Shown here piece after piece: positions 1 to 62,087 of a stretch of DNA of 62,087 nt; position 1 is the first letter of the stretch, and every line of letters starts with the position of its first letter. The stretch spans positions 426 to 62,512 of the forward strand of contig PFAM01000021.1 in the NCBI GenBank assembly GCA_002778705.1, read 5' to 3'. Under the pieces are notes generated by a model. The model ran no database searches, was not told the DNA's origin, and worked only from the letters and a program-made list of their open reading frames with translations. The position numbers were made by a program, and so were the translations under genes. The DNA is from Candidatus Falkowbacteria bacterium CG10_big_fil_rev_8_21_14_0_10_37_14 (lineage in GTDB: Bacteria; Patescibacteriota; Patescibacteriia; Patescibacteriales; Patescibacteriaceae).

Positions 1-602
1 ATAAAATGATTAGACTTGCTCATTTTTTCGTTACGATAAGTTCGACCAGGCGTAACCACTTTAAAGGGTGGCTTAAAATTAGCTAAAGTTCTGGCTTCGA
101 TAGAAGAGGTTTGTGTGCGTAATAGTAAATGTGGCTCTTCGATATAAATAGTGTCCTGCATATCACGCGCAGGATGATCAGCTGGAACATTTAATCTTTG
201 AAAACAAAACTCATCCGTTTCTAGTTCACGTTCTTCCATAACACTATAACCCAGCGTTTCAAAAACATGATTCATTTGACGAATAGTAATCGTAACAGGA
301 TGAAGATGCCCAAGTTTGGTGCGACTAATTGATAAATTCTCGGACTGCTCCTGAAGTAAATTAGCTTCACGACTAGCCGCAAAACCAGCCTGCTTGTTTT
401 TAATTAACTGCTCGGCTTGGGTAATCGCTGCCTGTATAATAGGGCCCTGAAGACGTCTGCTTTCCGCATCTAAACCGGCCAATTTTTTTAAAGCCAGCTT
501 TAAACTCCCGGCTTTTCCTAAGTGTTCCTGCCACAAAGCAGCTGTTTGCTCTTCATCAGCGGTCTCAAGCGCTAAAATTAATTTTTGTAAAGTGTCTTCC
601 AT
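1..602 (-). CDS. pheS: Phenylalanyl-tRNA synthetase alpha subunit, partial (C-terminus beyond left edge)
   Basis: Charges tRNA-Phe as part of the cytoplasmic alpha2-beta2 enzyme. The visible ~200 residues start at an ATG (602) with MEDTLQKLI and show the N-terminal coiled-coil region, then the class II catalytic core opening (GHLHPVTITIRQM, the VMEERELETDEFCFQRLNVP stretch, ADHPARDMQDTIY and the LLLRTQTSS motif), and run off the left edge at RNEKMSKSNHF. This is the normal PheS order. It lies 77 nt downstream of argS on the same strand and could be co-transcribed with it. No clear Shine-Dalgarno is seen before the ATG. Identity is certain; whether pheT follows cannot be seen. Confidence 0.95.
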   Translation of the reverse strand, partial: MEDTLQKLILALETADEEQTAALWQEHLGKAGSLKLALKKLAGLDAESRRLQGPIIQAAITQAEQLIKNKQAGFAASREANLLQEQSENLSISRTKLGHLHPVTITIRQMNHVFETLGYSVMEERELETDEFCFQRLNVPADHPARDMQDTIYIEEPHLLLRTQTSSIEARTLANFKPPFKVVTPGRTYRNEKMSKSNHF

Positions 603-679
603 ATTATATGCTAGCAACTTTTAATTTTTAAGCTTTAAATAATTATTTTAAAATAAAAATTGAAAATTTGACCTGATTT

Positions 680-2365
680 TTATATCCGATCCATAGTTTC
701 AATACCTAAAATATTTAAACCATTAGCCAAAACTCGTCTGAAGCGCTCCACAAGTTGTAAACGCGTTTGAAGCTTATCAGCTTCGCCATTTAAAATTGGT
801 GTATTATGATAGTAGTCGTTAAATAACTGAGACAACTCAAATAAATATTTTACGACTTCTGAAGGGTCGTGATGGCTTAAGGCTAATTTTAAAACTTCTT
901 GATATCTAAGCATAGCTAGTTCTAAAGGACGTTCGTTATCACCAGTTGGCAACAAAGCCTCTGACGACATTTCAGTCTTACGTAAAATACTAGCAGCACG
1001 TGCAGCGGCATATTGTAAATAAACCGCAGTGCAGCCATCAAAACGTAAAGCTTCTTGTTCATCAAAAACAATAACTTTATCCGATCCGCTTTTTAACATT
1101 TCAAATTTCAGAACGCTAATTACTAGATTACTGGCAACTTCATCAATCTGTTTATCTGACCAAGTAGCATGACGCTCTCTAGACTCATCAACTAGCTTAG
1201 TTTTAAGTCGAATATATAATTCTTGAAAAGTGATAGTGTTACCTAAACGAGAACTCATCATACCGCTAGGTAATTTCACAAAATCATAAGACAAATGAAC
1301 CATCTGGGCTTGATAACCAGCTAGCTCCAAAATCTTAAATAGTTGTTTAAAATACAAAGTTTGACGATTATCTACTATATACAAAGACTTGGTTAGCGTA
1401 TGTCGTTTAAACTTTTCAAAAGCTAAGGCTAAATCAGCTACTGGATAAGTAGCGGTACCATCAGAACGTAAAACAACTAAAACGCCTAGCCCGTATTGTT
1501 CTAAGTCAGCGATTACAGCCCCTTCACTTAACCGCAAAATGCCTTTGTCTAAAAGCTCGTTTACTAAACGGCGGCCTTCGTCGATATAATCACTTTCGTA
1601 ATAATACTCTTTAAATTCTACGCCTAATAACCGATAAACCGAAGCGAAATAATTAATACTCCATTGACGAGTTTTAGCCCAAAGCTCAAAATTAGAACCC
1701 TCACGTGTTTCAATTTCACGCATAATAGAGCCAACTTCTTCGTTGCCTTTTGGATTATTATCTAAAGCGGTAACGGCCTTAGTATAGGCTTGACCTAACC
1801 AGTAGCCCTTGTCAGCGCCTTCAGGCACTTGAGATTCCAACTGTGGCCAATACCAAATGGTTTTAGCAACATTAATACCAAAATCGTTGGTATAAGACAC
1901 CGGCCAAACTGTCCAACCGGCAGCGTTATATAAACGCTGAATGCTATCCCCAAAAGCGATGTTACGCAAATGCCCTAAATGGTATTCTTTATGCGTGTTA
2001 ATGTTAGAATATTCAATCATGACTTCTTTACCTTGTCCATCCAACCAAGATCCAAGAGCTTCAGAATCAGCTGTAGCCTTGTTGGCTAAAAGAGCTAATT
2101 CTGTGTTAGAAAGGCGAAAATTAACATAAGCCCCAATAGCTGAAACCGCAAAGCGTTCAGAAGGTGGCAAAGACTTAACAATGTTGGAAGCTAATTCTGC
2201 CGGAGATTGTTTGAACTGAGAAGCTACACCAAAAGACGGCCAACATAAATCAGCGAGTGAGCTTTCTGATGGTAAAACAATATCTGAAGCAAGAAGGTTT
2301 TGACCAGGAATAACAGCGTTAAGCTCTTCAGCTAGATCGTTTTTTAGTTGTTGCCAATAATTCAT
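680..2365 (-). CDS. argS: Arginyl-tRNA synthetase
   Basis: Class I aminoacyl-tRNA synthetase joining arginine to tRNA-Arg in the cytoplasm. 561 aa, within the usual ArgS size. The N-terminal Arg-tRNA-synthetase domain is followed by the HIGH-type signature HLGHLRN at about residue 130, a class I core, a KMSKS-equivalent written MSSRLGN near residue 370 (a common ArgS variation), and a C-terminal DALR anticodon-binding domain ending MDRI. A promoter at 2377-2405 sits between it and the upstream membrane-protein gene, and its -35 overlaps that gene's terminator hairpin. pheS follows 77 nt later. Confidence 0.97.
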   Translation of the reverse strand: MNYWQQLKNDLAEELNAVIPGQNLLASDIVLPSESSLADLCWPSFGVASQFKQSPAELASNIVKSLPPSERFAVSAIGAYVNFRLSNTELALLANKATADSEALGSWLDGQGKEVMIEYSNINTHKEYHLGHLRNIAFGDSIQRLYNAAGWTVWPVSYTNDFGINVAKTIWYWPQLESQVPEGADKGYWLGQAYTKAVTALDNNPKGNEEVGSIMREIETREGSNFELWAKTRQWSINYFASVYRLLGVEFKEYYYESDYIDEGRRLVNELLDKGILRLSEGAVIADLEQYGLGVLVVLRSDGTATYPVADLALAFEKFKRHTLTKSLYIVDNRQTLYFKQLFKILELAGYQAQMVHLSYDFVKLPSGMMSSRLGNTITFQELYIRLKTKLVDESRERHATWSDKQIDEVASNLVISVLKFEMLKSGSDKVIVFDEQEALRFDGCTAVYLQYAAARAASILRKTEMSSEALLPTGDNERPLELAMLRYQEVLKLALSHHDPSEVVKYLFELSQLFNDYYHNTPILNGEADKLQTRLQLVERFRRVLANGLNILGIETMDRI

Positions 2366-2376
2366 ATATCAGAGTT

Positions 2377-2405
2377 ATTAAAACAAAGATTAAGTTATTT
2401 GACAA
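2377..2405 (-). promoter_or_regulatory. Predicted promoter of argS
   Basis: On the minus strand, -35 TTGTCA (2405-2400), 17-nt spacer, -10 TTTAAT (2382-2377). The -35 overlaps the 3' arm of the hairpin at 2402-2435. The leader to the argS ATG would be about 5-6 nt. Call is by eye from sigma70 consensus. Confidence 0.5.
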
Positions 2406-2435
2406 GCCACCCCAATATTCATCGGAGTGGCTTGT
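2402..2435 (-). terminator. Hairpin after the baseplate-J-like gene
   Basis: Inverted repeat ACAAGCCAC / GTGGCTTGT (9-bp stem, 16-nt loop), 13 nt past the stop of the 2449-4137 gene. The U-tract on the minus strand is poor (TCAAATAAC); the better T-run is on the plus side. It may be a weak terminator or a processing hairpin. The minus-strand 3' arm doubles as the argS -35 region. Confidence 0.5.
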
Positions 2436-2448
2436 TATTTTTAGGCTA

Positions 2449-4137
2449 TTATTCAACAATTTTTATTTCAATACGGTCAGCTAGCCCCGAGGTTTTCTTA
2501 ATAAAAGCCGGAGAATATTCAACGGTATAACTCTTAATTTCGGGCAAGCCATCTAGATATAACTTTAATTGAGCATCAGATAAATTCACTATTTTTTTAC
2601 GATCAATTAAATCAACACCAGACACTAAGCCAATTTCAGCTGATAAAGTAACATTAACTTCAACACTACGAGAGTCATCAGCCCATTTAGCCACAGCATA
2701 AGATAAACTATCATTTTTAATACTTAGTAATTGTTGATTGGCCGGTAATAAAGCTGTAAGTCTTTTATTAACCGCTTGTTTAATATTGTCATCTTTAAAA
2801 GATACTAAACGAACCTTAGTTTTAACTACTACTGTAAACTCGTCCAGTTCTTCTCCTACAACAGCGTTGACACTAGAGGTTGTAACGCCAGGTACCACTT
2901 CTACTAAACGCTGGTTATTATCACTGTAAGTATTGTCGATGTCGGCCTTAATTTTATCTACAATTTCTTGACTTAGTGTGGCTACAGCTTGATCCAAAGC
3001 TTCTTTAGTGACAACCTTTTTGGTTTGCTGACCATACTTAATACTACCTTCGCTAGATTGGGCGTAAATTTTATCTTGTAATCCCTCCCACAAACCAGGA
3101 ATAGTGAACTTCTCTGCTCCCACTACCATATCTTGACTATTTTGGTCAGCATAAACCTGAGCAACAACCTGACCGCCAGCCGGAATATTAACTGCGTTAC
3201 GCAAACGATATAGTTTACCACTCGCTGACAATAGTCTGGTTTTAGCTACAAGGGGTTGATTTTTATTGTAAGTATTAATTAAGGTAATTTGTCCGGAGAC
3301 TTCTTCGCCGATAACTTCTGTACCAAGTACTGGAAAAACTTTACTTTGTTCAGATGAAACTTCTTTAACTAAGGCAGTAATTTGACCCTCAACAGTAGAA
3401 GAAGCAGTAGCGTCTGCCAATATAAAAGATAATTGCTGATTCAAATTTTCATTTTTTAAACTGATAGATATTTTTGTTTTAACTGATGAAAAATAAAAGA
3501 TTATTCCAACAATAATAACAACCACAGCCGCAAAAGCCCAAGCTAATCTTTGATACAACCGATTAGGAGTCGGCATGATAGATTTTTTATTGGCACTGTG
3601 TAACATCGATTTATCAGCATCAGACTGGTCATATAAAGCGGTTAAAACCTTCTTATTGTCAGTATCAGATTTATCTTGCAAAGCATAATCCTTAACGGAA
3701 GTTTTAGTCGATTTTTCATCATAATCTTCTTCAGCTTGATTATCTTTGTCATCAATATCACCTAAAGACAAAGTATCTTCTAAATCATCGTCCTCTGCTT
3801 CAGCTTCGTTTAGGCTGGTCGGAGTGGTTTTTTGAACAACGGTTTCAGGTAAACCAAGAGAGTCATCTTCTTCGTCGGTATAAAAATGCTTATCTGCTTT
3901 AGGTGGAGTAAAAACTTTAAGCGACTCTGTTTTAGCAGACGGATAATTTTTTTTTAAATCAACTACCAGATCTCTGTTAGTAATCACAGGAGATAGGCCT
4001 GGCACCTTTTGAATACGGATGCGTGGCTTTAAAGGCTCGACCTTAGTGGTCGATTTTTTGGTAGCCGTTTTAGGTTTAGAAACAGTTTTTTTCTTAACGA
4101 CCCGCTTAGACGTCGCTGTAGATTTTTTTACTGGCAT
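2449..4137 (-). CDS. Membrane-anchored baseplate-J-like protein
   Basis: 562 aa. The N-terminus is very rich in Lys/Thr (about residues 1-45), followed by an acidic low-complexity stretch (about 85-150). One transmembrane segment lies at about 198-217, and a ~340-residue extracytoplasmic domain follows. That domain contains an EEVSGQITLINTY stretch, PAGGQVVAQVYADQ and TIPGLWEGLQDKIYA, which recall CPR proteins annotated as baseplate J-like; this assignment is from memory of the family and not certain. N-in topology is expected from the basic tail. A good Shine-Dalgarno (AAGGAGG, 6-nt spacing) precedes the ATG, and a TATAAT at about 4177 is the likely -10. No other phage-tail gene is nearby, so I do not infer a contractile system. 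Confidence 0.6.
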   Translation of the reverse strand: MPVKKSTATSKRVVKKKTVSKPKTATKKSTTKVEPLKPRIRIQKVPGLSPVITNRDLVVDLKKNYPSAKTESLKVFTPPKADKHFYTDEEDDSLGLPETVVQKTTPTSLNEAEAEDDDLEDTLSLGDIDDKDNQAEEDYDEKSTKTSVKDYALQDKSDTDNKKVLTALYDQSDADKSMLHSANKKSIMPTPNRLYQRLAWAFAAVVVIIVGIIFYFSSVKTKISISLKNENLNQQLSFILADATASSTVEGQITALVKEVSSEQSKVFPVLGTEVIGEEVSGQITLINTYNKNQPLVAKTRLLSASGKLYRLRNAVNIPAGGQVVAQVYADQNSQDMVVGAEKFTIPGLWEGLQDKIYAQSSEGSIKYGQQTKKVVTKEALDQAVATLSQEIVDKIKADIDNTYSDNNQRLVEVVPGVTTSSVNAVVGEELDEFTVVVKTKVRLVSFKDDNIKQAVNKRLTALLPANQQLLSIKNDSLSYAVAKWADDSRSVEVNVTLSAEIGLVSGVDLIDRKKIVNLSDAQLKLYLDGLPEIKSYTVEYSPAFIKKTSGLADRIEIKIVE

Positions 4138-4217
4138 ATAATCCCTCCTTAATTAACTTTCTTTATTTTTTAATTATACCACTTTTTTTAAAAAAAGAAA
4201 AGTATGCTATAATTATC

Positions 4218-4574
4218 TTAGTCTTTCTTACGTTTAAATTTGACCTGCATGAGTGGTTCATATTCTGTTTGATTAGGGCCATATACTTCTATCCGTTCAC
4301 CTTTCATAATATTAGACACCGCTATGTCTGATAATTGAACATTTAGTTCTCCCAATTGATTTTTAATTTCCTCTAGGCGATTAAACTCAGGGCCAAAATC
4401 ACGAGCAATACTAGATTCAGCGGTTAGTTTATTTTCCCTAGCTTGCTTAGCTGCTTCTAATAACTCTTGGTAAGGAGCGGAATGAGACAAAGCGTCTCTA
4501 AAACTGGACTTCAAAGTCTTCTGTTCTTTCTTAAGTTCTTCGATTTCGTTAAAAACTGTTTGCAAATTTTTCAT
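4218..4574 (-). CDS. Small coiled-coil protein of unknown function
   Basis: 118 aa, not recognised. Starting at the ATG at 4574 gives MKNLQTVFNEIEELKKEQ; an upstream in-frame ATG (4607) would add a hydrophobic leader without supporting signal. Two heptad-like helical stretches (about residues 5-25 and 60-85) suggest a helical hairpin, and the tail is basic (VKFKRKKD). It resembles small conserved CPR proteins of unknown role. An extended -10 (TGCTATAAT) lies about 35 nt upstream on the minus strand, giving it its own promoter, divergent from gpmA. No membrane segment is evident. Confidence 0.6.
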   Translation of the reverse strand: MKNLQTVFNEIEELKKEQKTLKSSFRDALSHSAPYQELLEAAKQARENKLTAESSIARDFGPEFNRLEEIKNQLGELNVQLSDIAVSNIMKGERIEVYGPNQTEYEPLMQVKFKRKKD

Positions 4575-4640
4575 AAAAAAGATAAAATATTTATATAATA
4601 AAAACATTATAGCAAACTGTCTTTATTTAGACAAACATTT

Positions 4641-5342
4641 ATGAACACAACTTTAGTTTTAGTTAGACATGGCCAAAGTGTCTGGAACAAAAAAAATATT
4701 TTTACTGGCTGGACCGATGTTGGCCTATCAGCTACCGGCAAAAAAGAAGCTTTAGCCGCTGGGCAAGCTATTAAAAAAGCTGAACTACATTTTGATCAAG
4801 CCTACACCTCTGTTTTAAGTCGTGCTATTAAAACACTGTGGCTGATTTTAGAAGAAAGCAAACAAATGTATGTACCTGTTATTAACGCCTGGCAGCTCAA
4901 TGAACGACACTATGGAGGTCTTACTGGTTTAAATAAAACTGAAGTGTTAAAAAAAAATGGTGCCGAACAGTTTCAATTGTGGCGTAGAAGTTTTGATGTT
5001 AAGCCACCACGAATAACTAAAATCATTCATCAAGATTTAATCAAGGACCCTCGCTATATAGCTCTTAAAGCGTCCGAATTACCCTTTACCGAAAGTTTAA
5101 AAGATACTTGTGCTCGAGCTTGGCCTTATTGGCAAAAACATATTGAACCGCGTGTTAAAAAAGGTGAAAAAATCATTATCAGTGCTCATGGTAATTCCTT
5201 ACGAGGATTAATTAAACACTTAGAACATATTTCTGATAAAGATATTGTTGGCCTAGAAATACCAACTGGCGTGCCAATCGTTTATCACTTAACCACTAAA
5301 TTTGGCAAATTAAAAATCATAGAGAAGAAGTTGCTAAGTTAA
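4641..5342 (+). CDS. gpmA: 2,3-bisphosphoglycerate-dependent phosphoglycerate mutase
   Basis: Interconverts 3-phosphoglycerate and 2-phosphoglycerate in glycolysis. 233 aa, close to the usual ~230-250. The phosphohistidine motif LVRHGQ puts the catalytic His at residue 10, followed by NIFTGWTDVGLSATG. The RHYGGLTGLNK segment and the second His motif SAHGNSLR are all diagnostic of the cofactor-dependent family. No strong Shine-Dalgarno is present. With pyk (58.8 kb) and fba (44.6 kb), the window carries three glycolytic enzymes, each in a separate unit. Confidence 0.95.
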   Translation: MNTTLVLVRHGQSVWNKKNIFTGWTDVGLSATGKKEALAAGQAIKKAELHFDQAYTSVLSRAIKTLWLILEESKQMYVPVINAWQLNERHYGGLTGLNKTEVLKKNGAEQFQLWRRSFDVKPPRITKIIHQDLIKDPRYIALKASELPFTESLKDTCARAWPYWQKHIEPRVKKGEKIIISAHGNSLRGLIKHLEHISDKDIVGLEIPTGVPIVYHLTTKFGKLKIIEKKLLS

Positions 5343-5357
5343 TTCCAAAATTAAAAA

Positions 5358-5386
5358 TTGTGCCCCTGCTTCAAATCTGCTATAAT
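5358..5386 (+). promoter_or_regulatory. Predicted promoter of the PspC gene (leaderless)
   Basis: -35 TTGTGC (5358-5363), 17-nt spacer, extended -10 TGC-TATAAT (5381-5386). Only 8 nt separate the -10 from the ATG at 5395, so the transcript should begin at or within 1-2 nt of the start codon. Confidence 0.65.
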
Positions 5387-5394
5387 GACATCGT

Positions 5395-5853
5395 ATGACT
5401 TACAAAAAATTATATCGTTCCCGAGATGATCGGATTATTGCCGGCGTCTCAGGCGGACTGGCTCAATATTTTGATATTGACTCAATTTTAGTGCGTTTAG
5501 CCTTTGTTATTCTAACTATTTTTAGCGGTGTGGGAATTGCCATTTATTTAATTCTAGCCATTATTACTCCAACAGCTGATAAACCAGAAGCTAGCCCCAG
5601 AGATAATCTTAACGAACTAGTCAACAACATTCGCCAAAAAACTAAAAATGCTAGCGCAGATTTTCACTCCCCCACCACAGCTGAAAGTAAAAAAAATAGA
5701 GCTAGACTATGGTTGGGTTTAATTTTAGCCTTACTAGGGATTTCACTTTTAACTCATAATTTTTTACCAGACAGCTTTAGCTGGTTGTCTATAAAATTAT
5801 TTTGGCCTTTAATCATCATAGCTTTAGGCACTTATTTAATAACTAAACGTTAA
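5395..5853 (+). CDS. PspC-domain membrane protein
   Basis: 152 aa. Residues 1-60 are a PspC domain: the basic opening KKLYRSRDDRIIAGVSGGL, AQYFDIDSILVRLAFV and a first membrane helix ending YLILAIITP. A charged linker is followed by two C-terminal membrane helices (about residues 103-150) of the DUF5668 type. PspC proteins sense or buffer envelope stress in other bacteria. The stop is one nucleotide before the start of the next gene, so the two form one operon. Translation is probably leaderless: no Shine-Dalgarno, and the promoter -10 ends 8 nt before the ATG. Confidence 0.85.
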   Translation: MTYKKLYRSRDDRIIAGVSGGLAQYFDIDSILVRLAFVILTIFSGVGIAIYLILAIITPTADKPEASPRDNLNELVNNIRQKTKNASADFHSPTTAESKKNRARLWLGLILALLGISLLTHNFLPDSFSWLSIKLFWPLIIIALGTYLITKR

Positions 5854-5854
5854 T

Positions 5855-6883
5855 ATGCCAGCTGCTAAATCCACTAAAAAAAACAAAAACTTTGCTGCCA
5901 GACCAGAAGCTGACTGGCAGACGGAAGAGAATCACTCAATCCATAATCACCACTATTACATTAAACCACGTCACCGATTTGATTTTGGTAAATTAGCTTT
6001 TGGTCTAATCTTAATCATTTTAGGTTTAATTTATTTAGGTGTTAATCAAGGTTGGTTGCCACCAGTAGTTCAACCCGACCTTTGGAAACTCTGGCCATTA
6101 CTAATTGTTTTTGCCGGGTTATCTATGATTACTGGTTACGGGCTGGCTTCTTTTTTAACTGGCAGTATCATCACTATAACAGTTTTAGCTATTACAATTT
6201 TATTAATTTTTGGAGATGTCAGCTGGATGACCAGGAAAAAATTAACAGATATTTATCAAGAAAGCACTGTAGATAAAATAATTAGTTCTGTTCAAGATAT
6301 TAATATACCGCTAAATAGCGCTGATAACATACTGATTAGCCAACAAAACGGCCAGTTGGACTTAAGCGGTGGTGGAAATATTTTAACAGGACAGCTGGAC
6401 AGCAACAGCAGTAAGTTAACACAAGTTTTAACCGATGACGACAGAATAACCACTTTAAAATTAAATATCGAGGAGTTGGCCAGGCAACCTAGAGCGACTG
6501 TTAACAGTTTAAAATTACAAATACCGAAAATTAAAAAATTAATTATCAATAATCTTAAAAATACTTTTACTGCCGATTGGTCGGCGATGGTCGGACAAGT
6601 TATTATTAACGACACTGACAGTGCTACCGCTTTAACATTAGGCATACGCAATGAAGATTTAAGCCCAGCTGAGATTATAATTAATCAACAAAACAGTCGC
6701 TTAAAATTAAATATCAGTGAAGAGGTAACCGTGCGTTTAAGTGGCTTAAACACTACGCCAAATACTGATCAAGATTGGAGAAAAGATGGCGAAGATTATA
6801 TCACCGGCCCAAAGAAAACGGCAGATTATATTATTACACTTAACCTAGTTGATAGTCAGTTGATGACAGAAATCCAAAAATAA
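5855..6883 (+). CDS. LiaF/DUF5668-like membrane protein
   Basis: 342 aa. A short charged cytoplasmic N-terminus with several His residues (about 30-36) is followed by three or four membrane helices at about 45-130, including GLILIILGLIYLGVNQGWLP, typical of DUF5668. The C-terminal ~210 residues look like a repetitive beta-rich extracytoplasmic domain of the LiaF C-terminal or putative-adhesin type. It is translationally coupled to the PspC gene (1-nt gap). In Firmicutes the LiaF/PspC pair reports cell-envelope damage; the same role here is inference. No LiaRS two-component pair is adjacent. A strong terminator closes the operon. Confidence 0.7.
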   Translation: MPAAKSTKKNKNFAARPEADWQTEENHSIHNHHYYIKPRHRFDFGKLAFGLILIILGLIYLGVNQGWLPPVVQPDLWKLWPLLIVFAGLSMITGYGLASFLTGSIITITVLAITILLIFGDVSWMTRKKLTDIYQESTVDKIISSVQDINIPLNSADNILISQQNGQLDLSGGGNILTGQLDSNSSKLTQVLTDDDRITTLKLNIEELARQPRATVNSLKLQIPKIKKLIINNLKNTFTADWSAMVGQVIINDTDSATALTLGIRNEDLSPAEIIINQQNSRLKLNISEEVTVRLSGLNTTPNTDQDWRKDGEDYITGPKKTADYIITLNLVDSQLMTEIQK

Positions 6884-6895
6884 AGATTTATAAAA

Positions 6896-6925
6896 ACACC
6901 CCGATGTAAAATCGGGGTGTTTTTT
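6896..6925 (+). terminator. Rho-independent terminator of the PspC/LiaF-like operon
   Basis: Stem ACACCCCGAT / ATCGGGGTGT with a 5-nt loop, followed by TTTTT, 12 nt after the stop codon. Confidence 0.92.
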
Positions 6926-6938
6926 GATGTCTTTTTTT

Positions 6939-7128
6939 GATATGAATTTTTTCAAACCAACGAAAAATCTGGCAATTTTGTCATCAAATTTACGGTGCCG
7001 TGTCATAACTCGCAAAAAATTTTAATTATTTTTAGTGGAAATAATTTTTTGCTCAAACATATGGATACGGTGCACCTAATTTGACTCCCTAATTGAAACG
7101 ATTTTTCAGGTTATCAAAAATTCATATC
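6939..7128. repeat. 190-bp imperfect fold-back (MITE-like) element
   Basis: The ends are inverted repeats (13-bp perfect core GATATGAATTTTT, 17/20 over the terminal 20 bp). Further matching blocks continue inward in the same order on the two arms: GAAAAATC, CAATT, TCAAATT, GGTGC and GCAAAAAATT, closing on a central hairpin near 7012-7052. The whole stretch can therefore fold as one long cruciform or hairpin. No ORF is present. It lies 22 nt beyond the trmD stop and just past the terminator of the facing operon. No clear target-site duplication was found. Confidence 0.65.
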
Positions 7129-7149
7129 TTAACTAAAATAACGCCATTA

Positions 7150-7809
7150 TTAAACCTTTATTTTCTGATTATCTTGACGCCATTTGGCAATATCGGCGTG
7201 GTGGCCAGACAGTAAAACTGGCGGCACGGGATAATCTTTGCCGTCAACAGTAAAAATCTCAGGCCGAGTGTACTGGGGATATTCCAAAATCCCCTCCTCA
7301 TTGTGCGATTCGTCTTTCAAACTGTCGGCATTGCCTAAGACTTCAGGCAACAACCGAGTGATGGCATCAATCATCGTTAAGGCCGGCAATTCACCACCGG
7401 TCAAAACAAAATCGCCGATGGATATTTCTTCGTCAATAAACTCCAAAAGCCTTTCATCTACTCCTTCAAAGCGACCACAAATCAAGACAATTTCTTGGTA
7501 TTGTTTGGAATATTCCACGGCCACGCCTTCGGTGAAACGGCGACCACGAGCTGATAATAACACTTTGTGAGCGCTGGGGCCAGCCACGGCTGTGAGAGCC
7601 GCATGGAGCGTTTCAATGCGCATCACCATGCCAGCACCCCCTCCGAAGGGCTTATCATCGACGCTGCGATGTAAATCATCGGCCCAGTCGCGTAGATTAT
7701 AAATCTCCACACTGATAGCGCCGATATTTTGGGCGCGCGCCATTAAGCTGGCCGATAAATAACCGGCAAACATTTCAGGGAAAATTGTGATGATTTTAAA
7801 AGTGATCAT
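7150..7809 (-). CDS. trmD: tRNA (guanine-N1-)-methyltransferase
   Basis: Methylates G37 of tRNAs using S-adenosylmethionine, preventing +1 frameshifting. 219 aa (usual 230-250). SPOUT-family landmarks are present: ITIFPEMF at the start, DKPFGGGAGMVMR, the knot region LICGRFEGVDERL, SIGDFVLTGGELPALTMID, and the EYPQYTRPEIF stretch. By eye the DNA is GC-richer than most neighbours, as is khpA. In many bacteria khpA and trmD share one operon with rpsP and rimM; here only khpA remains nearby, with a pseudogene inserted between. No Shine-Dalgarno. Confidence 0.96.
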   Translation of the reverse strand: MITFKIITIFPEMFAGYLSASLMARAQNIGAISVEIYNLRDWADDLHRSVDDKPFGGGAGMVMRIETLHAALTAVAGPSAHKVLLSARGRRFTEGVAVEYSKQYQEIVLICGRFEGVDERLLEFIDEEISIGDFVLTGGELPALTMIDAITRLLPEVLGNADSLKDESHNEEGILEYPQYTRPEIFTVDGKDYPVPPVLLSGHHADIAKWRQDNQKIKV

Positions 7810-7862
7810 TTTTTGGTTCTTAAAACAATTTCTTTCGTTATTAATAAAACTAATTTTTCTGG

Positions 7863-8159
7863 TTAACGCCTCAAGATAGATGGGTATATTTTTTTACTAT
7901 GATGCAATAACAGCGGGTTAGCGTGGTTGATTATTAACAGATCGATTTCTTTATTAAAGATATCATTCAAATCAGCCATAATACCCAGCTCCGTTTTAAT
8001 AGACGACTAACCGATAAACTCCACGGCGATATCCATATCAGAATTAGTGTGCGCTTCGCCTCTCGCCTCTGAACCAAACAGCAAAACCAGCCTTAAGCCT
8101 TATTTCTTGGCTAAAGCTTTAAGTTTTAAACTTTGATTGTTTTTGGTTATTACTGGCAT
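7863..8159 (-). pseudogene. Decayed MNT-type minimal nucleotidyltransferase (antitoxin-like)
   Basis: Reading from an ATG at 8159 in a single frame gives a ~98-residue protein with the nucleotidyltransferase signature LFGSEARGEAHTNSDMDIAV (GSxARG...SDxDxxV) and a typical C-terminal EIDLLIIN-type stretch. It is broken by two in-frame stops: TAA at codon 20 (8102-8100) and TAG at codon 51 (8009-8007). There is no frameshift. MntA proteins usually pair with a HEPN toxin in toxin-antitoxin systems; no HEPN gene is seen here. It lies between khpA and trmD, so this is probably a dead transferred cassette. The intact motif suggests recent decay. Confidence 0.85.
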
Positions 8160-8202
8160 ATTAATTATCTTTAATATAGCGAAAAAAATAAAAAAAAGCA
8201 AC

Positions 8203-8236
8203 AAAATACCCTCCGACTTACGTCGGAGGGTATTTT
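8203..8236 (-). terminator. Terminator of khpA
   Basis: Long perfect stem AAAATACCCTCCGAC / GTCGGAGGGTATTTT with a 4-nt loop, 12 nt after the khpA stop and followed on the minus strand by a T-rich tract. The A/T arms make it potentially bidirectional. Confidence 0.9.
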
Positions 8237-8248
8237 TACTAAAAACTG

Positions 8249-8623
8249 TTAGATGTTCAGGTCATCGACGCTGGTGGCGTCAATATCGCCCAAATCCATG
8301 GCGCTGTTGTCTTCTTCAAGAGAAGCTTCATGGCTTTCTTCACGATTTTCACGAGGGGCACGAGTGGAGCCCTCCGGTTCAAAAATTTTCAAGTTGACAC
8401 GAGCATTATTTTTGGCACCGATAATCTTTAAAAGCGTGCGAATAGCTTGGGCAGTCTGACCCTTACGTCCGATCACATAACCCATATCGGCCGGATCGAT
8501 TTTCAAAGTCAAGAGTACACCACGTTCATCAACCGTTCTATCAACCACGACATTCTCTGGGTGGCTAACAATGGCTTTGACCAATAATTCCAGGAAACCT
8601 TGATCTTGGTGATTTTCAACCAT
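8249..8623 (-). CDS. khpA: KH-domain RNA-binding protein KhpA
   Basis: 124 aa. A single KH domain with the GxxG loop VIGRKGQTAQAIRTLL at about residues 49-64 binds single-stranded RNA. An acidic, Ser-rich tail (about residues 90-124) extends it beyond the ~80 aa usual for KhpA. In Firmicutes KhpA pairs with KhpB to affect sRNA function and cell-wall synthesis; the partner is not in this window. It has its own strong promoter and a ~90-nt structured leader with hairpins, no Shine-Dalgarno, and a strong terminator. Confidence 0.88.
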   Translation of the reverse strand: MVENHQDQGFLELLVKAIVSHPENVVVDRTVDERGVLLTLKIDPADMGYVIGRKGQTAQAIRTLLKIIGAKNNARVNLKIFEPEGSTRAPRENREESHEASLEEDNSAMDLGDIDATSVDDLNI

Positions 8624-8704
8624 ACTTTTGTTGCAGCTGTAAATTGCCCCTTAGGACAATTTATGACTTATTGTTAATTATTACTCACTTCCTAAAGGAA
8701 GCTC
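8624..8704 (-). promoter_or_regulatory. Structured 5' leader of khpA
   Basis: The transcript from the promoter at 8711-8738 would begin near 8704. It contains hairpin CTTCC-TTTA-GGAAG, then AAATTG-TCCTAAGGGG-CAATTT, whose loop exposes AAGGGG about 23 nt before the ATG, too far for a normal ribosome site. Function unknown; autoregulation by the KH protein is only a guess. Confidence 0.4.
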
Positions 8705-8710
8705 TTATCT

Positions 8711-8738
8711 ATTATACCAGGGCTCAATATTATGTCAA
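8711..8738 (-). promoter_or_regulatory. Promoter of khpA
   Basis: Consensus -35 TTGACA (8738-8733), 16-nt spacer, consensus -10 TATAAT (8716-8711) on the minus strand. Confidence 0.85.
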
Positions 8739-8798
8739 ATTGATTAAAATTTAGATTCCTTTCCCCTTGAACCAGTGATGACGCATGCTTTTTAAGCA

Positions 8799-9611
8799 CT
8801 AAACTGATTTATGTTTATTGGCTTCAATTTCCATGACATAATCACGCTCTCCACCTTCACCCTTAAATTTAGCTGTAAAAGTTTCTTTAAGTAAGTGATG
8901 GTGGATAACAGTGCCCTTATGGCCTTCAACGGTTACTTTAGAACCAAGAGCCGGCAACTTACCCGCTAGGTACTTATAACCTTCAACTTCATAAGCCAAA
9001 CAACACATCAAACGGCCACAAGCACCAGAAATACGATCCGAGCCACGAGCAGACAAACCTTGGCTCTCGGCCATCTCACCAGTCACGGAATTAAATTTGC
9101 GCAAATGAGTTTGGCAACATAATTTTTTACCACAACGTCCACTATCACCGCAAAGTCTAGTCTCATCACGAACGCCGATTTGTTGCATGCGAACACCACG
9201 ATTAAAATAACGAGATAAATCTTTAACTAGTGCACGAAAATCTACGCGACTTTCCGAAATAAAAGCGATAGTTAAACGAGAGTTATCAAAAGACCAACGA
9301 ATATCAACTGGCTTTAAATTTAAGCCACTGGCCATAGCAACAGCACGGCAATATTCTAAAGCTTCAGTTTTATCACCTTGAGCTGATTTATTAGCAGACA
9401 GATCTTCCGAATTAGCTAAGCGTAAAACTTCAGCTAAATCGGTTATTTCACTATTAGGCGTACCGTCTTCGATTTTATCGATAACCGAAGCTAAATCTAA
9501 ACCAAGATCGGTTTTAATTATGACATGATCATAAACTTTAATCGCACTTGGAAAAACGGTCGCTAAATATATTTTATCCCAGGGTGCGCATTGTAATTGT
9601 AGTTTGGACAT
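8799..9611 (-). CDS. ricT: PSP1-domain protein, RicT (YaaT) homologue
   Basis: 270 aa. The PSP1 C-terminal core contains the conserved Cys set: RLCGDSGRCGKKLCC, then SGACGRLMCCLAYE (five Cys in the first block, three in the second). In Bacillus, RicT with RicA and RicF forms an Fe-S-containing complex that assists RNase Y cleavage and biofilm/competence control; only RicT is present here. It starts 7 nt after the tsf stop, making it the last gene of rpsB-tsf-ricT. The long N-terminal part (residues 1-110) has a charged stretch not obvious in Firmicutes RicT. Confidence 0.85.
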   Translation of the reverse strand: MSKLQLQCAPWDKIYLATVFPSAIKVYDHVIIKTDLGLDLASVIDKIEDGTPNSEITDLAEVLRLANSEDLSANKSAQGDKTEALEYCRAVAMASGLNLKPVDIRWSFDNSRLTIAFISESRVDFRALVKDLSRYFNRGVRMQQIGVRDETRLCGDSGRCGKKLCCQTHLRKFNSVTGEMAESQGLSARGSDRISGACGRLMCCLAYEVEGYKYLAGKLPALGSKVTVEGHKGTVIHHHLLKETFTAKFKGEGGERDYVMEIEANKHKSV

Positions 9612-9618
9612 AGCCGAA

Positions 9619-10416
9619 TTACAGAGCGAAGCGAATAAATCTCTTAACGGTTTTACCTGCTAAAATTTGTTCCACTTTTTGTTTGTCATCTTTGATATAT
9701 TCTTGTTTAATCAAACAAACCGCTTCGTAATATTTATTTAATTTACCTTCAATAATTTTTTCAAGCATAGCCTCTGGCTTACCCTCACCTTTCAACTGCT
9801 CGGCATAGATAGCCTTTTCACGATCAAGCTCGACTGGATTAACTTCAGCAGGAGTAACATATTGAGGATTAGCCGCTACTACTTGCATAGCTAAATCACG
9901 AGCCAATTCTTCAGCACCGGCTTCATTTAGTTCGACCACAGCTGCCATCTTACCACTAGCATGAACGTAACCAGCCACAGTTGCAGCACTAGTAATTAAT
10001 TCATAACGACCGACAACCAGTTTTTCACCAATAACACCAGATAAGTGATTTAAAGAATCTTTTAGAGAGGTGCCATCAGTTAAAGTAGCAGACAATAAAG
10101 CTGTTAGGTCGGCTGGTTTTTGTTCAGCTACCACACCAATTACAGTGTCGATAAATTTTTGGAATTGTTCGCTACGCACCACAAAATCAGTTTCAGCATT
10201 GAACTCAATCAAAGCTAAACCATTATCAGCGGTGGCGACCATTTTAATTACACCTTCCTTGGCCTCGTGGCCCTCACGCTTAGCCGCCTTAGCGATGCCT
10301 TTAGCACGCAATAAGTCTACAGCTTTATTAAGATCGCCGCCAGCCTCATCTAAAGCTTTCTTGCAATCTACCATACCAGCTCCGGTACGTTCGCGCAATA
10401 ATTTAATGGTTTCCAT
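9619..10416 (-). CDS. tsf: Elongation factor Ts
   Basis: Guanine-nucleotide exchange factor that recycles EF-Tu-GDP. 265 aa (E. coli 283). The N-terminal UBA-like domain starts METIKLLRERTGAGMVDCKK with ALDEAGGDLNKAVDLLR, and the core opens with the signature LIEFNAETDFVVRSEQF. Two core subdomains follow. It is placed after rpsB as in most bacteria; the 105-nt spacer is AT-rich and contains the GAAATT-type repeat at 10481-10507. Confidence 0.97.
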   Translation of the reverse strand: METIKLLRERTGAGMVDCKKALDEAGGDLNKAVDLLRAKGIAKAAKREGHEAKEGVIKMVATADNGLALIEFNAETDFVVRSEQFQKFIDTVIGVVAEQKPADLTALLSATLTDGTSLKDSLNHLSGVIGEKLVVGRYELITSAATVAGYVHASGKMAAVVELNEAGAEELARDLAMQVVAANPQYVTPAEVNPVELDREKAIYAEQLKGEGKPEAMLEKIIEGKLNKYYEAVCLIKQEYIKDDKQKVEQILAGKTVKRFIRFAL

Positions 10417-10480
10417 ATGAATATAGTAAAATTTTTAATCTTTAATTTTGTAATTTTTCAATAAATAAAAATGATTATTT

Positions 10481-10507
10481 TTTAGAAATTTGAAATTAAA
10501 CATTGAA
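10481..10507. repeat. Intergenic GAAATT-type repeat, copy 1
   Basis: A 20-bp sequence (TTTAGAAATTTGAAATTAAA) is identical to one at 32758-32777, 22 kb away. It sits just downstream of a minus-strand gene (rpsB). It is built from ~7-nt units of the form GAAATTn. Confidence 0.6.
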
Positions 10508-10521
10508 AGTATTATTTATTA

Positions 10522-11241
10522 TTAGTCCTTCTTAACAGGAGCATTTTTAGCCTTTTCTGCTCGATCTTTGCCTTCTAAGATAGCCCCACGAATAGTTTCC
10601 ATAACTAATTTAATAGTTTTAGAAGCGTCATCGTTACCAGGAATAACATAAGCCACACCTTCAGGATTAACATTAGTATCACAAACAGCGATAATCGGGA
10701 TACCGCATTTCTTAGCTTCAGTTAAAGCAGTCTTTTCGGTCTTGATGTCCCAAATAAAGATAGCAGCCGGCAAACCATTCAAATCAGTTAAACCACCGAA
10801 AGATTTATCCATCTTGGCAATTTCACGATCAAACTCTAACTGTTCTTTTTTAGTATATTTAGATAAACGACCAGTAGCTTTTTTGTCTACCAAATCGCGA
10901 TATTTGCGAATAGACTTTTTAATGATGTTAAAGTTGGTCATCGTGCCACCCAACCAATGCTCACTGATATAAGGTGCGCCGGTTTCCATACCAACATTCT
11001 TTAATAAATCTTTGACCTGAGCTTTAGTACCCACCAATAAAACTTTACGACCACTAGCCACAGTATCGGCGATATAAGTCATGGCCTTTTCTAAATGTGT
11101 ACGACTGATTTCTAAATCAATGATGTAGATACCTTTACGAGCACCAAAAAGATAAGGCTTCATTTTTGGGTGCCATTTGGCAGTTCGATGACCGAAGTGC
11201 ATACCAGCTGTCAACATCTCTTCCACGGATGGAATGTTCAT
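10522..11241 (-). CDS. rpsB: 30S ribosomal protein S2
   Basis: Small-subunit ribosomal protein. 239 aa, standard length. Clear S2 signatures: MLTAGMHFGHRTAKWHPKM at the N-terminus, GIYIIDLEIS, VLLVGTKAQ, WLGGTMTNFN, and the C-terminal PIIAVCDTNVNPEGVAYVIP segment. A Shine-Dalgarno AAAGGA lies about 6 nt before the ATG. It is transcribed from a consensus promoter through a ~110-nt leader carrying a folded element, heads rpsB-tsf-ricT, and is divergent from rpmE. Confidence 0.98.
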   Translation of the reverse strand: MNIPSVEEMLTAGMHFGHRTAKWHPKMKPYLFGARKGIYIIDLEISRTHLEKAMTYIADTVASGRKVLLVGTKAQVKDLLKNVGMETGAPYISEHWLGGTMTNFNIIKKSIRKYRDLVDKKATGRLSKYTKKEQLEFDREIAKMDKSFGGLTDLNGLPAAIFIWDIKTEKTALTEAKKCGIPIIAVCDTNVNPEGVAYVIPGNDDASKTIKLVMETIRGAILEGKDRAEKAKNAPVKKD

Positions 11242-11255
11242 AATTTTTCCTTTAA

Positions 11256-11309
11256 TCTCTGGCTAGGTGGATTCGCCTAATGCGAACAAGGAAAATACCA
11301 AGCCTTAGA
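11256..11309 (-). promoter_or_regulatory. Folded rpsB leader (candidate S2 autoregulatory element)
   Basis: On the minus strand an outer stem TCT-aa-GGCT-t-GG pairs with CC-t-AGCC-ag-AGA (11309-11298 with 11267-11256), enclosing a hairpin TTCGC-ATTAG-GCGAA (11286-11272). It lies about 15 nt upstream of the rpsB start. S2 leaders that mediate feedback are known in other bacteria; this fold is read by eye and not matched to a known family. Confidence 0.5.
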
Positions 11310-11360
11310 GATATTAATTAGTTAACAAAAATATGGGTTTAATGACCCAAATACTGGTTA

Positions 11361-11389
11361 ATAATAACAAACAAAATATATTTTGTCAA
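11361..11389 (-). promoter_or_regulatory. rpsB: Promoter of rpsB-tsf-ricT
   Basis: -35 TTGACA (11389-11384), 17-nt spacer, -10 TATTAT (11366-11361). Confidence 0.88.
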
Positions 11390-11474
11390 TTGTTAGCCAT
11401 TGATGCAGTTTTAAACATACTTCAAAATCAGAAGCTTTGTTATATGTTTAAAAATGCTTAAATACTAGGTATTT

Positions 11475-11506
11475 CTTGGCGAGAACCCTTTATACAAAGG
11501 AGTAAA
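11475..11506 (+). promoter_or_regulatory. Leader motif copy 1 (upstream of rpmE)
   Basis: CTTGGCGAGA followed by hairpin CCTTT-ATAC-AAAGG and AGTAAA. It matches copies at 12029 (prfA) and 44522 (fba) in the order CTTGGMGAGA, hairpin, purine-rich AAGGR, TAAA. It is preceded by a small hairpin AAATAC-TAG-GTATTT. Its AAAGGAG would serve as the ribosome site of the 15-codon ORF at 11512. Confidence 0.55.
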
Positions 11507-11511
11507 GACGC

Positions 11512-11559
11512 ATGCTCTTGTCAAAATTGAATCTTTATGATATAGTCGCAAAAGTATAA
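11512..11559 (+). CDS. Possible 15-codon leader ORF upstream of rpmE
   Basis: ATG at 11512 gives [15 protein letters not shown] then TAA, ending 16 nt before rpmE. AAGGAG lies about 9 nt upstream in the 3' arm of the leader-motif hairpin. However the same bases also form a good promoter for rpmE (11518-11546), so the ORF may be chance. No homologue recognised. Confidence 0.25.
11518..11546 (+). promoter_or_regulatory. rpmE: Promoter of rpmE
   Basis: -35 TTGTCA (11518-11523), 17-nt spacer, -10 TATAGT (11541-11546); predicted start about 23 nt before the rpmE ATG. Confidence 0.65.
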
Positions 11560-11575
11560 ATTACTCTTTATTTTT

Positions 11576-11857
11576 ATGAAAAAAACTATTCCCCCCGCCT
11601 ATAGTGCTAAGGCTGAAGTTATCTGTGCTTGTGGCAACACCTTTCAAACCGGTTCCACTTCCAAGGAAATCAAAACCGAATTATGTAGCGCTTGTCACCC
11701 TTTTTATACTGGTAAACAAAAATTGGTTGATACTGCTCGCCGTGTCGAGAAATTTAAAGCCAAATTGGACGTTTCCAGTCAAAAGGCTATAATCGGAGCT
11801 GGCAAAAAAGCTAAACAAGCCGCTCGCAGTCAAGCTCGCAACAACAAGAACGCCTAA
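11576..11857 (+). CDS. rpmE: 50S ribosomal protein L31
   Basis: Large-subunit protein. 93 aa, longer than the usual 65-75 because of a Lys/Ala-rich C-terminal extension (from about residue 65). It is the zinc-binding (C+) type: CACGNTF supplies a CxC pair and [13 protein letters not shown] the CxxC pair. Monocistronic between its own promoter and a long terminator hairpin, divergent from rpsB. No Shine-Dalgarno directly before the ATG. Confidence 0.95.
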
Positions 11858-11865
11858 CTACTTCA

Positions 11866-11929
11866 AACGGCTGTTATGTTTTGATTCGTGTGTTATAATA
11901 CACAAATTAGAAAATAATGGCCGTTTTTA
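11866..11929 (+). terminator. Terminator of rpmE
   Basis: Long stem opening AACGGC and closing GCCGTT, extended inward through AT/GU pairs to a GTGT/ACAC tip, followed by TTTTTAT; 8 nt after the rpmE stop. Confidence 0.7.
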
Positions 11930-11993
11930 TATTTAATCTTTTATCTCTACGAATACCAGGATCTCTAAAAAAATAGTAAACATTTCGATTTTA

Positions 11994-12023
11994 TTGACTA
12001 TTGTTAAAACATACCAATATTTT
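11994..12023 (+). promoter_or_regulatory. prfA: Predicted promoter of prfA
   Basis: -35 TTGACT (11994-11999), 18-nt spacer, -10 TATTTT (12018-12023). The predicted start falls at about 12029-12031, so the transcript begins with leader motif copy 2. Confidence 0.5.
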
Positions 12024-12028
12024 TACTG

Positions 12029-12060
12029 CTTGGAGAGATTCTCGCATTTGCAAGGGTAAA
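12029..12060 (+). promoter_or_regulatory. Leader motif copy 2 (5' end of prfA mRNA)
   Basis: CTTGGAGAGA, hairpin TTCTCGC-ATTT-GCAAGGG (with U-G pairs), then TAAA. The 3' arm carries AAGGG 11 nt before the prfA ATG and is the only Shine-Dalgarno-like sequence available, so the hairpin would mask it. An alternative pairing GAGA-GAT-TCTC would open the masking stem. Confidence 0.6.
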
Positions 12061-12067
12061 TACACTT

Positions 12068-13105
12068 ATGGATTTAGAAACTCTTAAAACCCAATTTAAA
12101 GAAATTGAAGCCGAGTTAAGCGACCCTGGTATTGTTAGTGACCCTAAAAAAATGGCTGATGTTGGTCGTAAACATTCAGAATTGCGGGAGATGATTAATC
12201 TACTAGAGAGAGTGACCAAATTAAAAACCGCCATCGCTGATAATTATGAGTTTAAAAATGGTAACGACCCGGAAATGGCCAAGATGGCAACTGAAGAACT
12301 ACCGAGCTTAGAAAAAGAATTAGAAATAGCTGAAACGGAATTAGACGCAGAATTACACCCAGCCAACCCACTGGACAAGAAAAATACTATTTTAGAAATT
12401 CGTGCCGGTACTGGTGGTGATGAATCGGCGCTGTTTGCGGCCGACTTGTATCGCATGTATGCCAAATGGGCAGAAAGCAAAGGCTTTAAATTAAATATCG
12501 TTGATTCTAATCAAAATGGTATCGGTGGTTATAAAGAAGTTATTTTTGAAGTTGTCGGCAAGGGCGCTTATGGCTTATTAAAAAACGAAGCTGGAACACA
12601 TCGTGTGCAACGAGTTCCAGAAACAGAAAAAGCCGGGCGCATTCATACTTCAGCGGCGACAGTAGCTGTTTTACCGGAAGCCGAAGATGTTGATGTAGAA
12701 ATTAAAGCATCTGATATTCGTATTGATACATTTTGTTCATCTGGGCCTGGCGGACAAGGTGTAAACACCACCTACTCAGCTATTCGTATTTTGCATTTAC
12801 CAACTGGCACAATTGTATCCTGCCAAGATTCTCGTAGCCAACACCAAAATAAAGAACGGGCCATGCAAGTATTACGATCTCGTTTGCTAGCGGTGCAAGA
12901 AGAAAAAAAACGCGCCGAAGAATCCGCCACACGCCAAGCACAAGTCGGCGGTGGCGATCGTTCTGATAAAATTCGCACTTATAATTTTCCTCAAGATCGC
13001 ATTACTGACCATCGCATCAATCAAAGTTGGCATAATATCAACCGGATTATGGAAGGTGATTTGGATGATATGTTACTTGCGGTAAAAAAAGACTTAACTC
13101 AATAA
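12068..13105 (+). CDS. prfA: Peptide chain release factor 1
   Basis: Terminates translation at UAA/UAG. 345 aa, standard. The PCRF domain is followed by the peptidyl-tRNA hydrolysis motif [15 protein letters not shown] (GGQ about residues 225-227) and the RF1 anticodon-like P-x-T as PET in [15 protein letters not shown]; the C-terminus reads [19 protein letters not shown]. The GGQ Gln is the substrate of PrmC, encoded 1 nt downstream. Start ATG 12068 is 7 nt after leader motif copy 2. Confidence 0.97.
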
Positions 13106-13106
13106 A

Positions 13107-13973
13107 ATGCTAAACATCTCGCAAGTCTTATCTCAGTATAATACAAAAATAAAAAAAATCAGTCGGCAACCGGATTTGGAAAGCCAGCTAATTTTGGCTT
13201 TTGTTTTAAAAAAACCACGGTCTTATATTTTGGCTCATACTGATTCAGAATTAAGCAAACAACAATTATCAATAACTACAAAATTATTTGCTAGACGCTT
13301 ATCGGGAGAGCCTCTAGCCTATTTAACTGGTGAACAGGAGTTTGGTGAATTAAGCTTTAAGGTTAATAAATATACGCTAATCCCCCGCTGGGAAACCGAG
13401 CTAATGGTTGAACAAGCTTTGAGCTTGGCTCACAACTCAACAAACACCACCATCTTGGATATTGGCACTGGATCCGGCTGTATCGCTATTACGCTGGCAA
13501 AAAAATTACCACAGGTGACAGTGATAGCCAGCGATAAATCGGCACGCGCTCTAGCTGTTGCCAAAATCAACGCCACAAGACACGAAGTAAAAATTACTTG
13601 GCTGACAGGCAACTTATTACAATCTTTGATTAAAAAAATAAACTTGCTACCAAAAAACACCAAGCAATTAATAACCACTGCCAATCTGCCTTATGTACCG
13701 AGCGCTTATTTAAAAAATTTAAAAAGCAAGGATAAAATCGGTTTAAAATTTGAACCGCTATCGGCTTTAAATGGTGGCAGTGATGGCTTAAAATATTACC
13801 GTGAATTATCCAAGCAAATTAAACACTTAAAAAACTTAAGACCGAAACTTATTATCACAGTCTTAATGGAAATACAACCCGGACAAGTAGGGGCAATGCA
13901 AAAGATATTTGAACACAACTTTATAATAAAAGATTTAGCTAAAAAAGACAGATTAGTAATTGCCAATTTTTAA
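13107..13973 (+). CDS. prmC: Release-factor glutamine N5-methyltransferase
   Basis: Methylates the GGQ glutamine of release factors. 288 aa. The N-terminal helical domain is followed by the SAM-binding motif ILDIGTGSGCIAITLA at about residues 111-126. The substrate-binding NPPY is changed to NLPY (TANLPYVPSAYL). The start overlaps nothing but is 1 nt from the prfA stop, so it is co-translated. The Pro-to-Leu change removes a usually invariant residue; the rest of the fold looks intact. Confidence 0.93.
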   Translation: MLNISQVLSQYNTKIKKISRQPDLESQLILAFVLKKPRSYILAHTDSELSKQQLSITTKLFARRLSGEPLAYLTGEQEFGELSFKVNKYTLIPRWETELMVEQALSLAHNSTNTTILDIGTGSGCIAITLAKKLPQVTVIASDKSARALAVAKINATRHEVKITWLTGNLLQSLIKKINLLPKNTKQLITTANLPYVPSAYLKNLKSKDKIGLKFEPLSALNGGSDGLKYYRELSKQIKHLKNLRPKLIITVLMEIQPGQVGAMQKIFEHNFIIKDLAKKDRLVIANF

Positions 13974-14022
13974 TGTTACTGAATTCCATAATATTAAAAT
14001 TTTGATTATTTATTGTTTCAAA

Positions 14023-14038
14023 AATATGCCCGCATATT
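14023..14038. repeat. 16-bp near-palindrome
   Basis: AATATGCCCGCATATT, arms AATATGC/GCATATT. It lies 28 nt before the perfect palindrome at 14067 in the prmC-tldD intergenic region. Confidence 0.5.
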
Positions 14039-14066
14039 GGATGGTTGAAGTATTCTTAAAAACCCT

Positions 14067-14094
14067 TAGTTCAGTATACTAGTATACTGAACTA
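14067..14094. repeat. 28-bp perfect palindrome
   Basis: Each 14-nt half (TAGTTCAGTATACT and its complement AGTATACTGAACTA) is the exact reverse complement of the other, centred on CTAG, with no spacer. It is about 94 nt after the prmC stop, between convergent genes. There is no T-run after it, so a plain terminator is unlikely; a dimeric protein-binding site or a fold-back tip is possible. Confidence 0.75.
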
Positions 14095-14163
14095 GGAAAT
14101 GTTTTATTATAAAATTACAAAGGTCTAATTAAATAAAAATTAGTGATTATAAAAAATTAAAGA

Positions 14164-14189
14164 ACTTGCTTTGTAGCAAGTCCTTTTTT
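14164..14189. terminator. Terminator between prmC and the TldD-like gene
   Basis: Stem ACTTGC / GCAAGT with 6-nt loop, followed on the plus strand by CCTTTTTT and on the minus strand by TCTTTAATTTTTT; 13 nt past the TldD-like stop. Probably bidirectional. Confidence 0.7.
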
Positions 14190-14202
14190 AGGAACAAATA
14201 AA

Positions 14203-15828
14203 TTAAGGCAAGTCTTCCGGAATGTACTTATCACGAGCCAAATTAAATAAAAAATCTGGTTGTGGTAAAGTCTCAGGCACATAGTGTCCAATCATAAACA
14301 ATGGCGGAGCATCGCAACTAACTGGCACCCAACCAGAACTAGACCCGCAATTACCAGATGACAAAAGATTTTCCGAACCAAAAGCTAAAACAGACGACAA
14401 TAAATGATCAGGTGTCCCAGAAAGCGAGCCACCGTAAAACCATTCTTCACGACCATCTAAATACACTTTGTGGCATAAATCCATAGACAGCGTAAAATTA
14501 GTAGTGTCAGGATCAACTTCACCAGCATAAGCGTCAACTTCTAGATAAGCCTGATAACCATGTTCCAAACAATAATCCACAATTTTTTTTCGGAGAGCAT
14601 CGTTACTTAAACCAGTATCACTCTTAATAACCAAATGCGAAATTCTAGCTTCTGGTAAAACCGTCCTGGTGTAAGTACTAACGGCCAAAAACTCTTCAGC
14701 CCGACAATGGCCGTTAGAAAACTGCTCTAAACGAAAGGCGGAATTTCTAGATAACAAGAAATTTTTAACCACGCCGTGATCAATTAAAATGGTTTTTTGA
14801 GCACGGATACCTTCGGCGTCGAAATTATAACCACCAAGTTTAGTAATCTCTGTAGGATCCACATAAATTACCAAGTCGTTTAGAACGCTATACTTCAAAC
14901 TAGATTCTGTCAGTTTTTTGCCTTGTTTACCTTTAAATAAATTGGCCTGACCGTTAACAATTAAATCCGCAGAAAATAAATGCCCAGATAAGGCTTCGTG
15001 GAACAAGACATTAGTAGCATTAGCTGATAACATCATTGGATAATCAGCGGCTTCAGCCACCGCTACTGTTGCTATATGAGCCACCTTATCTTTAATAGCC
15101 TTACCGAAATAACCTAAATCAAGCCGAGCCTCGTTTTCGTTAATATAGTATTGATTATGGCTAACTACTAGATGGAAGCGTTGCAAATTAAAACAACGAA
15201 GCTTTACAGAAGTAGCATAAAAAGTTTTACTATCTAAAATTTCTCTACCCTCAGAATCAGCCATGATTGTAATAATCTGATGCTTAGAAAAATTAACAAT
15301 TACCATTTCGACACAATCTAAACGATATAGTTGGGCAGATAACTTAGAATACTCTTTTAGTAAATCCGCGCTGACAAAGTCTTGATTGAAAGAGATAATC
15401 GGACTAATAAACTTTTCTACCGGATCATCAGATTTAACATAAAAGCGACTATCACTTTTATTGGCTTGAAAATAAGCCTTGACGGCTTGAGTAATTACTT
15501 TGTGCAGCAAACTACGAATTAAAGTTTTTAAACAACCAGGGTGTAAAGAAATGTCACCAAAACAATAATCCAAACGACTAACTTTTGAACCGTTAGCAAT
15601 CCAAACCCGAATCAGCATGGTAGCGTCACTATCAGGAACAACACTTTTCAAATAGCTGTTATCAAAACTAAACATCAGATCGTTATGACAAATAATACTG
15701 AAAGAGATATCTTTAATATGATACTCCTGATCTTCACCGTCGCTGTTTTCCATCTTACAAATTACCGCTTTGGCATACGTGACCTCCTCCACTAATACCT
15801 GGAGTGTTTGTTTATAATCGACATACAT
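14203..15828 (-). CDS. TldD/PmbA-family metallopeptidase
   Basis: 541 aa. The TldD-family catalytic motif HExxxH appears as HEALSGH (His277, Glu278, His283) in the NVLFHEALSGHLFSADL context, after a divergent ~250-residue N-terminal domain. The C-terminal part has GSENLLSSGNCGSSSGWVP and a Gly/Ser-rich stretch as in the family. TldD/TldE (PmbA) pairs cleave small peptides in E. coli; only one subunit gene is here, as expected for a homodimer or a partner elsewhere. Strong Shine-Dalgarno (GGAGG, 5-nt spacing). A possible promoter TTTACA-17-ATAAAT lies about 65 nt upstream. Confidence 0.8.
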   Translation of the reverse strand: MYVDYKQTLQVLVEEVTYAKAVICKMENSDGEDQEYHIKDISFSIICHNDLMFSFDNSYLKSVVPDSDATMLIRVWIANGSKVSRLDYCFGDISLHPGCLKTLIRSLLHKVITQAVKAYFQANKSDSRFYVKSDDPVEKFISPIISFNQDFVSADLLKEYSKLSAQLYRLDCVEMVIVNFSKHQIITIMADSEGREILDSKTFYATSVKLRCFNLQRFHLVVSHNQYYINENEARLDLGYFGKAIKDKVAHIATVAVAEAADYPMMLSANATNVLFHEALSGHLFSADLIVNGQANLFKGKQGKKLTESSLKYSVLNDLVIYVDPTEITKLGGYNFDAEGIRAQKTILIDHGVVKNFLLSRNSAFRLEQFSNGHCRAEEFLAVSTYTRTVLPEARISHLVIKSDTGLSNDALRKKIVDYCLEHGYQAYLEVDAYAGEVDPDTTNFTLSMDLCHKVYLDGREEWFYGGSLSGTPDHLLSSVLAFGSENLLSSGNCGSSSGWVPVSCDAPPLFMIGHYVPETLPQPDFLFNLARDKYIPEDLP

Positions 15829-15926
15829 GACAACCTCCGAGAAATTGAATAATTTATTTTAAAGAACAATGTCCATATTTATGCATAGATTTTCGATTTT
15901 GTAAATAAACTTAAAAAACGACAAAA

Positions 15927-15955
15927 AAATACAAACCTAGTATAAGTTTGTATTT
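15927..15955 (-). terminator. Terminator of rodA-rplY
   Basis: Stem AAATACAAAC / GTTTGTATTT with 9-nt loop, followed on the minus strand by TTTTTTTGTCGTTTTTT; about 75 nt past the rplY stop. Confidence 0.85.
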
Positions 15956-16028
15956 CCCATATAAGCTAACTTGTAAGATATATCAATTGTTTTAGAGGTT
16001 TATGTATGGACAAAGATAAATCACATTA

Positions 16029-16709
16029 TTATTTCTTCTTGGCTGAGACTTTCTTTTCAGCGGCTGGAGTGGCGGTAGTGTCTGGAGTTTTACCAGCTGG
16101 AGCTTTACCAGCTGGAGCTTTACCAACCGGAGCTTCAGCACCAGCAGCAGCAGCCTTAGCCTTACGAGAAGCCATGACAGAATAAACGGCATCCCGAGCA
16201 GCATTTTTAAAAATAACGCCGGTCGGTAAAACTAAATCTTCGACGCGAATAACATCATGCAAATGATCCAATTTAGAAATATCAACTTCAATAGCGCTGA
16301 CCAAGTCTTTTGGTAAACACTCAATTTTGATTTTATGTAAGTTAGAGACTAAGGTCCCTCCCAAAGTAGCAATGGCATTGGATTTTCCAACTGGTTTTAA
16401 AATTGCTTCTACGATAACTTTAACGTTTTCGTTAATTTGATAAAAATCAACGTGCAACAAAAAACCTTTCAAGTGATCACGTTGAATAGCTTTAATAATA
16501 ACCGGTAAAGTTTCATTACTAAATTGTAAGTCTAACAAGGTGGCTTGGCCACCAGCAACTAAAGCTTTTTCTACTTGCTCAACACTAACTGCTAGATGAC
16601 GATTAGTAATGCCTTTACCATAAACTTCAGCCGGCACAAACAAACCGTGGCCAGCTCTAGTTTCTGATAAGCGCTCCCGACCAACCGCTTCAATTTTAGT
16701 TCTTTCCAT
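16029..16709 (-). CDS. rplY: 50S ribosomal protein L25/TL5 (CTC type)
   Basis: Binds 5S rRNA. 226 aa: the L25 domain (residues 1-~95, with FVPAEVYGKG) plus the C-terminal TL5 beta domain (~95-185), as in the long CTC form. The tail (about 190-226) is Ala/Pro/Lys-rich and contains three tandem APxGK pentapeptides encoded by 15-bp repeats at about 16084-16130, a likely slippage site. Shine-Dalgarno AGGAA 6 nt before the ATG. It follows rodA by 13 nt. Confidence 0.92.
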   Translation of the reverse strand: MERTKIEAVGRERLSETRAGHGLFVPAEVYGKGITNRHLAVSVEQVEKALVAGGQATLLDLQFSNETLPVIIKAIQRDHLKGFLLHVDFYQINENVKVIVEAILKPVGKSNAIATLGGTLVSNLHKIKIECLPKDLVSAIEVDISKLDHLHDVIRVEDLVLPTGVIFKNAARDAVYSVMASRKAKAAAAGAEAPVGKAPAGKAPAGKTPDTTATPAAEKKVSAKKK

Positions 16710-16722
16710 ATTGTTTCCTGAT

Positions 16723-17820
16723 TTAATAATTTTTCAATTTAGATCGCGCAATAATGCTTTGTGCGATACCGAACAACAAAAGGTTGACAGATAGAGAACT
16801 GCCACCATAACTCAAAAAAGGCAATGTAATACCGACCACCGGTAACAGCCCCAAGTTCATTCCTATATTAATAAACATTTGTAAAAAAATCAAGACTCCA
16901 AAGCCTAATAAAAAAAATATACCGAAATTATCCTTAATCTTAGGTAAATTTGCTATAATTCTCCAAAAAATCAATACGAAACAACTAATAACAGCCATAA
17001 CACCAAGAAAACCTAATTCCTCGGCAATAACCGCGAATATAAAATCATTTTTAGCTTCTGGCAAAAATCTTAGCTGTGATTGTGAGCCATAACCAAGCCC
17101 CCTACCTAAACTTTGTCCAGAACCGACAGCAATAATAGCTTGATTAACATTATAATTACTGGTTAAAGAACCGCTTCGATTTAAAAAAACACCTACTATA
17201 CGATCCTTCTGATAAGCGGCCAAAAGAGGCCAACTAAAAACAGAAGTGAAGATAGCAATACTGGCAAGAATTATAACAAATTTTCTAGGCCAACCAGCTA
17301 AAATCAATAACAATAACCAAATGGAACCAAGGATGGCAGCCGAACCTAAATCAGGCTGGAACATAACCAAAATAATTGGGCCTAAAGCCAGAAGAGCTGA
17401 AAGGCAAAGAGTCCTGAAAGGCTGACGAACGGGATTGGCTTTAGAAAAATAACGGGCGAGAATAATGATCAAACTAACCTTAGCTAATTCCACTGGCTGA
17501 AAATTACCAAACCCAAACTCAAACCAACCCTTAGTGTTATTAATTGTAGAACCAAACAACAAAACAATAGCCAACAACAACAAAGATAAAAAGTAAAAAT
17601 AAACCCCAAAGCTATACCAAAAATAGTAATCTAACCAAATTACCACAGCAACCATCACTAAACCGAGTAATAAAACCGTTAACTGTTTTTCAAATAAGCG
17701 ACCACTTTGTCCAACATCCATACTGTACAATTCGGATAAACCGAGGATTGACAATAAAACTACCGGTAACAACATTAACCAGTCTAAATGCTTAAAAATA
17801 TTGAAGACTCGTAGGGCCAT
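16723..17820 (-). CDS. rodA: SEDS-family peptidoglycan polymerase RodA
   Basis: Polymerises lipid II glycan strands for cell elongation. 365 aa, about ten membrane helices. SEDS signatures include GSTINNTKGWFEFG, QPVELAKVSLI (family: QPSEFAK), MFQPDLGSAAIL with the functional Asp, and the C-terminal LLPVVGITLPFLSYGGSSL. The length and the start (HLDWLMLLPVVLLSILG) fit RodA better than FtsW. The cognate class B PBP is not in the window. First gene of rodA-rplY. Confidence 0.9.
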   Translation of the reverse strand: MALRVFNIFKHLDWLMLLPVVLLSILGLSELYSMDVGQSGRLFEKQLTVLLLGLVMVAVVIWLDYYFWYSFGVYFYFLSLLLLAIVLLFGSTINNTKGWFEFGFGNFQPVELAKVSLIIILARYFSKANPVRQPFRTLCLSALLALGPIILVMFQPDLGSAAILGSIWLLLLILAGWPRKFVIILASIAIFTSVFSWPLLAAYQKDRIVGVFLNRSGSLTSNYNVNQAIIAVGSGQSLGRGLGYGSQSQLRFLPEAKNDFIFAVIAEELGFLGVMAVISCFVLIFWRIIANLPKIKDNFGIFFLLGFGVLIFLQMFINIGMNLGLLPVVGITLPFLSYGGSSLSVNLLLFGIAQSIIARSKLKNY

Positions 17821-17915
17821 AGTATAAAAAATTACAAAATAAATTTTAGTTTTTAGTTTTGTAATTTTTAAATAAACAAAATAAATTTTTCAAAAAATTA
17901 AAACATTCGTTTGCG

Positions 17916-17945
17916 ATTGAAAATTGGAAATTAGAAATCAGAAAC
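17916..17945. repeat. Intergenic GAAATT-type heptad repeat
   Basis: Units GAAAATT-GGAAATT-AGAAATC-AGAAA with 7-nt period, ending 6 nt before the stop of the 17951-18907 gene. Same style as 10481, 32758 and 44339. Confidence 0.5.
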
Positions 17946-17950
17946 TTGCC

Positions 17951-18907
17951 TTAGTATCCCGACTTATACTCTGAACTATTAATAATATTGATATCTGGCA
18001 CAATGTCAATGCGATTAACAGTTGATAATGATCCTAAAATACTTAAAGTGATGTTTTTCTTTTCTTTAGACATGAAATCACTAACAATATAATTATCCAC
18101 AGCTAAAAGATTATTACCTTGATACAGCATAATATTAAATTTAGCTTGACGATAATTAAAAGCGGTTTGATTTATTAAACTAAAGCTCAGACGATTGATT
18201 GGCAACTTTTCAGTCAAACCGGTTTGTGTATACGGTGTAAAAATTTTGTCTTGAACCAAAAATTTAAGATGGTCTTCTTTAAACGTTGGCCAATCTGGCA
18301 TATCCCTTGCCTTAAAACGATCTGGACCAACGCGTTCCAAAACTAAGGCGCCATTACTCGGAGTCGAAGGCAAAGTTTGTCCCACGGAAATTAAAGTTTT
18401 TGTTTCGCCTGGAAAAACAAAACTACTTTGACGCTCAGTTGGCACACCATCTATCAAAAAGTAGTAATCAAAAGTAGCCCAAATATCTTGATTGGGATTA
18501 ATAACCTGACCAGCTAAATCATAACGATCTTGACCGATTGGCAAAGCTTTAATAAAAACTTTTTGTAAATCGGTCCAACCTTGCAATTGGCGTGGAGCAG
18601 TCACTAAGGCCTCAGATAAAGCCAATTCATTTTCTCTATCCTGCCGAACGCCTACCAACAAATAATAAGTAAAATAATAAAGACAGAAAGACCAAAGAAC
18701 AGCGGCAAATAAAGCCAAAAACCAAACTGTCAACAAAAATAAAAATTTTTTGTGCTCCATATACCACAAACTCAAATCAAGAAAACGAGTGGATACACCG
18801 CTAACATCAACAAAATCCTTGACTTGACGATCTAAATTTATACCAGCCCTTAGCTCTTCAGTGTTGGGTGGTGGTGTTGTATTATAATTATCTTGAAACT
18901 TGGACAT
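17951..18907 (-). CDS. Single-pass membrane protein of unknown function
   Basis: 318 aa, not recognised. The ATG at 18907, 1 nt after the upstream stop (TAATATG), fits translational coupling with the DUF3160 gene. A ~50-residue cytoplasmic N-terminus with Pro-rich start is followed by one membrane helix at about 50-76 (FLFLLTVWFLALFAAVLWSF). The ~240-residue outer domain begins with a conserved-looking LPIGQDRYDLAGQVINPN stretch, probably beta-rich. The outer part may bind the DUF3160 partner; this is inference from coupling only. Confidence 0.7.
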   Translation of the reverse strand: MSKFQDNYNTTPPPNTEELRAGINLDRQVKDFVDVSGVSTRFLDLSLWYMEHKKFLFLLTVWFLALFAAVLWSFCLYYFTYYLLVGVRQDRENELALSEALVTAPRQLQGWTDLQKVFIKALPIGQDRYDLAGQVINPNQDIWATFDYYFLIDGVPTERQSSFVFPGETKTLISVGQTLPSTPSNGALVLERVGPDRFKARDMPDWPTFKEDHLKFLVQDKIFTPYTQTGLTEKLPINRLSFSLINQTAFNYRQAKFNIMLYQGNNLLAVDNYIVSDFMSKEKKNITLSILGSLSTVNRIDIVPDINIINSSEYKSGY

Positions 18908-18908
18908 A

Positions 18909-21272
18909 TTATTTTTTAATCTCTGAAAAATTAAACACTGGTCCAGCAACCAGGACTAAGCGTCCTTGTTGTTTTTGCAAGGAAACTAGTAACTTAAAAC
19001 CGTCTAAACTTTTCTGTATCTTCCAAGAATGTTTACCATCTGGCTCGTTAAAAATAACTGAGGTGTTCTTATTAGACAACTTGGATACATAATTTTTACC
19101 AACAAACTCATTTAAAAAGACCCAATCGGTTAACAAAAATTCTTCATTGTTTAATTGCTTGACTACCAAAGAGTGAATAGTTTCAAAATCATTAACCAAT
19201 TCGACAAAGTCGTCATTATTTTCTTTAACCAATCCGAGCTCCACAAAAGTCTTAAAAATCATTTGACTATCCACAGCCAACTCGCTAACTAAAGCTAAGT
19301 TAGGCTCAACATAATGATATTTAACTAAAGTCTCTAGAGTGGATAAATGCTCGCTAGTCGTAAAAGACTGTTCCCAGGTGTCTAGTGGTAATTTAGCGTT
19401 TAAATTAGAGCTAACAGAGGTGTTTAATAATTGATTGGTCCAGGGGCTGCCTAAGGTGTAGGTCAAAGTGGCCTCCTTACGACTATTCAACATTTTACGA
19501 TTAATATCTAAAGTGGTCCAAAAAAGGTTGCTGTGCCAATCTTGATCATTAAAACCAGCAAAGTGTCTGCGTAAGACAGAAACTTGATTATTATAATCGT
19601 TATAGTTAGTGTTGATCGCAAAATATTGACTGGTAATTGGTTCATCGAACAATGGATTAATTAAGTCTAAAGAAATGGCTAGACAACGATTTAAAACACC
19701 CATCTTAATCGAACAGCCCGTGTTCAAGTTTACGTAAGATTTAGTTCGATCATAATTTATAAAATCTCCGGCGGCGTCAAAAGTTAGTTTGTCATAAATA
19801 AAAGTTTCTGGACTAAATTTTTCTTGTAAAATTCGCATACCTGACAACTGTTTGCCGGTTTCAAGCTGACGATTTAAACCGCCTTGAGCTGGATCGAAAT
19901 CTGTGAAGGCTACGGCATCACGATATTTAAGTAAATCAGTGTCAAACGCAGGATTGGATTTATCAAAAACTTCTTCCACTGTTTTATCATTAAATAAAGC
20001 TTTAAAAGTTCGATCATAGTCCAAGTAAGTTAACTCGTTGCGCAAACTATTAAAAAAGGACATAGCTTTATAAACACGTGCCCAACGATTTTTCCAAACT
20101 TGGTTAACACTTAAGTCTCTAGCTATTAGAGTGGCAGCGGTTAAATTAACAGTCCAATCCTCCTTATCCAAAAGACAAGATGGACATGCTTCATTTTTGA
20201 AAAATAGAGGAAACAGCGAAGTAGTGAAACGGCTAGCTAAATAAAAATTGTTTAGATGAGCATTATGACGATATTCATCAGGCACGCTAAAATCTGAATA
20301 ATCACGATCATATAGCAAAGCTGGTGATTTAATTAATTTAGTGTTCCTGTTGTTTTTAGCTATTAAATCCAGCTCTTTTTGGACTGAAGGATCTAAATAA
20401 TCAGGTGCTGTAAATCGATAATGATCTGCCTCCACTCCCGTAAAAAGACCAGGGCCAGAAATAGCCGTGACAGATTCTTTGGAGCTACGTAAAATTTGTC
20501 CAGCTTTTGGCTTTAAAAGCTCTAAATTCATAGCAAAATAAACAGCCTCTAAACGCATGGCTTCTAAGAGCGGGTCATTAGAAACCCCTATCACAGCATA
20601 ACGATCACGATAACGCTTATCTGCCAAAGTAAATAATTCTTTATTTAAATCCCAAAAATCTCGATAAAAAATATCAGCTTCAGCTTGTTTATAAATAGTT
20701 TTTATTCTGTTCTGCCAAGAATACATCATAAAATCAGCTGTTACTAAGAACGGAACATTACGCTTATTTAGCTCTTGGTAGGCTTGTAAAAAATCTTTAG
20801 AGTCTTTACCGAAGGGATTATCGATTACACCAAAGCCTTGGTTGTTAATATTATCAACAATCTTGTCTAAATCAATTTGGCGAGTAAAGGGGTAGTAATT
20901 AGCAGCGTCAGATTTAATATTAACTGGTAAACTTAAGGGTTCAATTTTAGAGACAATAGTTTCAACTTTAGGTACATAAAAATTTACAAAAAAAACATTC
21001 TCACCCTGAACACTGCTGGTTGAGACCGTGTTACCGCTTGATAAATGACTATCACCTAGAGATTTAAGCGAGGTACCATCTTCAACTACACGATTAACAA
21101 CAGGAATGTTTTGAGGTTTTTGAAGTAATAAAATACCAACAACAATCATAGAGATAGCTGATAAACCGGCCACAATCCAGACACCTAAGCGAAACTTGGG
21201 GTTATTAAAGTCAAAAAGAAGCTGGCCGTCGCCAGGCGTCAGTTGAGATGGTGTCTTTTGATTGATAAACAT
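18909..21272 (-). CDS. DUF3160-like large extracytoplasmic protein
   Basis: 787 aa. The start at 21272 (MFINQKTPSQLTPGDGQ) is chosen because a strong promoter ends 9 nt upstream. A ~28-residue cytoplasmic tail, a membrane helix at about 32-55 and a large helical outer domain follow. The FLVTADFMMYSWQ stretch and repeated Tyr/Phe-rich helices resemble DUF3160 proteins common in CPR and archaea; this is a family resemblance from memory. It has few Cys (e.g. CPSC), so it is unlike the Cys-rich protein at the right edge. Role unknown, presumably envelope. Confidence 0.55.
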   Translation of the reverse strand: MFINQKTPSQLTPGDGQLLFDFNNPKFRLGVWIVAGLSAISMIVVGILLLQKPQNIPVVNRVVEDGTSLKSLGDSHLSSGNTVSTSSVQGENVFFVNFYVPKVETIVSKIEPLSLPVNIKSDAANYYPFTRQIDLDKIVDNINNQGFGVIDNPFGKDSKDFLQAYQELNKRNVPFLVTADFMMYSWQNRIKTIYKQAEADIFYRDFWDLNKELFTLADKRYRDRYAVIGVSNDPLLEAMRLEAVYFAMNLELLKPKAGQILRSSKESVTAISGPGLFTGVEADHYRFTAPDYLDPSVQKELDLIAKNNRNTKLIKSPALLYDRDYSDFSVPDEYRHNAHLNNFYLASRFTTSLFPLFFKNEACPSCLLDKEDWTVNLTAATLIARDLSVNQVWKNRWARVYKAMSFFNSLRNELTYLDYDRTFKALFNDKTVEEVFDKSNPAFDTDLLKYRDAVAFTDFDPAQGGLNRQLETGKQLSGMRILQEKFSPETFIYDKLTFDAAGDFINYDRTKSYVNLNTGCSIKMGVLNRCLAISLDLINPLFDEPITSQYFAINTNYNDYNNQVSVLRRHFAGFNDQDWHSNLFWTTLDINRKMLNSRKEATLTYTLGSPWTNQLLNTSVSSNLNAKLPLDTWEQSFTTSEHLSTLETLVKYHYVEPNLALVSELAVDSQMIFKTFVELGLVKENNDDFVELVNDFETIHSLVVKQLNNEEFLLTDWVFLNEFVGKNYVSKLSNKNTSVIFNEPDGKHSWKIQKSLDGFKLLVSLQKQQGRLVLVAGPVFNFSEIKK

Positions 21273-21281
21273 AGCTTTTAT

Positions 21282-21310
21282 ATTATAGCATATCGCCAAA
21301 TTGTCGCCAA
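21282..21310 (-). promoter_or_regulatory. Promoter of the DUF3160-like gene (near-leaderless)
   Basis: -35 TTGGCG (21310-21305), 17-nt spacer, extended -10 TGC-TATAAT (21287-21282); 9 nt to the ATG. Confidence 0.7.
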
Positions 21311-21381
21311 GACCAAATAAAAAAGGCTTTCTTGTGAAAAGTCTTTTTAATTGCGTAAAAAGTATCACTAAATTCGCATAA

Positions 21382-22418
21382 TTATTTTGCGTTATAAAGC
21401 TGGTTAATCTCAAAAATGTCTAAAGCTCTGTTGTAAATTCTAACATCTCTTATGTCTCCGAATAATCTCAGATCTGCATTATAATTACCTATTTTTAAAG
21501 AGTTAGTGCTGTGCGTGATAGCTCCACTACCAGAAGTAGTGCCAAAATATACTCCGTTAATATAAAGAGTGTTACCTACTCCTGGTTTATAAACCCCGAC
21601 ATAATGATACCAGGTATCAAGACTTAAAGCCTGTCCCAAAGGAGAATCACAACAGCCAGAGATTCTAAAATAAGGCCTATTTGTTGTTGCACTTATCTCG
21701 ACAGACCAACCTTCCATTTTGTAAAAAATATCTGTCTAAGACCAGGGCTCCATTCATTGATTTTAAAAAATAAAGAAACGGTTATTTCTTCTGGCTTTAG
21801 ACTAACCGACTCAGGCACTGTAATGACCTGAGTCGTGCCATTAAAATTATAAGCTCCATTAGGCTCGCCTAATATTCCATTAGTCAAAGTGGCACCCGAG
21901 ATAATGCCATCATTACCATTACCACTGGAGTCAAGAATTTTATTATCAGACGTGTATAAATCATTCATCATCCACCAAGCAACCAGACCATTGGTTGGAC
22001 CATAATCCCTACTTATTCCACCTTTTTCAAATTTTCTAGAACCTGCGGAGGCTGAGCCCGCACTATTAGCTAAACAACCAATTAAAGAATAATTATCGCC
22101 ATTACTTTTGTATTGATATTCTAAATTGGCACAAGCTCCCTCGGCCCGAGGTGTCGGATTATTAGGCACTTTGGCCATATAAGTTTTAGTACCGTCCTGA
22201 GAAGTAAGCGGTTGGCCAGGTGTAATGAGATTAGGGTAAGCTGTGTAATCAGCATAATACATCTCTAGAGCAGTAGAGATTTGTTTGAGATCGCTAATAC
22301 GCTTGGCATCACGGGCTCTCGTGCGAGCACCATTAACAGCCACTGTCGCTAAAGTAGCCAAGACGCCAATAATGACGATGACAACTAATAATTCAATCAG
22401 AGTAAAGCCTTTTTTCAT
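21382..22418 (-). pseudogene. Type IV pilin-like protein with LamG domain, frameshifted
   Basis: The first frame (22418-21693) has a class III prepilin signal, KKG-FTLIELLVVIVIIG, a pilin helix with RARDAKRISDLKQIS, then the start of a LamG/concanavalin-like domain (GLVAWWMMND, SGNGNDGIISGA). It goes out of frame at the homopolymer-rich site 21716-21730 (T6-ACA-A3). The LamG domain continues in the next frame (21717-21382: DTWYHYVGVYKPG, LYINGVYFG, LRLFGDIRDVRIYNRAL). Restoring one T or A would give one ~345-aa protein. Either a recent pseudogene, an assembly homopolymer error, or phase variation. LamG-tailed pilins are typical CPR surface proteins and may bind glycans. Confidence 0.85.
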
Positions 22419-22509
22419 ATATTGTTATTTTATCATACAACCGGCACCCTCCGCAACAACAAGTCATGTTTCAGCTTATTCTTAGCAAAAAAAAATAACA
22501 CCCCAGGGC

Positions 22510-22538
22510 TTGTATTTTTATTGGTTAATTGCTAAAAT
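22510..22538 (+). promoter_or_regulatory. gyrB: Promoter of gyrB
   Basis: -35 TTGTAT (22510-22515), 17-nt spacer, extended -10 TGC-TAAAAT (22533-22538). Confidence 0.65.
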
Positions 22539-22549
22539 GAGTAAGTTAA

Positions 22550-24601
<2,052 letters not shown>

Positions 24602-24613
24602 TTCGCTTATTTA

Positions 24614-24645
24614 AAAAAAGTTCCGCTAGACAGCGGAACTTTTTT
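24614..24645 (+). terminator. Terminator of gyrB
   Basis: Stem AAAAAGTTCCGCT / AGCGGAACTTTTT with a GAC-type loop, 13 nt after the stop. Confidence 0.92.
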
Positions 24646-24798
24646 GATAGTCAAAATGATTATTCACACCTAGTCTTAATTTCTAGATTAATCTCATAAA
24701 CATAATAGTTGAATGGAATCAAGTAATCTTTTTACTGAAATAAAACCCAACTAGCTATTACAAAAGCACTAAATTATGACACAACACTACTATAAACA

Positions 24799-25995
24799 CT
24801 AACCAATTTCAAACCAATCTTTTTTACCAACACGAATAGCTGAACCGCTTTTCGGGAGTAATTTACCGTCATCCGTAGGTTGATTATTATAATACACAGC
24901 CTTATCACTAAACAACTGACGAATCTGGGTGTTACTACGCTGGCCATTATAAAACTTGACTACGGCAGTAAACAAATCTTCGCTAGCAAGTAGCTCCACT
25001 TTTGGCAAATCAGCTGGAGCAGTTTTTTCCGACACCGCCAAGCGAAAATGTTCGGCGGCTGCGGTTGCACTTTCAGCTCCACAAAATAAAGCAACAAGCT
25101 CTATCGCTAATTCTAATTTTAAATTTTTAGGGTTTTCACCGTTAGCGAGCCGTTCTTTAACTTCGTTTATTTTAGCCATTGGGGATGTAGTCGCTAACTC
25201 CCAAGCCGGTAAAATCACGCCGTCCGACCAACTCATCACCGCCCCATAAATATCATTAGCCGAAGCATCCAAGAAGACAGCGTTGCCAGCGGTCTTACCC
25301 ATCTTATTGCCATCAGCATCAGCTAATAACTTCATAGTCATAACACACTTTTCTTTGTTAAGTATATTCTTAGACAAATCGCGACCACAAAGCATATTAA
25401 ACATTTGATCATTACCACCTATTTCTAAATCTACTTCCATAGCTACACTATCATAGCCTTGAGCTAGTGGATATAAAAATTCGTGCATGAAAATTGGCTT
25501 CTCTTCAGCTATCCGCTTTTGAAACATATCACGAGCTAACATCTGTCCGACAGTAAAATTAGTGGCAATACTAATTAAATCTTTAAAGGTTAGTTTGTCT
25601 TGCCACTCACTATTATACTTTACTTGCGCAGGATTATCTCCGCTAAAATCTAAATAATGTCCAGCTTGTTCTTGATAGCTTTTAGCATTAGCTAAAACTT
25701 CTTCGCGAGTAAGCTGTTTTCTGGTAGCACTTTTATCAGTTGGGTCGCCAATCATACCAGTAAAATCCCCGACCAAAAAAATAATTTCATGCCCAAGCTC
25801 TTGAAATTGCCGAAGTTTATTAATTAAAATTGCATTACCAATGTGTAAGGAAGTGGCCGAAGGGTCAAAACCGCAATATAAACGTAAGCGTTTGCCTGAA
25901 GCCAAAGCTGTTTCTAAGACTTCACGTTTTGGGAAAATTTGCTCCACTCCACGTGTTAAAATCTCTTCAATTAATTGAGGATTAGTATTAACCAT
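24799..25995 (-). CDS. tyrS: Tyrosyl-tRNA synthetase
   Basis: Class I enzyme charging tRNA-Tyr. 398 aa. YCGFDPSATSLHIGN contains the HIGH variant HIGN, GMIGDPTDKSATR is the expected loop, and the KMSKS equivalent is KMGKT in GNKMGKTAGNAVFL. A C-terminal S4 RNA-binding domain (from about residue 335) ends SAIRVGKKDWFEIG. It follows dnaE by 49 nt on the same strand. The ~150 bp between its stop and the gyrB terminator hold nothing recognisable. Confidence 0.96.
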   Translation of the reverse strand: MVNTNPQLIEEILTRGVEQIFPKREVLETALASGKRLRLYCGFDPSATSLHIGNAILINKLRQFQELGHEIIFLVGDFTGMIGDPTDKSATRKQLTREEVLANAKSYQEQAGHYLDFSGDNPAQVKYNSEWQDKLTFKDLISIATNFTVGQMLARDMFQKRIAEEKPIFMHEFLYPLAQGYDSVAMEVDLEIGGNDQMFNMLCGRDLSKNILNKEKCVMTMKLLADADGNKMGKTAGNAVFLDASANDIYGAVMSWSDGVILPAWELATTSPMAKINEVKERLANGENPKNLKLELAIELVALFCGAESATAAAEHFRLAVSEKTAPADLPKVELLASEDLFTAVVKFYNGQRSNTQIRQLFSDKAVYYNNQPTDDGKLLPKSGSAIRVGKKDWFEIG

Positions 25996-26044
25996 ATGTT
26001 TTATTTATGTGTAAAGCGTAAGATATTTTAGGCTTTTTGTCCAC

Positions 26045-29000
26045 TTAACTGACTATTTCTATAGAACCAACAAAATCTCTCTGAATAGCTTCTTGTAAGC
26101 TTTGGCTAATGTTAACTTTTAATTCTGATTTAATAATTTTTGAGGTATCCCCAACCATTACTTTTAAATAGGCTGATTGTTCTCCTGGATTATTCATCAA
26201 AAGCGACCGAAGACGCATAAATAATTCAGTAGGCGGATTATCTTGCTTGACTACTAAACGCAGAGGATTGGCTGGTGGCGCTGGCGGTGATGACGGTGAG
26301 CTTGGTGGGCGATGTTCTTCTACTTTAGGATGCCAACGCTTGACTTCTGGCCTTTGACGAAAGGCTGCTACTGAACCAGCAATATTGGTAGGGTCCATAG
26401 CAATAGCAAATTCAGCCAAAACTTTAGTCTCGCCATCTTTATCTGATAAAGTTCCAGCCACTAAGATAACCTGACCTGCTTGCCAAATAGCTGAAGTAGT
26501 TTGATGTAACTTAGGAAAAACTAAAACCTCTAAATTATCACTACCATCTTCCAATTTAACAAACAACATCGTTTCATGTTTTTTGGTTAAGATTTTTTTG
26601 ATAGAAATTACCACACCCGCCAGATTAACTTCAGTTTCGGAATGTAACCGTTTTACTTGTGTTAAAGGCTTGGCTAAACCAGCCAAGGCTTTGCGATACA
26701 GTGAATAGGGATGTTCACTAACATACAAACCTAAGAGTTCTTTTTCCCAAGTTAAAATCATAGACATGGGTACAGACGGAGCTGATTGTAACACAAATTT
26801 TAATTCTGCTTCTTCGGGGCCAAGCGTTCCAAACAAAGAAACTTGAGAGTCCTCTTTTCGTTTATTAAGCTGTCGATAAAAATTAAGCATAGCCTCCAAA
26901 TTACCAAGTAATTGTCCGCGCTCACCCCAAGCATCTAAAGCTCCACTTTTAATCAAACTCTCTAAAGATTTTTTATTTAAATCTTTATGTTGAATGCGAG
27001 ACAAAAAATCTGTTAAATCTTGATAAGGGCCGTTGGCCTTTCTTTCGGCAATAATCGCTTCAGCAATATGTTCGCCAACATTTTTAATAGCCTTTAAGCC
27101 AAAACGGATTAAACGACTCTGTCCGCCAGTTACTACAGAAAAACCGGCAAAAGACTGATTAATATCCGGTTGCTTAACAGCAATGCCCATTTGACGACAT
27201 TCTTCAATTTCAATTGCCACGCGATCACTATCTCCTTGATCACTGGTTAGGAGTGCGGCCATAAACTCTGTGGGCCAATTAGCCTTTAGGTAGGCCGTTT
27301 GATAAGCCACCAAGGCATAGCATGCGGCGTGTGATCGATTAAAACCATAACCAGCGAACGGTTCAATAAAAGAGAATATCTTAATAGCCAGTTCACTTGG
27401 AATGCCATTCTTAACACAACCGTCAATAAACTTAGACTTTTGTTCTTCTAATAATTTAACAATTTTTTTACCCATGGCTTTTCTAAGTACATCGGCACCG
27501 CCCATAGTAAAGCCAGCTAAATCGCGAGCCATTTGCATGACCTGCTCCTGATAAATTGCCACACCGTAAGTTTTACTTAAAATTGGTTCTAGTTTTGGGT
27601 GTAGATATTCTAATTGCTTAATGCCGTGCTTACCTGAAATATAATCAGGAATCCATTCCATAGGACCTGGGCGATACAGAGCCACCATAGCAATAATATC
27701 TTCTAATTCGGTGGGTTTTAACTCACGCAAATAGCGTTTCATTCCTGAAGATTCAAATTGAAAGACACCAGTGGTTTCACCTTGCCGAAATAATTCAAAA
27801 ACAGCCTGGTCATCCAAAGGAATATTATCAATATCCACCTCCAAGTTTTGAGTCTGCTTAATAATGTTAATAGCTGATTCGATAATGGTTAAGTTTTTTA
27901 AACCCAGAAAGTCCATCTTTAAAAGACCAAGCTCCTCGATTGGATGTAAGCTATATTGACTAACTAAACTCGAATTGCTGCCAGCCACATACTGCACTGG
28001 AACATTATCAGTTAAAGGATCTTTGGTAATTAAAATACCGCAAGCGTGCACTGAAGCATGTCTAGCTACGCCTTCTAATTTTTTAGCAAAGTCAATAATT
28101 CGCTTAGCATCCGGTTCTTGATAAAGTGCCTTGAATTCAGGCACATCACTTAAGGCACCTGAAATTTTAGTGAACATTGGAATAGTCTTGGAAATCTTGT
28201 CGCAATATTCATAAGGGTAATCCAAAACTCGACCAACATCACGCACGGCAGCGCGCGCTGCCATGGTTCCAAAAGTGATAATCTGAGCCACGTGATCAAA
28301 GCCATATTTATCTTGAACATACTTAATCACCTCGTCACGCCGAGCATCAGAAAAATCCGTATCAATATCAGGCATAGAGATGCGTTCCGGATTTAAAAAA
28401 CGTTCGAACAATAAATCGTATTTAATTGGACAGAGATTAGTGATACCGATTAAAAAACAAACGATGGATCCAGCGGCGCTACCTCTGCCTGGACCTACAG
28501 CGATTTTGCTACGCTTAGCCCAGTTAATAAAATCAGCAACGATTAAAAAATAGCTAGGCCAACCCATTTTAGTGACCACCGCTAACTCATAATCTAAACG
28601 ATCTTGATAAACTTTATCTAACTCATCATAAGTTTTTCCATAGCGTGTTACCAAGCCTTCTAAACAAAGCTTTCGCAAATAACTGTTACCATCATGACCA
28701 TCCGGAACAGCAAAATGCGGTAATTGCACCTGACCTAACGCAATCTCTACCGAACAACTATCAGCGATTAACTCGGTGTTGCTAATGGCTTCAGGAATAT
28801 CCTTAAAAGATTCAATCATTGCCTCTCCTGACCGTAAAGAATAGTCCCCCCCAAGCATAGACATGCGATTGGTTGAAGTTTTTTTTGCTTTGTTTTGTAA
28901 ACACAGTAAAATATCTTGAGCTTCATCGTCGTCTTTACGAGGATAATGAGAATCATTAGTGGCAATCAACGGAACTCCTAATTCTTTACTAATAGCGATT

Positions 29001-29572
29001 AATTCGCGATTTACTTCACCTTGTAATGGTAAGTCGGAATGATCTTGAATTTCTAGATAATAATTACCGGGACCAAAAAGTTCTGAATAATCTCGAACCC
29101 GCTGTCTGGCTTCAGTAGTTTTGCCTTTGGTAATTAAACGAGCAATTTCACCACCCAAACAAGCACTGGCAGCTATCAGCCCTTCGTGGTGTAAGGTTAG
29201 TAATTCCCAATCGATACGTGGTTTATAATAAAAACCTTCAGTTTGAGCCAGTGAAGCTAGTTTTAATAAGTTTTGATAGCCTTGATTATTTTTAGCTAGA
29301 AGAATGAGATGTGAGCTGGTTTTTTCACCTTTAGCGTAAGTGCGATTATGTCTAGAGTCTGGCGCTACATAAGCCTCAAAACCAATAATTGGCTTAATAC
29401 CCGCTTTTACCGCCTTTTGATAAAACTCGATAACTCCATACATGACGCCATGATCAGTTAAAGCGATGGCCTTAGCTCCGTCACGTTTAGCGAAATCTAT
29501 GATAGCGTCAATACTAGACAAACCGTCTAGCAAAGAATAGTGACTATGTACATGGAGGTGGATAAAAGACAT
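26045..29572 (-). CDS. dnaE: DNA polymerase III subunit alpha
   Basis: Main replicative polymerase. 1175 aa. PHP domain at the N-terminus (FIHLHVHSHYSLLDG, ALTDHGVM), palm with GPGRGSAAGS and the catalytic Asp motif PDIDTDFSD, tandem HhH and an OB-fold region (about residues 1000-1075), then a Pro-rich linker (SSPSSPPAPP) before the C-terminal ~70 residues. ATG 29572 is preferred over an upstream TTG at 29584 since it begins exactly at the PHP domain. The leader lacks a Shine-Dalgarno. Promoter at 29609-29637. Confidence 0.97.
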   Translation of the reverse strand: MSFIHLHVHSHYSLLDGLSSIDAIIDFAKRDGAKAIALTDHGVMYGVIEFYQKAVKAGIKPIIGFEAYVAPDSRHNRTYAKGEKTSSHLILLAKNNQGYQNLLKLASLAQTEGFYYKPRIDWELLTLHHEGLIAASACLGGEIARLITKGKTTEARQRVRDYSELFGPGNYYLEIQDHSDLPLQGEVNRELIAISKELGVPLIATNDSHYPRKDDDEAQDILLCLQNKAKKTSTNRMSMLGGDYSLRSGEAMIESFKDIPEAISNTELIADSCSVEIALGQVQLPHFAVPDGHDGNSYLRKLCLEGLVTRYGKTYDELDKVYQDRLDYELAVVTKMGWPSYFLIVADFINWAKRSKIAVGPGRGSAAGSIVCFLIGITNLCPIKYDLLFERFLNPERISMPDIDTDFSDARRDEVIKYVQDKYGFDHVAQIITFGTMAARAAVRDVGRVLDYPYEYCDKISKTIPMFTKISGALSDVPEFKALYQEPDAKRIIDFAKKLEGVARHASVHACGILITKDPLTDNVPVQYVAGSNSSLVSQYSLHPIEELGLLKMDFLGLKNLTIIESAINIIKQTQNLEVDIDNIPLDDQAVFELFRQGETTGVFQFESSGMKRYLRELKPTELEDIIAMVALYRPGPMEWIPDYISGKHGIKQLEYLHPKLEPILSKTYGVAIYQEQVMQMARDLAGFTMGGADVLRKAMGKKIVKLLEEQKSKFIDGCVKNGIPSELAIKIFSFIEPFAGYGFNRSHAACYALVAYQTAYLKANWPTEFMAALLTSDQGDSDRVAIEIEECRQMGIAVKQPDINQSFAGFSVVTGGQSRLIRFGLKAIKNVGEHIAEAIIAERKANGPYQDLTDFLSRIQHKDLNKKSLESLIKSGALDAWGERGQLLGNLEAMLNFYRQLNKRKEDSQVSLFGTLGPEEAELKFVLQSAPSVPMSMILTWEKELLGLYVSEHPYSLYRKALAGLAKPLTQVKRLHSETEVNLAGVVISIKKILTKKHETMLFVKLEDGSDNLEVLVFPKLHQTTSAIWQAGQVILVAGTLSDKDGETKVLAEFAIAMDPTNIAGSVAAFRQRPEVKRWHPKVEEHRPPSSPSSPPAPPANPLRLVVKQDNPPTELFMRLRSLLMNNPGEQSAYLKVMVGDTSKIIKSELKVNISQSLQEAIQRDFVGSIEIVS

Positions 29573-29608
29573 AAAGACGAGCAATTTTTAATAGCTTAAA
29601 CTGCCACT

Positions 29609-29637
29609 ATCTTAACATGTTTAATAACCTTCGCCAA
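29609..29637 (-). promoter_or_regulatory. dnaE: Promoter of dnaE
   Basis: -35 TTGGCG (29637-29632), 17-nt spacer, -10 TAAGAT (29614-29609); start about 30 nt before the ATG. Confidence 0.6.
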
Positions 29638-29686
29638 CTTAACAAATAGTCAAAAGTGTGTTGTAAAAATAGAATCAATTTAACTA

Positions 29687-29715
29687 AACAAAACTCGCTT
29701 AGTGCGAGTTTTGTT
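29687..29715 (-). terminator. Terminator overlapping the Mur-ligase stop codon
   Basis: Stem AACAAAACTCGC / GCGAGTTTTGTT with 5-nt loop that contains the TAA stop; the last coding residues (QQNS) are in the 5' arm on the minus strand. It closes ruvA-femX-mur. Confidence 0.85.
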
Positions 29716-31144
29716 GTTTTAGTTTGTCTATTTCTTCTCTGGCAACCACCCGATCATCCCAAGGTATTTTTTTACCATTAGCAACACAGATGGCTTGCTC
29801 ATTACCTTTACCTGTAATTAAAACAATATCACCAAAATCTGCCAGAACTAGAGCACGGGCGATTGCCTCTCTGCGATCATGAATTTTAAATAAATTTTCA
29901 CCCAAAATTTTACCAGCCTTCTCGGCCCCAAGAGCTACTTGATCAATAATAATTGTTGGGTCATCATCATAAGGATCTTCATTGGTGACAATGACCACAT
30001 CGGCTTGTTCTCCAGCTAAATGCCCTAAAATTGGTCGTCTAGAAACATCGCGACCTCCACCAGCTGAACCTAAGATGTGAATAATTCTATTATGTGGCAA
30101 AAGCAATAAAGTCTCGTATAGTCTAGAAACAGCGTGTGGTTCGAAAGCGTAATCCACAATCACGCCAAAATTAAGCTTGGTTTCTAACATTTCTAGTCGC
30201 CCTGGAACTCCAGAGACGCTTTCCAAACCTTGCTTAATAGTAGCTAAAGGCAAACCTAAAGCTAAACCAACGGAAACAGCGGTCATAGCGTTATTGACAT
30301 TAAAAGCTCCAATGAGATGGAGATGAAAGCGTTCGTTAGTACAAACACCACCTTGGCAAATGGTGAAAGAAGTACCGTCAGCCGCTACCGAAATATTAGT
30401 GGCTACAGCTTCATGAAAATTATGATCTTTGTCTTCATTAGGATTAAGTTTAACATCAACAGCATTAGGCACTAGACGATATTGCCATTTGGTTTCGGCC
30501 CAAAAAGACAAGAAATAATCCTTATGTTCGTCGTCACCATTTACAATAACGGTTTTGCGTACCCGATTCAAAGCTAGTTTTTTTAAACCAGCTTCCACTC
30601 GCTGAACACCAAAATGTTGATTAGCGTATTTAGTTCGACAATCTTTAAGGTGAGCAAAAAGCATGCCCTTAGCCTCTCTATATTTTTCAAAACTACCGTG
30701 CGATTCAATGTGTTCTGGATATAAACCTGTGCAAATAATTAAATCATAGTTAATAAACCGATGACGATATTGAATAATGCCTTCGGAAGATGTTTCTACC
30801 ACCGCAAAACGACAACCATTTTTAACCATTTTAGCGAGTATCTGATAGGTAAACAAACGACCAACCATGGTCATTTTTTTGTTATTGAGCCACTCTTTTT
30901 CACCATCATTAAACATGGCCGTGGAAGTAAAACCAGTTTTATATCCAGCGGCATTTAACATTTTGGCAATCAAGTAAACACTAGTAGTTTTACCAGTGGT
31001 GCCAGTGACACCAATAACAATCAATTTATTACTAGGAGCATGATATAATAAATTAGCAAATAAACCCCAAGAAAAATGGTATAAAGGTCCAAGCAAGCTC
31101 CAAACTTTTTTAGGGATAATTTTTTTAATCTTAGCAGTATTCAT
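29699..31144 (-). CDS. MurE-like Mur ligase lacking the N-terminal domain
   Basis: ATP-dependent amino-acid ligase of peptidoglycan precursor synthesis, probably adding residue 3 to UDP-MurNAc-dipeptide. 481 aa. ATG 31144 lies 5 nt after the femX stop. The P-loop GVTGTTGKTT is at residues 45-54, whereas canonical MurE has it near 110, so the UDP-MurNAc-binding domain 1 is missing or replaced by a short hydrophobic helix (about 15-34). Central GAFNVNNAMTAV and C-terminal SGVPGRLEML are MurE-like. The substrate motif of MurE (DNPR for meso-DAP) reads EDPYDDDP here, so the amino acid cannot be predicted. The operon with femX supports a cell-wall role. Confidence 0.8.
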   Translation of the reverse strand: MNTAKIKKIIPKKVWSLLGPLYHFSWGLFANLLYHAPSNKLIVIGVTGTTGKTTSVYLIAKMLNAAGYKTGFTSTAMFNDGEKEWLNNKKMTMVGRLFTYQILAKMVKNGCRFAVVETSSEGIIQYRHRFINYDLIICTGLYPEHIESHGSFEKYREAKGMLFAHLKDCRTKYANQHFGVQRVEAGLKKLALNRVRKTVIVNGDDEHKDYFLSFWAETKWQYRLVPNAVDVKLNPNEDKDHNFHEAVATNISVAADGTSFTICQGGVCTNERFHLHLIGAFNVNNAMTAVSVGLALGLPLATIKQGLESVSGVPGRLEMLETKLNFGVIVDYAFEPHAVSRLYETLLLLPHNRIIHILGSAGGGRDVSRRPILGHLAGEQADVVIVTNEDPYDDDPTIIIDQVALGAEKAGKILGENLFKIHDRREAIARALVLADFGDIVLITGKGNEQAICVANGKKIPWDDRVVAREEIDKLKQQNSH

Positions 31145-31148
31145 GATT

Positions 31149-32129
31149 TTAAATAGGTAATAAACGTCTAAGCCGACGTAAGACTCTATACATCCTATAG
31201 TAAAAACTAGAAATCGGCAAATCAAGGGTTCCTGGATAACTAAACAGCTGCCCCCCAAAACCTTGCTTGAAACGAGTAACTCCAGGCCATTTTTTTTCAT
31301 CAACGCCAAACCAATCATAAACCTTAGCTCCCTGTTCACGGTAATGGCGCATGACCTCCCAGTGTAACAAATAAGGGGCCATTAAGTGGCGGTAAAGGTG
31401 ATTAGAGGCACCATGAATATAAGAAGCTTTAACCCCTGTTTTATTAAAAAGACCGGCAGCTATCGCCTGACCAGAGAATTCAACTAAAAACAAATCTATC
31501 CAACCTTTTCCTAATTCTAAGATTTTTTTATAATGCTCTTTGGAGTGAATGGCAAAGCCGTCACGATCACTCGTCCCAGATAATAATTTCCACCAAACTT
31601 CCAAATCATCTATGCCACCCTGACGAAAGACTAAAGATTTTTTCTGAGCCAAGCGAATATTATAACGAGTCTTAGGATGCATACCCTTAATTAAGGTGTC
31701 ATCATCTACTAGATTAGTCAACCAAGTTAGCGAGGGTTCTAGATTTAAACTAAAAATTAAACGTTTGTCAGGCGACCATTTCTCGACAGCTAGCGAAGGC
31801 TCTAGACGCCAAAACCAACAGCCTCTTTGTTTAGCTTGTTTGGTTACAGCCTCTGATAATAATTGCCAGGTGGTTTGTAAAACTGACGCCGATAAAGTTT
31901 CAGCAAAGACTGGACCTCGTGGAGAAAACAAATATTTAACACCTAAGGTAGCCTTGTTTAACCATTGTACGCCAGCCAATAAATTGCCATCAGCATCAAC
32001 GACGGCTAAATAATTATCAATATCTGGGCTAAAAATATTAGACCAACGCCTATCTTGTAAAAACTCCGGAGACACACTGTTCGCCACAAAGTTATTCCAA
32101 TCACTTGTTTTTGGAGTAATTATTTTCAT
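31149..32129 (-). CDS. FemX/FemAB-family peptidyltransferase
   Basis: Transfers an amino acid from aminoacyl-tRNA to the peptidoglycan stem peptide, starting an interpeptide bridge. 326 aa with two GNAT-like halves. FSPRGPVF and the later KGMHPKTRYNIRLAQKK are typical FemAB segments (the second is the K..H.KTRY.IR.A signature), and VYDWFGVDE with FKQGFGG matches the C-terminus. The ATG overlaps the ruvA stop (ATGA), and the Mur ligase follows 4 nt later, so bridge synthesis and stem synthesis are co-expressed. Confidence 0.88.
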   Translation of the reverse strand: MKIITPKTSDWNNFVANSVSPEFLQDRRWSNIFSPDIDNYLAVVDADGNLLAGVQWLNKATLGVKYLFSPRGPVFAETLSASVLQTTWQLLSEAVTKQAKQRGCWFWRLEPSLAVEKWSPDKRLIFSLNLEPSLTWLTNLVDDDTLIKGMHPKTRYNIRLAQKKSLVFRQGGIDDLEVWWKLLSGTSDRDGFAIHSKEHYKKILELGKGWIDLFLVEFSGQAIAAGLFNKTGVKASYIHGASNHLYRHLMAPYLLHWEVMRHYREQGAKVYDWFGVDEKKWPGVTRFKQGFGGQLFSYPGTLDLPISSFYYRMYRVLRRLRRLLPI

Positions 32130-32683
32130 AGATATTGTAAGGCTTGACGCAAACGATCACTAGGCGAGGCATTAACCTCAGTTTTTTGTAAAGCGTTTCT
32201 AGCTTCAATCGCACTATAACCCAAGCCCATTAAAGCCTCAAGTTCTTCACTACCAGCTACTACGCCACCGACGCTATCATAGATAACGTCCATTTTATTT
32301 TTTAACTCCACAATCAAACGCTCGGCGGTTTTTTTACCAATGCCAGAGACCTTAACTAAAGGGACGCTATCGCCACTGGCAATAGCAGACTTTAAGTCAT
32401 TCATACGGGCGCTGGATAAAATATTTAAACCCGAGCGTGGTCCAACACCAGAAACGGAAATAAGTAATTCAAAAAATTCTAATTCTTCTAGTTTGGCAAA
32501 GCCGTATAAAGCCACACCATCCTCTTTGACTTGATGGTATAAATAAATCTCAGCCTCTTCACCGATAGCTAGAGTAGAGCTTAAATCGGTGCCAATATTT
32601 ATTTTATAACCCAAACCAGCCGTGAGGACAATCACAAATCCCAAGCGTTTTTCAATAATTTTTCCTTTGATAAAAGCTAACAT
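32126..32683 (-). CDS. ruvA: Holliday junction DNA helicase subunit RuvA
   Basis: Binds four-way junctions and loads RuvB. 185 aa. Domain I opens MLAFIKGKIIEK with LGYKINI, domain II holds the helix-hairpin-helix VSGVGPRSGLNIL and VSGIGKKTAERLIVEL pair, and domain III ends LRQALQYL. It stops with TGA in a 4-bp overlap with femX. ruvB and ruvC are not in the window. Confidence 0.95.
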   Translation of the reverse strand: MLAFIKGKIIEKRLGFVIVLTAGLGYKINIGTDLSSTLAIGEEAEIYLYHQVKEDGVALYGFAKLEELEFFELLISVSGVGPRSGLNILSSARMNDLKSAIASGDSVPLVKVSGIGKKTAERLIVELKNKMDVIYDSVGGVVAGSEELEALMGLGYSAIEARNALQKTEVNASPSDRLRQALQYL

Positions 32684-32757
32684 AATTGGTCACTTGAATA
32701 TAATTTTTAAACCACCCGAGTGATTTTTAGTATTTTGTTTAGAAAATTAAAGAATTA

Positions 32758-32779
32758 TTTAGAAATTTGAAATTAAAAA
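32758..32779. repeat. Intergenic GAAATT-type repeat, copy 2
   Basis: 20 bp identical to 10481-10500, located just downstream of htpX, again after a minus-strand gene. Confidence 0.6.
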
Positions 32780-32792
32780 TTTTAAATTTATT

Positions 32793-33701
32793 TTACCTAT
32801 CTTGTCCTAAAAGTGCGGAGATGCGTTCTTCAACAGGCGGATGAGTCATAAATAGTTTAGTAAAGAAACCGACTTTATTTTTGCCTTCTTGTTTAAAAGG
32901 GCTTGTAATATATAAATGTGCAGTAGCACGATTAGCCACCTCTAAAGGCTCCTGATCAGCGGAGATTTTTTTCAAAGCATTGGCCAAGCCCTCAGGATCA
33001 CGAGTTAAAAGTGCGGCTGAAGCATCGGCTAAAAATTCACGCTTCCTAGAAATTGCTAATTGAATTATTTGCGCAAATAGTGGTGCTAAAATAGCTAAGA
33101 CAATAGCTAAAACAGCAATGCCGCCAGCCATTCTATTATTGTTGGAATCACGATCTCTACCCCCAAACAAAGAAATACGCCAAAACCAATCAGCTAATAA
33201 AACCACAACACCAACTAAAACTGTGACTAAAGTAGATAATAGAATATCGTGATTACCAATATGTGATAATTCATGAGCTACCACACCTTCTAATTCACGC
33301 TTTTCTAATTTACCTAAAATACCAGAAGTAAAAGCCACGGCAGCGTGTTGGCTATCGCGACCAGTAGCAAAAGCATTGGGGGCTGTATCTTTAATAATAT
33401 AAATCTTAGGCATAGGCAAGCCAGCGGTGATACATAAATTTTCTACCAAACGAAATAATTCAGGAGAATCATGTTTGGTAACTTCTTTAGCTTGACTCAT
33501 CGCTAAAACAATTTTATCACTATACCAATAACCAATTAACGGTTGAACAATAGCCACAATTCCAGCTATTAAAACGATGGTTGGATTATCAAAATATAGA
33601 CTAAAAACATAGCCAATATAAATAACCACGAGAACGAAACCAGAAATTAAAAACCAAGTTTTACGATTATTGCTAGTAATAGCTGTATATAAAGTAGGCA
33701 T
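32793..33701 (-). CDS. htpX: M48-family membrane zinc protease HtpX
   Basis: Degrades damaged membrane proteins. 302 aa. Two N-terminal membrane helices (about 15-35 and 40-60), the zinc site HELSHIGNHD (His143, Glu144, His147), two more helices (about 153-172 and 190-212), and the third ligand region REFLADASAALLTR. Last gene of lemA-DUF2207-htpX, 3 nt after the DUF2207 gene. LemA with HtpX/M48 is a frequent pair. Confidence 0.94.
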   Translation of the reverse strand: MPTLYTAITSNNRKTWFLISGFVLVVIYIGYVFSLYFDNPTIVLIAGIVAIVQPLIGYWYSDKIVLAMSQAKEVTKHDSPELFRLVENLCITAGLPMPKIYIIKDTAPNAFATGRDSQHAAVAFTSGILGKLEKRELEGVVAHELSHIGNHDILLSTLVTVLVGVVVLLADWFWRISLFGGRDRDSNNNRMAGGIAVLAIVLAILAPLFAQIIQLAISRKREFLADASAALLTRDPEGLANALKKISADQEPLEVANRATAHLYITSPFKQEGKNKVGFFTKLFMTHPPVEERISALLGQDR

Positions 33702-33704
33702 AAA

Positions 33705-35360
33705 TTAAACAGAAATAATAGGGATTTGACCAGCGACTACCATGGCTAAGGTAGATAAGTCATCACTTAAAATGTGTGGATTAAATTGGCCTTTCCAGTA
33801 AGGGTTTAAAAACCAGGTTGGTGTCGACATAACTAATTCTTCAAATTGGGCTGACCACAAACGCTCTACTCCTAAAACTAAAGCGTACGGTAAATAACTT
33901 TCAAATAGCTCTGGATTACGAACCGGTGCATTATGAATTAAACGAGAACCATCTTCATGAACAGATAAATAACGTTCGAAACCTTTAACATGTTCCATAA
34001 CCTCTATCCAATGTCGGCCACCACCTGGACGCAATAAGGCCACAATGGCCACTAATACACCAGAAGACAAAAAACTAAGAGCAGAAATGGAACTAAAATT
34101 AGCATTTCTGGCCAAAAACCAGGCCAAGATTCCAAAACAAAGCCAAATAAAGGTTACTACAAATTTTTTAGCTAAAGCCCCGCTTTTAATAACAGCTTTG
34201 TCACGCAGTTGACTCTTTAAACTATCTTCTAGCTCACTGATACGTAGAGGCATCTCGCCAAGGTAGGTTGATAACAAAACCGAGTCACGATTATCAAATA
34301 ACGAATCTAAAATTAATCTTTGATGTTCTGAAGACATGGGCCCGACAGCACGATGTCGGCTTAAACGATAGTCCGCACCACTTTCTGAACCGGTCAATTC
34401 AATACCAAGATAACCCTTAACCGCTAAATAAAAAATTTCAGCAGCTAGGTCATGAGGGTCTAAAGTATTTTTATACATATAGCCCATTTCTAATGGCGAT
34501 AAATCATCTGGTGGAGAAAAACGCACTCCATAGCCACGCGAACGACGTGGATCATATCCCGAACGAAGCCACCACAACAGAGACGATAAGAATGATAAGA
34601 ACGGCATGGCTAAAGGCCAGTTTTCTTTAGCCCAAAGTTTCAAATTAACAAACGGGCTAGGCGGCTTAATAATACCTAAGGGGAATTCGACACTTAAAAT
34701 TAAACCTTCTTTAGGATAAAGAGTTTTAGGGCTAACAAAATCTAGCTGAGTTGCGCCAGTAGTAATTGTGGTTTTGGGAAAACATTTCATTAAAGCTCCC
34801 TCGGGGCCATACATACACCCTAAAGTAATTTGATCAGCTGTAAAACCTTCAATCAATTCAACCTTTGCTGTAGTGTTAATAATACCAATATTCCAGCGAT
34901 TGCCTGTAACATTCCAATTGAATTCAGCCCTAGTACCTCTAACATACAAAGCGTTAAAAACACGATAAGAAACATTAAAAATCTTATAGCCACTAAAAGG
35001 TTGGCCTTTACTTTTAATAATTACTTGTAGTTCGTTGCCTTGCTTATTAAAAGCCAAATCTAGATTTTGGCCATCTTCATCAATTACAGACCAGTTTTGA
35101 AAACTAACCTGATAACTATTAACACCAGATAAATAACGCACTGGTAGAATAAACTCTATTTCATTACGTTTTAAAAGTCCAAAGTTATAGCGCCAAACTT
35201 CACTTACCAGTACTGAAGCGTCTTGATTAATCTTATAGATTGCACTAAAATCTTCCACTTGCTCATTAGCTAAAGCTCTTGGCGTGGATAACATTAAATA
35301 ACAAACCACTAAAACAGCGGCCGATAATCCAATACCAAGACTAATACACTTTAGCTTCAT
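33705..35360 (-). CDS. DUF2207-domain membrane protein
   Basis: 551 aa. Signal peptide (about 1-31, cleavage after RALA), then a DUF2207 domain starting VEDFSAIYKINQDASVLVSE, which fits the family's outer beta domain. Membrane helices at about 247-265 and 400-445 flank a cytoplasmic stretch with a winged-helix-like segment. A Lys/Arg-rich loop follows the second helix (RSGYDPRRSRGYG). The AGGAGG site is only 2 nt from the ATG, closer than ideal. It lies between lemA and htpX; DUF2207 and LemA genes commonly travel together. Confidence 0.82.
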   Translation of the reverse strand: MKLKCISLGIGLSAAVLVVCYLMLSTPRALANEQVEDFSAIYKINQDASVLVSEVWRYNFGLLKRNEIEFILPVRYLSGVNSYQVSFQNWSVIDEDGQNLDLAFNKQGNELQVIIKSKGQPFSGYKIFNVSYRVFNALYVRGTRAEFNWNVTGNRWNIGIINTTAKVELIEGFTADQITLGCMYGPEGALMKCFPKTTITTGATQLDFVSPKTLYPKEGLILSVEFPLGIIKPPSPFVNLKLWAKENWPLAMPFLSFLSSLLWWLRSGYDPRRSRGYGVRFSPPDDLSPLEMGYMYKNTLDPHDLAAEIFYLAVKGYLGIELTGSESGADYRLSRHRAVGPMSSEHQRLILDSLFDNRDSVLLSTYLGEMPLRISELEDSLKSQLRDKAVIKSGALAKKFVVTFIWLCFGILAWFLARNANFSSISALSFLSSGVLVAIVALLRPGGGRHWIEVMEHVKGFERYLSVHEDGSRLIHNAPVRNPELFESYLPYALVLGVERLWSAQFEELVMSTPTWFLNPYWKGQFNPHILSDDLSTLAMVVAGQIPIISV

Positions 35361-35379
35361 AACCTCCTTTTAATTAAGC

Positions 35380-35940
35380 TTAGAATTTAACGGCCACAGG
35401 TTGTTTTTCTTCTTCAGCGGCTTCAAAAAACTTACGAACTTCAAATTTTAATTGCTTAGCCAATATGTTAGTTGGAAACACCTGAACTTTGATGTTAAAG
35501 TCTCGAACGTTACCATTGTAAAAACGACGAGAAGCTTGAATCTTATCTTCAGTATCAGTTAATTCTCGTTGTAACTCTAAAAAGTTTTGATTAGCTTTTA
35601 AATCTGGATAACTTTCAGATAAAGCGAAAATGGATTTTAAGGTAGAAGACAAAGCGTTCTCTGCGGCTAATTGTTTTCCAATATCGCCACTGTCATGAGC
35701 TGACATTGCTGAATTACGAGCCTCGATCACTTGAGTTAAGGTAGCCTGTTCGTGGGCAGCATAACCTTTAACCGTTTCCAATAAATTAGGAATTAAATCG
35801 TAACGACGTTTTAGCTGGACATCAATATCCGACCAAGCCTCATCCACTTGATTCTTAGAACGAATAAGTCCGTTGTAGATTACAACTACTGCGACTACCG
35901 CCACTGCGACCACACCTAAGACGATCCATAGTATTGTCAT
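35380..35940 (-). CDS. lemA: LemA family protein
   Basis: 186 aa. An N-terminal membrane helix (about 3-25, ILWIVLGVVAVAVVAVVVIY) then a four-helix bundle with the family signatures NQVDEAWSDIDVQLKRRYDL and IPNLLETVKGYAAHEQ. Membrane-tethered, role unclear in most bacteria. First gene of the lemA-DUF2207-htpX operon. It starts 15 nt after a GC-rich hairpin that exposes AGGAAGG in its loop. Confidence 0.92.
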   Translation of the reverse strand: MTILWIVLGVVAVAVVAVVVIYNGLIRSKNQVDEAWSDIDVQLKRRYDLIPNLLETVKGYAAHEQATLTQVIEARNSAMSAHDSGDIGKQLAAENALSSTLKSIFALSESYPDLKANQNFLELQRELTDTEDKIQASRRFYNGNVRDFNIKVQVFPTNILAKQLKFEVRKFFEAAEEEKQPVAVKF

Positions 35941-35949
35941 ATTTTTTTG

Positions 35950-35967
35950 GCCGGCCTTCCTACCGGC
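35950..35967 (-). promoter_or_regulatory. Hairpin with Shine-Dalgarno-like loop before lemA
   Basis: On the minus strand GCCGG / CCGGC enclose a loop containing TAGGAAGG. The start ATG is 9 nt past the 3' arm. A purine-rich loop held open in this way could set lemA translation. Possible upstream -10 TATAAC at the end of ileS. Confidence 0.4.
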
Positions 35968-35976
35968 GTTAATTAG

Positions 35977-38895
35977 TTATAACACTTCAATAGCCAACCA
36001 AAGCTCTATACCTTCGATTTTAATATTAGCAACTGGGCAGTTTTCAGGCGCTTTGGCAGTGGCTGATAATTTTTCAGTACCCGTTGACTGCTTAATAATA
36101 GTCACCTGTTGCTCTAGAAAACCAGTTAAACGTTCGTTATTTGATTGATAATAAACATTAACTCGATCTAAAACAGTTAAACCGGTATTTTTTCGAAGAC
36201 CATTAATACCACGAATAAACTCACGTGCCGCACCTTCGGCTAATAATTCTTCAGTTAGTGTGGTGTCTAGCACGACATCAATTTGCCCCTCACCTGCTTC
36301 ACAAATAATTTCTTTAAGATTTAATTCAGCGCGTAAAATCTCTTGATAATTTTCTGATAATTCACAATTCTTAACCGTTAGCCTACTTAAGGGTTGGCGG
36401 ATTTTTAATTTAGCTCCATCACGCTGAGCAAGTCCCAACTCCGCAACTCGTCTAGCAACAACCATAGTTGATAAAACTTCGGCATCGGCTTTAATATCAC
36501 TTGCCACAGGCCAGGCACACAAATGAACAGATTTACTAGTATCGGAAAAATTGTAACCCATGCTTTTTTGCCAAACTGTTTCAGAAATAAATGGTGCAAA
36601 CGGCGCTAAGGCTTTAGATAATTCTACAAGCACAAAACGCAAGGTAGCACGAGCTTCAAACGAGTCGTGCAAACGGTCACGAGAACGGCGAACATACCAA
36701 GTAGATAATTCATCAATAAATTCTGTTAGCGGTCTGACCGCTTTCGGCATATTATAAGCAAACATCTGCTCGGTAACTTCTTTGAGGTTTTTTCTCCAAA
36801 GAGCTAGTACCCAAATATCTAAAATATTTTCTGATAGAGGAGTTTCCGGTTCGCCAGCAATTGTTTCATCACTGCTACCAGCGTAAAAATTATAAACATT
36901 CCAAAGAAGCATAATATTTTTACGCAAACTTTCCAACACTCCAGATTCTATAAAATTAAGATTTTCTGTCTGCATGACCGGACTAGACAACAAGTATAAA
37001 CGTAAAGCATCGGCGCCATATTTATCCATTATCAAACCAGGGTCTGGATAATTAGCTAATTTTTTAGACATCTTTTTGCCGTCAGCCGCTAAAACAATAC
37101 CATTAACAATCGCCTGTTTGAAAGCCGGCTTATCCATAATAGCTGTAGCTAAAATATGCAGATAATAAAACCAAGCTCTAGTTTGATCGACGCCTTCAGC
37201 AATAAAACCAGCTGGAAAATTAGCTTCAAATTTTTCTTGGTCAGAAAAAGGATAATGCCTTTGAGCATAAGGCATAGAGCCCGAATCAAACCAAGTGTCA
37301 ATGACATCTGGGACACGCTTCATAACACCAGAACATTTAGTGCAGGTAATATTTATTTTGTCCAAAACGTGTTTGTGTAAATCGGTAATTTTTTGTCCTG
37401 AGCGTTGTTCTAAATCAACCACAGCACCAAAAACTTCAAGTTCACCACAATCACACTTCCAAATCGGCAAACAACTAGCCCAAAAACGCTGACGACTAAT
37501 AGACCAATCGCGTGCACCACTAAGCCACTGACCAAAACGACCATCTTTAATGTGTTCCGGTGACCAGCTAATATCTTTAGCATTCGCCAAGGCCTTATCT
37601 TTAATTTTAGTAACATTAACAAACCAAGAAGAAGTGGCGTAATTTAATAATGGAGTGTCACAACGCCAACAATGCGGATAACTGTGTTCATATTTAGCCT
37701 TTGAAAATAATAGATTTTTGCCAGCCAGATATTTAACAATTTCCACATCGGTAGTCATATGATCCTGGAGAGGTTTGACTGACAAACCAGCAAAACCTTC
37801 ACACTCTTGCTTGATAATACCGTCCATACCGATATGCTGAACGAAAGGTAATTTTTCTGCTTTGCCTAAATTCATATCATCTTCACCAAAAGCTGGAGCA
37901 ATATGCACTACACCAGTGCCGTCTTCAGTGGTAACAAAGTCGGCCGAATAAACCTGCCAACCTCGTTCATGATTAACTAAGGTCTCATCTTTAGAATAAT
38001 AAACAAATAAAGGTTGATACTTTAAACCTAATAAATCAGTGCCTTTTACTTGAATTTTAGCGCCAGCGTTTTCTGGCAAGATTGTTTCAGCTAAAGCCTG
38101 TGCGACAATTAAAAACTCGCGGTCTTTTTCTAAAATCACATAATTAATTTCAGTGCCGACAGCTAAAGCCACATTAGCAATCAAAGTCCAAGGTGTGGTC
38201 GTCCAAGCTAAAATATAAGTATTGTCATCAACTATAAAATCCCCTATTTTTTGACCAGCCAGTAATTTAAACTTAGCGGTAGCGGATAAATCTTTAATGT
38301 CTTTATAGCCTTCGGCTACTTCTGATTGGCTTAAAGTGGTTTCGCAACGGGGGCAAATATGCATGGAGCGATAGCTTTCATAAATTAAATCTTTATCCCA
38401 AAGCTGTTTAAAAACCCACCAAACCGATTCCATATAATCTATATCCATGGTTTTATAAGGTTCGTCCATATCAACCCAACGACCTAAACGATCGATTGTT
38501 TTGCGCCAATCTTCAGCGTAAGCCAAAACTTTAGAACGACAAAGTTCATTAAACTTATCAACCCCTAAAAGTTCAATATCTTTTTTACTCTTGGAGCCCA
38601 TTTCTTTCTCGACGATATTTTCAATCGGCAAGCCATGGCAATCCCAACCCCATTTACGTTCTACTTTATAACCATTCATAGTCCAAAAACGTGGAACAGC
38701 ATCTTTTAAGATATTACCAACCAAATGACCGTAATGAGGCGTACCAGTCGCAAAAGGTGGACCATCGTAAAAAACATAATCACCATTTTTGGCCGACCTA
38801 TCAACCGATTGTTTAAAAATTTTATTGCTTTCCCAAAACTTCAAAACATTTAATTCTTGCTCGGGAAAATTGTTTTTTGAATTATCTTCTGCCAT
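35977..38895 (-). CDS. ileS: Isoleucyl-tRNA synthetase
   Basis: Class I enzyme with editing domain. 972 aa from ATG 38895 (a second ATG two codons upstream is equally possible). HIGH variant PHYGHLVGN, an editing domain with WTTTPWTLIANVALAV and AFGEDD, a Cys-type zinc region (HICPRCE and CTKC), and KMSKS as KMSKKLANYPDP at about residue 605. This is the eukaryote-like (IleS2) clade, common in CPR. Confidence 0.97.
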   Translation of the reverse strand: MAEDNSKNNFPEQELNVLKFWESNKIFKQSVDRSAKNGDYVFYDGPPFATGTPHYGHLVGNILKDAVPRFWTMNGYKVERKWGWDCHGLPIENIVEKEMGSKSKKDIELLGVDKFNELCRSKVLAYAEDWRKTIDRLGRWVDMDEPYKTMDIDYMESVWWVFKQLWDKDLIYESYRSMHICPRCETTLSQSEVAEGYKDIKDLSATAKFKLLAGQKIGDFIVDDNTYILAWTTTPWTLIANVALAVGTEINYVILEKDREFLIVAQALAETILPENAGAKIQVKGTDLLGLKYQPLFVYYSKDETLVNHERGWQVYSADFVTTEDGTGVVHIAPAFGEDDMNLGKAEKLPFVQHIGMDGIIKQECEGFAGLSVKPLQDHMTTDVEIVKYLAGKNLLFSKAKYEHSYPHCWRCDTPLLNYATSSWFVNVTKIKDKALANAKDISWSPEHIKDGRFGQWLSGARDWSISRQRFWASCLPIWKCDCGELEVFGAVVDLEQRSGQKITDLHKHVLDKINITCTKCSGVMKRVPDVIDTWFDSGSMPYAQRHYPFSDQEKFEANFPAGFIAEGVDQTRAWFYYLHILATAIMDKPAFKQAIVNGIVLAADGKKMSKKLANYPDPGLIMDKYGADALRLYLLSSPVMQTENLNFIESGVLESLRKNIMLLWNVYNFYAGSSDETIAGEPETPLSENILDIWVLALWRKNLKEVTEQMFAYNMPKAVRPLTEFIDELSTWYVRRSRDRLHDSFEARATLRFVLVELSKALAPFAPFISETVWQKSMGYNFSDTSKSVHLCAWPVASDIKADAEVLSTMVVARRVAELGLAQRDGAKLKIRQPLSRLTVKNCELSENYQEILRAELNLKEIICEAGEGQIDVVLDTTLTEELLAEGAAREFIRGINGLRKNTGLTVLDRVNVYYQSNNERLTGFLEQQVTIIKQSTGTEKLSATAKAPENCPVANIKIEGIELWLAIEVL

Positions 38896-38958
38896 ATACA
38901 TAAAATAACAGCCAAAACCTTTATTTTTAGGATAATTTGACCAAAACTTGATAGTCTT

Positions 38959-38987
38959 ATTTTATAGCATTGATAGGTAAATGTCAA
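38959..38987 (-). promoter_or_regulatory. ileS: Promoter of ileS
   Basis: -35 TTGACA (38987-38982) with -10 TAAAAT (17-nt spacer, 38964-38959) or TATAAA (15-nt). Divergent from uvrB. Confidence 0.7.
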
Positions 38988-39023
38988 AGCAACATTGACG
39001 TTTATTATAATTTAAGGTGTAAT

Positions 39024-40850
39024 ATGGTCATGTCATTCAAATTACAAGCTGATTTTAAACCAACTGGCGATCAACCCGAAGCTATTAAGAAATTAGTAGC
39101 TGGTTTGTCGTCCAAACAACAACACCAAACTCTCTTAGGCGTGACTGGATCAGGCAAAACTTTTACCATGGCTAAAATCATTGAGAGCGTCCAGCGTCCG
39201 ACGCTAATTATGTCACACAATAAAACTTTAGCCGCTCAGCTTTATGGCGAATTTAAGCAATTTTTCCCTGATGCAGCCGTCCACTATTTCGTTTCCTATT
39301 ACGACTATTATCAACCAGAGGCTTATATTCCGCAAACCGACACCTACATCGAAAAAGAAGCACAGATTAATGAAGAAATTGATCGTTTGCGTCACGCCGC
39401 CACTCAAGCCTTAATGACTAGGCGAGATTGTATTATTGTGGCTTCGGTAAGTTGTATTTATGGCTTAGGAGAAAAACTGACCTATGAAGAAATGTCATTA
39501 AAATACACAGTCGGGCAAATGATTAAACGCAACGCCCTCTTGCGTGATTTAGTGCGAATTCAATACGAACGCGATGACATTAGTTTTAAGCGTGGCAGTT
39601 TTCGCGTCAAAGGCGAAAATATCGATGTTCACTTAACCACCGGCGAGGAAATTATTAGCTTAAGTTTTGATGGTGATGTTTTAGATAAAATTTGGCGCTA
39701 TAGAATACCAGGCGAGAAAAAAGCTTGGACCATGGAGTTTAAAAAAAATCAAGGCGAAGCTTTAGAAACTATTAAAATTATTCCGGCCAAACATTTTATG
39801 ACTCCAGCTGATCAATTAGCCGAGAGTATTGAAAATATCCGAGAAGAACTAGAAGAACGGCACGCTGTTTTATTAAATCTAGGCAAGTTTGCCGAAGCAC
39901 AGCGACTAAAAAGCAAGACCGAATATGATTTGGAAATGCTCGAAAACTTGGGCTACTGCAATGGCATTGAAAATTATTCCAGGCAATTAACCCTGCGTGC
40001 AGCTGGCGTAGCCCCTGATGTGCTGCTAGATTATTTGCCAGCTGATTATTTATTGTTTATAGACGAATCGCATGTCAGCATTCCGCAGATTCGTGGAATG
40101 TATGCCGGCGACCATTCACGCAAAGAAACTTTAATCGAATTTGGTTGGCGTTTACCCTCGGCTATTGATAATCGCCCACTTAATTTCAAAGAGTTTTGCG
40201 ATAAAATTAATCAAGTTATTTATGTCAGCGCCACACCAAGCGAATATGAACTAACCAAATCTTCGCAAGTGGTTAAACAAATCATTCGCCCAACAGGACT
40301 ATTAGACCCCTCAATCACCATTCGTCCAACCGCTAATCAGATTACTGATTTAATTAAAGAAATTAAAATTCGAACAGAGAGAGGCGAACGAACATTAGCT
40401 ATTACTTTAACCAAGCGAATGGCCGAAGAGTTAGCCTCCTTCCTGGAAGAAGAAGGTATTAAGGCAACTTATTTACATTCAGAAATCGTCGCGCTGGAAC
40501 GGCTAGACATTTTACGCGATTTGAAATCCGGAAAATATGATGTACTGATTGGTATTAATTTATTACGCGAGGGCTTAGACTTGCCGGAGGTATCGCTGGT
40601 CGCTATTTTAAATGCCGATCATGCGGGATTTTTACGCACTGCCACTTCGCTAATTCAAACCATGGGACGAGCGGCCAGGCACGAACACGGAGAAGTAATT
40701 ATGTATGGCGACCAAATCACTCCTGCTATGAAACAAGCGATTAAAGAAACGACCGATCGGCGTATCGCTCAGATTGCTTATAATAAAAAACACGGCATTA
40801 CACCGCGGTCGACTAAAAATAAACAGGCTGAGACAGCTTTTAGTAATTAA
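39024..40850 (+). CDS. uvrB: Excinuclease ABC subunit B
   Basis: Damage-verifying helicase of nucleotide excision repair. 608 aa from ATG 39024, chosen because AAGG lies 6 nt upstream. Walker A GVTGSGKTFT, the beta-hairpin region YYDYYQPEAYIPQTDTYIEK, DExx box LFIDESH, motif V/VI GINLLREGLDLPEV and QTMGRAARH. It ends at about the end of the helicase domain, lacking the C-terminal UVR domain that binds UvrC in E. coli. Convergent with uvrC 420 bp away. Confidence 0.95.
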   Translation: MVMSFKLQADFKPTGDQPEAIKKLVAGLSSKQQHQTLLGVTGSGKTFTMAKIIESVQRPTLIMSHNKTLAAQLYGEFKQFFPDAAVHYFVSYYDYYQPEAYIPQTDTYIEKEAQINEEIDRLRHAATQALMTRRDCIIVASVSCIYGLGEKLTYEEMSLKYTVGQMIKRNALLRDLVRIQYERDDISFKRGSFRVKGENIDVHLTTGEEIISLSFDGDVLDKIWRYRIPGEKKAWTMEFKKNQGEALETIKIIPAKHFMTPADQLAESIENIREELEERHAVLLNLGKFAEAQRLKSKTEYDLEMLENLGYCNGIENYSRQLTLRAAGVAPDVLLDYLPADYLLFIDESHVSIPQIRGMYAGDHSRKETLIEFGWRLPSAIDNRPLNFKEFCDKINQVIYVSATPSEYELTKSSQVVKQIIRPTGLLDPSITIRPTANQITDLIKEIKIRTERGERTLAITLTKRMAEELASFLEEEGIKATYLHSEIVALERLDILRDLKSGKYDVLIGINLLREGLDLPEVSLVAILNADHAGFLRTATSLIQTMGRAARHEHGEVIMYGDQITPAMKQAIKETTDRRIAQIAYNKKHGITPRSTKNKQAETAFSN

Positions 40851-40864
40851 GGTTTGTGCTTATA

Positions 40865-40899
40865 AACAACATTATAGATTTTTATAAGTGTTGTTGTTT
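40865..40899 (+). terminator. Terminator of uvrB
   Basis: Stem AACAAC-ATTATA / TATAA-GTGTTGTT with short loop, followed by GTTTC; 15 nt after the stop. U-tract is modest. Confidence 0.6.
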
Positions 40900-41048
40900 C
40901 TTAATTTAATACTATCAATAATCACTCCGTCAGTTTTATGAAAAATAATTCTAAAGTTTTTAGACCTTAGACGATAAAAATCGGTGTTTTTTATTTTAAC
41001 AACATTTAACTTTTGATCACCGGCTATTAAACTTTGGATAACTGCCAA
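40872..41048 (-). pseudogene. Fragment of a RelE/ParE-type toxin (C-terminal half)
   Basis: An open frame of 58 codons from a TTG at 41048. It carries the C-terminal RelE pattern: TDFYRLRSKNFRIIFHKTDG (L/YRLR..dyRiiF), then IIDSIKLRNNNTYKNL. The N-terminal half (normally ~35 residues) is absent, no antitoxin gene is adjacent, and its 3' end overlaps the uvrB terminator. Most likely a remnant. Confidence 0.7.
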
Positions 41049-41181
41049 TTTTTAAAGTTGCGGTGTTTGTACGCGGGGCCGTAATACTTGTGCCATAAGA
41101 CGCCATTATTGCAATAGATCCATTTATATAAATAATTACACTATTATTACCTAAAGTTCCATCCCAAGTAACGGTTATCAT
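41017..41181 (-). pseudogene. Fragment of a LamG-domain surface protein
   Basis: A 54-codon frame: VTWDGTLGNNSVIIYINGS, then TAPRTNTATLKIGSYPKF. This is the middle of a LamG fold (VTWDGT..IYINGS..LKIG). Neither the pilin start nor the domain ends are present. It overlaps the RelE fragment in another frame. Related in kind to the LamG pilin at 21.4-22.4 kb. Confidence 0.7.
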
Positions 41182-41272
41182 ATTGAATCTTCAATGAAAG
41201 CGAAATTATTTTTTGATTGAGGCATAACTTTTTTATTATTACACCGCAAATTATAAAATAAAACAAAAAAAT

Positions 41273-42538
41273 CTATTTAAACATTTTTTTACTGCGCAAA
41301 TCTCGATGAAAGCCGATAGCAAAACGGTGCGACTCATCGCGAACCCGCTTCACCAGATGCAAAGCCGGCGAGCTTAACGGTAGCTGTAAGGCTGTAGTCT
41401 GGCCAGGAAAAAATATTTTATCAGGTGCCTTAGATGAGCGTAAGCCCTCCCCTTTAGAAATTGCTAAAACATCCAAATCTAATTGATATTTTTTCAAGAT
41501 TCTTAAGGTGGTATTGAGCTGAGCTTTACCACCATCGATAATTAATAAGTCCGGCAACGGCCAATCATCGTGTTTAAGTCTCCGTTCCAAAACTTCTTTA
41601 AGCATATCAGTATCGCCAAGTCCCCCAGCTTGAATCTTAAACTTACGATACTGACTATTGTCCGCTTCGCCACCAGCAAAGACCACCATCACGCCAACCG
41701 ATTCTCTACCTGGGCCCGTTGATAAATCATAACCCTCGATTCTTTGCGGAACTTTTTTAAGCGACAAAACTTTAGCTAGCTCCACCACATCGTTGGCATA
41801 TTTATCAGCCACCGATAACACTTGTGCCCCAGCCAAGACAGCACGCAAAGATACCAGACGCATTTTTAATCTAGTAGCCCCAAGTTCATCGCCAGACTTG
41901 ACTAATTTTTTCATCTCACGTTCCATATCGGCGACAACTTTATTTTTTTTACCATCCAAAAATGACATCAAGGGCTTAATAACCTGTTTCAGATATTCTT
42001 CCGGGCTTACCACGCCGCCACAAGCACCCAGGCAACGACCGACTTGATAATAAAAACAAGGTTTAGAACCAATCTTACGAGTAGTACAATAAGGCCAAAT
42101 TTTACGCACCGCTCGCAGAGTTTCACGCACTGCTCTAGTGCTAACGAAAGGGCCGTAATATTTTCCGCTCTTATCCAAATTTCTAGTGGCAAAAACCGCC
42201 GGTAATTCATCCTCCAAAGATATTTTAATATAAATAAACCGTTTGTCATCTCTAAGAGAGATATTATATTCCGGCTGATATTTTTTTATTAAATTGGCTT
42301 CCAAAAGTAAGGCTTCGATTTCGCTATCCGTATCCAACCACTTAACTTGGCAAATTTTGGTTAACATTTGCTGCTTTAAGAGGCTTAACTCCCCAGGTCT
42401 CTGCCAATAACTTAAAATCCGTGAACGCAAGTTCACAGCTTTGCCAACATAAATAATCTTGCCCTTAGCATCTAAAAACTGATACGATCCCGAGGTTAGG
42501 GGCAGATTTAATTGTTTAATATTGTCTAAGATTAGCAT
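41273..42538 (-). CDS. uvrC: Excinuclease ABC subunit C, short form
   Basis: Makes the two incisions in nucleotide excision repair. 421 aa against ~600 usual. GIY-YIG domain at residues 12-90 (SGSYQFLDAKGKIIYVGKA), Cys cluster CFYYQVGRCLGACGG, UVR helix about 205-235, then the RNase-H-like 5' nuclease domain (EGYDLSTGPG, LLIIDGGKAQLN, RDESHRFAIGFHR). It ends just after that domain, so the C-terminal tandem HhH DNA-binding region is missing. Stop is clean and the frame intact, so this looks like a genuine short form. Promoter predicts a leaderless mRNA. Confidence 0.92.
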   Translation of the reverse strand: MLILDNIKQLNLPLTSGSYQFLDAKGKIIYVGKAVNLRSRILSYWQRPGELSLLKQQMLTKICQVKWLDTDSEIEALLLEANLIKKYQPEYNISLRDDKRFIYIKISLEDELPAVFATRNLDKSGKYYGPFVSTRAVRETLRAVRKIWPYCTTRKIGSKPCFYYQVGRCLGACGGVVSPEEYLKQVIKPLMSFLDGKKNKVVADMEREMKKLVKSGDELGATRLKMRLVSLRAVLAGAQVLSVADKYANDVVELAKVLSLKKVPQRIEGYDLSTGPGRESVGVMVVFAGGEADNSQYRKFKIQAGGLGDTDMLKEVLERRLKHDDWPLPDLLIIDGGKAQLNTTLRILKKYQLDLDVLAISKGEGLRSSKAPDKIFFPGQTTALQLPLSSPALHLVKRVRDESHRFAIGFHRDLRSKKMFK

Positions 42539-42544
42539 ATTTTA

Positions 42545-42573
42545 TTTATAGCCTATTTAATGCTAAAAAACAA
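42545..42573 (-). promoter_or_regulatory. uvrC: Promoter of uvrC (leaderless)
   Basis: -35 TTGTTT (42573-42568), 17-nt spacer, -10 TATAAA (42550-42545); only 6 nt to the ATG at 42538. Confidence 0.6.
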
Positions 42574-42621
42574 GATTAGTTTATTATTTTGGCTAAAGTA
42601 AGATATAATTTACTATAATCA

Positions 42622-42650
42622 TTGACATTTTATTAAAAATGTGCTATCAT
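42622..42650 (+). promoter_or_regulatory. Promoter of the transglutaminase-like gene
   Basis: -35 TTGACA (42622-42627), 17-nt spacer, extended -10 TGC-TATCAT (42645-42650). Confidence 0.8.
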
Positions 42651-42704
42651 TAAAATTATAATTCTTTGAAAATTAAATAAATTATAAATAGAAGGAATCT
42701 TATA

Positions 42705-44021
42705 ATGGCTGATATAGCTATAGAAGAATTGGCAAAAAAAGTAAAACTCGATAGAGAAAAACGCGAATTACAAGAAAGCCAAAAAAGACAAGCGGAAAGA
42801 GAGGCTTCTTTAAATAAAGTAAAGCCAATCAATTCAAGCCCCAAGCCAGTGGTTAATACTGCTGGTCAAAAACCTCAGGCGACAATAAAACCGTCTGCTA
42901 AACAAACTCCTAGGCGGACAGCTTCGCTGAAGGACAATATCTTTGGTGTTAAGAAACTGAAGATCAACTCCCCCAAGCAACTAGCTGTTATCACAGAGCC
43001 AGTTGTGGCAACTGTTGCACCTGAAGTGGTAGAAACAACAGCAGCTACAAAAAATGCTACACTGGCACCGGCTGTACCAATGATTCAAAGACGAGTGTCT
43101 GGAGAATTTTGGCCAATGGTTTTTGTGGGTGTCACTATAGCCGTCTTGTGTGGTATTACTGGATATTATTTTTTATCAACACCACAAGTTCAAGCAAACC
43201 AAAGCGACGCCATAAACGACTTCAGAGATACTGTTAAAGTTATCCATTTAAAAAAATCGGATCAACTAACCGACGAAGAAATTCACCAAAGAGATGCAGA
43301 GCCGACTTTTATACAAACAGAGTCTCCAGCTCCACCAGCTAAAGCTGATACCAACTTTGGCGACATTCTAGTTCGCAATTACTCTTGGAAGTATGACAAT
43401 CAAAGCTACACAGCACAACTAGTCTTGAGCAAAAAAATTCTGGAAAATTATGCCCAAAGCAAAGATGGACCAGAATTAAATTATGAAGCGTTGTTAAATA
43501 ATTCGGAAACTGATGATGACGGCGTAGCTCAGCTAGTAGAGCAGATGAAAAAACAAGCTAAGGAAAAAGGATTAAACGATCGTCAGTTAGTTGAACTGGC
43601 CATGAGCTTTGTTCAATCAGAGATTACTTACGACTACGCCAAAGCAGCTAACAATAAAACCTGTTATCGTCCTTATGAACTTCTAGATAAAAAACAAGGA
43701 GTTTGTATCGACAAATCGATTTTAGGCTTAGCTATCTTAAAAGAGATAGGCGTGGAATCTTGCTTGATTGTTATGCATGATATTAATCATGCGGCCATTG
43801 GCTTAGGCGGACAAAACAGAAGCGGAATTGACGGTAGTAACTGGACTTATCTAGAAACAACCGCCAATCTAAAACCCGGAGAAATACCTCTTTACCGACA
43901 AGGCAATCTTGGACCGGAAATTATTAAAAATAATTCCAGTCGCACAGCTAACTTGGGAGAATTACAATTCTTACTAATTAGCCCTGGTAAACCCTGGAAT
44001 GACAACAATGTTATTTCATAA
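42705..44021 (+). CDS. Membrane-anchored transglutaminase-like protein
   Basis: 438 aa. A charged, coiled-coil-like N-terminus (about 1-35), a low-complexity linker, a membrane helix at about 143-163 (MVFVGVTIAVLCGITGYYFL), then an outer domain. The C-terminal transglutaminase-like core has a catalytic-type triad: Cys334 in KKQGVCIDKS, His362 in INHAAIGLGG, and Glu384 in TYLETT (Asp/Glu usual). Such domains act as cysteine proteases or crosslinkers; substrate unknown. Shine-Dalgarno AGAAGGAA 8 nt before the ATG. Monocistronic with its own promoter and terminator. Confidence 0.82.
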   Translation: MADIAIEELAKKVKLDREKRELQESQKRQAEREASLNKVKPINSSPKPVVNTAGQKPQATIKPSAKQTPRRTASLKDNIFGVKKLKINSPKQLAVITEPVVATVAPEVVETTAATKNATLAPAVPMIQRRVSGEFWPMVFVGVTIAVLCGITGYYFLSTPQVQANQSDAINDFRDTVKVIHLKKSDQLTDEEIHQRDAEPTFIQTESPAPPAKADTNFGDILVRNYSWKYDNQSYTAQLVLSKKILENYAQSKDGPELNYEALLNNSETDDDGVAQLVEQMKKQAKEKGLNDRQLVELAMSFVQSEITYDYAKAANNKTCYRPYELLDKKQGVCIDKSILGLAILKEIGVESCLIVMHDINHAAIGLGGQNRSGIDGSNWTYLETTANLKPGEIPLYRQGNLGPEIIKNNSSRTANLGELQFLLISPGKPWNDNNVIS

Positions 44022-44026
44022 AAAAC

Positions 44027-44072
44027 AAACCCCCTCCATCCCGTTAAACGGAATTGGTGGGGGTTATTTTTT
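44027..44072. terminator. Bidirectional terminator between the transglutaminase-like and ferredoxin genes
   Basis: GC-rich arms AACCCCCTCCA / TGGTGGGGGTT (one mismatch) with an inner CCG-TTAAA-CGG, followed by ATTTTTTT on the plus strand and flanked by A-runs for the minus strand. Confidence 0.88.
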
Positions 44073-44081
44073 TATCCAAAT

Positions 44082-44258
44082 TTAGTCAGTGGTAATAGCG
44101 GCGACCGGGCAAGAATCAATAGCGTCTTGAACGGCCTCTGGAGACGGGTTACCAATAGCCTCAGCCTTACCTTGCGAGTTAATTTGAAAACCTTCAGGGC
44201 AAAGAGAAGCACAAGCTCCACAACCGATACATAGATCGGCATTAACTTTATGCGACAT
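44082..44258 (-). CDS. Small [4Fe-4S] ferredoxin
   Basis: 58 aa, MSHKVNADLCIGCGACASLC at the start. Single-cluster ferredoxin: Cys10, Cys13, Cys16 (CxxCxxC) and Cys50 in DSCPVAAI; an extra Cys20 precedes Pro. Electron carrier in the cytoplasm; partner enzymes are not in the window. It stops 10 nt before the shared terminator. No Shine-Dalgarno is seen. In CPR, single-cluster ferredoxins of this kind occur although most redox enzymes are lost. Confidence 0.93.
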   Translation of the reverse strand: MSHKVNADLCIGCGACASLCPEGFQINSQGKAEAIGNPSPEAVQDAIDSCPVAAITTD

Positions 44259-44338
44259 AGAGAGATATTTAGTGAATAAATTAACATTGGTAGCTTAAAA
44301 CTTATTTAAAGATAAATCAAGGCTGGGATATAAATTAA

Positions 44339-44429
44339 TGTCAAATATCAAATTTCCAATTTCCAATCAATGGGGACAAATGTCAAATTTCAAAAAACAC
44401 AACGACACTAGCGCTAATTTCCAATGTTA
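44339..44429. repeat. GAAATT-type heptad repeats and variants, fba upstream region
   Basis: On the minus strand GATT-GGAAATT-GGAAATT-TGATATT-TGACA, and a second partial set about 30 nt on. Same heptad style as 10481, 17916 and 32758. No gene lies in this ~300-bp stretch besides the fba leader. Confidence 0.45.
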
Positions 44430-44434
44430 AAATT

Positions 44435-44446
44435 TTGTGCTATAAT
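44435..44446 (+). promoter_or_regulatory. Extended -10 of the fba promoter
   Basis: Strong TGC-TATAAT (TATAAT 44441-44446) with no clear -35; start near 44453 gives a ~110-nt leader that ends in leader motif copy 3. Confidence 0.55.
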
Positions 44447-44521
44447 GGAAAGACAAAAAATAAGAAACAATAAACCAATCAACGATGTTTATTATTTATT
44501 GAAATAAATAACTTCTTACCT

Positions 44522-44554
44522 CTTGGCGAGACCCTCGCTTTCGCAAGGGTAAAA
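44522..44554 (+). promoter_or_regulatory. Leader motif copy 3 (upstream of fba)
   Basis: CTTGGCGAGA, hairpin ACCCTCGC-TTTC-GCAAGGGT, then AAAA. The 3' arm carries AAGGG 13 nt before the fba ATG, with no other Shine-Dalgarno. GCGAG immediately upstream can instead pair with the CTCGC of the 5' arm (5 bp, ACC loop), a mutually exclusive alternative. Confidence 0.6.
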
Positions 44555-44562
44555 TCGGGATT

Positions 44563-45498
44563 ATGAAAATACACATTCCGGCTAGTGTGCCTTATAGCGC
44601 TAAAGCCACCTATCTAAATAACTGGCAAAAAGCTACCAAAAGAAGTGGTCGATTAATGTTATTTGCTGGTGATCAAAAAATAGAACACTTAAACAAAGAC
44701 TTTTACGGAGAAGATATCCACAGTGATGATCGCAATCCAGAGCATTTATTTCGTATTGCTAGAAAAGCTGAAGTTGGTGTTTTTGCGGCACAACTTGGTT
44801 TAATTGCTGCTTATGGCAAAAAGTATAGGAAGGTTCCCTACATTATTAAATTGAACAGCAAAACAGATTTAATTCCAGCCAGCCTAGCCGATCCGATTAG
44901 TTTGCCACTAAGTACAGTTGAACAAGTTGTAAACCTTAAAAAACATTCCAAATTACAAATCGTTGGCATTGGCTATACTATTTACCCAGGATCAAGTCGT
45001 GAAGCGGAAATGATGTCAACAGCGGCACAAGTGATCACCGAAGCTCATGCTCACGGCTTGCTAGCGGTATTATGGATTTATCCTAGAGGTAAGGCGGTTA
45101 AAGATGAAAAAGATGGACACCTGATCGCTGGCTGCGCTGGGATTGCTTCATCGCTCGGTGCTGATTTTGTTAAATTGAATTATCCCAAAGGCATTGGTAA
45201 AAATAAACCTCAAATCAGCGAAATTATTCAAGCGGCTGGGCTAACCGGTGTGGTGTTTTCTGGCGGATCATCAACTAATCCCAAAGAATTCTTAAAAACT
45301 TTAGCGGAACAGATTAAAGCCGGAGCTTCAGGTAACGCTACTGGACGCAACATTCACCAAAAAGGCTTAGAAGAAGCCGTGCGTTTTGCCAAGGCAATCA
45401 GTGCCGTTTCAATTTATAAATATTCAGCCAAAGAAGCTTATGATGTTTATACTGGGGATAAAAAATTGAAACCTTTCGGTTGGTCATTGTTAAGTTAA
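44563..45498 (+). CDS. Class I (archaeal-type) fructose-bisphosphate aldolase
   Basis: Cleaves fructose-1,6-bisphosphate by Schiff-base chemistry (FbaB/DhnA family). 311 aa. MLFAGDQKIEH is the family opening, the Schiff-base Lys204 lies in GADFVKLNYPKG, and GVVFSGGSS forms the phosphate-binding loop. Expected motif ATGRNIHQ is present. Own promoter with structured leader and own terminator. Glycolytic partner of gpmA and pyk. Confidence 0.93.
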   Translation: MKIHIPASVPYSAKATYLNNWQKATKRSGRLMLFAGDQKIEHLNKDFYGEDIHSDDRNPEHLFRIARKAEVGVFAAQLGLIAAYGKKYRKVPYIIKLNSKTDLIPASLADPISLPLSTVEQVVNLKKHSKLQIVGIGYTIYPGSSREAEMMSTAAQVITEAHAHGLLAVLWIYPRGKAVKDEKDGHLIAGCAGIASSLGADFVKLNYPKGIGKNKPQISEIIQAAGLTGVVFSGGSSTNPKEFLKTLAEQIKAGASGNATGRNIHQKGLEEAVRFAKAISAVSIYKYSAKEAYDVYTGDKKLKPFGWSLLS

Positions 45499-45516
45499 AC
45501 ATTTCATCTAACGACA

Positions 45517-45545
45517 AAAAAATCACCAAGCGGTGATTTTTTTAT
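45517..45545 (+). terminator. Terminator of fba
   Basis: Stem AAAAAATCACC-AAGC-GGTGATTTTTT, 18 nt after the stop, bidirectional in appearance. Confidence 0.9.
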
Positions 45546-45642
45546 TAGATAGTAAATAATAAAACATTATTGAGGTTTGGTGGTATTAGAAATCTGAGAA
45601 ATTTCTACCCCCAAGCTTTTACCAAAAAATAACATACTTTTC

Positions 45643-46323
45643 TTACTCAATATTAATAGATTTTATCTGTCCGTTTTTAATAGTAATTAAAGTTGCAGGT
45701 GTCTCTACCCAAGAGCCAGAATTATAATAAGTCATCTTACCACTTACTTGTGTTAAAGGCCGATGCGTGTGACCACAAAACACCGCCTCGGCCCGATACA
45801 AACGACCATACATCAAAGCACCACTAGCGACTTCATTAGATAACCTCAACCAACTGCGGCTGTATTTTTTAACCAAATCAGTAAAATATGGGTGGCGACC
45901 GTCTAAATGAACCAAGCCGTAATACAACCAACCGGCCGCATAGCTTAAAAAAATATTTTTAGTTATAAACCTGTCAAACTGGTGTCCATGAATAGCCAAA
46001 CAACGCAAACCACCATCATTCCAAGAGTATTGATTATGCACCTTAACCCCAATTAAGTGTGATAAAATTGAGGCTTGGCCGTCATGATTACCGACAATCC
46101 AAATAACATCTTGGCGCTTGCTAAGCTTACGAAAATAAGAAAGCACATCCCAATCCTCATGTCGCAGGCGATTAAAATTAAGGTCATCAAAAATATCTCC
46201 GTTTAAAATTAAACGATGGCTCTTATACTCACTTAAGGTCTTTAAAAGTTTGGTTGTCTGCGATAACGAAAAACCAAGATGAATATCGGAAATAATTATA
46301 GTGTCAACTACTTTTTTAGCCAT
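45643..46323 (-). CDS. LpxH-like calcineurin metallophosphoesterase
   Basis: 226 aa. All metallophosphoesterase motifs: IISDIHLG, NGDIFDD, VGNHDG, IHGHQFD, and the CGHTHRP ending. The arrangement resembles UDP-2,3-diacylglucosamine pyrophosphatases, but no lipid A genes are expected in this kind of cell, so the substrate is open. Insert of ~40 residues (about 130-165) with aromatic residues may touch membrane. Monocistronic with a leaderless-type promoter. Confidence 0.85.
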   Translation of the reverse strand: MAKKVVDTIIISDIHLGFSLSQTTKLLKTLSEYKSHRLILNGDIFDDLNFNRLRHEDWDVLSYFRKLSKRQDVIWIVGNHDGQASILSHLIGVKVHNQYSWNDGGLRCLAIHGHQFDRFITKNIFLSYAAGWLYYGLVHLDGRHPYFTDLVKKYSRSWLRLSNEVASGALMYGRLYRAEAVFCGHTHRPLTQVSGKMTYYNSGSWVETPATLITIKNGQIKSINIE

Positions 46324-46330
46324 ATAATTT

Positions 46331-46359
46331 ATTATAGCAGTTTACTAAAATAAAAACAA
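46331..46359 (-). promoter_or_regulatory. Promoter of the phosphoesterase gene (leaderless)
   Basis: -35 TTGTTT (46359-46354), 17-nt spacer, extended -10 TGC-TATAAT (46336-46331); 7 nt to the ATG at 46323. The -35 is the T-tract of the terminator at 46360-46391. Confidence 0.7.
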
Positions 46360-46391
46360 AACACAGGATAGAAATGCTTCTGTCCTGTGTT
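46360..46391 (-). terminator. Terminator of the pilin gene
   Basis: 14-bp stem AACACAGGACAGAA-GCAT-TTCTATCCTGTGTT on the minus strand (one G-U), followed by TTGTTTTTATTTT. Confidence 0.88.
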
Positions 46392-46461
46392 ATTCTGTAT
46401 TTTAAATAAGACCTACTTTTGGTGTGAGGAAGCCTCAATCTACACTGAGGTAAATCTAAAA

Positions 46462-47010
46462 TTATCTAGAAGCCTTGATTTCTGTGGTATTTTCTGATTC
46501 ACAAGCACGAACGGTTAAGATACCAGTAGCACTCTTCTCAATAGTATAACCTGTTAAATCAGCCCCCCAAGAGCCTGCACCACTAGGACTAACTGGGACA
46601 CTGCCCAAATAACCTTGTTGCACTAATTCTCCTAAATTAACACAATGATCACCGGCCACTGCTTCAGCAGTAACATCAGTATCACAGAAAGTATTGCCTG
46701 CTACACAATTAGGCGTAGCAGGTGTGCCGTCAACAATCATATAAATATCTCCTACAACCATATTACCGACAGCTGCCATATAGTTACCGCCGTTATCAAC
46801 CTGATCAATTTTAATGGCGCTTAAAATAGCCGTGGTGTCAGCCCAACGCTTAGCATCACGAGAATCCCGAAAACGAGTCATTGGATCTAAAGCCACGAAC
46901 ACAACAGCGGCGATAATAGAAATAATAGCCACGACGATTAATAGCTCGATAAGAGTAAAGCCACGGCTAAACCGCCCTGAAGCTAATGAGAGATTTTTAG
47001 TTTTAAACAT
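46462..47010 (-). CDS. Type IV pilin-like protein (PilA/PilE-type)
   Basis: 182 aa. A 16-residue leader ends SRG before FTLIELLIVVAIISIIAA, the processed hydrophobic helix with Glu5; the RFRDSRDAKRWADTTAI spine follows. The C-terminal half has five Cys, among them CVAGNTFC and the final RACESE, suggesting disulfides. It has its own strong promoter separate from the pilus operon, consistent with a major pilin needing higher expression. Last gene before a strong terminator. Confidence 0.88.
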   Translation of the reverse strand: MFKTKNLSLASGRFSRGFTLIELLIVVAIISIIAAVVFVALDPMTRFRDSRDAKRWADTTAILSAIKIDQVDNGGNYMAAVGNMVVGDIYMIVDGTPATPNCVAGNTFCDTDVTAEAVAGDHCVNLGELVQQGYLGSVPVSPSGAGSWGADLTGYTIEKSATGILTVRACESENTTEIKASR

Positions 47011-47050
47011 AAGTTTGTTAAAATAATATATAAAATATCTAATTATCTAA

Positions 47051-47079
47051 ATTATAACACTCTCCTATATATCCGTAAA
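47051..47079 (-). promoter_or_regulatory. Promoter of the pilin gene
   Basis: -35 TTTACG (47079-47074), 17-nt spacer, extended -10 TGT-TATAAT (47056-47051); leader ~35-40 nt. Confidence 0.75.
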
Positions 47080-47135
47080 GAGGTGATCGTAAAGCCTATT
47101 AACAAAACCCCGTCGGGACAGTAAAAGGTGATAGC

Positions 47136-49208
47136 TTATTTAACTAAATATCTGGAAGCAACCCAACCCAATTTACCATCAGTTAATTTAAGTTGTGTCC
47201 AACCAGCATCTAAAGCTGTTACCTCATAACTTTCTCCAGGATTTATTTTGGTCAGTAATACTCCAGAAATTGCTGGAGTGGCACGAACATTTAAAAAGCC
47301 CGTTTCAGTTTTTCCAACTGTAATGGTATCACCAACTGAAATAGCCTTAGCAATAACTGGTTTAGAAAGTTCCGGAGAAGAAGTTGAAACAGCCTCAGCT
47401 TCAACTGCAATTACATCTTCAGTGGTTGTGGTCACAACAGTATCTGCGTTTGAGACATTAGGTGATGTGCTTGGCACTTCACCAATAACCAAGGGATCAT
47501 AAATATTCAGCGGAGCCGTAATGGATACATTTAAATTTCCTTCCAAATAAACTAATGAAGCACTGTCACTTTTAACTAATTTATCCTTAGTCCAACCAAC
47601 AAAACTAGGCGGATTAACACTATAGCTGTTAAGTTGCTCCATAAGTTGCCCCAAAATCTTAGTATCTGGGTAGGCTAGCCAGCGAAAAGTGAGTGGATAG
47701 CGAGGATTTTTTTGGTTAACTATTTCATTTAACGGATCACGCCACAAAGATTCTCCCTCAACTAATAAGGCTTGAGCCTGTTTAATGGATGACTCTAAAG
47801 CTAGACTATAGCTGGCGGCCTCAGCAATCTGATTTTCTATAATACGACCGCTAACTGAAGAGGTTGGGCTACTATTCGCTACTAAGCTAACCGCTAAGCG
47901 AAACGGGACTGTTTGTATAGCCACATCTTCAGCGGCTAGACTGTCACCATATTTTTTAAGAGTCTTGTTATTATTTTTATACCACCAGGTTATACCAATC
48001 ATGGCTACACCAATCATAACAATGGCTAGAAGTAGCTTTACTTCCGTGGCTTTACGCGCCTGTTCATCATTATTATTAAACATAGGATTTTTAATGCCAA
48101 GACCAGCTGACTCAACGGCCAGCGATATAGGCTCTTTAATAGCAGGAACTTCTTTTATGACAAGATTATTATCTTTTTTACGACTATCTCCACTTAAAGA
48201 TATCATTGGCTCATTGAGCCAACGTTCTGGGAATAAATAGCGTAAACCTATGCCAATTGCACCAAGATATTCAGGATAATCACCAGGAGCTAAAACTGAT
48301 TGGGCTAAACGCACTGGCACTGGCAAATTATCGCTAAAATAATAAGGCAGACCTTTTAAACGACTGGATCCACCACTTAATAAAACTTCGGCAGATAAAC
48401 GGCCAGATTTTTCTTTATAATACTCTAAAACTCTTTTAATTTCTAAAGTAATTTCAGCTAGTAGTGGCTCCATGACTGGGTATAACTGACGATTTAAACC
48501 TAAGCGAATTTTTTTAACTTCAGCGATATTAAAATCTAAACTATAGTGCTCTGAAATAGCTTCGGTTAAGTGATCACCAGCTAATTTAAGACTGGCGGCA
48601 TACTGGATGGTACCACCATCAAATAATAAAACATTAGTAGTCTGGGCACCTAAATCTACAACCACAATAGGAGCACCGGGATCAACTACAGCTAAATCAC
48701 GAAATAAAGAATAAAGCTGTAAATCAAAACTCTCTACTGGACTTTTTAATCGCTTGGCTAAATCTTGCCAAGCTAAAAATAATTGACGACTGACGCCGAC
48801 TAGTAAAAAAGTTTCTGCTTCAACTGTTTTGCCTAAAGATTTGGAGACAAATAATAAGTCGTCTTCTGGCAAAGGCATAGCCCGACGTGCCTCAGCTCTT
48901 AGCGCCGTGGCTACATCCGCCGTCTTATCTGGTAATTTAACTACGGCAGTATAAATTTGATTAATTGGCAAAGCTAATAGCACCTGACGCCCACTAATAG
49001 CTGAGGGTCTGGCCTTAGCCATAGTTTCTTTAATAGCTGAAACCAAAGGCCCAGGCTGTTTAATGATACCATTTTCCACAATACCTCGATCTAAAACGGT
49101 GCGACCTAAACTAACTATTTTTATTTTTTTACCTATGCGACGCAATTCCGCCGCTTCAATAGATCGGTCGTCAATATCTAAACTAATGGCTGTTTTATTC
49201 CAAAACAT
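47136..49208 (-). CDS. PilM-type pilus assembly protein fused to an outer domain with SH3b
   Basis: 690 aa. Residues 1-~330 are an actin-like PilM ATPase: the opening AISLDIDDRSIEAAEL, GRQVLLALPI, PIVVVDLGAQTTNVLLFDGG and LLSGGSSRLKGL. A membrane helix at about 391-409 follows, then ~210 residues of unknown fold in PilN position, a Ser/Thr/Val-rich linker (about 580-620) and a C-terminal SH3b domain (about 625-690, TGFLNVRATP, GWTQLKLTDGKLGWVASRY). PilM is normally cytoplasmic and separate from PilN; here one chain crosses the membrane and could reach peptidoglycan through SH3b. Sits after the minor pseudopilins, 3 nt downstream. Confidence 0.85.
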   Translation of the reverse strand: MFWNKTAISLDIDDRSIEAAELRRIGKKIKIVSLGRTVLDRGIVENGIIKQPGPLVSAIKETMAKARPSAISGRQVLLALPINQIYTAVVKLPDKTADVATALRAEARRAMPLPEDDLLFVSKSLGKTVEAETFLLVGVSRQLFLAWQDLAKRLKSPVESFDLQLYSLFRDLAVVDPGAPIVVVDLGAQTTNVLLFDGGTIQYAASLKLAGDHLTEAISEHYSLDFNIAEVKKIRLGLNRQLYPVMEPLLAEITLEIKRVLEYYKEKSGRLSAEVLLSGGSSRLKGLPYYFSDNLPVPVRLAQSVLAPGDYPEYLGAIGIGLRYLFPERWLNEPMISLSGDSRKKDNNLVIKEVPAIKEPISLAVESAGLGIKNPMFNNNDEQARKATEVKLLLAIVMIGVAMIGITWWYKNNNKTLKKYGDSLAAEDVAIQTVPFRLAVSLVANSSPTSSVSGRIIENQIAEAASYSLALESSIKQAQALLVEGESLWRDPLNEIVNQKNPRYPLTFRWLAYPDTKILGQLMEQLNSYSVNPPSFVGWTKDKLVKSDSASLVYLEGNLNVSITAPLNIYDPLVIGEVPSTSPNVSNADTVVTTTTEDVIAVEAEAVSTSSPELSKPVIAKAISVGDTITVGKTETGFLNVRATPAISGVLLTKINPGESYEVTALDAGWTQLKLTDGKLGWVASRYLVK

Positions 49209-49211
49209 AAT

Positions 49212-49601
49212 TTAAAAATTTTGTAATTGCTGCCAATCTAAAACTGTAATAAGACCAGCGGTTGTAGTAACTGTAGAACGAATTCCTTGAGCATAATTAT
49301 TTAAACTGCTAATAGCGGTAATTTCTTTAGCACCAGGGAAAATTACTGAGTTGCTAACTGTTATTATACACGATCCAGGCGACAAGGACAAGGATTCTCC
49401 GCTATATGTAGATAAACGACGAAAACGTATCCAACCAGATTCTAAACAGCTTTCTGCTAATCTTAGTGCTGAGGATCCTCCAGCATCATCCACAGCTGAA
49501 TCTAAACGTGATAAGCCGGTCCAAGTCATACTAATAGCCAAAATAAGACCAAGACTGGTAACTATTAAAACTATAACTAAAGCTGCTAAACCTCTGTGCA
49601 T
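49212..49601 (-). CDS. PilX-like minor pilus protein
   Basis: 129 aa from ATG 49601, 4 nt after the upstream stop. Short basic start HRG then LAALVIVLIVTSLGLILAISM helix, RLAESCLESGWIRFRR (typical PilX A-E-x-C-L pattern), and a beta-rich remainder. No canonical G|F...E prepilin site, as in many PilX-type proteins. A cotranslated part of the pilus operon. Confidence 0.7.
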   Translation of the reverse strand: MHRGLAALVIVLIVTSLGLILAISMTWTGLSRLDSAVDDAGGSSALRLAESCLESGWIRFRRLSTYSGESLSLSPGSCIITVSNSVIFPGAKEITAISSLNNYAQGIRSTVTTTAGLITVLDWQQLQNF

Positions 49602-49605
49602 ATTT

Positions 49606-50136
49606 TTATGGGCAGATGCCTTTATAACCAGAACCGCAAACACGACGCACGGCTACAATTAAAGTGGAGGATGATTGATAATAGCGATATGGTCCGAGAT
49701 CAGGTGAACCAGCTGAGACGGATAAATCAATAACCGCTGTAACATCATTAAGCTTACTAATCCGAAAATAGTCCAAATGAACATCAAGTGGTGTGATATA
49801 AACAGTGGGGCCAGAAACAATTTGTCTTAATAAACGATTATCCGCCCGATTATACAAAAAGACTGTACTTATGGTGTTTAGTGGGGCATTGAGCTTTAAA
49901 ATACCAAAATCGCTATTAAGCACCGAGTTATCCCAGTTAATGCTGTAGGCATTTCTTACTTTTAAAGCAATCTGAGACTCGGCAAAACGCAGAGCATATT
50001 GAACTTCAGATTGCAATGTTGATCGTTGATTTATTTTTCCAATATTAGTAGCGAACCCAACAACAGAAAACAAGCAAATACCAATAATGGCAATATATAG
50101 TAAGACCTCTATTAAGGTTAAACCTAAGTGTTTCAT
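49606..50136 (-). CDS. PilW/PilJ-type minor pseudopilin
   Basis: 176 aa from ATG 50136. MKHLGLTLIEVLLYIAIIG is a prepilin signal (site after HLG, TLIEV with Glu) and the VQYALRFAESQIALKVRNAY spine fits the PilW family. The C-terminus has CGSGYKGICP. Translated 7 nt after the previous stop. Initiates pilus tips with the other minor pseudopilins, by family analogy. Confidence 0.75.
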   Translation of the reverse strand: MKHLGLTLIEVLLYIAIIGICLFSVVGFATNIGKINQRSTLQSEVQYALRFAESQIALKVRNAYSINWDNSVLNSDFGILKLNAPLNTISTVFLYNRADNRLLRQIVSGPTVYITPLDVHLDYFRISKLNDVTAVIDLSVSAGSPDLGPYRYYQSSSTLIVAVRRVCGSGYKGICP

Positions 50137-50143
50137 ATTTAAA

Positions 50144-50626
50144 TTACTCAAAGGAAGTGTGATTGATAAGCCACAACGATCGTTCCAAAGTGGCTGTTTC
50201 ACCACTAGGAGTTGACCAAGAAATAATCACACGCACCTTTCTGGTGGCTGGATCATTAACGCCATTAGGACAATCAATAATAGGTCCACTTAAAATCGTT
50301 CTACAAACATTAGTAAAAAATAAACGACGAGACAACTCTCCTTGATTGTCGTAAGTCCCCTCGCCTTTTAAAACCCAGACATTAGATTGACGATCTAGTC
50401 CTGATTGATTAACAGACAAAGAGTCCCAATTATTCCAAGCAATCCAGCGCGAACCTTCTAAACCTTCTTCGGCCCAAACAGAGGCTCGTTCATATAAAGC
50501 ACCTCGATCACTAGCTTGATTGCCCGTCATCCATAAAGCGCCCACACTAGAAGCTACTAAAGCAAAGATCGCTAAAGCAATGATTATTTCTAATAAAGAC
50601 AATCCTTTCGACTTATTAAATATCAT
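50144..50626 (-). CDS. PilV-type minor pseudopilin
   Basis: 160 aa. FNKSKGLSLLEIIIALAIFALVA is a prepilin signal (site KG-L, LEI). The body has the ERASVWAEEGLEGSRWIAW stretch typical of PilV/GspI-like pseudopilins and a Cys pair (VCRTILSGPIIDC). The start overlaps the stop of the upstream gene in ATGA. Confidence 0.78.
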   Translation of the reverse strand: MIFNKSKGLSLLEIIIALAIFALVASSVGALWMTGNQASDRGALYERASVWAEEGLEGSRWIAWNNWDSLSVNQSGLDRQSNVWVLKGEGTYDNQGELSRRLFFTNVCRTILSGPIIDCPNGVNDPATRKVRVIISWSTPSGETATLERSLWLINHTSFE

Positions 50627-51123
50627 AAAGCAGAGCTTACTTCCACCAAACCAATACTATTAATATCAATAGTCGCCTTAAAATTATCGGCATCAGTAAT
50701 AACAATCTGTCCACTGCGACTAGGTACGCCCGTGCCTTTACTAAAAATAACTTCATCAACAGAGCCACTACCAGTTAATTGCCAAGACACCGCTAAACCA
50801 TTAACCCCCATATCTAAAACCTGATCATAAGCAATTATCCTAGACGCATAATTAGAACCTCTAAATAAAATTAGCTGATTATTCATTAACTTAATGCCGT
50901 GCTGACTATTGCCTAAACCGGCGGCGGCGGCCTCTTCTAATTTTCTAATTAGCTGTGTAGCTCTAAAACCTTGTTCACGTAAAATAGCTTCGCCCGTTAA
51001 GCCCCCCCAAAGAGGCCAAGCAGTCGCTATAACAAGAGAAGCAACTGTTAAAGTTATCAACAATTCTATTAGAGTAAAGCCCTTTGTTGCTGAGCCCCCA
51101 CAAAGAATAACATTCTGTTTCAT
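50623..51123 (-). CDS. FimT/GspH-type minor pseudopilin
   Basis: 166 aa. CGGSATKGFTLIELLITLTV gives the prepilin cleavage site and helix. The body (FRATQLIRKLEEAAAAGLGNSQHGIKL) is GspH/FimT-like. Starts 1 nt after the pilC stop; its own stop overlaps the next start. Confidence 0.8.
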   Translation of the reverse strand: MKQNVILCGGSATKGFTLIELLITLTVASLVIATAWPLWGGLTGEAILREQGFRATQLIRKLEEAAAAGLGNSQHGIKLMNNQLILFRGSNYASRIIAYDQVLDMGVNGLAVSWQLTGSGSVDEVIFSKGTGVPSRSGQIVITDADNFKATIDINSIGLVEVSSAL

Positions 51124-51124
51124 A

Positions 51125-52210
51125 TTAACGAATATTACCGGTCATGTTGTAAATTGGAGTTACGATAGCTAAGGCCAAAAAACAAACAGCTGAGCCGATA
51201 ATTAATAACATTAAAGGCTCTACAACAGTCGCTAAATTTTTAGAAGCCTCATCAACCTTTTCTTCATAATACTCAGCTAGATAATATAAAGGGTCTTCAA
51301 GATGGCCAGACTGCTCACCAACTGCGACCATACGAACAACCATTTCTGGGAACAATTTTTTTTGTCTAGCTAAAATAGTGGATAATCGACCACCTTTATC
51401 AACTGCCAAGCGTACTTGTGCTAAAGCTTGCCTGTAATACCAATTATTTAAAGTTTTTTCAGAAATCAACAAAGATTCAGTAATGTTTAAACCACTAGAT
51501 AGCATAGTAGCTAACACTCGACAAAAACGAGCAGTGTTGAGATGGCGACTGATATTTTTAAACAGTGGCAAATTCATAATTAACCTATCTGTAAAGGGCT
51601 TGGTCTTAGGCCAACGCCAAAGAGCCAGACAACCAAAAGCTAACAAAGCTGAGCCTAATAAAGTTTGCCAACCGTAAGCTTTCAAAAAATTAGAGGTATT
51701 AATTAACAAGACGGTTGTCCAAGGTAATTTCATACGCATACCTTGAAACATTGGAATAATTTTAGGTAAAATATAGAAAGCCATAAAAATACCTAAAGAA
51801 ATAGTAGCACCTAAGATTAACGAAGGATAAATTAAAGCCCCACGAACTTTACTCATTAATTCGGCTTCTTTAGCCAGTTCCTTAGCTACACGTTCTAAAT
51901 TTTGACTCAAAGTACCAGAATTTTCACCAGCATAAATAGCTCCAACAAAATAACCAGAAAAAATCTTTGGGTAACGTTCTAAAGCGGCCGAAAAACTTTC
52001 TCCAGCACTAACCGCCTTATATAAACCCTCCACCACTCCGCGCATTTTACCTTTTGTGGTGCTATAAACCGTTTCTAAAGAATCTGTTAAGATAAGACCA
52101 GATTTCAACATGACAGCAAGATTCTTAGCAAAAGATGCCCGCTCAGCAGCGGACACAAAGCCAAATTCTACATTAAAAATACCTGCTGAAGATTTTATAT
52201 TTTTAGCCAT
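51125..52210 (-). CDS. pilC: Type IV pilus inner-membrane platform protein PilC
   Basis: 361 aa (usual ~400). Two type II secretion F domains with their repeated helical pattern (FAKNLAVMLKSGLILTDSLE and FCRVLATMLSSGLNITESLL), three membrane helices (about 130-155, 180-198, 334-354). Anchors the motor PilB to the pilus. 1 nt after pilB. Confidence 0.93.
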   Translation of the reverse strand: MAKNIKSSAGIFNVEFGFVSAAERASFAKNLAVMLKSGLILTDSLETVYSTTKGKMRGVVEGLYKAVSAGESFSAALERYPKIFSGYFVGAIYAGENSGTLSQNLERVAKELAKEAELMSKVRGALIYPSLILGATISLGIFMAFYILPKIIPMFQGMRMKLPWTTVLLINTSNFLKAYGWQTLLGSALLAFGCLALWRWPKTKPFTDRLIMNLPLFKNISRHLNTARFCRVLATMLSSGLNITESLLISEKTLNNWYYRQALAQVRLAVDKGGRLSTILARQKKLFPEMVVRMVAVGEQSGHLEDPLYYLAEYYEEKVDEASKNLATVVEPLMLLIIGSAVCFLALAIVTPIYNMTGNIR

Positions 52211-52211
52211 A

Positions 52212-53900
52212 TTAAGAACGTGCTACTCTTAAAACTTCTTCAATACTTGTTAAACCAGATAAGGCTTTGTCCAAACCATCTTCCAACATGGTTTGCATAC
52301 CTCGCTTAATAGCCTCTTCCATAATTTTCCCAGAATCATCCTTGTTGATAATCATTTGACGAATTCTACTATCAACATCCAAAACTTCAAAAATACCAAT
52401 ACGGCCCTGATAACCAGTAAAGTCACAAACAGGACAGCCGACACCCTTATAAGAGCTTAACTTGGAAAGAGTTTTATAACCACGCCTGTTTAAATATTCT
52501 TTAGCAACTGGGTCAGCTGACAAAAACTCAGCCTCCTCATTACTAAGAGATCCTGAAGCACGACACTTCTCACAATTTTTACGGACTAGTCGTTGAGCAA
52601 TAACAACATTAACAGTAGAAGCTTCTAAAAATGGCTCAATACCCATATCCAATAAACGTGGTAAAGCACTAGGAGCATCGTTAGTATGTAAAGTAGACAA
52701 AACTAAATGACCAGTTAAAGCAGAGCTGACAGCTATACCAGCAGTTTCATCGTCACGAATTTCACCAACCATAATAATATCAGGATCTTGACGTAAAATG
52801 GAGCGCAAACCCGAGGCAAAGGTTAGATTGGATTTACTATCAACTTGAATTTGGCTAACTCCTTCAATAGCATACTCTACAGGATCTTCAATGGTGGCGA
52901 TATGCACCTCAACTCGATTTAAAATATTCAATACAGCATATAGTGTAGTGGTTTTACCAGAACCAGTTGGTCCAGTAACTAAAATCATACCATGTGGACG
53001 ACTAATAGCTTTTTTAACTTTTTTTAAATCCGCTTCATTAAAACCTAAATTAACTAAGGTAATGCTGTGTGATTGAGCAGATAATAAACGTAAAACAGCA
53101 TTTTCGCCGTCAGAAATAGGCACTATAGACACACGCACATCTAAAGCACCACCATCCACTTCAAAACGAATTTTACCATCTTGAGCACTGCGTCGTTCAT
53201 CGGTTCTGAGACGCGCCATAATCTTGATACGAGAAATCAAAGAATCAGCCAGAGACTTATCTATCTCTAACATACGGTGCATAACACCATCGATACGAAA
53301 ACGAACAACTATTTTTTTAATATATGGTTCAATGTGAATATCTGAAGCTTTAGCATGATAACCTTTTTCTAAAAGCAAATCTACCATTTTAATAATAACC
53401 TCATCTCGAACATCTTGATTAACCTGCTTATCTTGGCCAATTGCCACTAAACTAGCGAACTCTTCAGACAAACTTCCTGCATAATAATTAAAAATTTCTT
53501 CAAAATCTTGCTCGCCTATAAACATAGGTAAAAGCCTTTCTCCTAATCTTTTTTCGGCAATATGTAAAGCAGGTAGGTCCGAAGGGTCCACCATAGCTAA
53601 ACGAATCTTTTTGCCTTTACGATCAACTGGAATAATACGATAAGCCCTGGCTGAATTTTCTGGAATCATTTTTAACAAATCCTTGTCTATTTTAGCTTGC
53701 TTCAAATCTAACCAAGGTACACCATAGTGTTCAGCTAAGGCTTGCCCGAGTAATTCTCTAGTAATTAAACCATCCTCTAAAAGAGCTTCCGATAAAGAAA
53801 GGGCATAGGTCTGAGCGGTTTTCTCGGCCTTAGCAATATCAACCTCAGTTAAATAACTTTGACTGATTAAAATTTGTTTTAATTGGTCCCCCTCTAACAT
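52212..53900 (-). CDS. pilB: Type IV pilus assembly ATPase PilB
   Basis: Powers pilus extension. 562 aa. N-terminal T2SSE_N (about 1-150) with AEHYGVPWLDL, then the ATPase: Walker A GPTGSGKTTTLYAVL, Asp box TIEDPVEY, Walker B DIIMVGEIRDDETA, His box LTGHLVLSTLHTNDA. A tetra-Cys zinc site (CEKC and CPVC) precedes the C-terminal subdomain, as in PilB/GspE. No pilT retraction ATPase is in this window. 3 nt after the response regulator. Confidence 0.95.
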   Translation of the reverse strand: MLEGDQLKQILISQSYLTEVDIAKAEKTAQTYALSLSEALLEDGLITRELLGQALAEHYGVPWLDLKQAKIDKDLLKMIPENSARAYRIIPVDRKGKKIRLAMVDPSDLPALHIAEKRLGERLLPMFIGEQDFEEIFNYYAGSLSEEFASLVAIGQDKQVNQDVRDEVIIKMVDLLLEKGYHAKASDIHIEPYIKKIVVRFRIDGVMHRMLEIDKSLADSLISRIKIMARLRTDERRSAQDGKIRFEVDGGALDVRVSIVPISDGENAVLRLLSAQSHSITLVNLGFNEADLKKVKKAISRPHGMILVTGPTGSGKTTTLYAVLNILNRVEVHIATIEDPVEYAIEGVSQIQVDSKSNLTFASGLRSILRQDPDIIMVGEIRDDETAGIAVSSALTGHLVLSTLHTNDAPSALPRLLDMGIEPFLEASTVNVVIAQRLVRKNCEKCRASGSLSNEEAEFLSADPVAKEYLNRRGYKTLSKLSSYKGVGCPVCDFTGYQGRIGIFEVLDVDSRIRQMIINKDDSGKIMEEAIKRGMQTMLEDGLDKALSGLTSIEEVLRVARS

Positions 53901-53903
53901 AAA

Positions 53904-54272
53904 TTAAGCCATTATGGTGGCTACCTTATTTACTAAATCTTTAATACTTACTTCTGATTTTATAAAATAATCCTTGGCACCAAGTTCTCTAACTCTTTTT
54001 AAATCTTCTGCTTGACCTAAATTAGTAGCCACCACAACAGGAATCTGATATTTAAGACGACTCATTTCTTCCAAAACCTGAAAACCATTAACCTTTGGCA
54101 TGATTAAATCCAAAATTAACAAATCAATACCACCCTGAGCTAAACGCTTTAAAGCTTCTTCACCATCACTAGCTGTTTCCACATTAAAACCCAAACTGTT
54201 TAATTTTAGGTTAATAGTATGCGCTAAAGTGTCTTCATCTTCAGCGATTAAAATTGTTTTACTTTTCGTCAT
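53904..54272 (-). CDS. Single-domain response regulator (CheY-like)
   Basis: 122 aa from ATG 54272; an ATG four codons upstream is less likely as the promoter predicts a leaderless start at 54272. Receiver domain only: acidic pocket EDED at 11-14, phospho-acceptor Asp55 in ILDLIMP, Thr83, Lys105 in YFIKS. No output domain and no histidine kinase in the window. First gene of the pilus operon, directly before pilB, so it may tune the pilus motor by protein contact. Confidence 0.93.
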   Translation of the reverse strand: MTKSKTILIAEDEDTLAHTINLKLNSLGFNVETASDGEEALKRLAQGGIDLLILDLIMPKVNGFQVLEEMSRLKYQIPVVVATNLGQAEDLKRVRELGAKDYFIKSEVSIKDLVNKVATIMA

Positions 54273-54279
54273 ATGTTTT

Positions 54280-54307
54280 ATCATACCATATTTAAAACTT
54301 AAAGCAA
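54280..54307 (-). promoter_or_regulatory. Promoter of the pilus operon (leaderless)
   Basis: -35 TTGCTT (54307-54302), 16-nt spacer, -10 TATGAT (54285-54280); 7 nt to the ATG at 54272. The -35 lies inside the inverted repeat at 54303-54338. Confidence 0.6.
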
Positions 54308-54338
54308 AGTGTTTTGAAGTTTATCGAGACACTTTGCT
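54303..54338 (-). terminator. Inverted repeat before the pilus operon (terminator and/or operator)
   Basis: Perfect 10-bp arms AGCAAAGTGT / ACACTTTGCT with a 16-nt spacer, followed on the minus strand by TTAAGTTTTAAAT. It is ~145 nt past the stop of the thioredoxin-fold gene and overlaps the pilus-operon -35, so either termination or repressor binding is possible. Confidence 0.55.
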
Positions 54339-54483
54339 GATACTTAATGTAAGCCATGTTCATGAAAACACTCAACATATTTCTTATCAATATTCATTAT
54401 ATAATCAGCTAATCAGTCTTCTAAAAAAACTTGATGCAAAAGTATCATCCCAGACTAGTGACATAAAATTATTTTAATTGATA

Positions 54484-55575
54484 TTAATGACAAGAAGCGA
54501 CTGTATTAGAGCTTGCTACAGCTGAAAAACCAAAACCAGCAGCCGGAGTTTCGGAAGATAATACCGCAGAACATTCTGCTGGTTTATTAGTAAAACTATC
54601 ACAAATAGCCTTAAGTAAAGCAGAAGGACTACGATTAACAGAAACCGTGGTACCATTAATAACTAATGTTGGAGAACCTTGAACTCCGTACTTTTCATTA
54701 TCGGCTTTATAAATATTAAACGCAGGATAATTACCACCGTTTTTAGCACCAGCTATTATATTATATTTAGTATCAGTCTCTGTAACACAATTAATCAAAC
54801 TGCTTGGATTAATACCAGTTTGTATTAAACATTTTTCAGAACCGTTTTCATCAGCCAAGAAGCATTTTAGATATGGCCAAAATTTTTCTGGTTTTATTTT
54901 TCCAATACAATATTGCGTCAACTCTTCATTTAATTCTTTACCTCCATGCATGGCATAATCTACAAACTTTAATTGCAAATCAATCTTAGAACCAAGAAGC
55001 TCATACACTGGCAACAAACCTTTTTCTATTTGAGTGCCAAAGGGGCAGTGACTCATAACAAAAAGCTCTACTACTGGTTTGTCAGCCTTGTTAATTTTTA
55101 CGGTAGCTGGTTCTGTAACTGGAGAACTCGCTTGGTCTGGTTTTTTAACAACATCGGCAACTAAATCCATACTTTGAGGGAAAAACAACTTACCGTCCTT
55201 AGTGACATAAATCTTGATAGCGTCAACACTATCGTTTAAAAAAACATCTAATTCATATAATCCAGGATTAAAATCTCTAGCATTGCTTAATTTTAATTTA
55301 GTTTCCGAGGAAATCAAATTATTCTTAATAAAAATTTCGGCTAGCTTTTTAATTTCAGTTGCCGATTTAATTACAAAAGTAGGTGCCTTCACTAACGGAT
55401 TTTTCACCACTGTTTTGACACCGTTGACAGCAGGTTTAACAGCAGGTTTAACTACTGATTTAACAACATTAGGTTTAGCCACTGGCTTAGTAACGGAGGT
55501 GGCAGCCCGAGCTCCATAAAAAACAACCAGAGATAAAACCAAGAGAGATAAAGCAATAAATTTCAATTGACGCAT
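54484..55575 (-). CDS. Exported thioredoxin-fold (DsbA/GILT-like) protein
   Basis: 363 aa. Signal peptide (about 1-25), a Lys/Pro/Val repeat-rich stretch to about residue 65, a small ~70-residue domain, then a thioredoxin-like domain from about 165: ELFVMSHCPFGTQIEKGLLP with a single catalytic-type Cys177 (CPFG instead of CxxC), a helical insert with Cys residues, and the cis-Pro loop GVQGSPTLVING. The last residues are SCH. Resembles DsbA/GILT-type redox domains of archaea and CPR. It may handle disulfides of the Cys-rich surface proteins encoded nearby; this is inference. Confidence 0.75.
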   Translation of the reverse strand: MRQLKFIALSLLVLSLVVFYGARAATSVTKPVAKPNVVKSVVKPAVKPAVNGVKTVVKNPLVKAPTFVIKSATEIKKLAEIFIKNNLISSETKLKLSNARDFNPGLYELDVFLNDSVDAIKIYVTKDGKLFFPQSMDLVADVVKKPDQASSPVTEPATVKINKADKPVVELFVMSHCPFGTQIEKGLLPVYELLGSKIDLQLKFVDYAMHGGKELNEELTQYCIGKIKPEKFWPYLKCFLADENGSEKCLIQTGINPSSLINCVTETDTKYNIIAGAKNGGNYPAFNIYKADNEKYGVQGSPTLVINGTTVSVNRSPSALLKAICDSFTNKPAECSAVLSSETPAAGFGFSAVASSNTVASCH

Positions 55576-55624
55576 ATTATTAGTTTAATAATAAATATAT
55601 ATTATCTTAATTATAAACAATTTA

Positions 55625-56641
55625 CTATCGGATTGGCAAGGAGTTTGTTGTTTGCGTAGCTAGCTGCCCACAGGCGGCATCAATATCACCCCCCAAACTA
55701 TTACGCACTGTCACCTTAATACCAGCCTCACTTAAAATACGTCTAAATTCATTTTGTTCTTCTTTTTTAGATGCTCGATAAACACCAGTGGGATTATAAG
55801 GCAATAAATTAACAATATATAAAGACTTATTGAGCAGTTTAGCTAATTCACGAGCATGGTTTGGAGAATCGTTAATTCCGGACAATAATAAATACTCAAA
55901 CATAACTTGTCGACCAGTTTTAACTATATAGTTATCTACAGCAATTAATACTTGTTCGATATTATATCTTTTGTTGATTGGCATTAGTTTAGTACGCAAG
56001 CGATTATTAGAGGCGTGTAAAGAAATGGCTAAATTTACCTGATAATTTTCAGCTGCTAAGCGACGGATGCCCGGAACAATGCCAGCAGTTGAAATGGAAA
56101 TATGTCGAGCACCAATACCTAGTCCCTCATCACTATTAATCCAACGAATAGCCGACCAAACCTCGTCATAATTAAGCAAAGGCTCTCCCATGCCCATAAA
56201 TACTAAATTATTAAGGCGATCGTCTTCTTGCTTTACTAAACGTGCCCAATATAAAACCTGCATTAAAATCTCTCCGGCTGTTAAATTACGCTGAAGACCG
56301 AGCTTGCCAGTAGCACAGAAACTACAGCCTAAAGGGCAACCTATTTGGCTAGAAACACAAACTGTCAGACGGCCAGTTTTATGACGCATTAAAACAGTTT
56401 CAGCACACAAACCATCGGCATACTTAATTAAGGCTTTTTCAGAAGTTTTGTCTTTAGAAATAGAGGTTATAGCATCAATCTCTAAAGAACATTCCAATTC
56501 TAGATACTGACGCAAAGCAAGAGGCAGGTTAGTCGCCTGCCCCCAATCAGTTATTAAATTCTTAAACACCCCTTCAATTACCTGCTGACGACGATAAGGT
56601 TTTTCATCAGCTAGCCAATTAGCTTGAAATAGCCAATTCAT
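55625..56641 (-). CDS. rlmN: 23S rRNA (adenine2503-C2)-methyltransferase RlmN
   Basis: Radical-SAM enzyme methylating 23S A2503 and tRNA A37. 338 aa. The 4Fe-4S motif CxxxCxxC is GCPLGCSFCATG, the VFMGMGEPLLNYDEV motif follows, and the acceptor Cys sits in GGDIDAACGQLA. The N-terminal Cys-free accessory domain is short. 12 nt from the upstream gene, in a run of four minus-strand genes. Confidence 0.95.
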   Translation of the reverse strand: MNWLFQANWLADEKPYRRQQVIEGVFKNLITDWGQATNLPLALRQYLELECSLEIDAITSISKDKTSEKALIKYADGLCAETVLMRHKTGRLTVCVSSQIGCPLGCSFCATGKLGLQRNLTAGEILMQVLYWARLVKQEDDRLNNLVFMGMGEPLLNYDEVWSAIRWINSDEGLGIGARHISISTAGIVPGIRRLAAENYQVNLAISLHASNNRLRTKLMPINKRYNIEQVLIAVDNYIVKTGRQVMFEYLLLSGINDSPNHARELAKLLNKSLYIVNLLPYNPTGVYRASKKEEQNEFRRILSEAGIKVTVRNSLGGDIDAACGQLATQTTNSLPIR

Positions 56642-56653
56642 ACATTATTATTA

Positions 56654-57286
56654 TTAAAAAATCTCTAAACTAAGAACTTGTTCAGCTTGATATTTAACCA
56701 TTACTTTCTGACCAATCACTAATTCTTCCGGCTTAGCAGTTAATAAAGTATAGCCATTAACAATAGAGTCTATTTTTTGTTGAGTCTGATTGTACATAAC
56801 AGGATCAGTGTCTTTTAGTGTTGGCAAAATCTTTTCTAGCCGTTCTTGTTCAGCAATTGTTTCTGCATCACTTTTATCAAGAAGCCTTTGGTATTGATCA
56901 AAAAGGTTACGTCTGTCTTGAGCTGAAATATCACTGTCTGTTTTAGCTAATAAATCAGCTAACTCTTTGGCAAATGGTTTAGGAACTATGTTAACTCGCT
57001 CCAAAATAATAACTTTTTGATCCAAGGTTAAACTAATTGGTCGCAATGTCGATTCATCGCCATATTCAGAAATCACGGTAAGCAGATTACCGTCAAGGGA
57101 AGATATTTCCCCAACTAAAAAGTCACTTTTAATATTATTACTATTTTCAATAATTTCTAGGGTTTTTTCTTGCTGCTTAATATCTTTGGCTATTTGATAA
57201 TTTCGATAATAATAACCAGCTCTAGCTGAGGCGGCTACGATTATTATTAAAGCTAAAGAGATAATAAGCCATTTTTTATAATCCAT
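56654..57286 (-). CDS. Membrane-anchored protein of unknown function
   Basis: 210 aa, not recognised. A signal-anchor helix at about 5-24 (WLIISLALIIIVAASARAGY), then a small beta-type segment (FLVGEISSLDGNLLTVISEY), a helical middle (about 100-165), and a second beta segment at the end (VIGQKVMVKYQAEQVLSL). The two beta parts may pack as a DUF5666-like OB fold; this is weak. It lies 7 nt after the CAP gene and before rlmN. Confidence 0.7.
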   Translation of the reverse strand: MDYKKWLIISLALIIIVAASARAGYYYRNYQIAKDIKQQEKTLEIIENSNNIKSDFLVGEISSLDGNLLTVISEYGDESTLRPISLTLDQKVIILERVNIVPKPFAKELADLLAKTDSDISAQDRRNLFDQYQRLLDKSDAETIAEQERLEKILPTLKDTDPVMYNQTQQKIDSIVNGYTLLTAKPEELVIGQKVMVKYQAEQVLSLEIF

Positions 57287-57293
57287 ATTTTAA

Positions 57294-58781
57294 TTATATA
57301 AGAATTAATAATAAAAATAAAAATAACATACTAACCGCTGAAAAAATTGCTTGACGACGAGTACGCTTCCAACCAAAAACTATACAACAAACAATCACTA
57401 AACCAAAAACAATTGCCATAATTCGATAAAGTAAATCACTAATTTTAAAGACGGCCCCAGCCAAACCTTGTGACTTTTCACGTACCCAGCTATATTGCTT
57501 TAAATCAGAGATATTGCTAGTAGGTCGCTTTAACCAAGAAATGTCTGTTAAGATTGTATTGCCAAATTCATCTTGAGCACTAACGCTGGCCATGGTAATA
57601 ACAGAAGTATGTAAATCTTTACTGTTAACTCCTGATAGTTGGCCAAACCATCGACCACTAACTGTTGGATCTGGTTGTAATTCTAAGCTATAATCGCCGA
57701 AGTTAACTACCGCCCAAACAGGCTCCTGTGACCAAAAAACCTCAGCAGATACCAACCAACTACCATTAGCTAACTCTTGAGAGGTTACACTAGAGCGTGC
57801 CACATCTACAGTAATATTTTTAGATTGTCCAGCGGCTTGATTGTCCACAACTGAAGATAATACTTCTGGTAAAGTGGCTAATGATGCTTCTTTAGCTATC
57901 TCTATTTTTTTTACCACTGGTTCTTCGACTTTTTTAGCGGGTGCTACTGCAGGGATTTTAGTTTCAATATTGAAAAGCTTAGCAGGATAACCAAAAAGCT
58001 GTACAACAACATTAGTATTTTCGCCTTCATATTCGCCATTAATAGTAGCGACTCCTATTTCTTTAAAATCTCCATCTACTAAATTAGCTTGATGGGTTGG
58101 ACTAGCCTGCCAAGCTTTAACCACAGCTTCTGGCTCTTCGAAACCGATGGCTAGATTTTCTCCCGCAGCTAAATAGTCATAACCAGATTTTTTAAGCCAA
58201 TTTGCTAAACCCTGGCCATCAGGACTAACATGAGCAAAATATTGATTAGTCAACATATCTTGAGCCTTGGCATAGGCGGCTTGACGCAAAACAATATTTT
58301 CTGAAAGCTCTGCCACACCAACATTAGAACGAATTTGATTAGTTAAGGCAATAACTTGCTTAGACTGCTCGCTTAAAATATCTGGCGATAGCCAAGCAAC
58401 CGTTGGTAAACATAAAGCAAAAGCAATGGTTAAAGCCTTAATTAACCCAGCACTTAAAGCGTAGAAAGCTACACGGTGATGATGGACTGCTTTAGGGTGA
58501 TAGTTATTTCCACTGTGTGGAATAAAAAAATCTTGTAAAGATCCAGCTCCTAAAGGATTACGGCCATGACGAATTTCATCACCATCATTCATACCATCGC
58601 CATCCGTATCAGCTTTGAACGGATTAGTACCAATTAATTTTTCAACCCTGTCATTAATGCCATCACCATCGGTATCTGGTCCACCAAGACTCTTGTTTAA
58701 GAAATCTAAAAAATCTCCAGCTTGTTTAGCGGATACTATAGATTTTTGAGTTTTTTTAGTTTTAGTAAGTCGCACAGTCAT
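57294..58781 (-). CDS. CAP-domain protein with N-terminal thrombospondin type 3 repeats
   Basis: 495 aa. Residues 33-75 hold two DxDGDGxxD calcium repeats (DTDGDGINDRVEKLIGTNPF, DTDGDGMNDGDEI). A membrane helix at about 104-128 follows a His-rich stretch, then a CAP/SCP domain at about 140-265 (LTNQIRSNVGV, YFAHVSPDGQGLANWL, AGENLAIGF, SPTHQANLV), a linker, a beta domain and a second membrane helix at about 452-494. CAP domains include peptidases and lipid or glycan binders. By charge the calcium repeats would be cytoplasmic, which is unusual. Confidence 0.82.
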   Translation of the reverse strand: MTVRLTKTKKTQKSIVSAKQAGDFLDFLNKSLGGPDTDGDGINDRVEKLIGTNPFKADTDGDGMNDGDEIRHGRNPLGAGSLQDFFIPHSGNNYHPKAVHHHRVAFYALSAGLIKALTIAFALCLPTVAWLSPDILSEQSKQVIALTNQIRSNVGVAELSENIVLRQAAYAKAQDMLTNQYFAHVSPDGQGLANWLKKSGYDYLAAGENLAIGFEEPEAVVKAWQASPTHQANLVDGDFKEIGVATINGEYEGENTNVVVQLFGYPAKLFNIETKIPAVAPAKKVEEPVVKKIEIAKEASLATLPEVLSSVVDNQAAGQSKNITVDVARSSVTSQELANGSWLVSAEVFWSQEPVWAVVNFGDYSLELQPDPTVSGRWFGQLSGVNSKDLHTSVITMASVSAQDEFGNTILTDISWLKRPTSNISDLKQYSWVREKSQGLAGAVFKISDLLYRIMAIVFGLVIVCCIVFGWKRTRRQAIFSAVSMLFLFLLLILI

Positions 58782-58789
58782 ACACTATT

Positions 58790-58819
58790 ATTATAGCACA
58801 CTAGAGCCTTTGACCGCAA
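58790..58819 (-). promoter_or_regulatory. Promoter of the CAP gene (leaderless)
   Basis: -35 TTGCGG (58819-58814), 18-nt spacer, extended -10 TGC-TATAAT (58795-58790); 8 nt to the ATG at 58781. Confidence 0.6.
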
Positions 58820-58822
58820 TTT

Positions 58823-60238
58823 TTAAGAAATATACTTACCTACCTGACAAACCTCAATATTATGACCAGAATTTTCTGCTCCAACCTCTCCTGACAAAAA
58901 AACGACAATATCCGATCGATGCAGTTTTTCTTTGCGTACCAAAGATTTTAACATATCTGATAAAAGCTTTGGACCAAATAATCTTGGCTCAACATAATGA
59001 GCGTTAATGCCATAAGTTATAGCGAGTTCACGTACTCTACATTTGTCAGCACACTTTACAAAAATTGGCATAGTAGGTCTAAAAGCAGCCAACGCTGAAG
59101 CTGAAAAAGCAGATAAATCACTAACTATAATTTCTCTAGCTTTTAATTCTTCGGCTATTTTAACAGCTGATTTTGCTAAATAAGTCAACATTTTATTACT
59201 GTCATGATAGTGCTCACCAAAAACCAAAGCTTTGTTATGATCAAATTTATTGGCAATCTGTGCCATAGTCTTAACGGCTTGCACTGGATAATCACCATAA
59301 GCCGTCTCCCCTGAAAGCATTACAGCGTCTGTCCCGTCTAGGATAGCATTAGCGACATCACTAACTTCAGCACGAGTCGGACGCGGATTATTAATCATGG
59401 TGTGTAACATTTGAGTAGCGGTAATAACTGGCTTTTGACGGGCTATACACTTTTTAATTAACTCTTTTTGAACAGCCGGAACATCTTCCATGGGTATTTC
59501 TACACCCATATCTCCCCTAGCTACCATAATACCATAAGCATAGTCTAAAATTCGATCAATGTTATCAATACCAGCTTGATTTTCAATCTTGGCAATAATT
59601 TTAATAGGGCTTTTTTTCTGATCTAAAATCTTTTGGATATCTAAAACATCTTTAGCATTACGAACAAAAGAATGAGCAATAAAATCTATTTTTTGTTCAA
59701 TTGCCCAATCAATAAAAGTTTTATCTTTAGAGCTAAGACTTGGTAAATTTAAATTAGCACCAGGAATGTTAACAGATTTTTTACCCTTAATCGTGCCGGC
59801 TGATTCAGCACGACAAACTAAATAACCATTTCTTTTGCCAATAACAGCTAAAGCGATTTCACCATCATCAATTAATAGTGTAGCCCCTACAATAACCCTA
59901 TTAACTAATTTAGCATAATTAACCAATAAATGTTTACTATCAGAATAGCCCTTAATAGCCCCACGAACTAAAATCTTTTGTCCAGCCTCTACGGTAGCAT
60001 TTATACCATCTTCAAAAGGTAGAGTACGAATTTCTGGTCCTTTAGTATCCACTATAATTGCTAAGCGTTCAGACGCCTTGCGAACATTAGCAATAAGCAA
60101 ATTAGATTCTTCTGGGCTTTGATGGGCTGTGTTTAAACGGACAACGTCTACACCAGCTTCATGTAATTCTTTAATAAAAGATATTTCACAACGATTACTA
60201 GCGATAGTAGCCACTATTTTTGTCTGTTTATTAATCAT
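58823..60238 (-). CDS. pyk: Pyruvate kinase
   Basis: Last glycolytic step, phosphoenolpyruvate to pyruvate with ATP. 471 aa (usual ~470). IVDTKGPEIRT, the catalytic IIAKIENQAGIDNID, VARGDMGVEIPMEDVP and MLSGETAYGDYPVQAV are standard. The N-terminal phosphate/K+ site FSHG is replaced by NTAHQ. The C-terminal domain is shorter-looking but ends in the expected NIEVCQVG. A TTGTTT-N17-TATTAT promoter lies inside the preceding terminator. Confidence 0.95.
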   Translation of the reverse strand: MINKQTKIVATIASNRCEISFIKELHEAGVDVVRLNTAHQSPEESNLLIANVRKASERLAIIVDTKGPEIRTLPFEDGINATVEAGQKILVRGAIKGYSDSKHLLVNYAKLVNRVIVGATLLIDDGEIALAVIGKRNGYLVCRAESAGTIKGKKSVNIPGANLNLPSLSSKDKTFIDWAIEQKIDFIAHSFVRNAKDVLDIQKILDQKKSPIKIIAKIENQAGIDNIDRILDYAYGIMVARGDMGVEIPMEDVPAVQKELIKKCIARQKPVITATQMLHTMINNPRPTRAEVSDVANAILDGTDAVMLSGETAYGDYPVQAVKTMAQIANKFDHNKALVFGEHYHDSNKMLTYLAKSAVKIAEELKAREIIVSDLSAFSASALAAFRPTMPIFVKCADKCRVRELAITYGINAHYVEPRLFGPKLLSDMLKSLVRKEKLHRSDIVVFLSGEVGAENSGHNIEVCQVGKYIS

Positions 60239-60262
60239 ATTTTTATTTATTAATTCAACATA

Positions 60263-60291
60263 ATAATACTCTGTTTTGAATCACAAAACAA
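60263..60291 (-). promoter_or_regulatory. pyk: Promoter of pyk
   Basis: -35 TTGTTT (60291-60286), 17-nt spacer, -10 TATTAT (60268-60263). The -35 lies in the 3' arm of the terminator at 60283-60319. Confidence 0.6.
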
Positions 60292-60319
60292 GTTCCCTAA
60301 AATAGAGAGCTTGTTTTGT
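60283..60319 (-). terminator. Terminator of the Cys-rich surface protein
   Basis: Stem ACAAAACAAG / CTTGTTTTGT with 17-nt loop, about 17 nt after the stop of the 60336 gene. Confidence 0.75.
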
Positions 60320-60335
60320 TAAATATATCCTGGTT

Positions 60336-62087
60336 TTATAATTTGATTGGCGGAAAAACTGGAATTGGATTAACTAAACGAGGATATCTAGCTTTTACTC
60401 TCCACACACGACATTGGGTGTTGTTGTAATATGGGTTTTTCTGTTCTATACAAGGATTTAGATCGGGTATATCTGCCATAACACAACGTAGTTGGTGCTG
60501 AGTTTCTCCATCATAATTTGGTGAAGAAGAACTGTTAGGCGGGAAAGCTGAACCACTTGAATCACAGAAATTGTTGGAATCACTTTTAGGATCTTTATAA
60601 TCAGATAAGATAGCTACTTTGTTGGTATCATTAAAACCGTAATAAAATGGGCTACGAGTACAATATCTAATATTTTTACCTAATTTACTATTACTATTAC
60701 AAGAAACATTAGTGTTTTGTTCTGTGGTTACGGAGCACAGCAAACTATTCTTACCCTCGTCTAAATCACTAGTTCTAGACCAATAATTTTCGTCGGCTTT
60801 AGCATTGAAGCCTATTTTATCACGTAAACCAATCTGACTAGATTGATATTGATCTGTACTATCAGCACCAGCCGGAGAGCAACTCCATTCAGATCCATTA
60901 CTATTTGCGGTATTTAGACGGCTTTTGCTACAAGAACTACTAATAGAAGTTAGCAAATCATCCCAATTATATTTATCTGGCATCTTCCAATCTTCATTAC
61001 CAGTATCACAAGATCCATATATAGTATTAAAACCAGAGTCGGCTGCTAGGGCACCATGTTGGAACTTACCTTTATTAATAACAGAGGTGTGCCAATCGCT
61101 GGCAGCAATGTCAGCTGCGACAGACACAAACATATCTTTTTTACTTCTATCAGTAGCACTACCGACATTTTCAGCTGTCCAGCATTGATCACCGCCAGCG
61201 ACTCCCGTAATACGTACGGTAGAATATTTAGTATTGTCGCTAGTAACCATCCAACCGGTTGTGAAATAATCAGAACAATCTAAACGAGCTGAGCAATTAA
61301 TTTTGGTATTATTACTGTCAATACAAGTCCATAACAACTTACCGCGTCCACTATCATCCACATTTGAAGCTGTCTTATTAGCAGTACATTTATACGTTAA
61401 CAACCAAGTGTTCTGAGTATTACCAAAAGAAGCGTATCTAATATTATTAGTTTCTGGTTGAATCTTTCTATCAGCAGATAAGGTTTGCTCAGCAGAAGCA
61501 TATCCGCAGTCAACAATCTCTGTGCCACAGTTAGCCACACTGTTATCATTACCTACACAAGTCCATTTGGTGGCCTTAGCTAAATTATAATACCCGGAGT
61601 CGTTAGCCCACCAAGTTAATCGATTAATATCAGTATTGTTAGGATTATGATTCTGTTCAACATCTATATTACTATCAGTTAAAGTAACGGCCTGTTGATT
61701 CTTGTTACGAGCATAACTGCCGTTATTTAATTTGCCACTATCAGAACCAACCTTACAAAGAGTACTAACACCGTCAGCGTTCCAGGAAGCAACTGTTAAA
61801 TACTTAGTATTATTGACACCACATTCCAAGGTGTAGGCATGACACTCGTCCGTACCATGACCATTATCACAATACCAAGTCCAAACACCATTAGCGCTAG
61901 GGCTATCGCTAGGACCACTAGTTAGATTACCGGTACATAAGTCAGGGGTATTAGAAGTTACCGGGTCGGCAGTAACCTTACCGTCGAAATCTCCACAACG
62001 ACAGTCAATAACCTTAACCCGAAAGATCTTTTCTGCGACATCAGACTTAAAACAATCTGTTAGATTTTGGTAGTTAGCTTTAGAGCA
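60336..62087 (-). CDS. Cys-rich FISUMP-domain surface protein, partial (N-terminus beyond right edge)
   Basis: The frame is open from the right edge (62087) to TAA at 60336, 583 residues visible. Repeats of the type GxWTWxC..GxxxxxxC and W-T-C..N-C occur at least three times (GVWTWYCDNGHGTDEC, KWTCVGNDNSVANC, LLWTCIDSNNTKINC). They are followed by a Fibrobacter succinogenes major-paralogue (FISUMP)-type domain (GDQCWTAENVGSATD, WKMPDKYNWDDLL, ENYWSRTSD). About 30 Cys suggest an oxidised exterior. Such proteins often have a type IV pilin start in CPR, but that would lie outside the window. Terminated by the hairpin at 60283. Confidence 0.82.
   Translation of the reverse strand, partial: CSKANYQNLTDCFKSDVAEKIFRVKVIDCRCGDFDGKVTADPVTSNTPDLCTGNLTSGPSDSPSANGVWTWYCDNGHGTDECHAYTLECGVNNTKYLTVASWNADGVSTLCKVGSDSGKLNNGSYARNKNQQAVTLTDSNIDVEQNHNPNNTDINRLTWWANDSGYYNLAKATKWTCVGNDNSVANCGTEIVDCGYASAEQTLSADRKIQPETNNIRYASFGNTQNTWLLTYKCTANKTASNVDDSGRGKLLWTCIDSNNTKINCSARLDCSDYFTTGWMVTSDNTKYSTVRITGVAGGDQCWTAENVGSATDRSKKDMFVSVAADIAASDWHTSVINKGKFQHGALAADSGFNTIYGSCDTGNEDWKMPDKYNWDDLLTSISSSCSKSRLNTANSNGSEWSCSPAGADSTDQYQSSQIGLRDKIGFNAKADENYWSRTSDLDEGKNSLLCSVTTEQNTNVSCNSNSKLGKNIRYCTRSPFYYGFNDTNKVAILSDYKDPKSDSNNFCDSSGSAFPPNSSSSPNYDGETQHQLRCVMADIPDLNPCIEQKNPYYNNTQCRVWRVKARYPRLVNPIPVFPPIKL

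Follow-up and report, generated by a model that had tools for sequence, protein, structure and literature searches.

A PilM-type protein joined through a single membrane helix to a C-terminal SH3b domain in a type II secretion-like locus of a Candidatus Falkowbacteria genome

The window, i.e. the whole 62,087-nucleotide stretch of DNA that was analysed, lies on contig C17 of a 0.91 Mb Candidatus Falkowbacteria genome that is 90% complete. It carries on the minus strand a tight run of genes in the order response regulator-E-F-H-I-J-K-[fusion]-G, the eighth of which encodes the fused protein considered here. The order is type II secretion-like, with the fusion occupying the slot of GspL, and the intergenic gaps from the response regulator through the fusion range from -62 to +3 nt. 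The genes flanking the fusion are as follows.

53904..54284, minus strand: response-regulator receiver-like protein, first in the run (gap 3 nt), assigned from sequence only
52212..53900, minus strand: assembly ATPase GspE/PilB with an MshEN domain (T2SSE 1e-129, MshEN 7e-15)
51125..52210, minus strand: platform protein GspF/PilC (T2SSF 5e-53; GspF 8.4e-81)
50623..51123, minus strand: GspH-like prepilin (N_methyl 5.4e-7; GspH model 2.3e-4)
50144..50626, minus strand: GspI-like prepilin (N_methyl 2.3e-6)
49606..50205, minus strand: GspJ-like prepilin (N_methyl 2.6e-4, slightly below the cut-off)
49212..49643, minus strand: small GspK/PilX-like minor pilin-like protein, directly upstream of the fusion (gap 3 nt; weak GspK match, E 0.085)
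46462..47010, minus strand: GspG-like major (pseudo)pilin, downstream of the fusion (gap 125 nt; N_methyl 1.1e-8; GspH/GspG models)

The response-regulator gene has the same position in the relatives L036, L042 and L043. The gene next to the fusion encodes a prepilin, not a separate PilN, and no pilN, pilO, pilP, gspM or gspC gene is present within the locus. At the same locus in relatives, some GspI-like prepilins have very large additions (552 to 1431 aa; L038 12072-16367, L039 3887-7228, L035 5904-7562), and are likely modular adhesive pilins. In two related genomes the GspK-like gene is separated from that of the fused PilM by a gene for a hydrophobic protein of ~421 aa (L092 235-1500; L096 1377-2645).

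The fusion itself (47136-49208, minus strand) is a single unbroken frame of 690 aa with an ATG start, which divides into the following parts.

48219..49208, minus strand: PilM-like actin-fold domain, predicted to be cytoplasmic, residues 1-330 (Pfam PilM_2; phmmer to 2ych)
48048..48218, minus strand: junction, predicted to be cytoplasmic, residues 331-387 (junction listing, motif counts)
47979..48047, minus strand: single transmembrane helix, residues 388-410 (hydropathy)
47493..47936, minus strand: alpha/beta domain, predicted to be extracytoplasmic, residues 425-572 (AlphaFold2)
47310..47492, minus strand: V/T/S/A-rich linker, predicted disordered, residues 573-633 (composition; pLDDT <50 over most of its length)
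47139..47309, minus strand: SH3b domain, residues 634-690 (SH3_3 match; fold match to 4krt)

Both terminal domains are recognised by Pfam, namely PilM_2 (PF11104; residues 10-303, E 2.3e-22) and SH3_3 (PF08239; residues 638-688, E 5.2e-9), which score 79.8 and 36.6 bits, respectively, where the cut-off is 27 for each. The solved structures nearest to the protein are those of PilM from T. thermophilus (2ych, E 1.5e-14) and P. aeruginosa (5eox, E 3.8e-9). The NCBIfam PilM model TIGR01175 scores 94.3 bits, below its curated cut-off of 133, and the PilM domain thus belongs to a divergent subfamily. Between the two domains a hydropathy scan gives a sole stretch above threshold, at residues ~386-411. 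AlphaFold2 prediction of residues 408-690, with three natural relatives in the input, shows the outer domain folded with confidence, the linker as disordered and the C terminus as an SH3b fold; the last superimposes on the SH3b domain of an endolysin (4krt) with a VIA-align Z of 11.2 and an rmsd of 1.4 A over 64 residues, and its fold matches include wall-hydrolase SH3b domains (4krt, lysostaphin). Thus, the sequence-only reading, which had proposed a PilM domain, one membrane helix, an outer region and an SH3b domain in one chain, is correct on every structural point, including the SH3 fold for which it had asked for a structure prediction. Since the same full architecture recurs in independent genomes, with 46%, 33% and 29% identity over residues 3-688, 4-688 and 7-688 (Candidatus Falkowbacteria UBA917 being among the sources of full-length relatives), the fusion is neither an assembly chimera nor a product of chance.

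The orientation in the membrane, with PilM inside and the remainder outside, is likely on the ground that PilM must be inside; the charge signal is weak in the fused forms (mean +2.5 before the helix and +1.0 after) and is reversed in the protein of the window (-1 before, +3 after). The outer domain is predicted with confidence when modelled alone (pLDDT 87.5, pTM 0.78; strands and helices, in model numbering, E6-17 E31-37 H43-56 E62-64 E82-90 H91-103 E111-115 E119-122 E128-139), and fold searches found no clear relative (best Foldseek E 0.097, best VIA Z 6.1). The rows returned, e.g. Rpb7-like subunits of RNA polymerase, dodecin, FtsA and PilM, share a beta-alpha-beta-beta arrangement and all lie in the range expected of such a common arrangement, so no fold name is assigned, and the domain may or may not be of PilN/GspL type. 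Comparison with PilO (3jc8) gives a VIA Z of 3.9 with an rmsd of 4.4, profile-profile comparison finds no similarity to the PilN and PilO of the clade (hhalign probability 0.1% for PilN), and the PilN family PF05137 has no Pfam match in the fusion.

The junction between the PilM domain and the helix is more informative in some relatives. Of 49 fused or cluster PilMs, 11 have an [ILV]NL[LI] peptide, e.g. INLLPAKQR, LNLLPGKSH or INLLPVGGGK, after the PilM domain, placed directly ahead of the helix or at the C-terminal end; of 54 other PilMs, 1 has such a peptide. At the loci of these other PilMs, the adjoining protein, i.e. that in the PilN position, has such a motif within its first 120 residues in 33 of 54 cases, almost invariably at its N-terminal end (MINLLP..., MITINLLP..., MLTLNLIS...). 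In the subset of relatives concerned, there is therefore direct sequence evidence that the junction may derive from, or imitate, the starting peptide of PilN. Where relatives have INLLP, the fusion in the window has a degenerate motif, EPMISLSGD (residues ~333-341), which may have the same PilN-peptide role. The first readable downstream neighbour is a prepilin for 33 of 42 fused or cluster PilMs, versus none of the 54 other PilMs. Some PilMs without a helix end in INLLANL, INLLKNIK or INLLPVGGGK (L131 1501-2562, L133 1483-2553 and L108 1492-2589, respectively), such that the PilN-type peptide is borne on PilM's own C terminus.

A survey of the fusion in CPR genomes, as the sequence-only reading had suggested, found modular PilM fusions in many relatives. 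Profiles were searched against three overlapping draws of genomes, from the order (n=111), the class (n=381) and the phylum (n=380). The query for the pattern search was a four-row alignment, a six-row alignment being too diverse, and a contig scan with the single protein gave no match. The fused form is present in roughly 17 genomes of the order (n=111), belonging to several families; in the class (n=381), 63 genomes have a match at E <= 1e-70, most of them in open frames of >410 aa, and beyond the class the phylum sample has few fused forms (G573, G721 and possibly G559). In the loci fetched, a helix follows the PilM region in 44 ORFs, of which L004 is probably not a true relative. Both the outer domain and SH3b are found in 10 of them; SH3b occurs without the outer domain in 14, the outer domain without SH3b in 7, and 13 have neither, so that SH3b is present in 24 of ~43 fused forms and the outer domain in 17, the fusion in the window included.

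Other ends occur among the 13 with neither module. In L062 (1009-2583, minus strand) LytR_C (E 3.1e-10) follows PilM and the helix in the place of SH3b; L129 (852-3116, plus strand) has PilM, a VNLLP peptide, the helix and a weakly Baseplate_J-like outer region (E 0.007); and L051 has LNLLP at the junction together with a weak PilN match (E 0.053). At the same locus, certain members consist of PilM alone, without the helix. Since SH3b, the outer domain and even the helix may each be missing from relatives at this locus, all three can be dispensed with. In a quick tree of 104 rows, 37 rows, nearly all of them fused, form one group apart from canonical PilMs with 98% SH-aLRT, and the states change 7 times for SH3b and 8 times for the outer domain, cut or doubtful rows being excluded from these counts (the 'helix only' forms L061, L096 and L068 are cut by contig ends). 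These gains and losses of modules across relatives mark the outer half as a modular end on a conserved PilM-helix core.

The genome encodes more than one such machine. Contig C22 has a set comprising a 353-aa PilM, a 602-aa PilN-like protein in which the cytoplasmic part is long, PilO-like (215 aa) and PilP-like (121 aa) proteins, PilB, PilC and pilins, where the names PilN, PilO and PilP, which Pfam does not recognise, are based on position and topology. A second response regulator-PilB-PilC-H-I-J-K locus, on contig C15 (L089 7694-13599), is without PilM; in the sister species G001, a locus comparable to that on C15 retains a short PilM-helix-SH3b fusion (L036 9164-10858). On contig C10 (L090 6008-9046, minus strand), a 1012-aa ORF has two tandem PilT/PilB-family ATPase domains, an unusual double motor. 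One prepilin peptidase was found in the genome. A secretin (PF00263, GspD) gave no match in this 90%-complete genome, whereas control genomes do match. Mur ligases are encoded at four places, from which it follows that the organism probably makes peptidoglycan.

The C22 locus bears directly on the proposal, made in the sequence-only reading, that the fusion stands in for PilN, PilO and PilP. The separate pilN and pilO genes with standard partners that this reading had named beforehand as contrary evidence are present there, in standard-looking form. The proposal is thus in keeping with the fusion locus, where there is no PilN or PilO gene, and fails for the genome, as C22 has PilM, PilN-like, PilO-like and PilP-like proteins, PilB, PilC and pilins; genome-wide replacement was dropped once this locus had been found. 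The fusion is accordingly assigned to one of several filament systems.

A closer parallel, overlooked in the sequence-only reading, is GspL/PulL, which is already a fusion of PilM and PilN with one membrane helix and has been described as such (PMC10191384, PMC4471445). Like GspL/PulL/EpsL, the protein combines an actin-like cytoplasmic domain, one helix and a folded outer domain in a single chain, and its gene has the same place in an E-F-H-I-J-K-L-G-like set. Unlike GspL, it is PilM by sequence, the Pfam families T2SSL and GspL_C being absent at E up to 0.1; its outer domain, confidently modelled as alpha/beta and with no clear fold match, is not recognisably ferredoxin-like as in GspL and PilN; and it has an additional linker and SH3b domain, with no secretin in the genome and no GspC or GspM in the locus. 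PilM and PilN are also naturally fused in the type IV pili of C. difficile (PMC6916266), a further case in which a bacterium lacking an outer membrane has such a fusion in its pilus machine; here, by contrast, there is no PilO in the locus and no detectable PilN domain, and no SH3b has been reported for the C. difficile protein. The PilM domain is shared with the type IVa PilMs (T. thermophilus 2ych, P. aeruginosa 5eox), which unlike the fusion are soluble and need a separate PilN, whereas the fusion is membrane-anchored with an outer part. The Amuc_1101 family (NF045709, model 608 aa) is similarly PilM-like and longer than canonical PilM (E 1.2e-17), but the match, of 64 bits against a cut-off of 650, spans the PilM part of the fusion only.

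A report on freshwater CPR genomes describes GspE, GspL, GspG, H and I in Patescibacteria without outer-membrane parts (PMC9166423). The 'GspL' of those genomes, reported without domain architecture, may be of the same family as the fusion, and the fusion may then account for the puzzling 'incomplete T2SS' that includes GspL in CPR genomes. No description of a PilM-SH3b fusion was found in the literature searched, subscription papers being largely outside its scope. PilM-PilN fusions are thus already known, while no earlier account appears to exist of the form with an SH3b tail or of its distribution among Patescibacteria.

Given the INLLP peptide at the PilM/helix junction in some relatives, the protein is best read as a GspL-like fusion of PilM-PilN type. 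It would serve as a platform subunit in a second machine for type IV filaments, with PilM joined to a PilN-type membrane anchor. Inside the cell, the docking partner of the PilM domain would be the assembly ATPase, whose gene lies a few positions upstream, as suggested by the known behaviour of GspL with GspE (PMC4471445), and the contact between PilM and PilN would be made in cis, by the junction peptide or the helix. This one helix would span the membrane next to PilC, the platform protein; on the outer side, the folded domain may occupy the position of the PilN/PilO rings that normally encircle the growing pilus, with the flexible linker and SH3b domain holding the machine to peptidoglycan. 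Such putative wall binding is plausible because of the common behaviour of SH3b domains and the occurrence of LytR_C in the same slot in one relative. Overall, we consider it probable that the fusion is a GspL-like membrane-anchored PilM, which brings in the neighbouring ATPase and tethers the machine to peptidoglycan via SH3b; counting against this are the lack of a PilN/PilO match for the outer domain, the unmatched GspL families in Pfam, the lack of a PilO/GspM-like gene in the locus, the degenerate junction motif and reversed charge bias of this member, and the relatives at the locus in which SH3b, the outer domain or the helix is missing.

SH3b domains are diverse in their ligands, and the protein could be a platform subunit of which the SH3b domain binds another protein, e.g. 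a pilin, a modular minor pilin or another envelope protein, rather than peptidoglycan. The persistence of the locus without any SH3b in some relatives, and the large, modular pilins encoded there, are in keeping with this possibility, which is nonetheless rather unlikely given that the fold matches include wall-hydrolase SH3b domains and that LytR_C, another envelope-associated domain, takes the same slot in one relative. It is also conceivable, to about the same limited extent, that the fusion is an extra adaptor, with PilN and PilO supplied in trans by the canonical C22 locus and nothing replaced. The presence of that set in the same genome, the lack of a PilO in the fusion locus and the existence of another E-F-H-I-J-K locus, on C15, without any PilM would all accommodate an adaptor; however, the neighbour of fused forms is usually a prepilin, not PilN, and the INLLP junction of relatives would compete with a separate PilN.

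Replacement of PilN, PilO and PilP throughout the cell, to which the lack of all three in the fusion locus and of a secretin match in the genome would lend themselves, is very improbable in the face of the standard-looking PilM-PilN-PilO-PilP-like genes with PilB and PilC on C22. Hardly more credible, if anything less so, is an actin-family factor of cell shape or division outside any filament machine: weak matches to FtsA and MreB exist, as they do for other PilMs scanned, but PilM_2 is the best family, and the gene sits among pilus genes in relative after relative.

How pilus machines cross, or attach to, peptidoglycan in bacteria without an outer membrane has been a matter of speculation, including on a role for PilO (PMC6916266), and a single chain with PilM and an outer SH3b domain is a concrete candidate for a wall anchor in such a setting. 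This candidate concerns a bacterial group in which pili drive attachment to hosts (PMC12206443). More tentatively, and as a possibility that we do not favour at present, the whole PilM-PilN-PilO platform might be condensed into one chain in a second Patescibacteria type IV filament. Such a chain would carry its PilN peptide in cis, an outer domain of new fold and interchangeable ends that bind the wall (SH3b, LytR_C), and would fix the pilus motor straight to peptidoglycan, with neither PilO and PilP nor a secretin involved.

Just upstream of the operon, the window also encodes a thioredoxin/DsbA-like protein with a CPFG motif (54484-55575), and this neighbour is kept beside the locus in relatives (L035 1371-2543).
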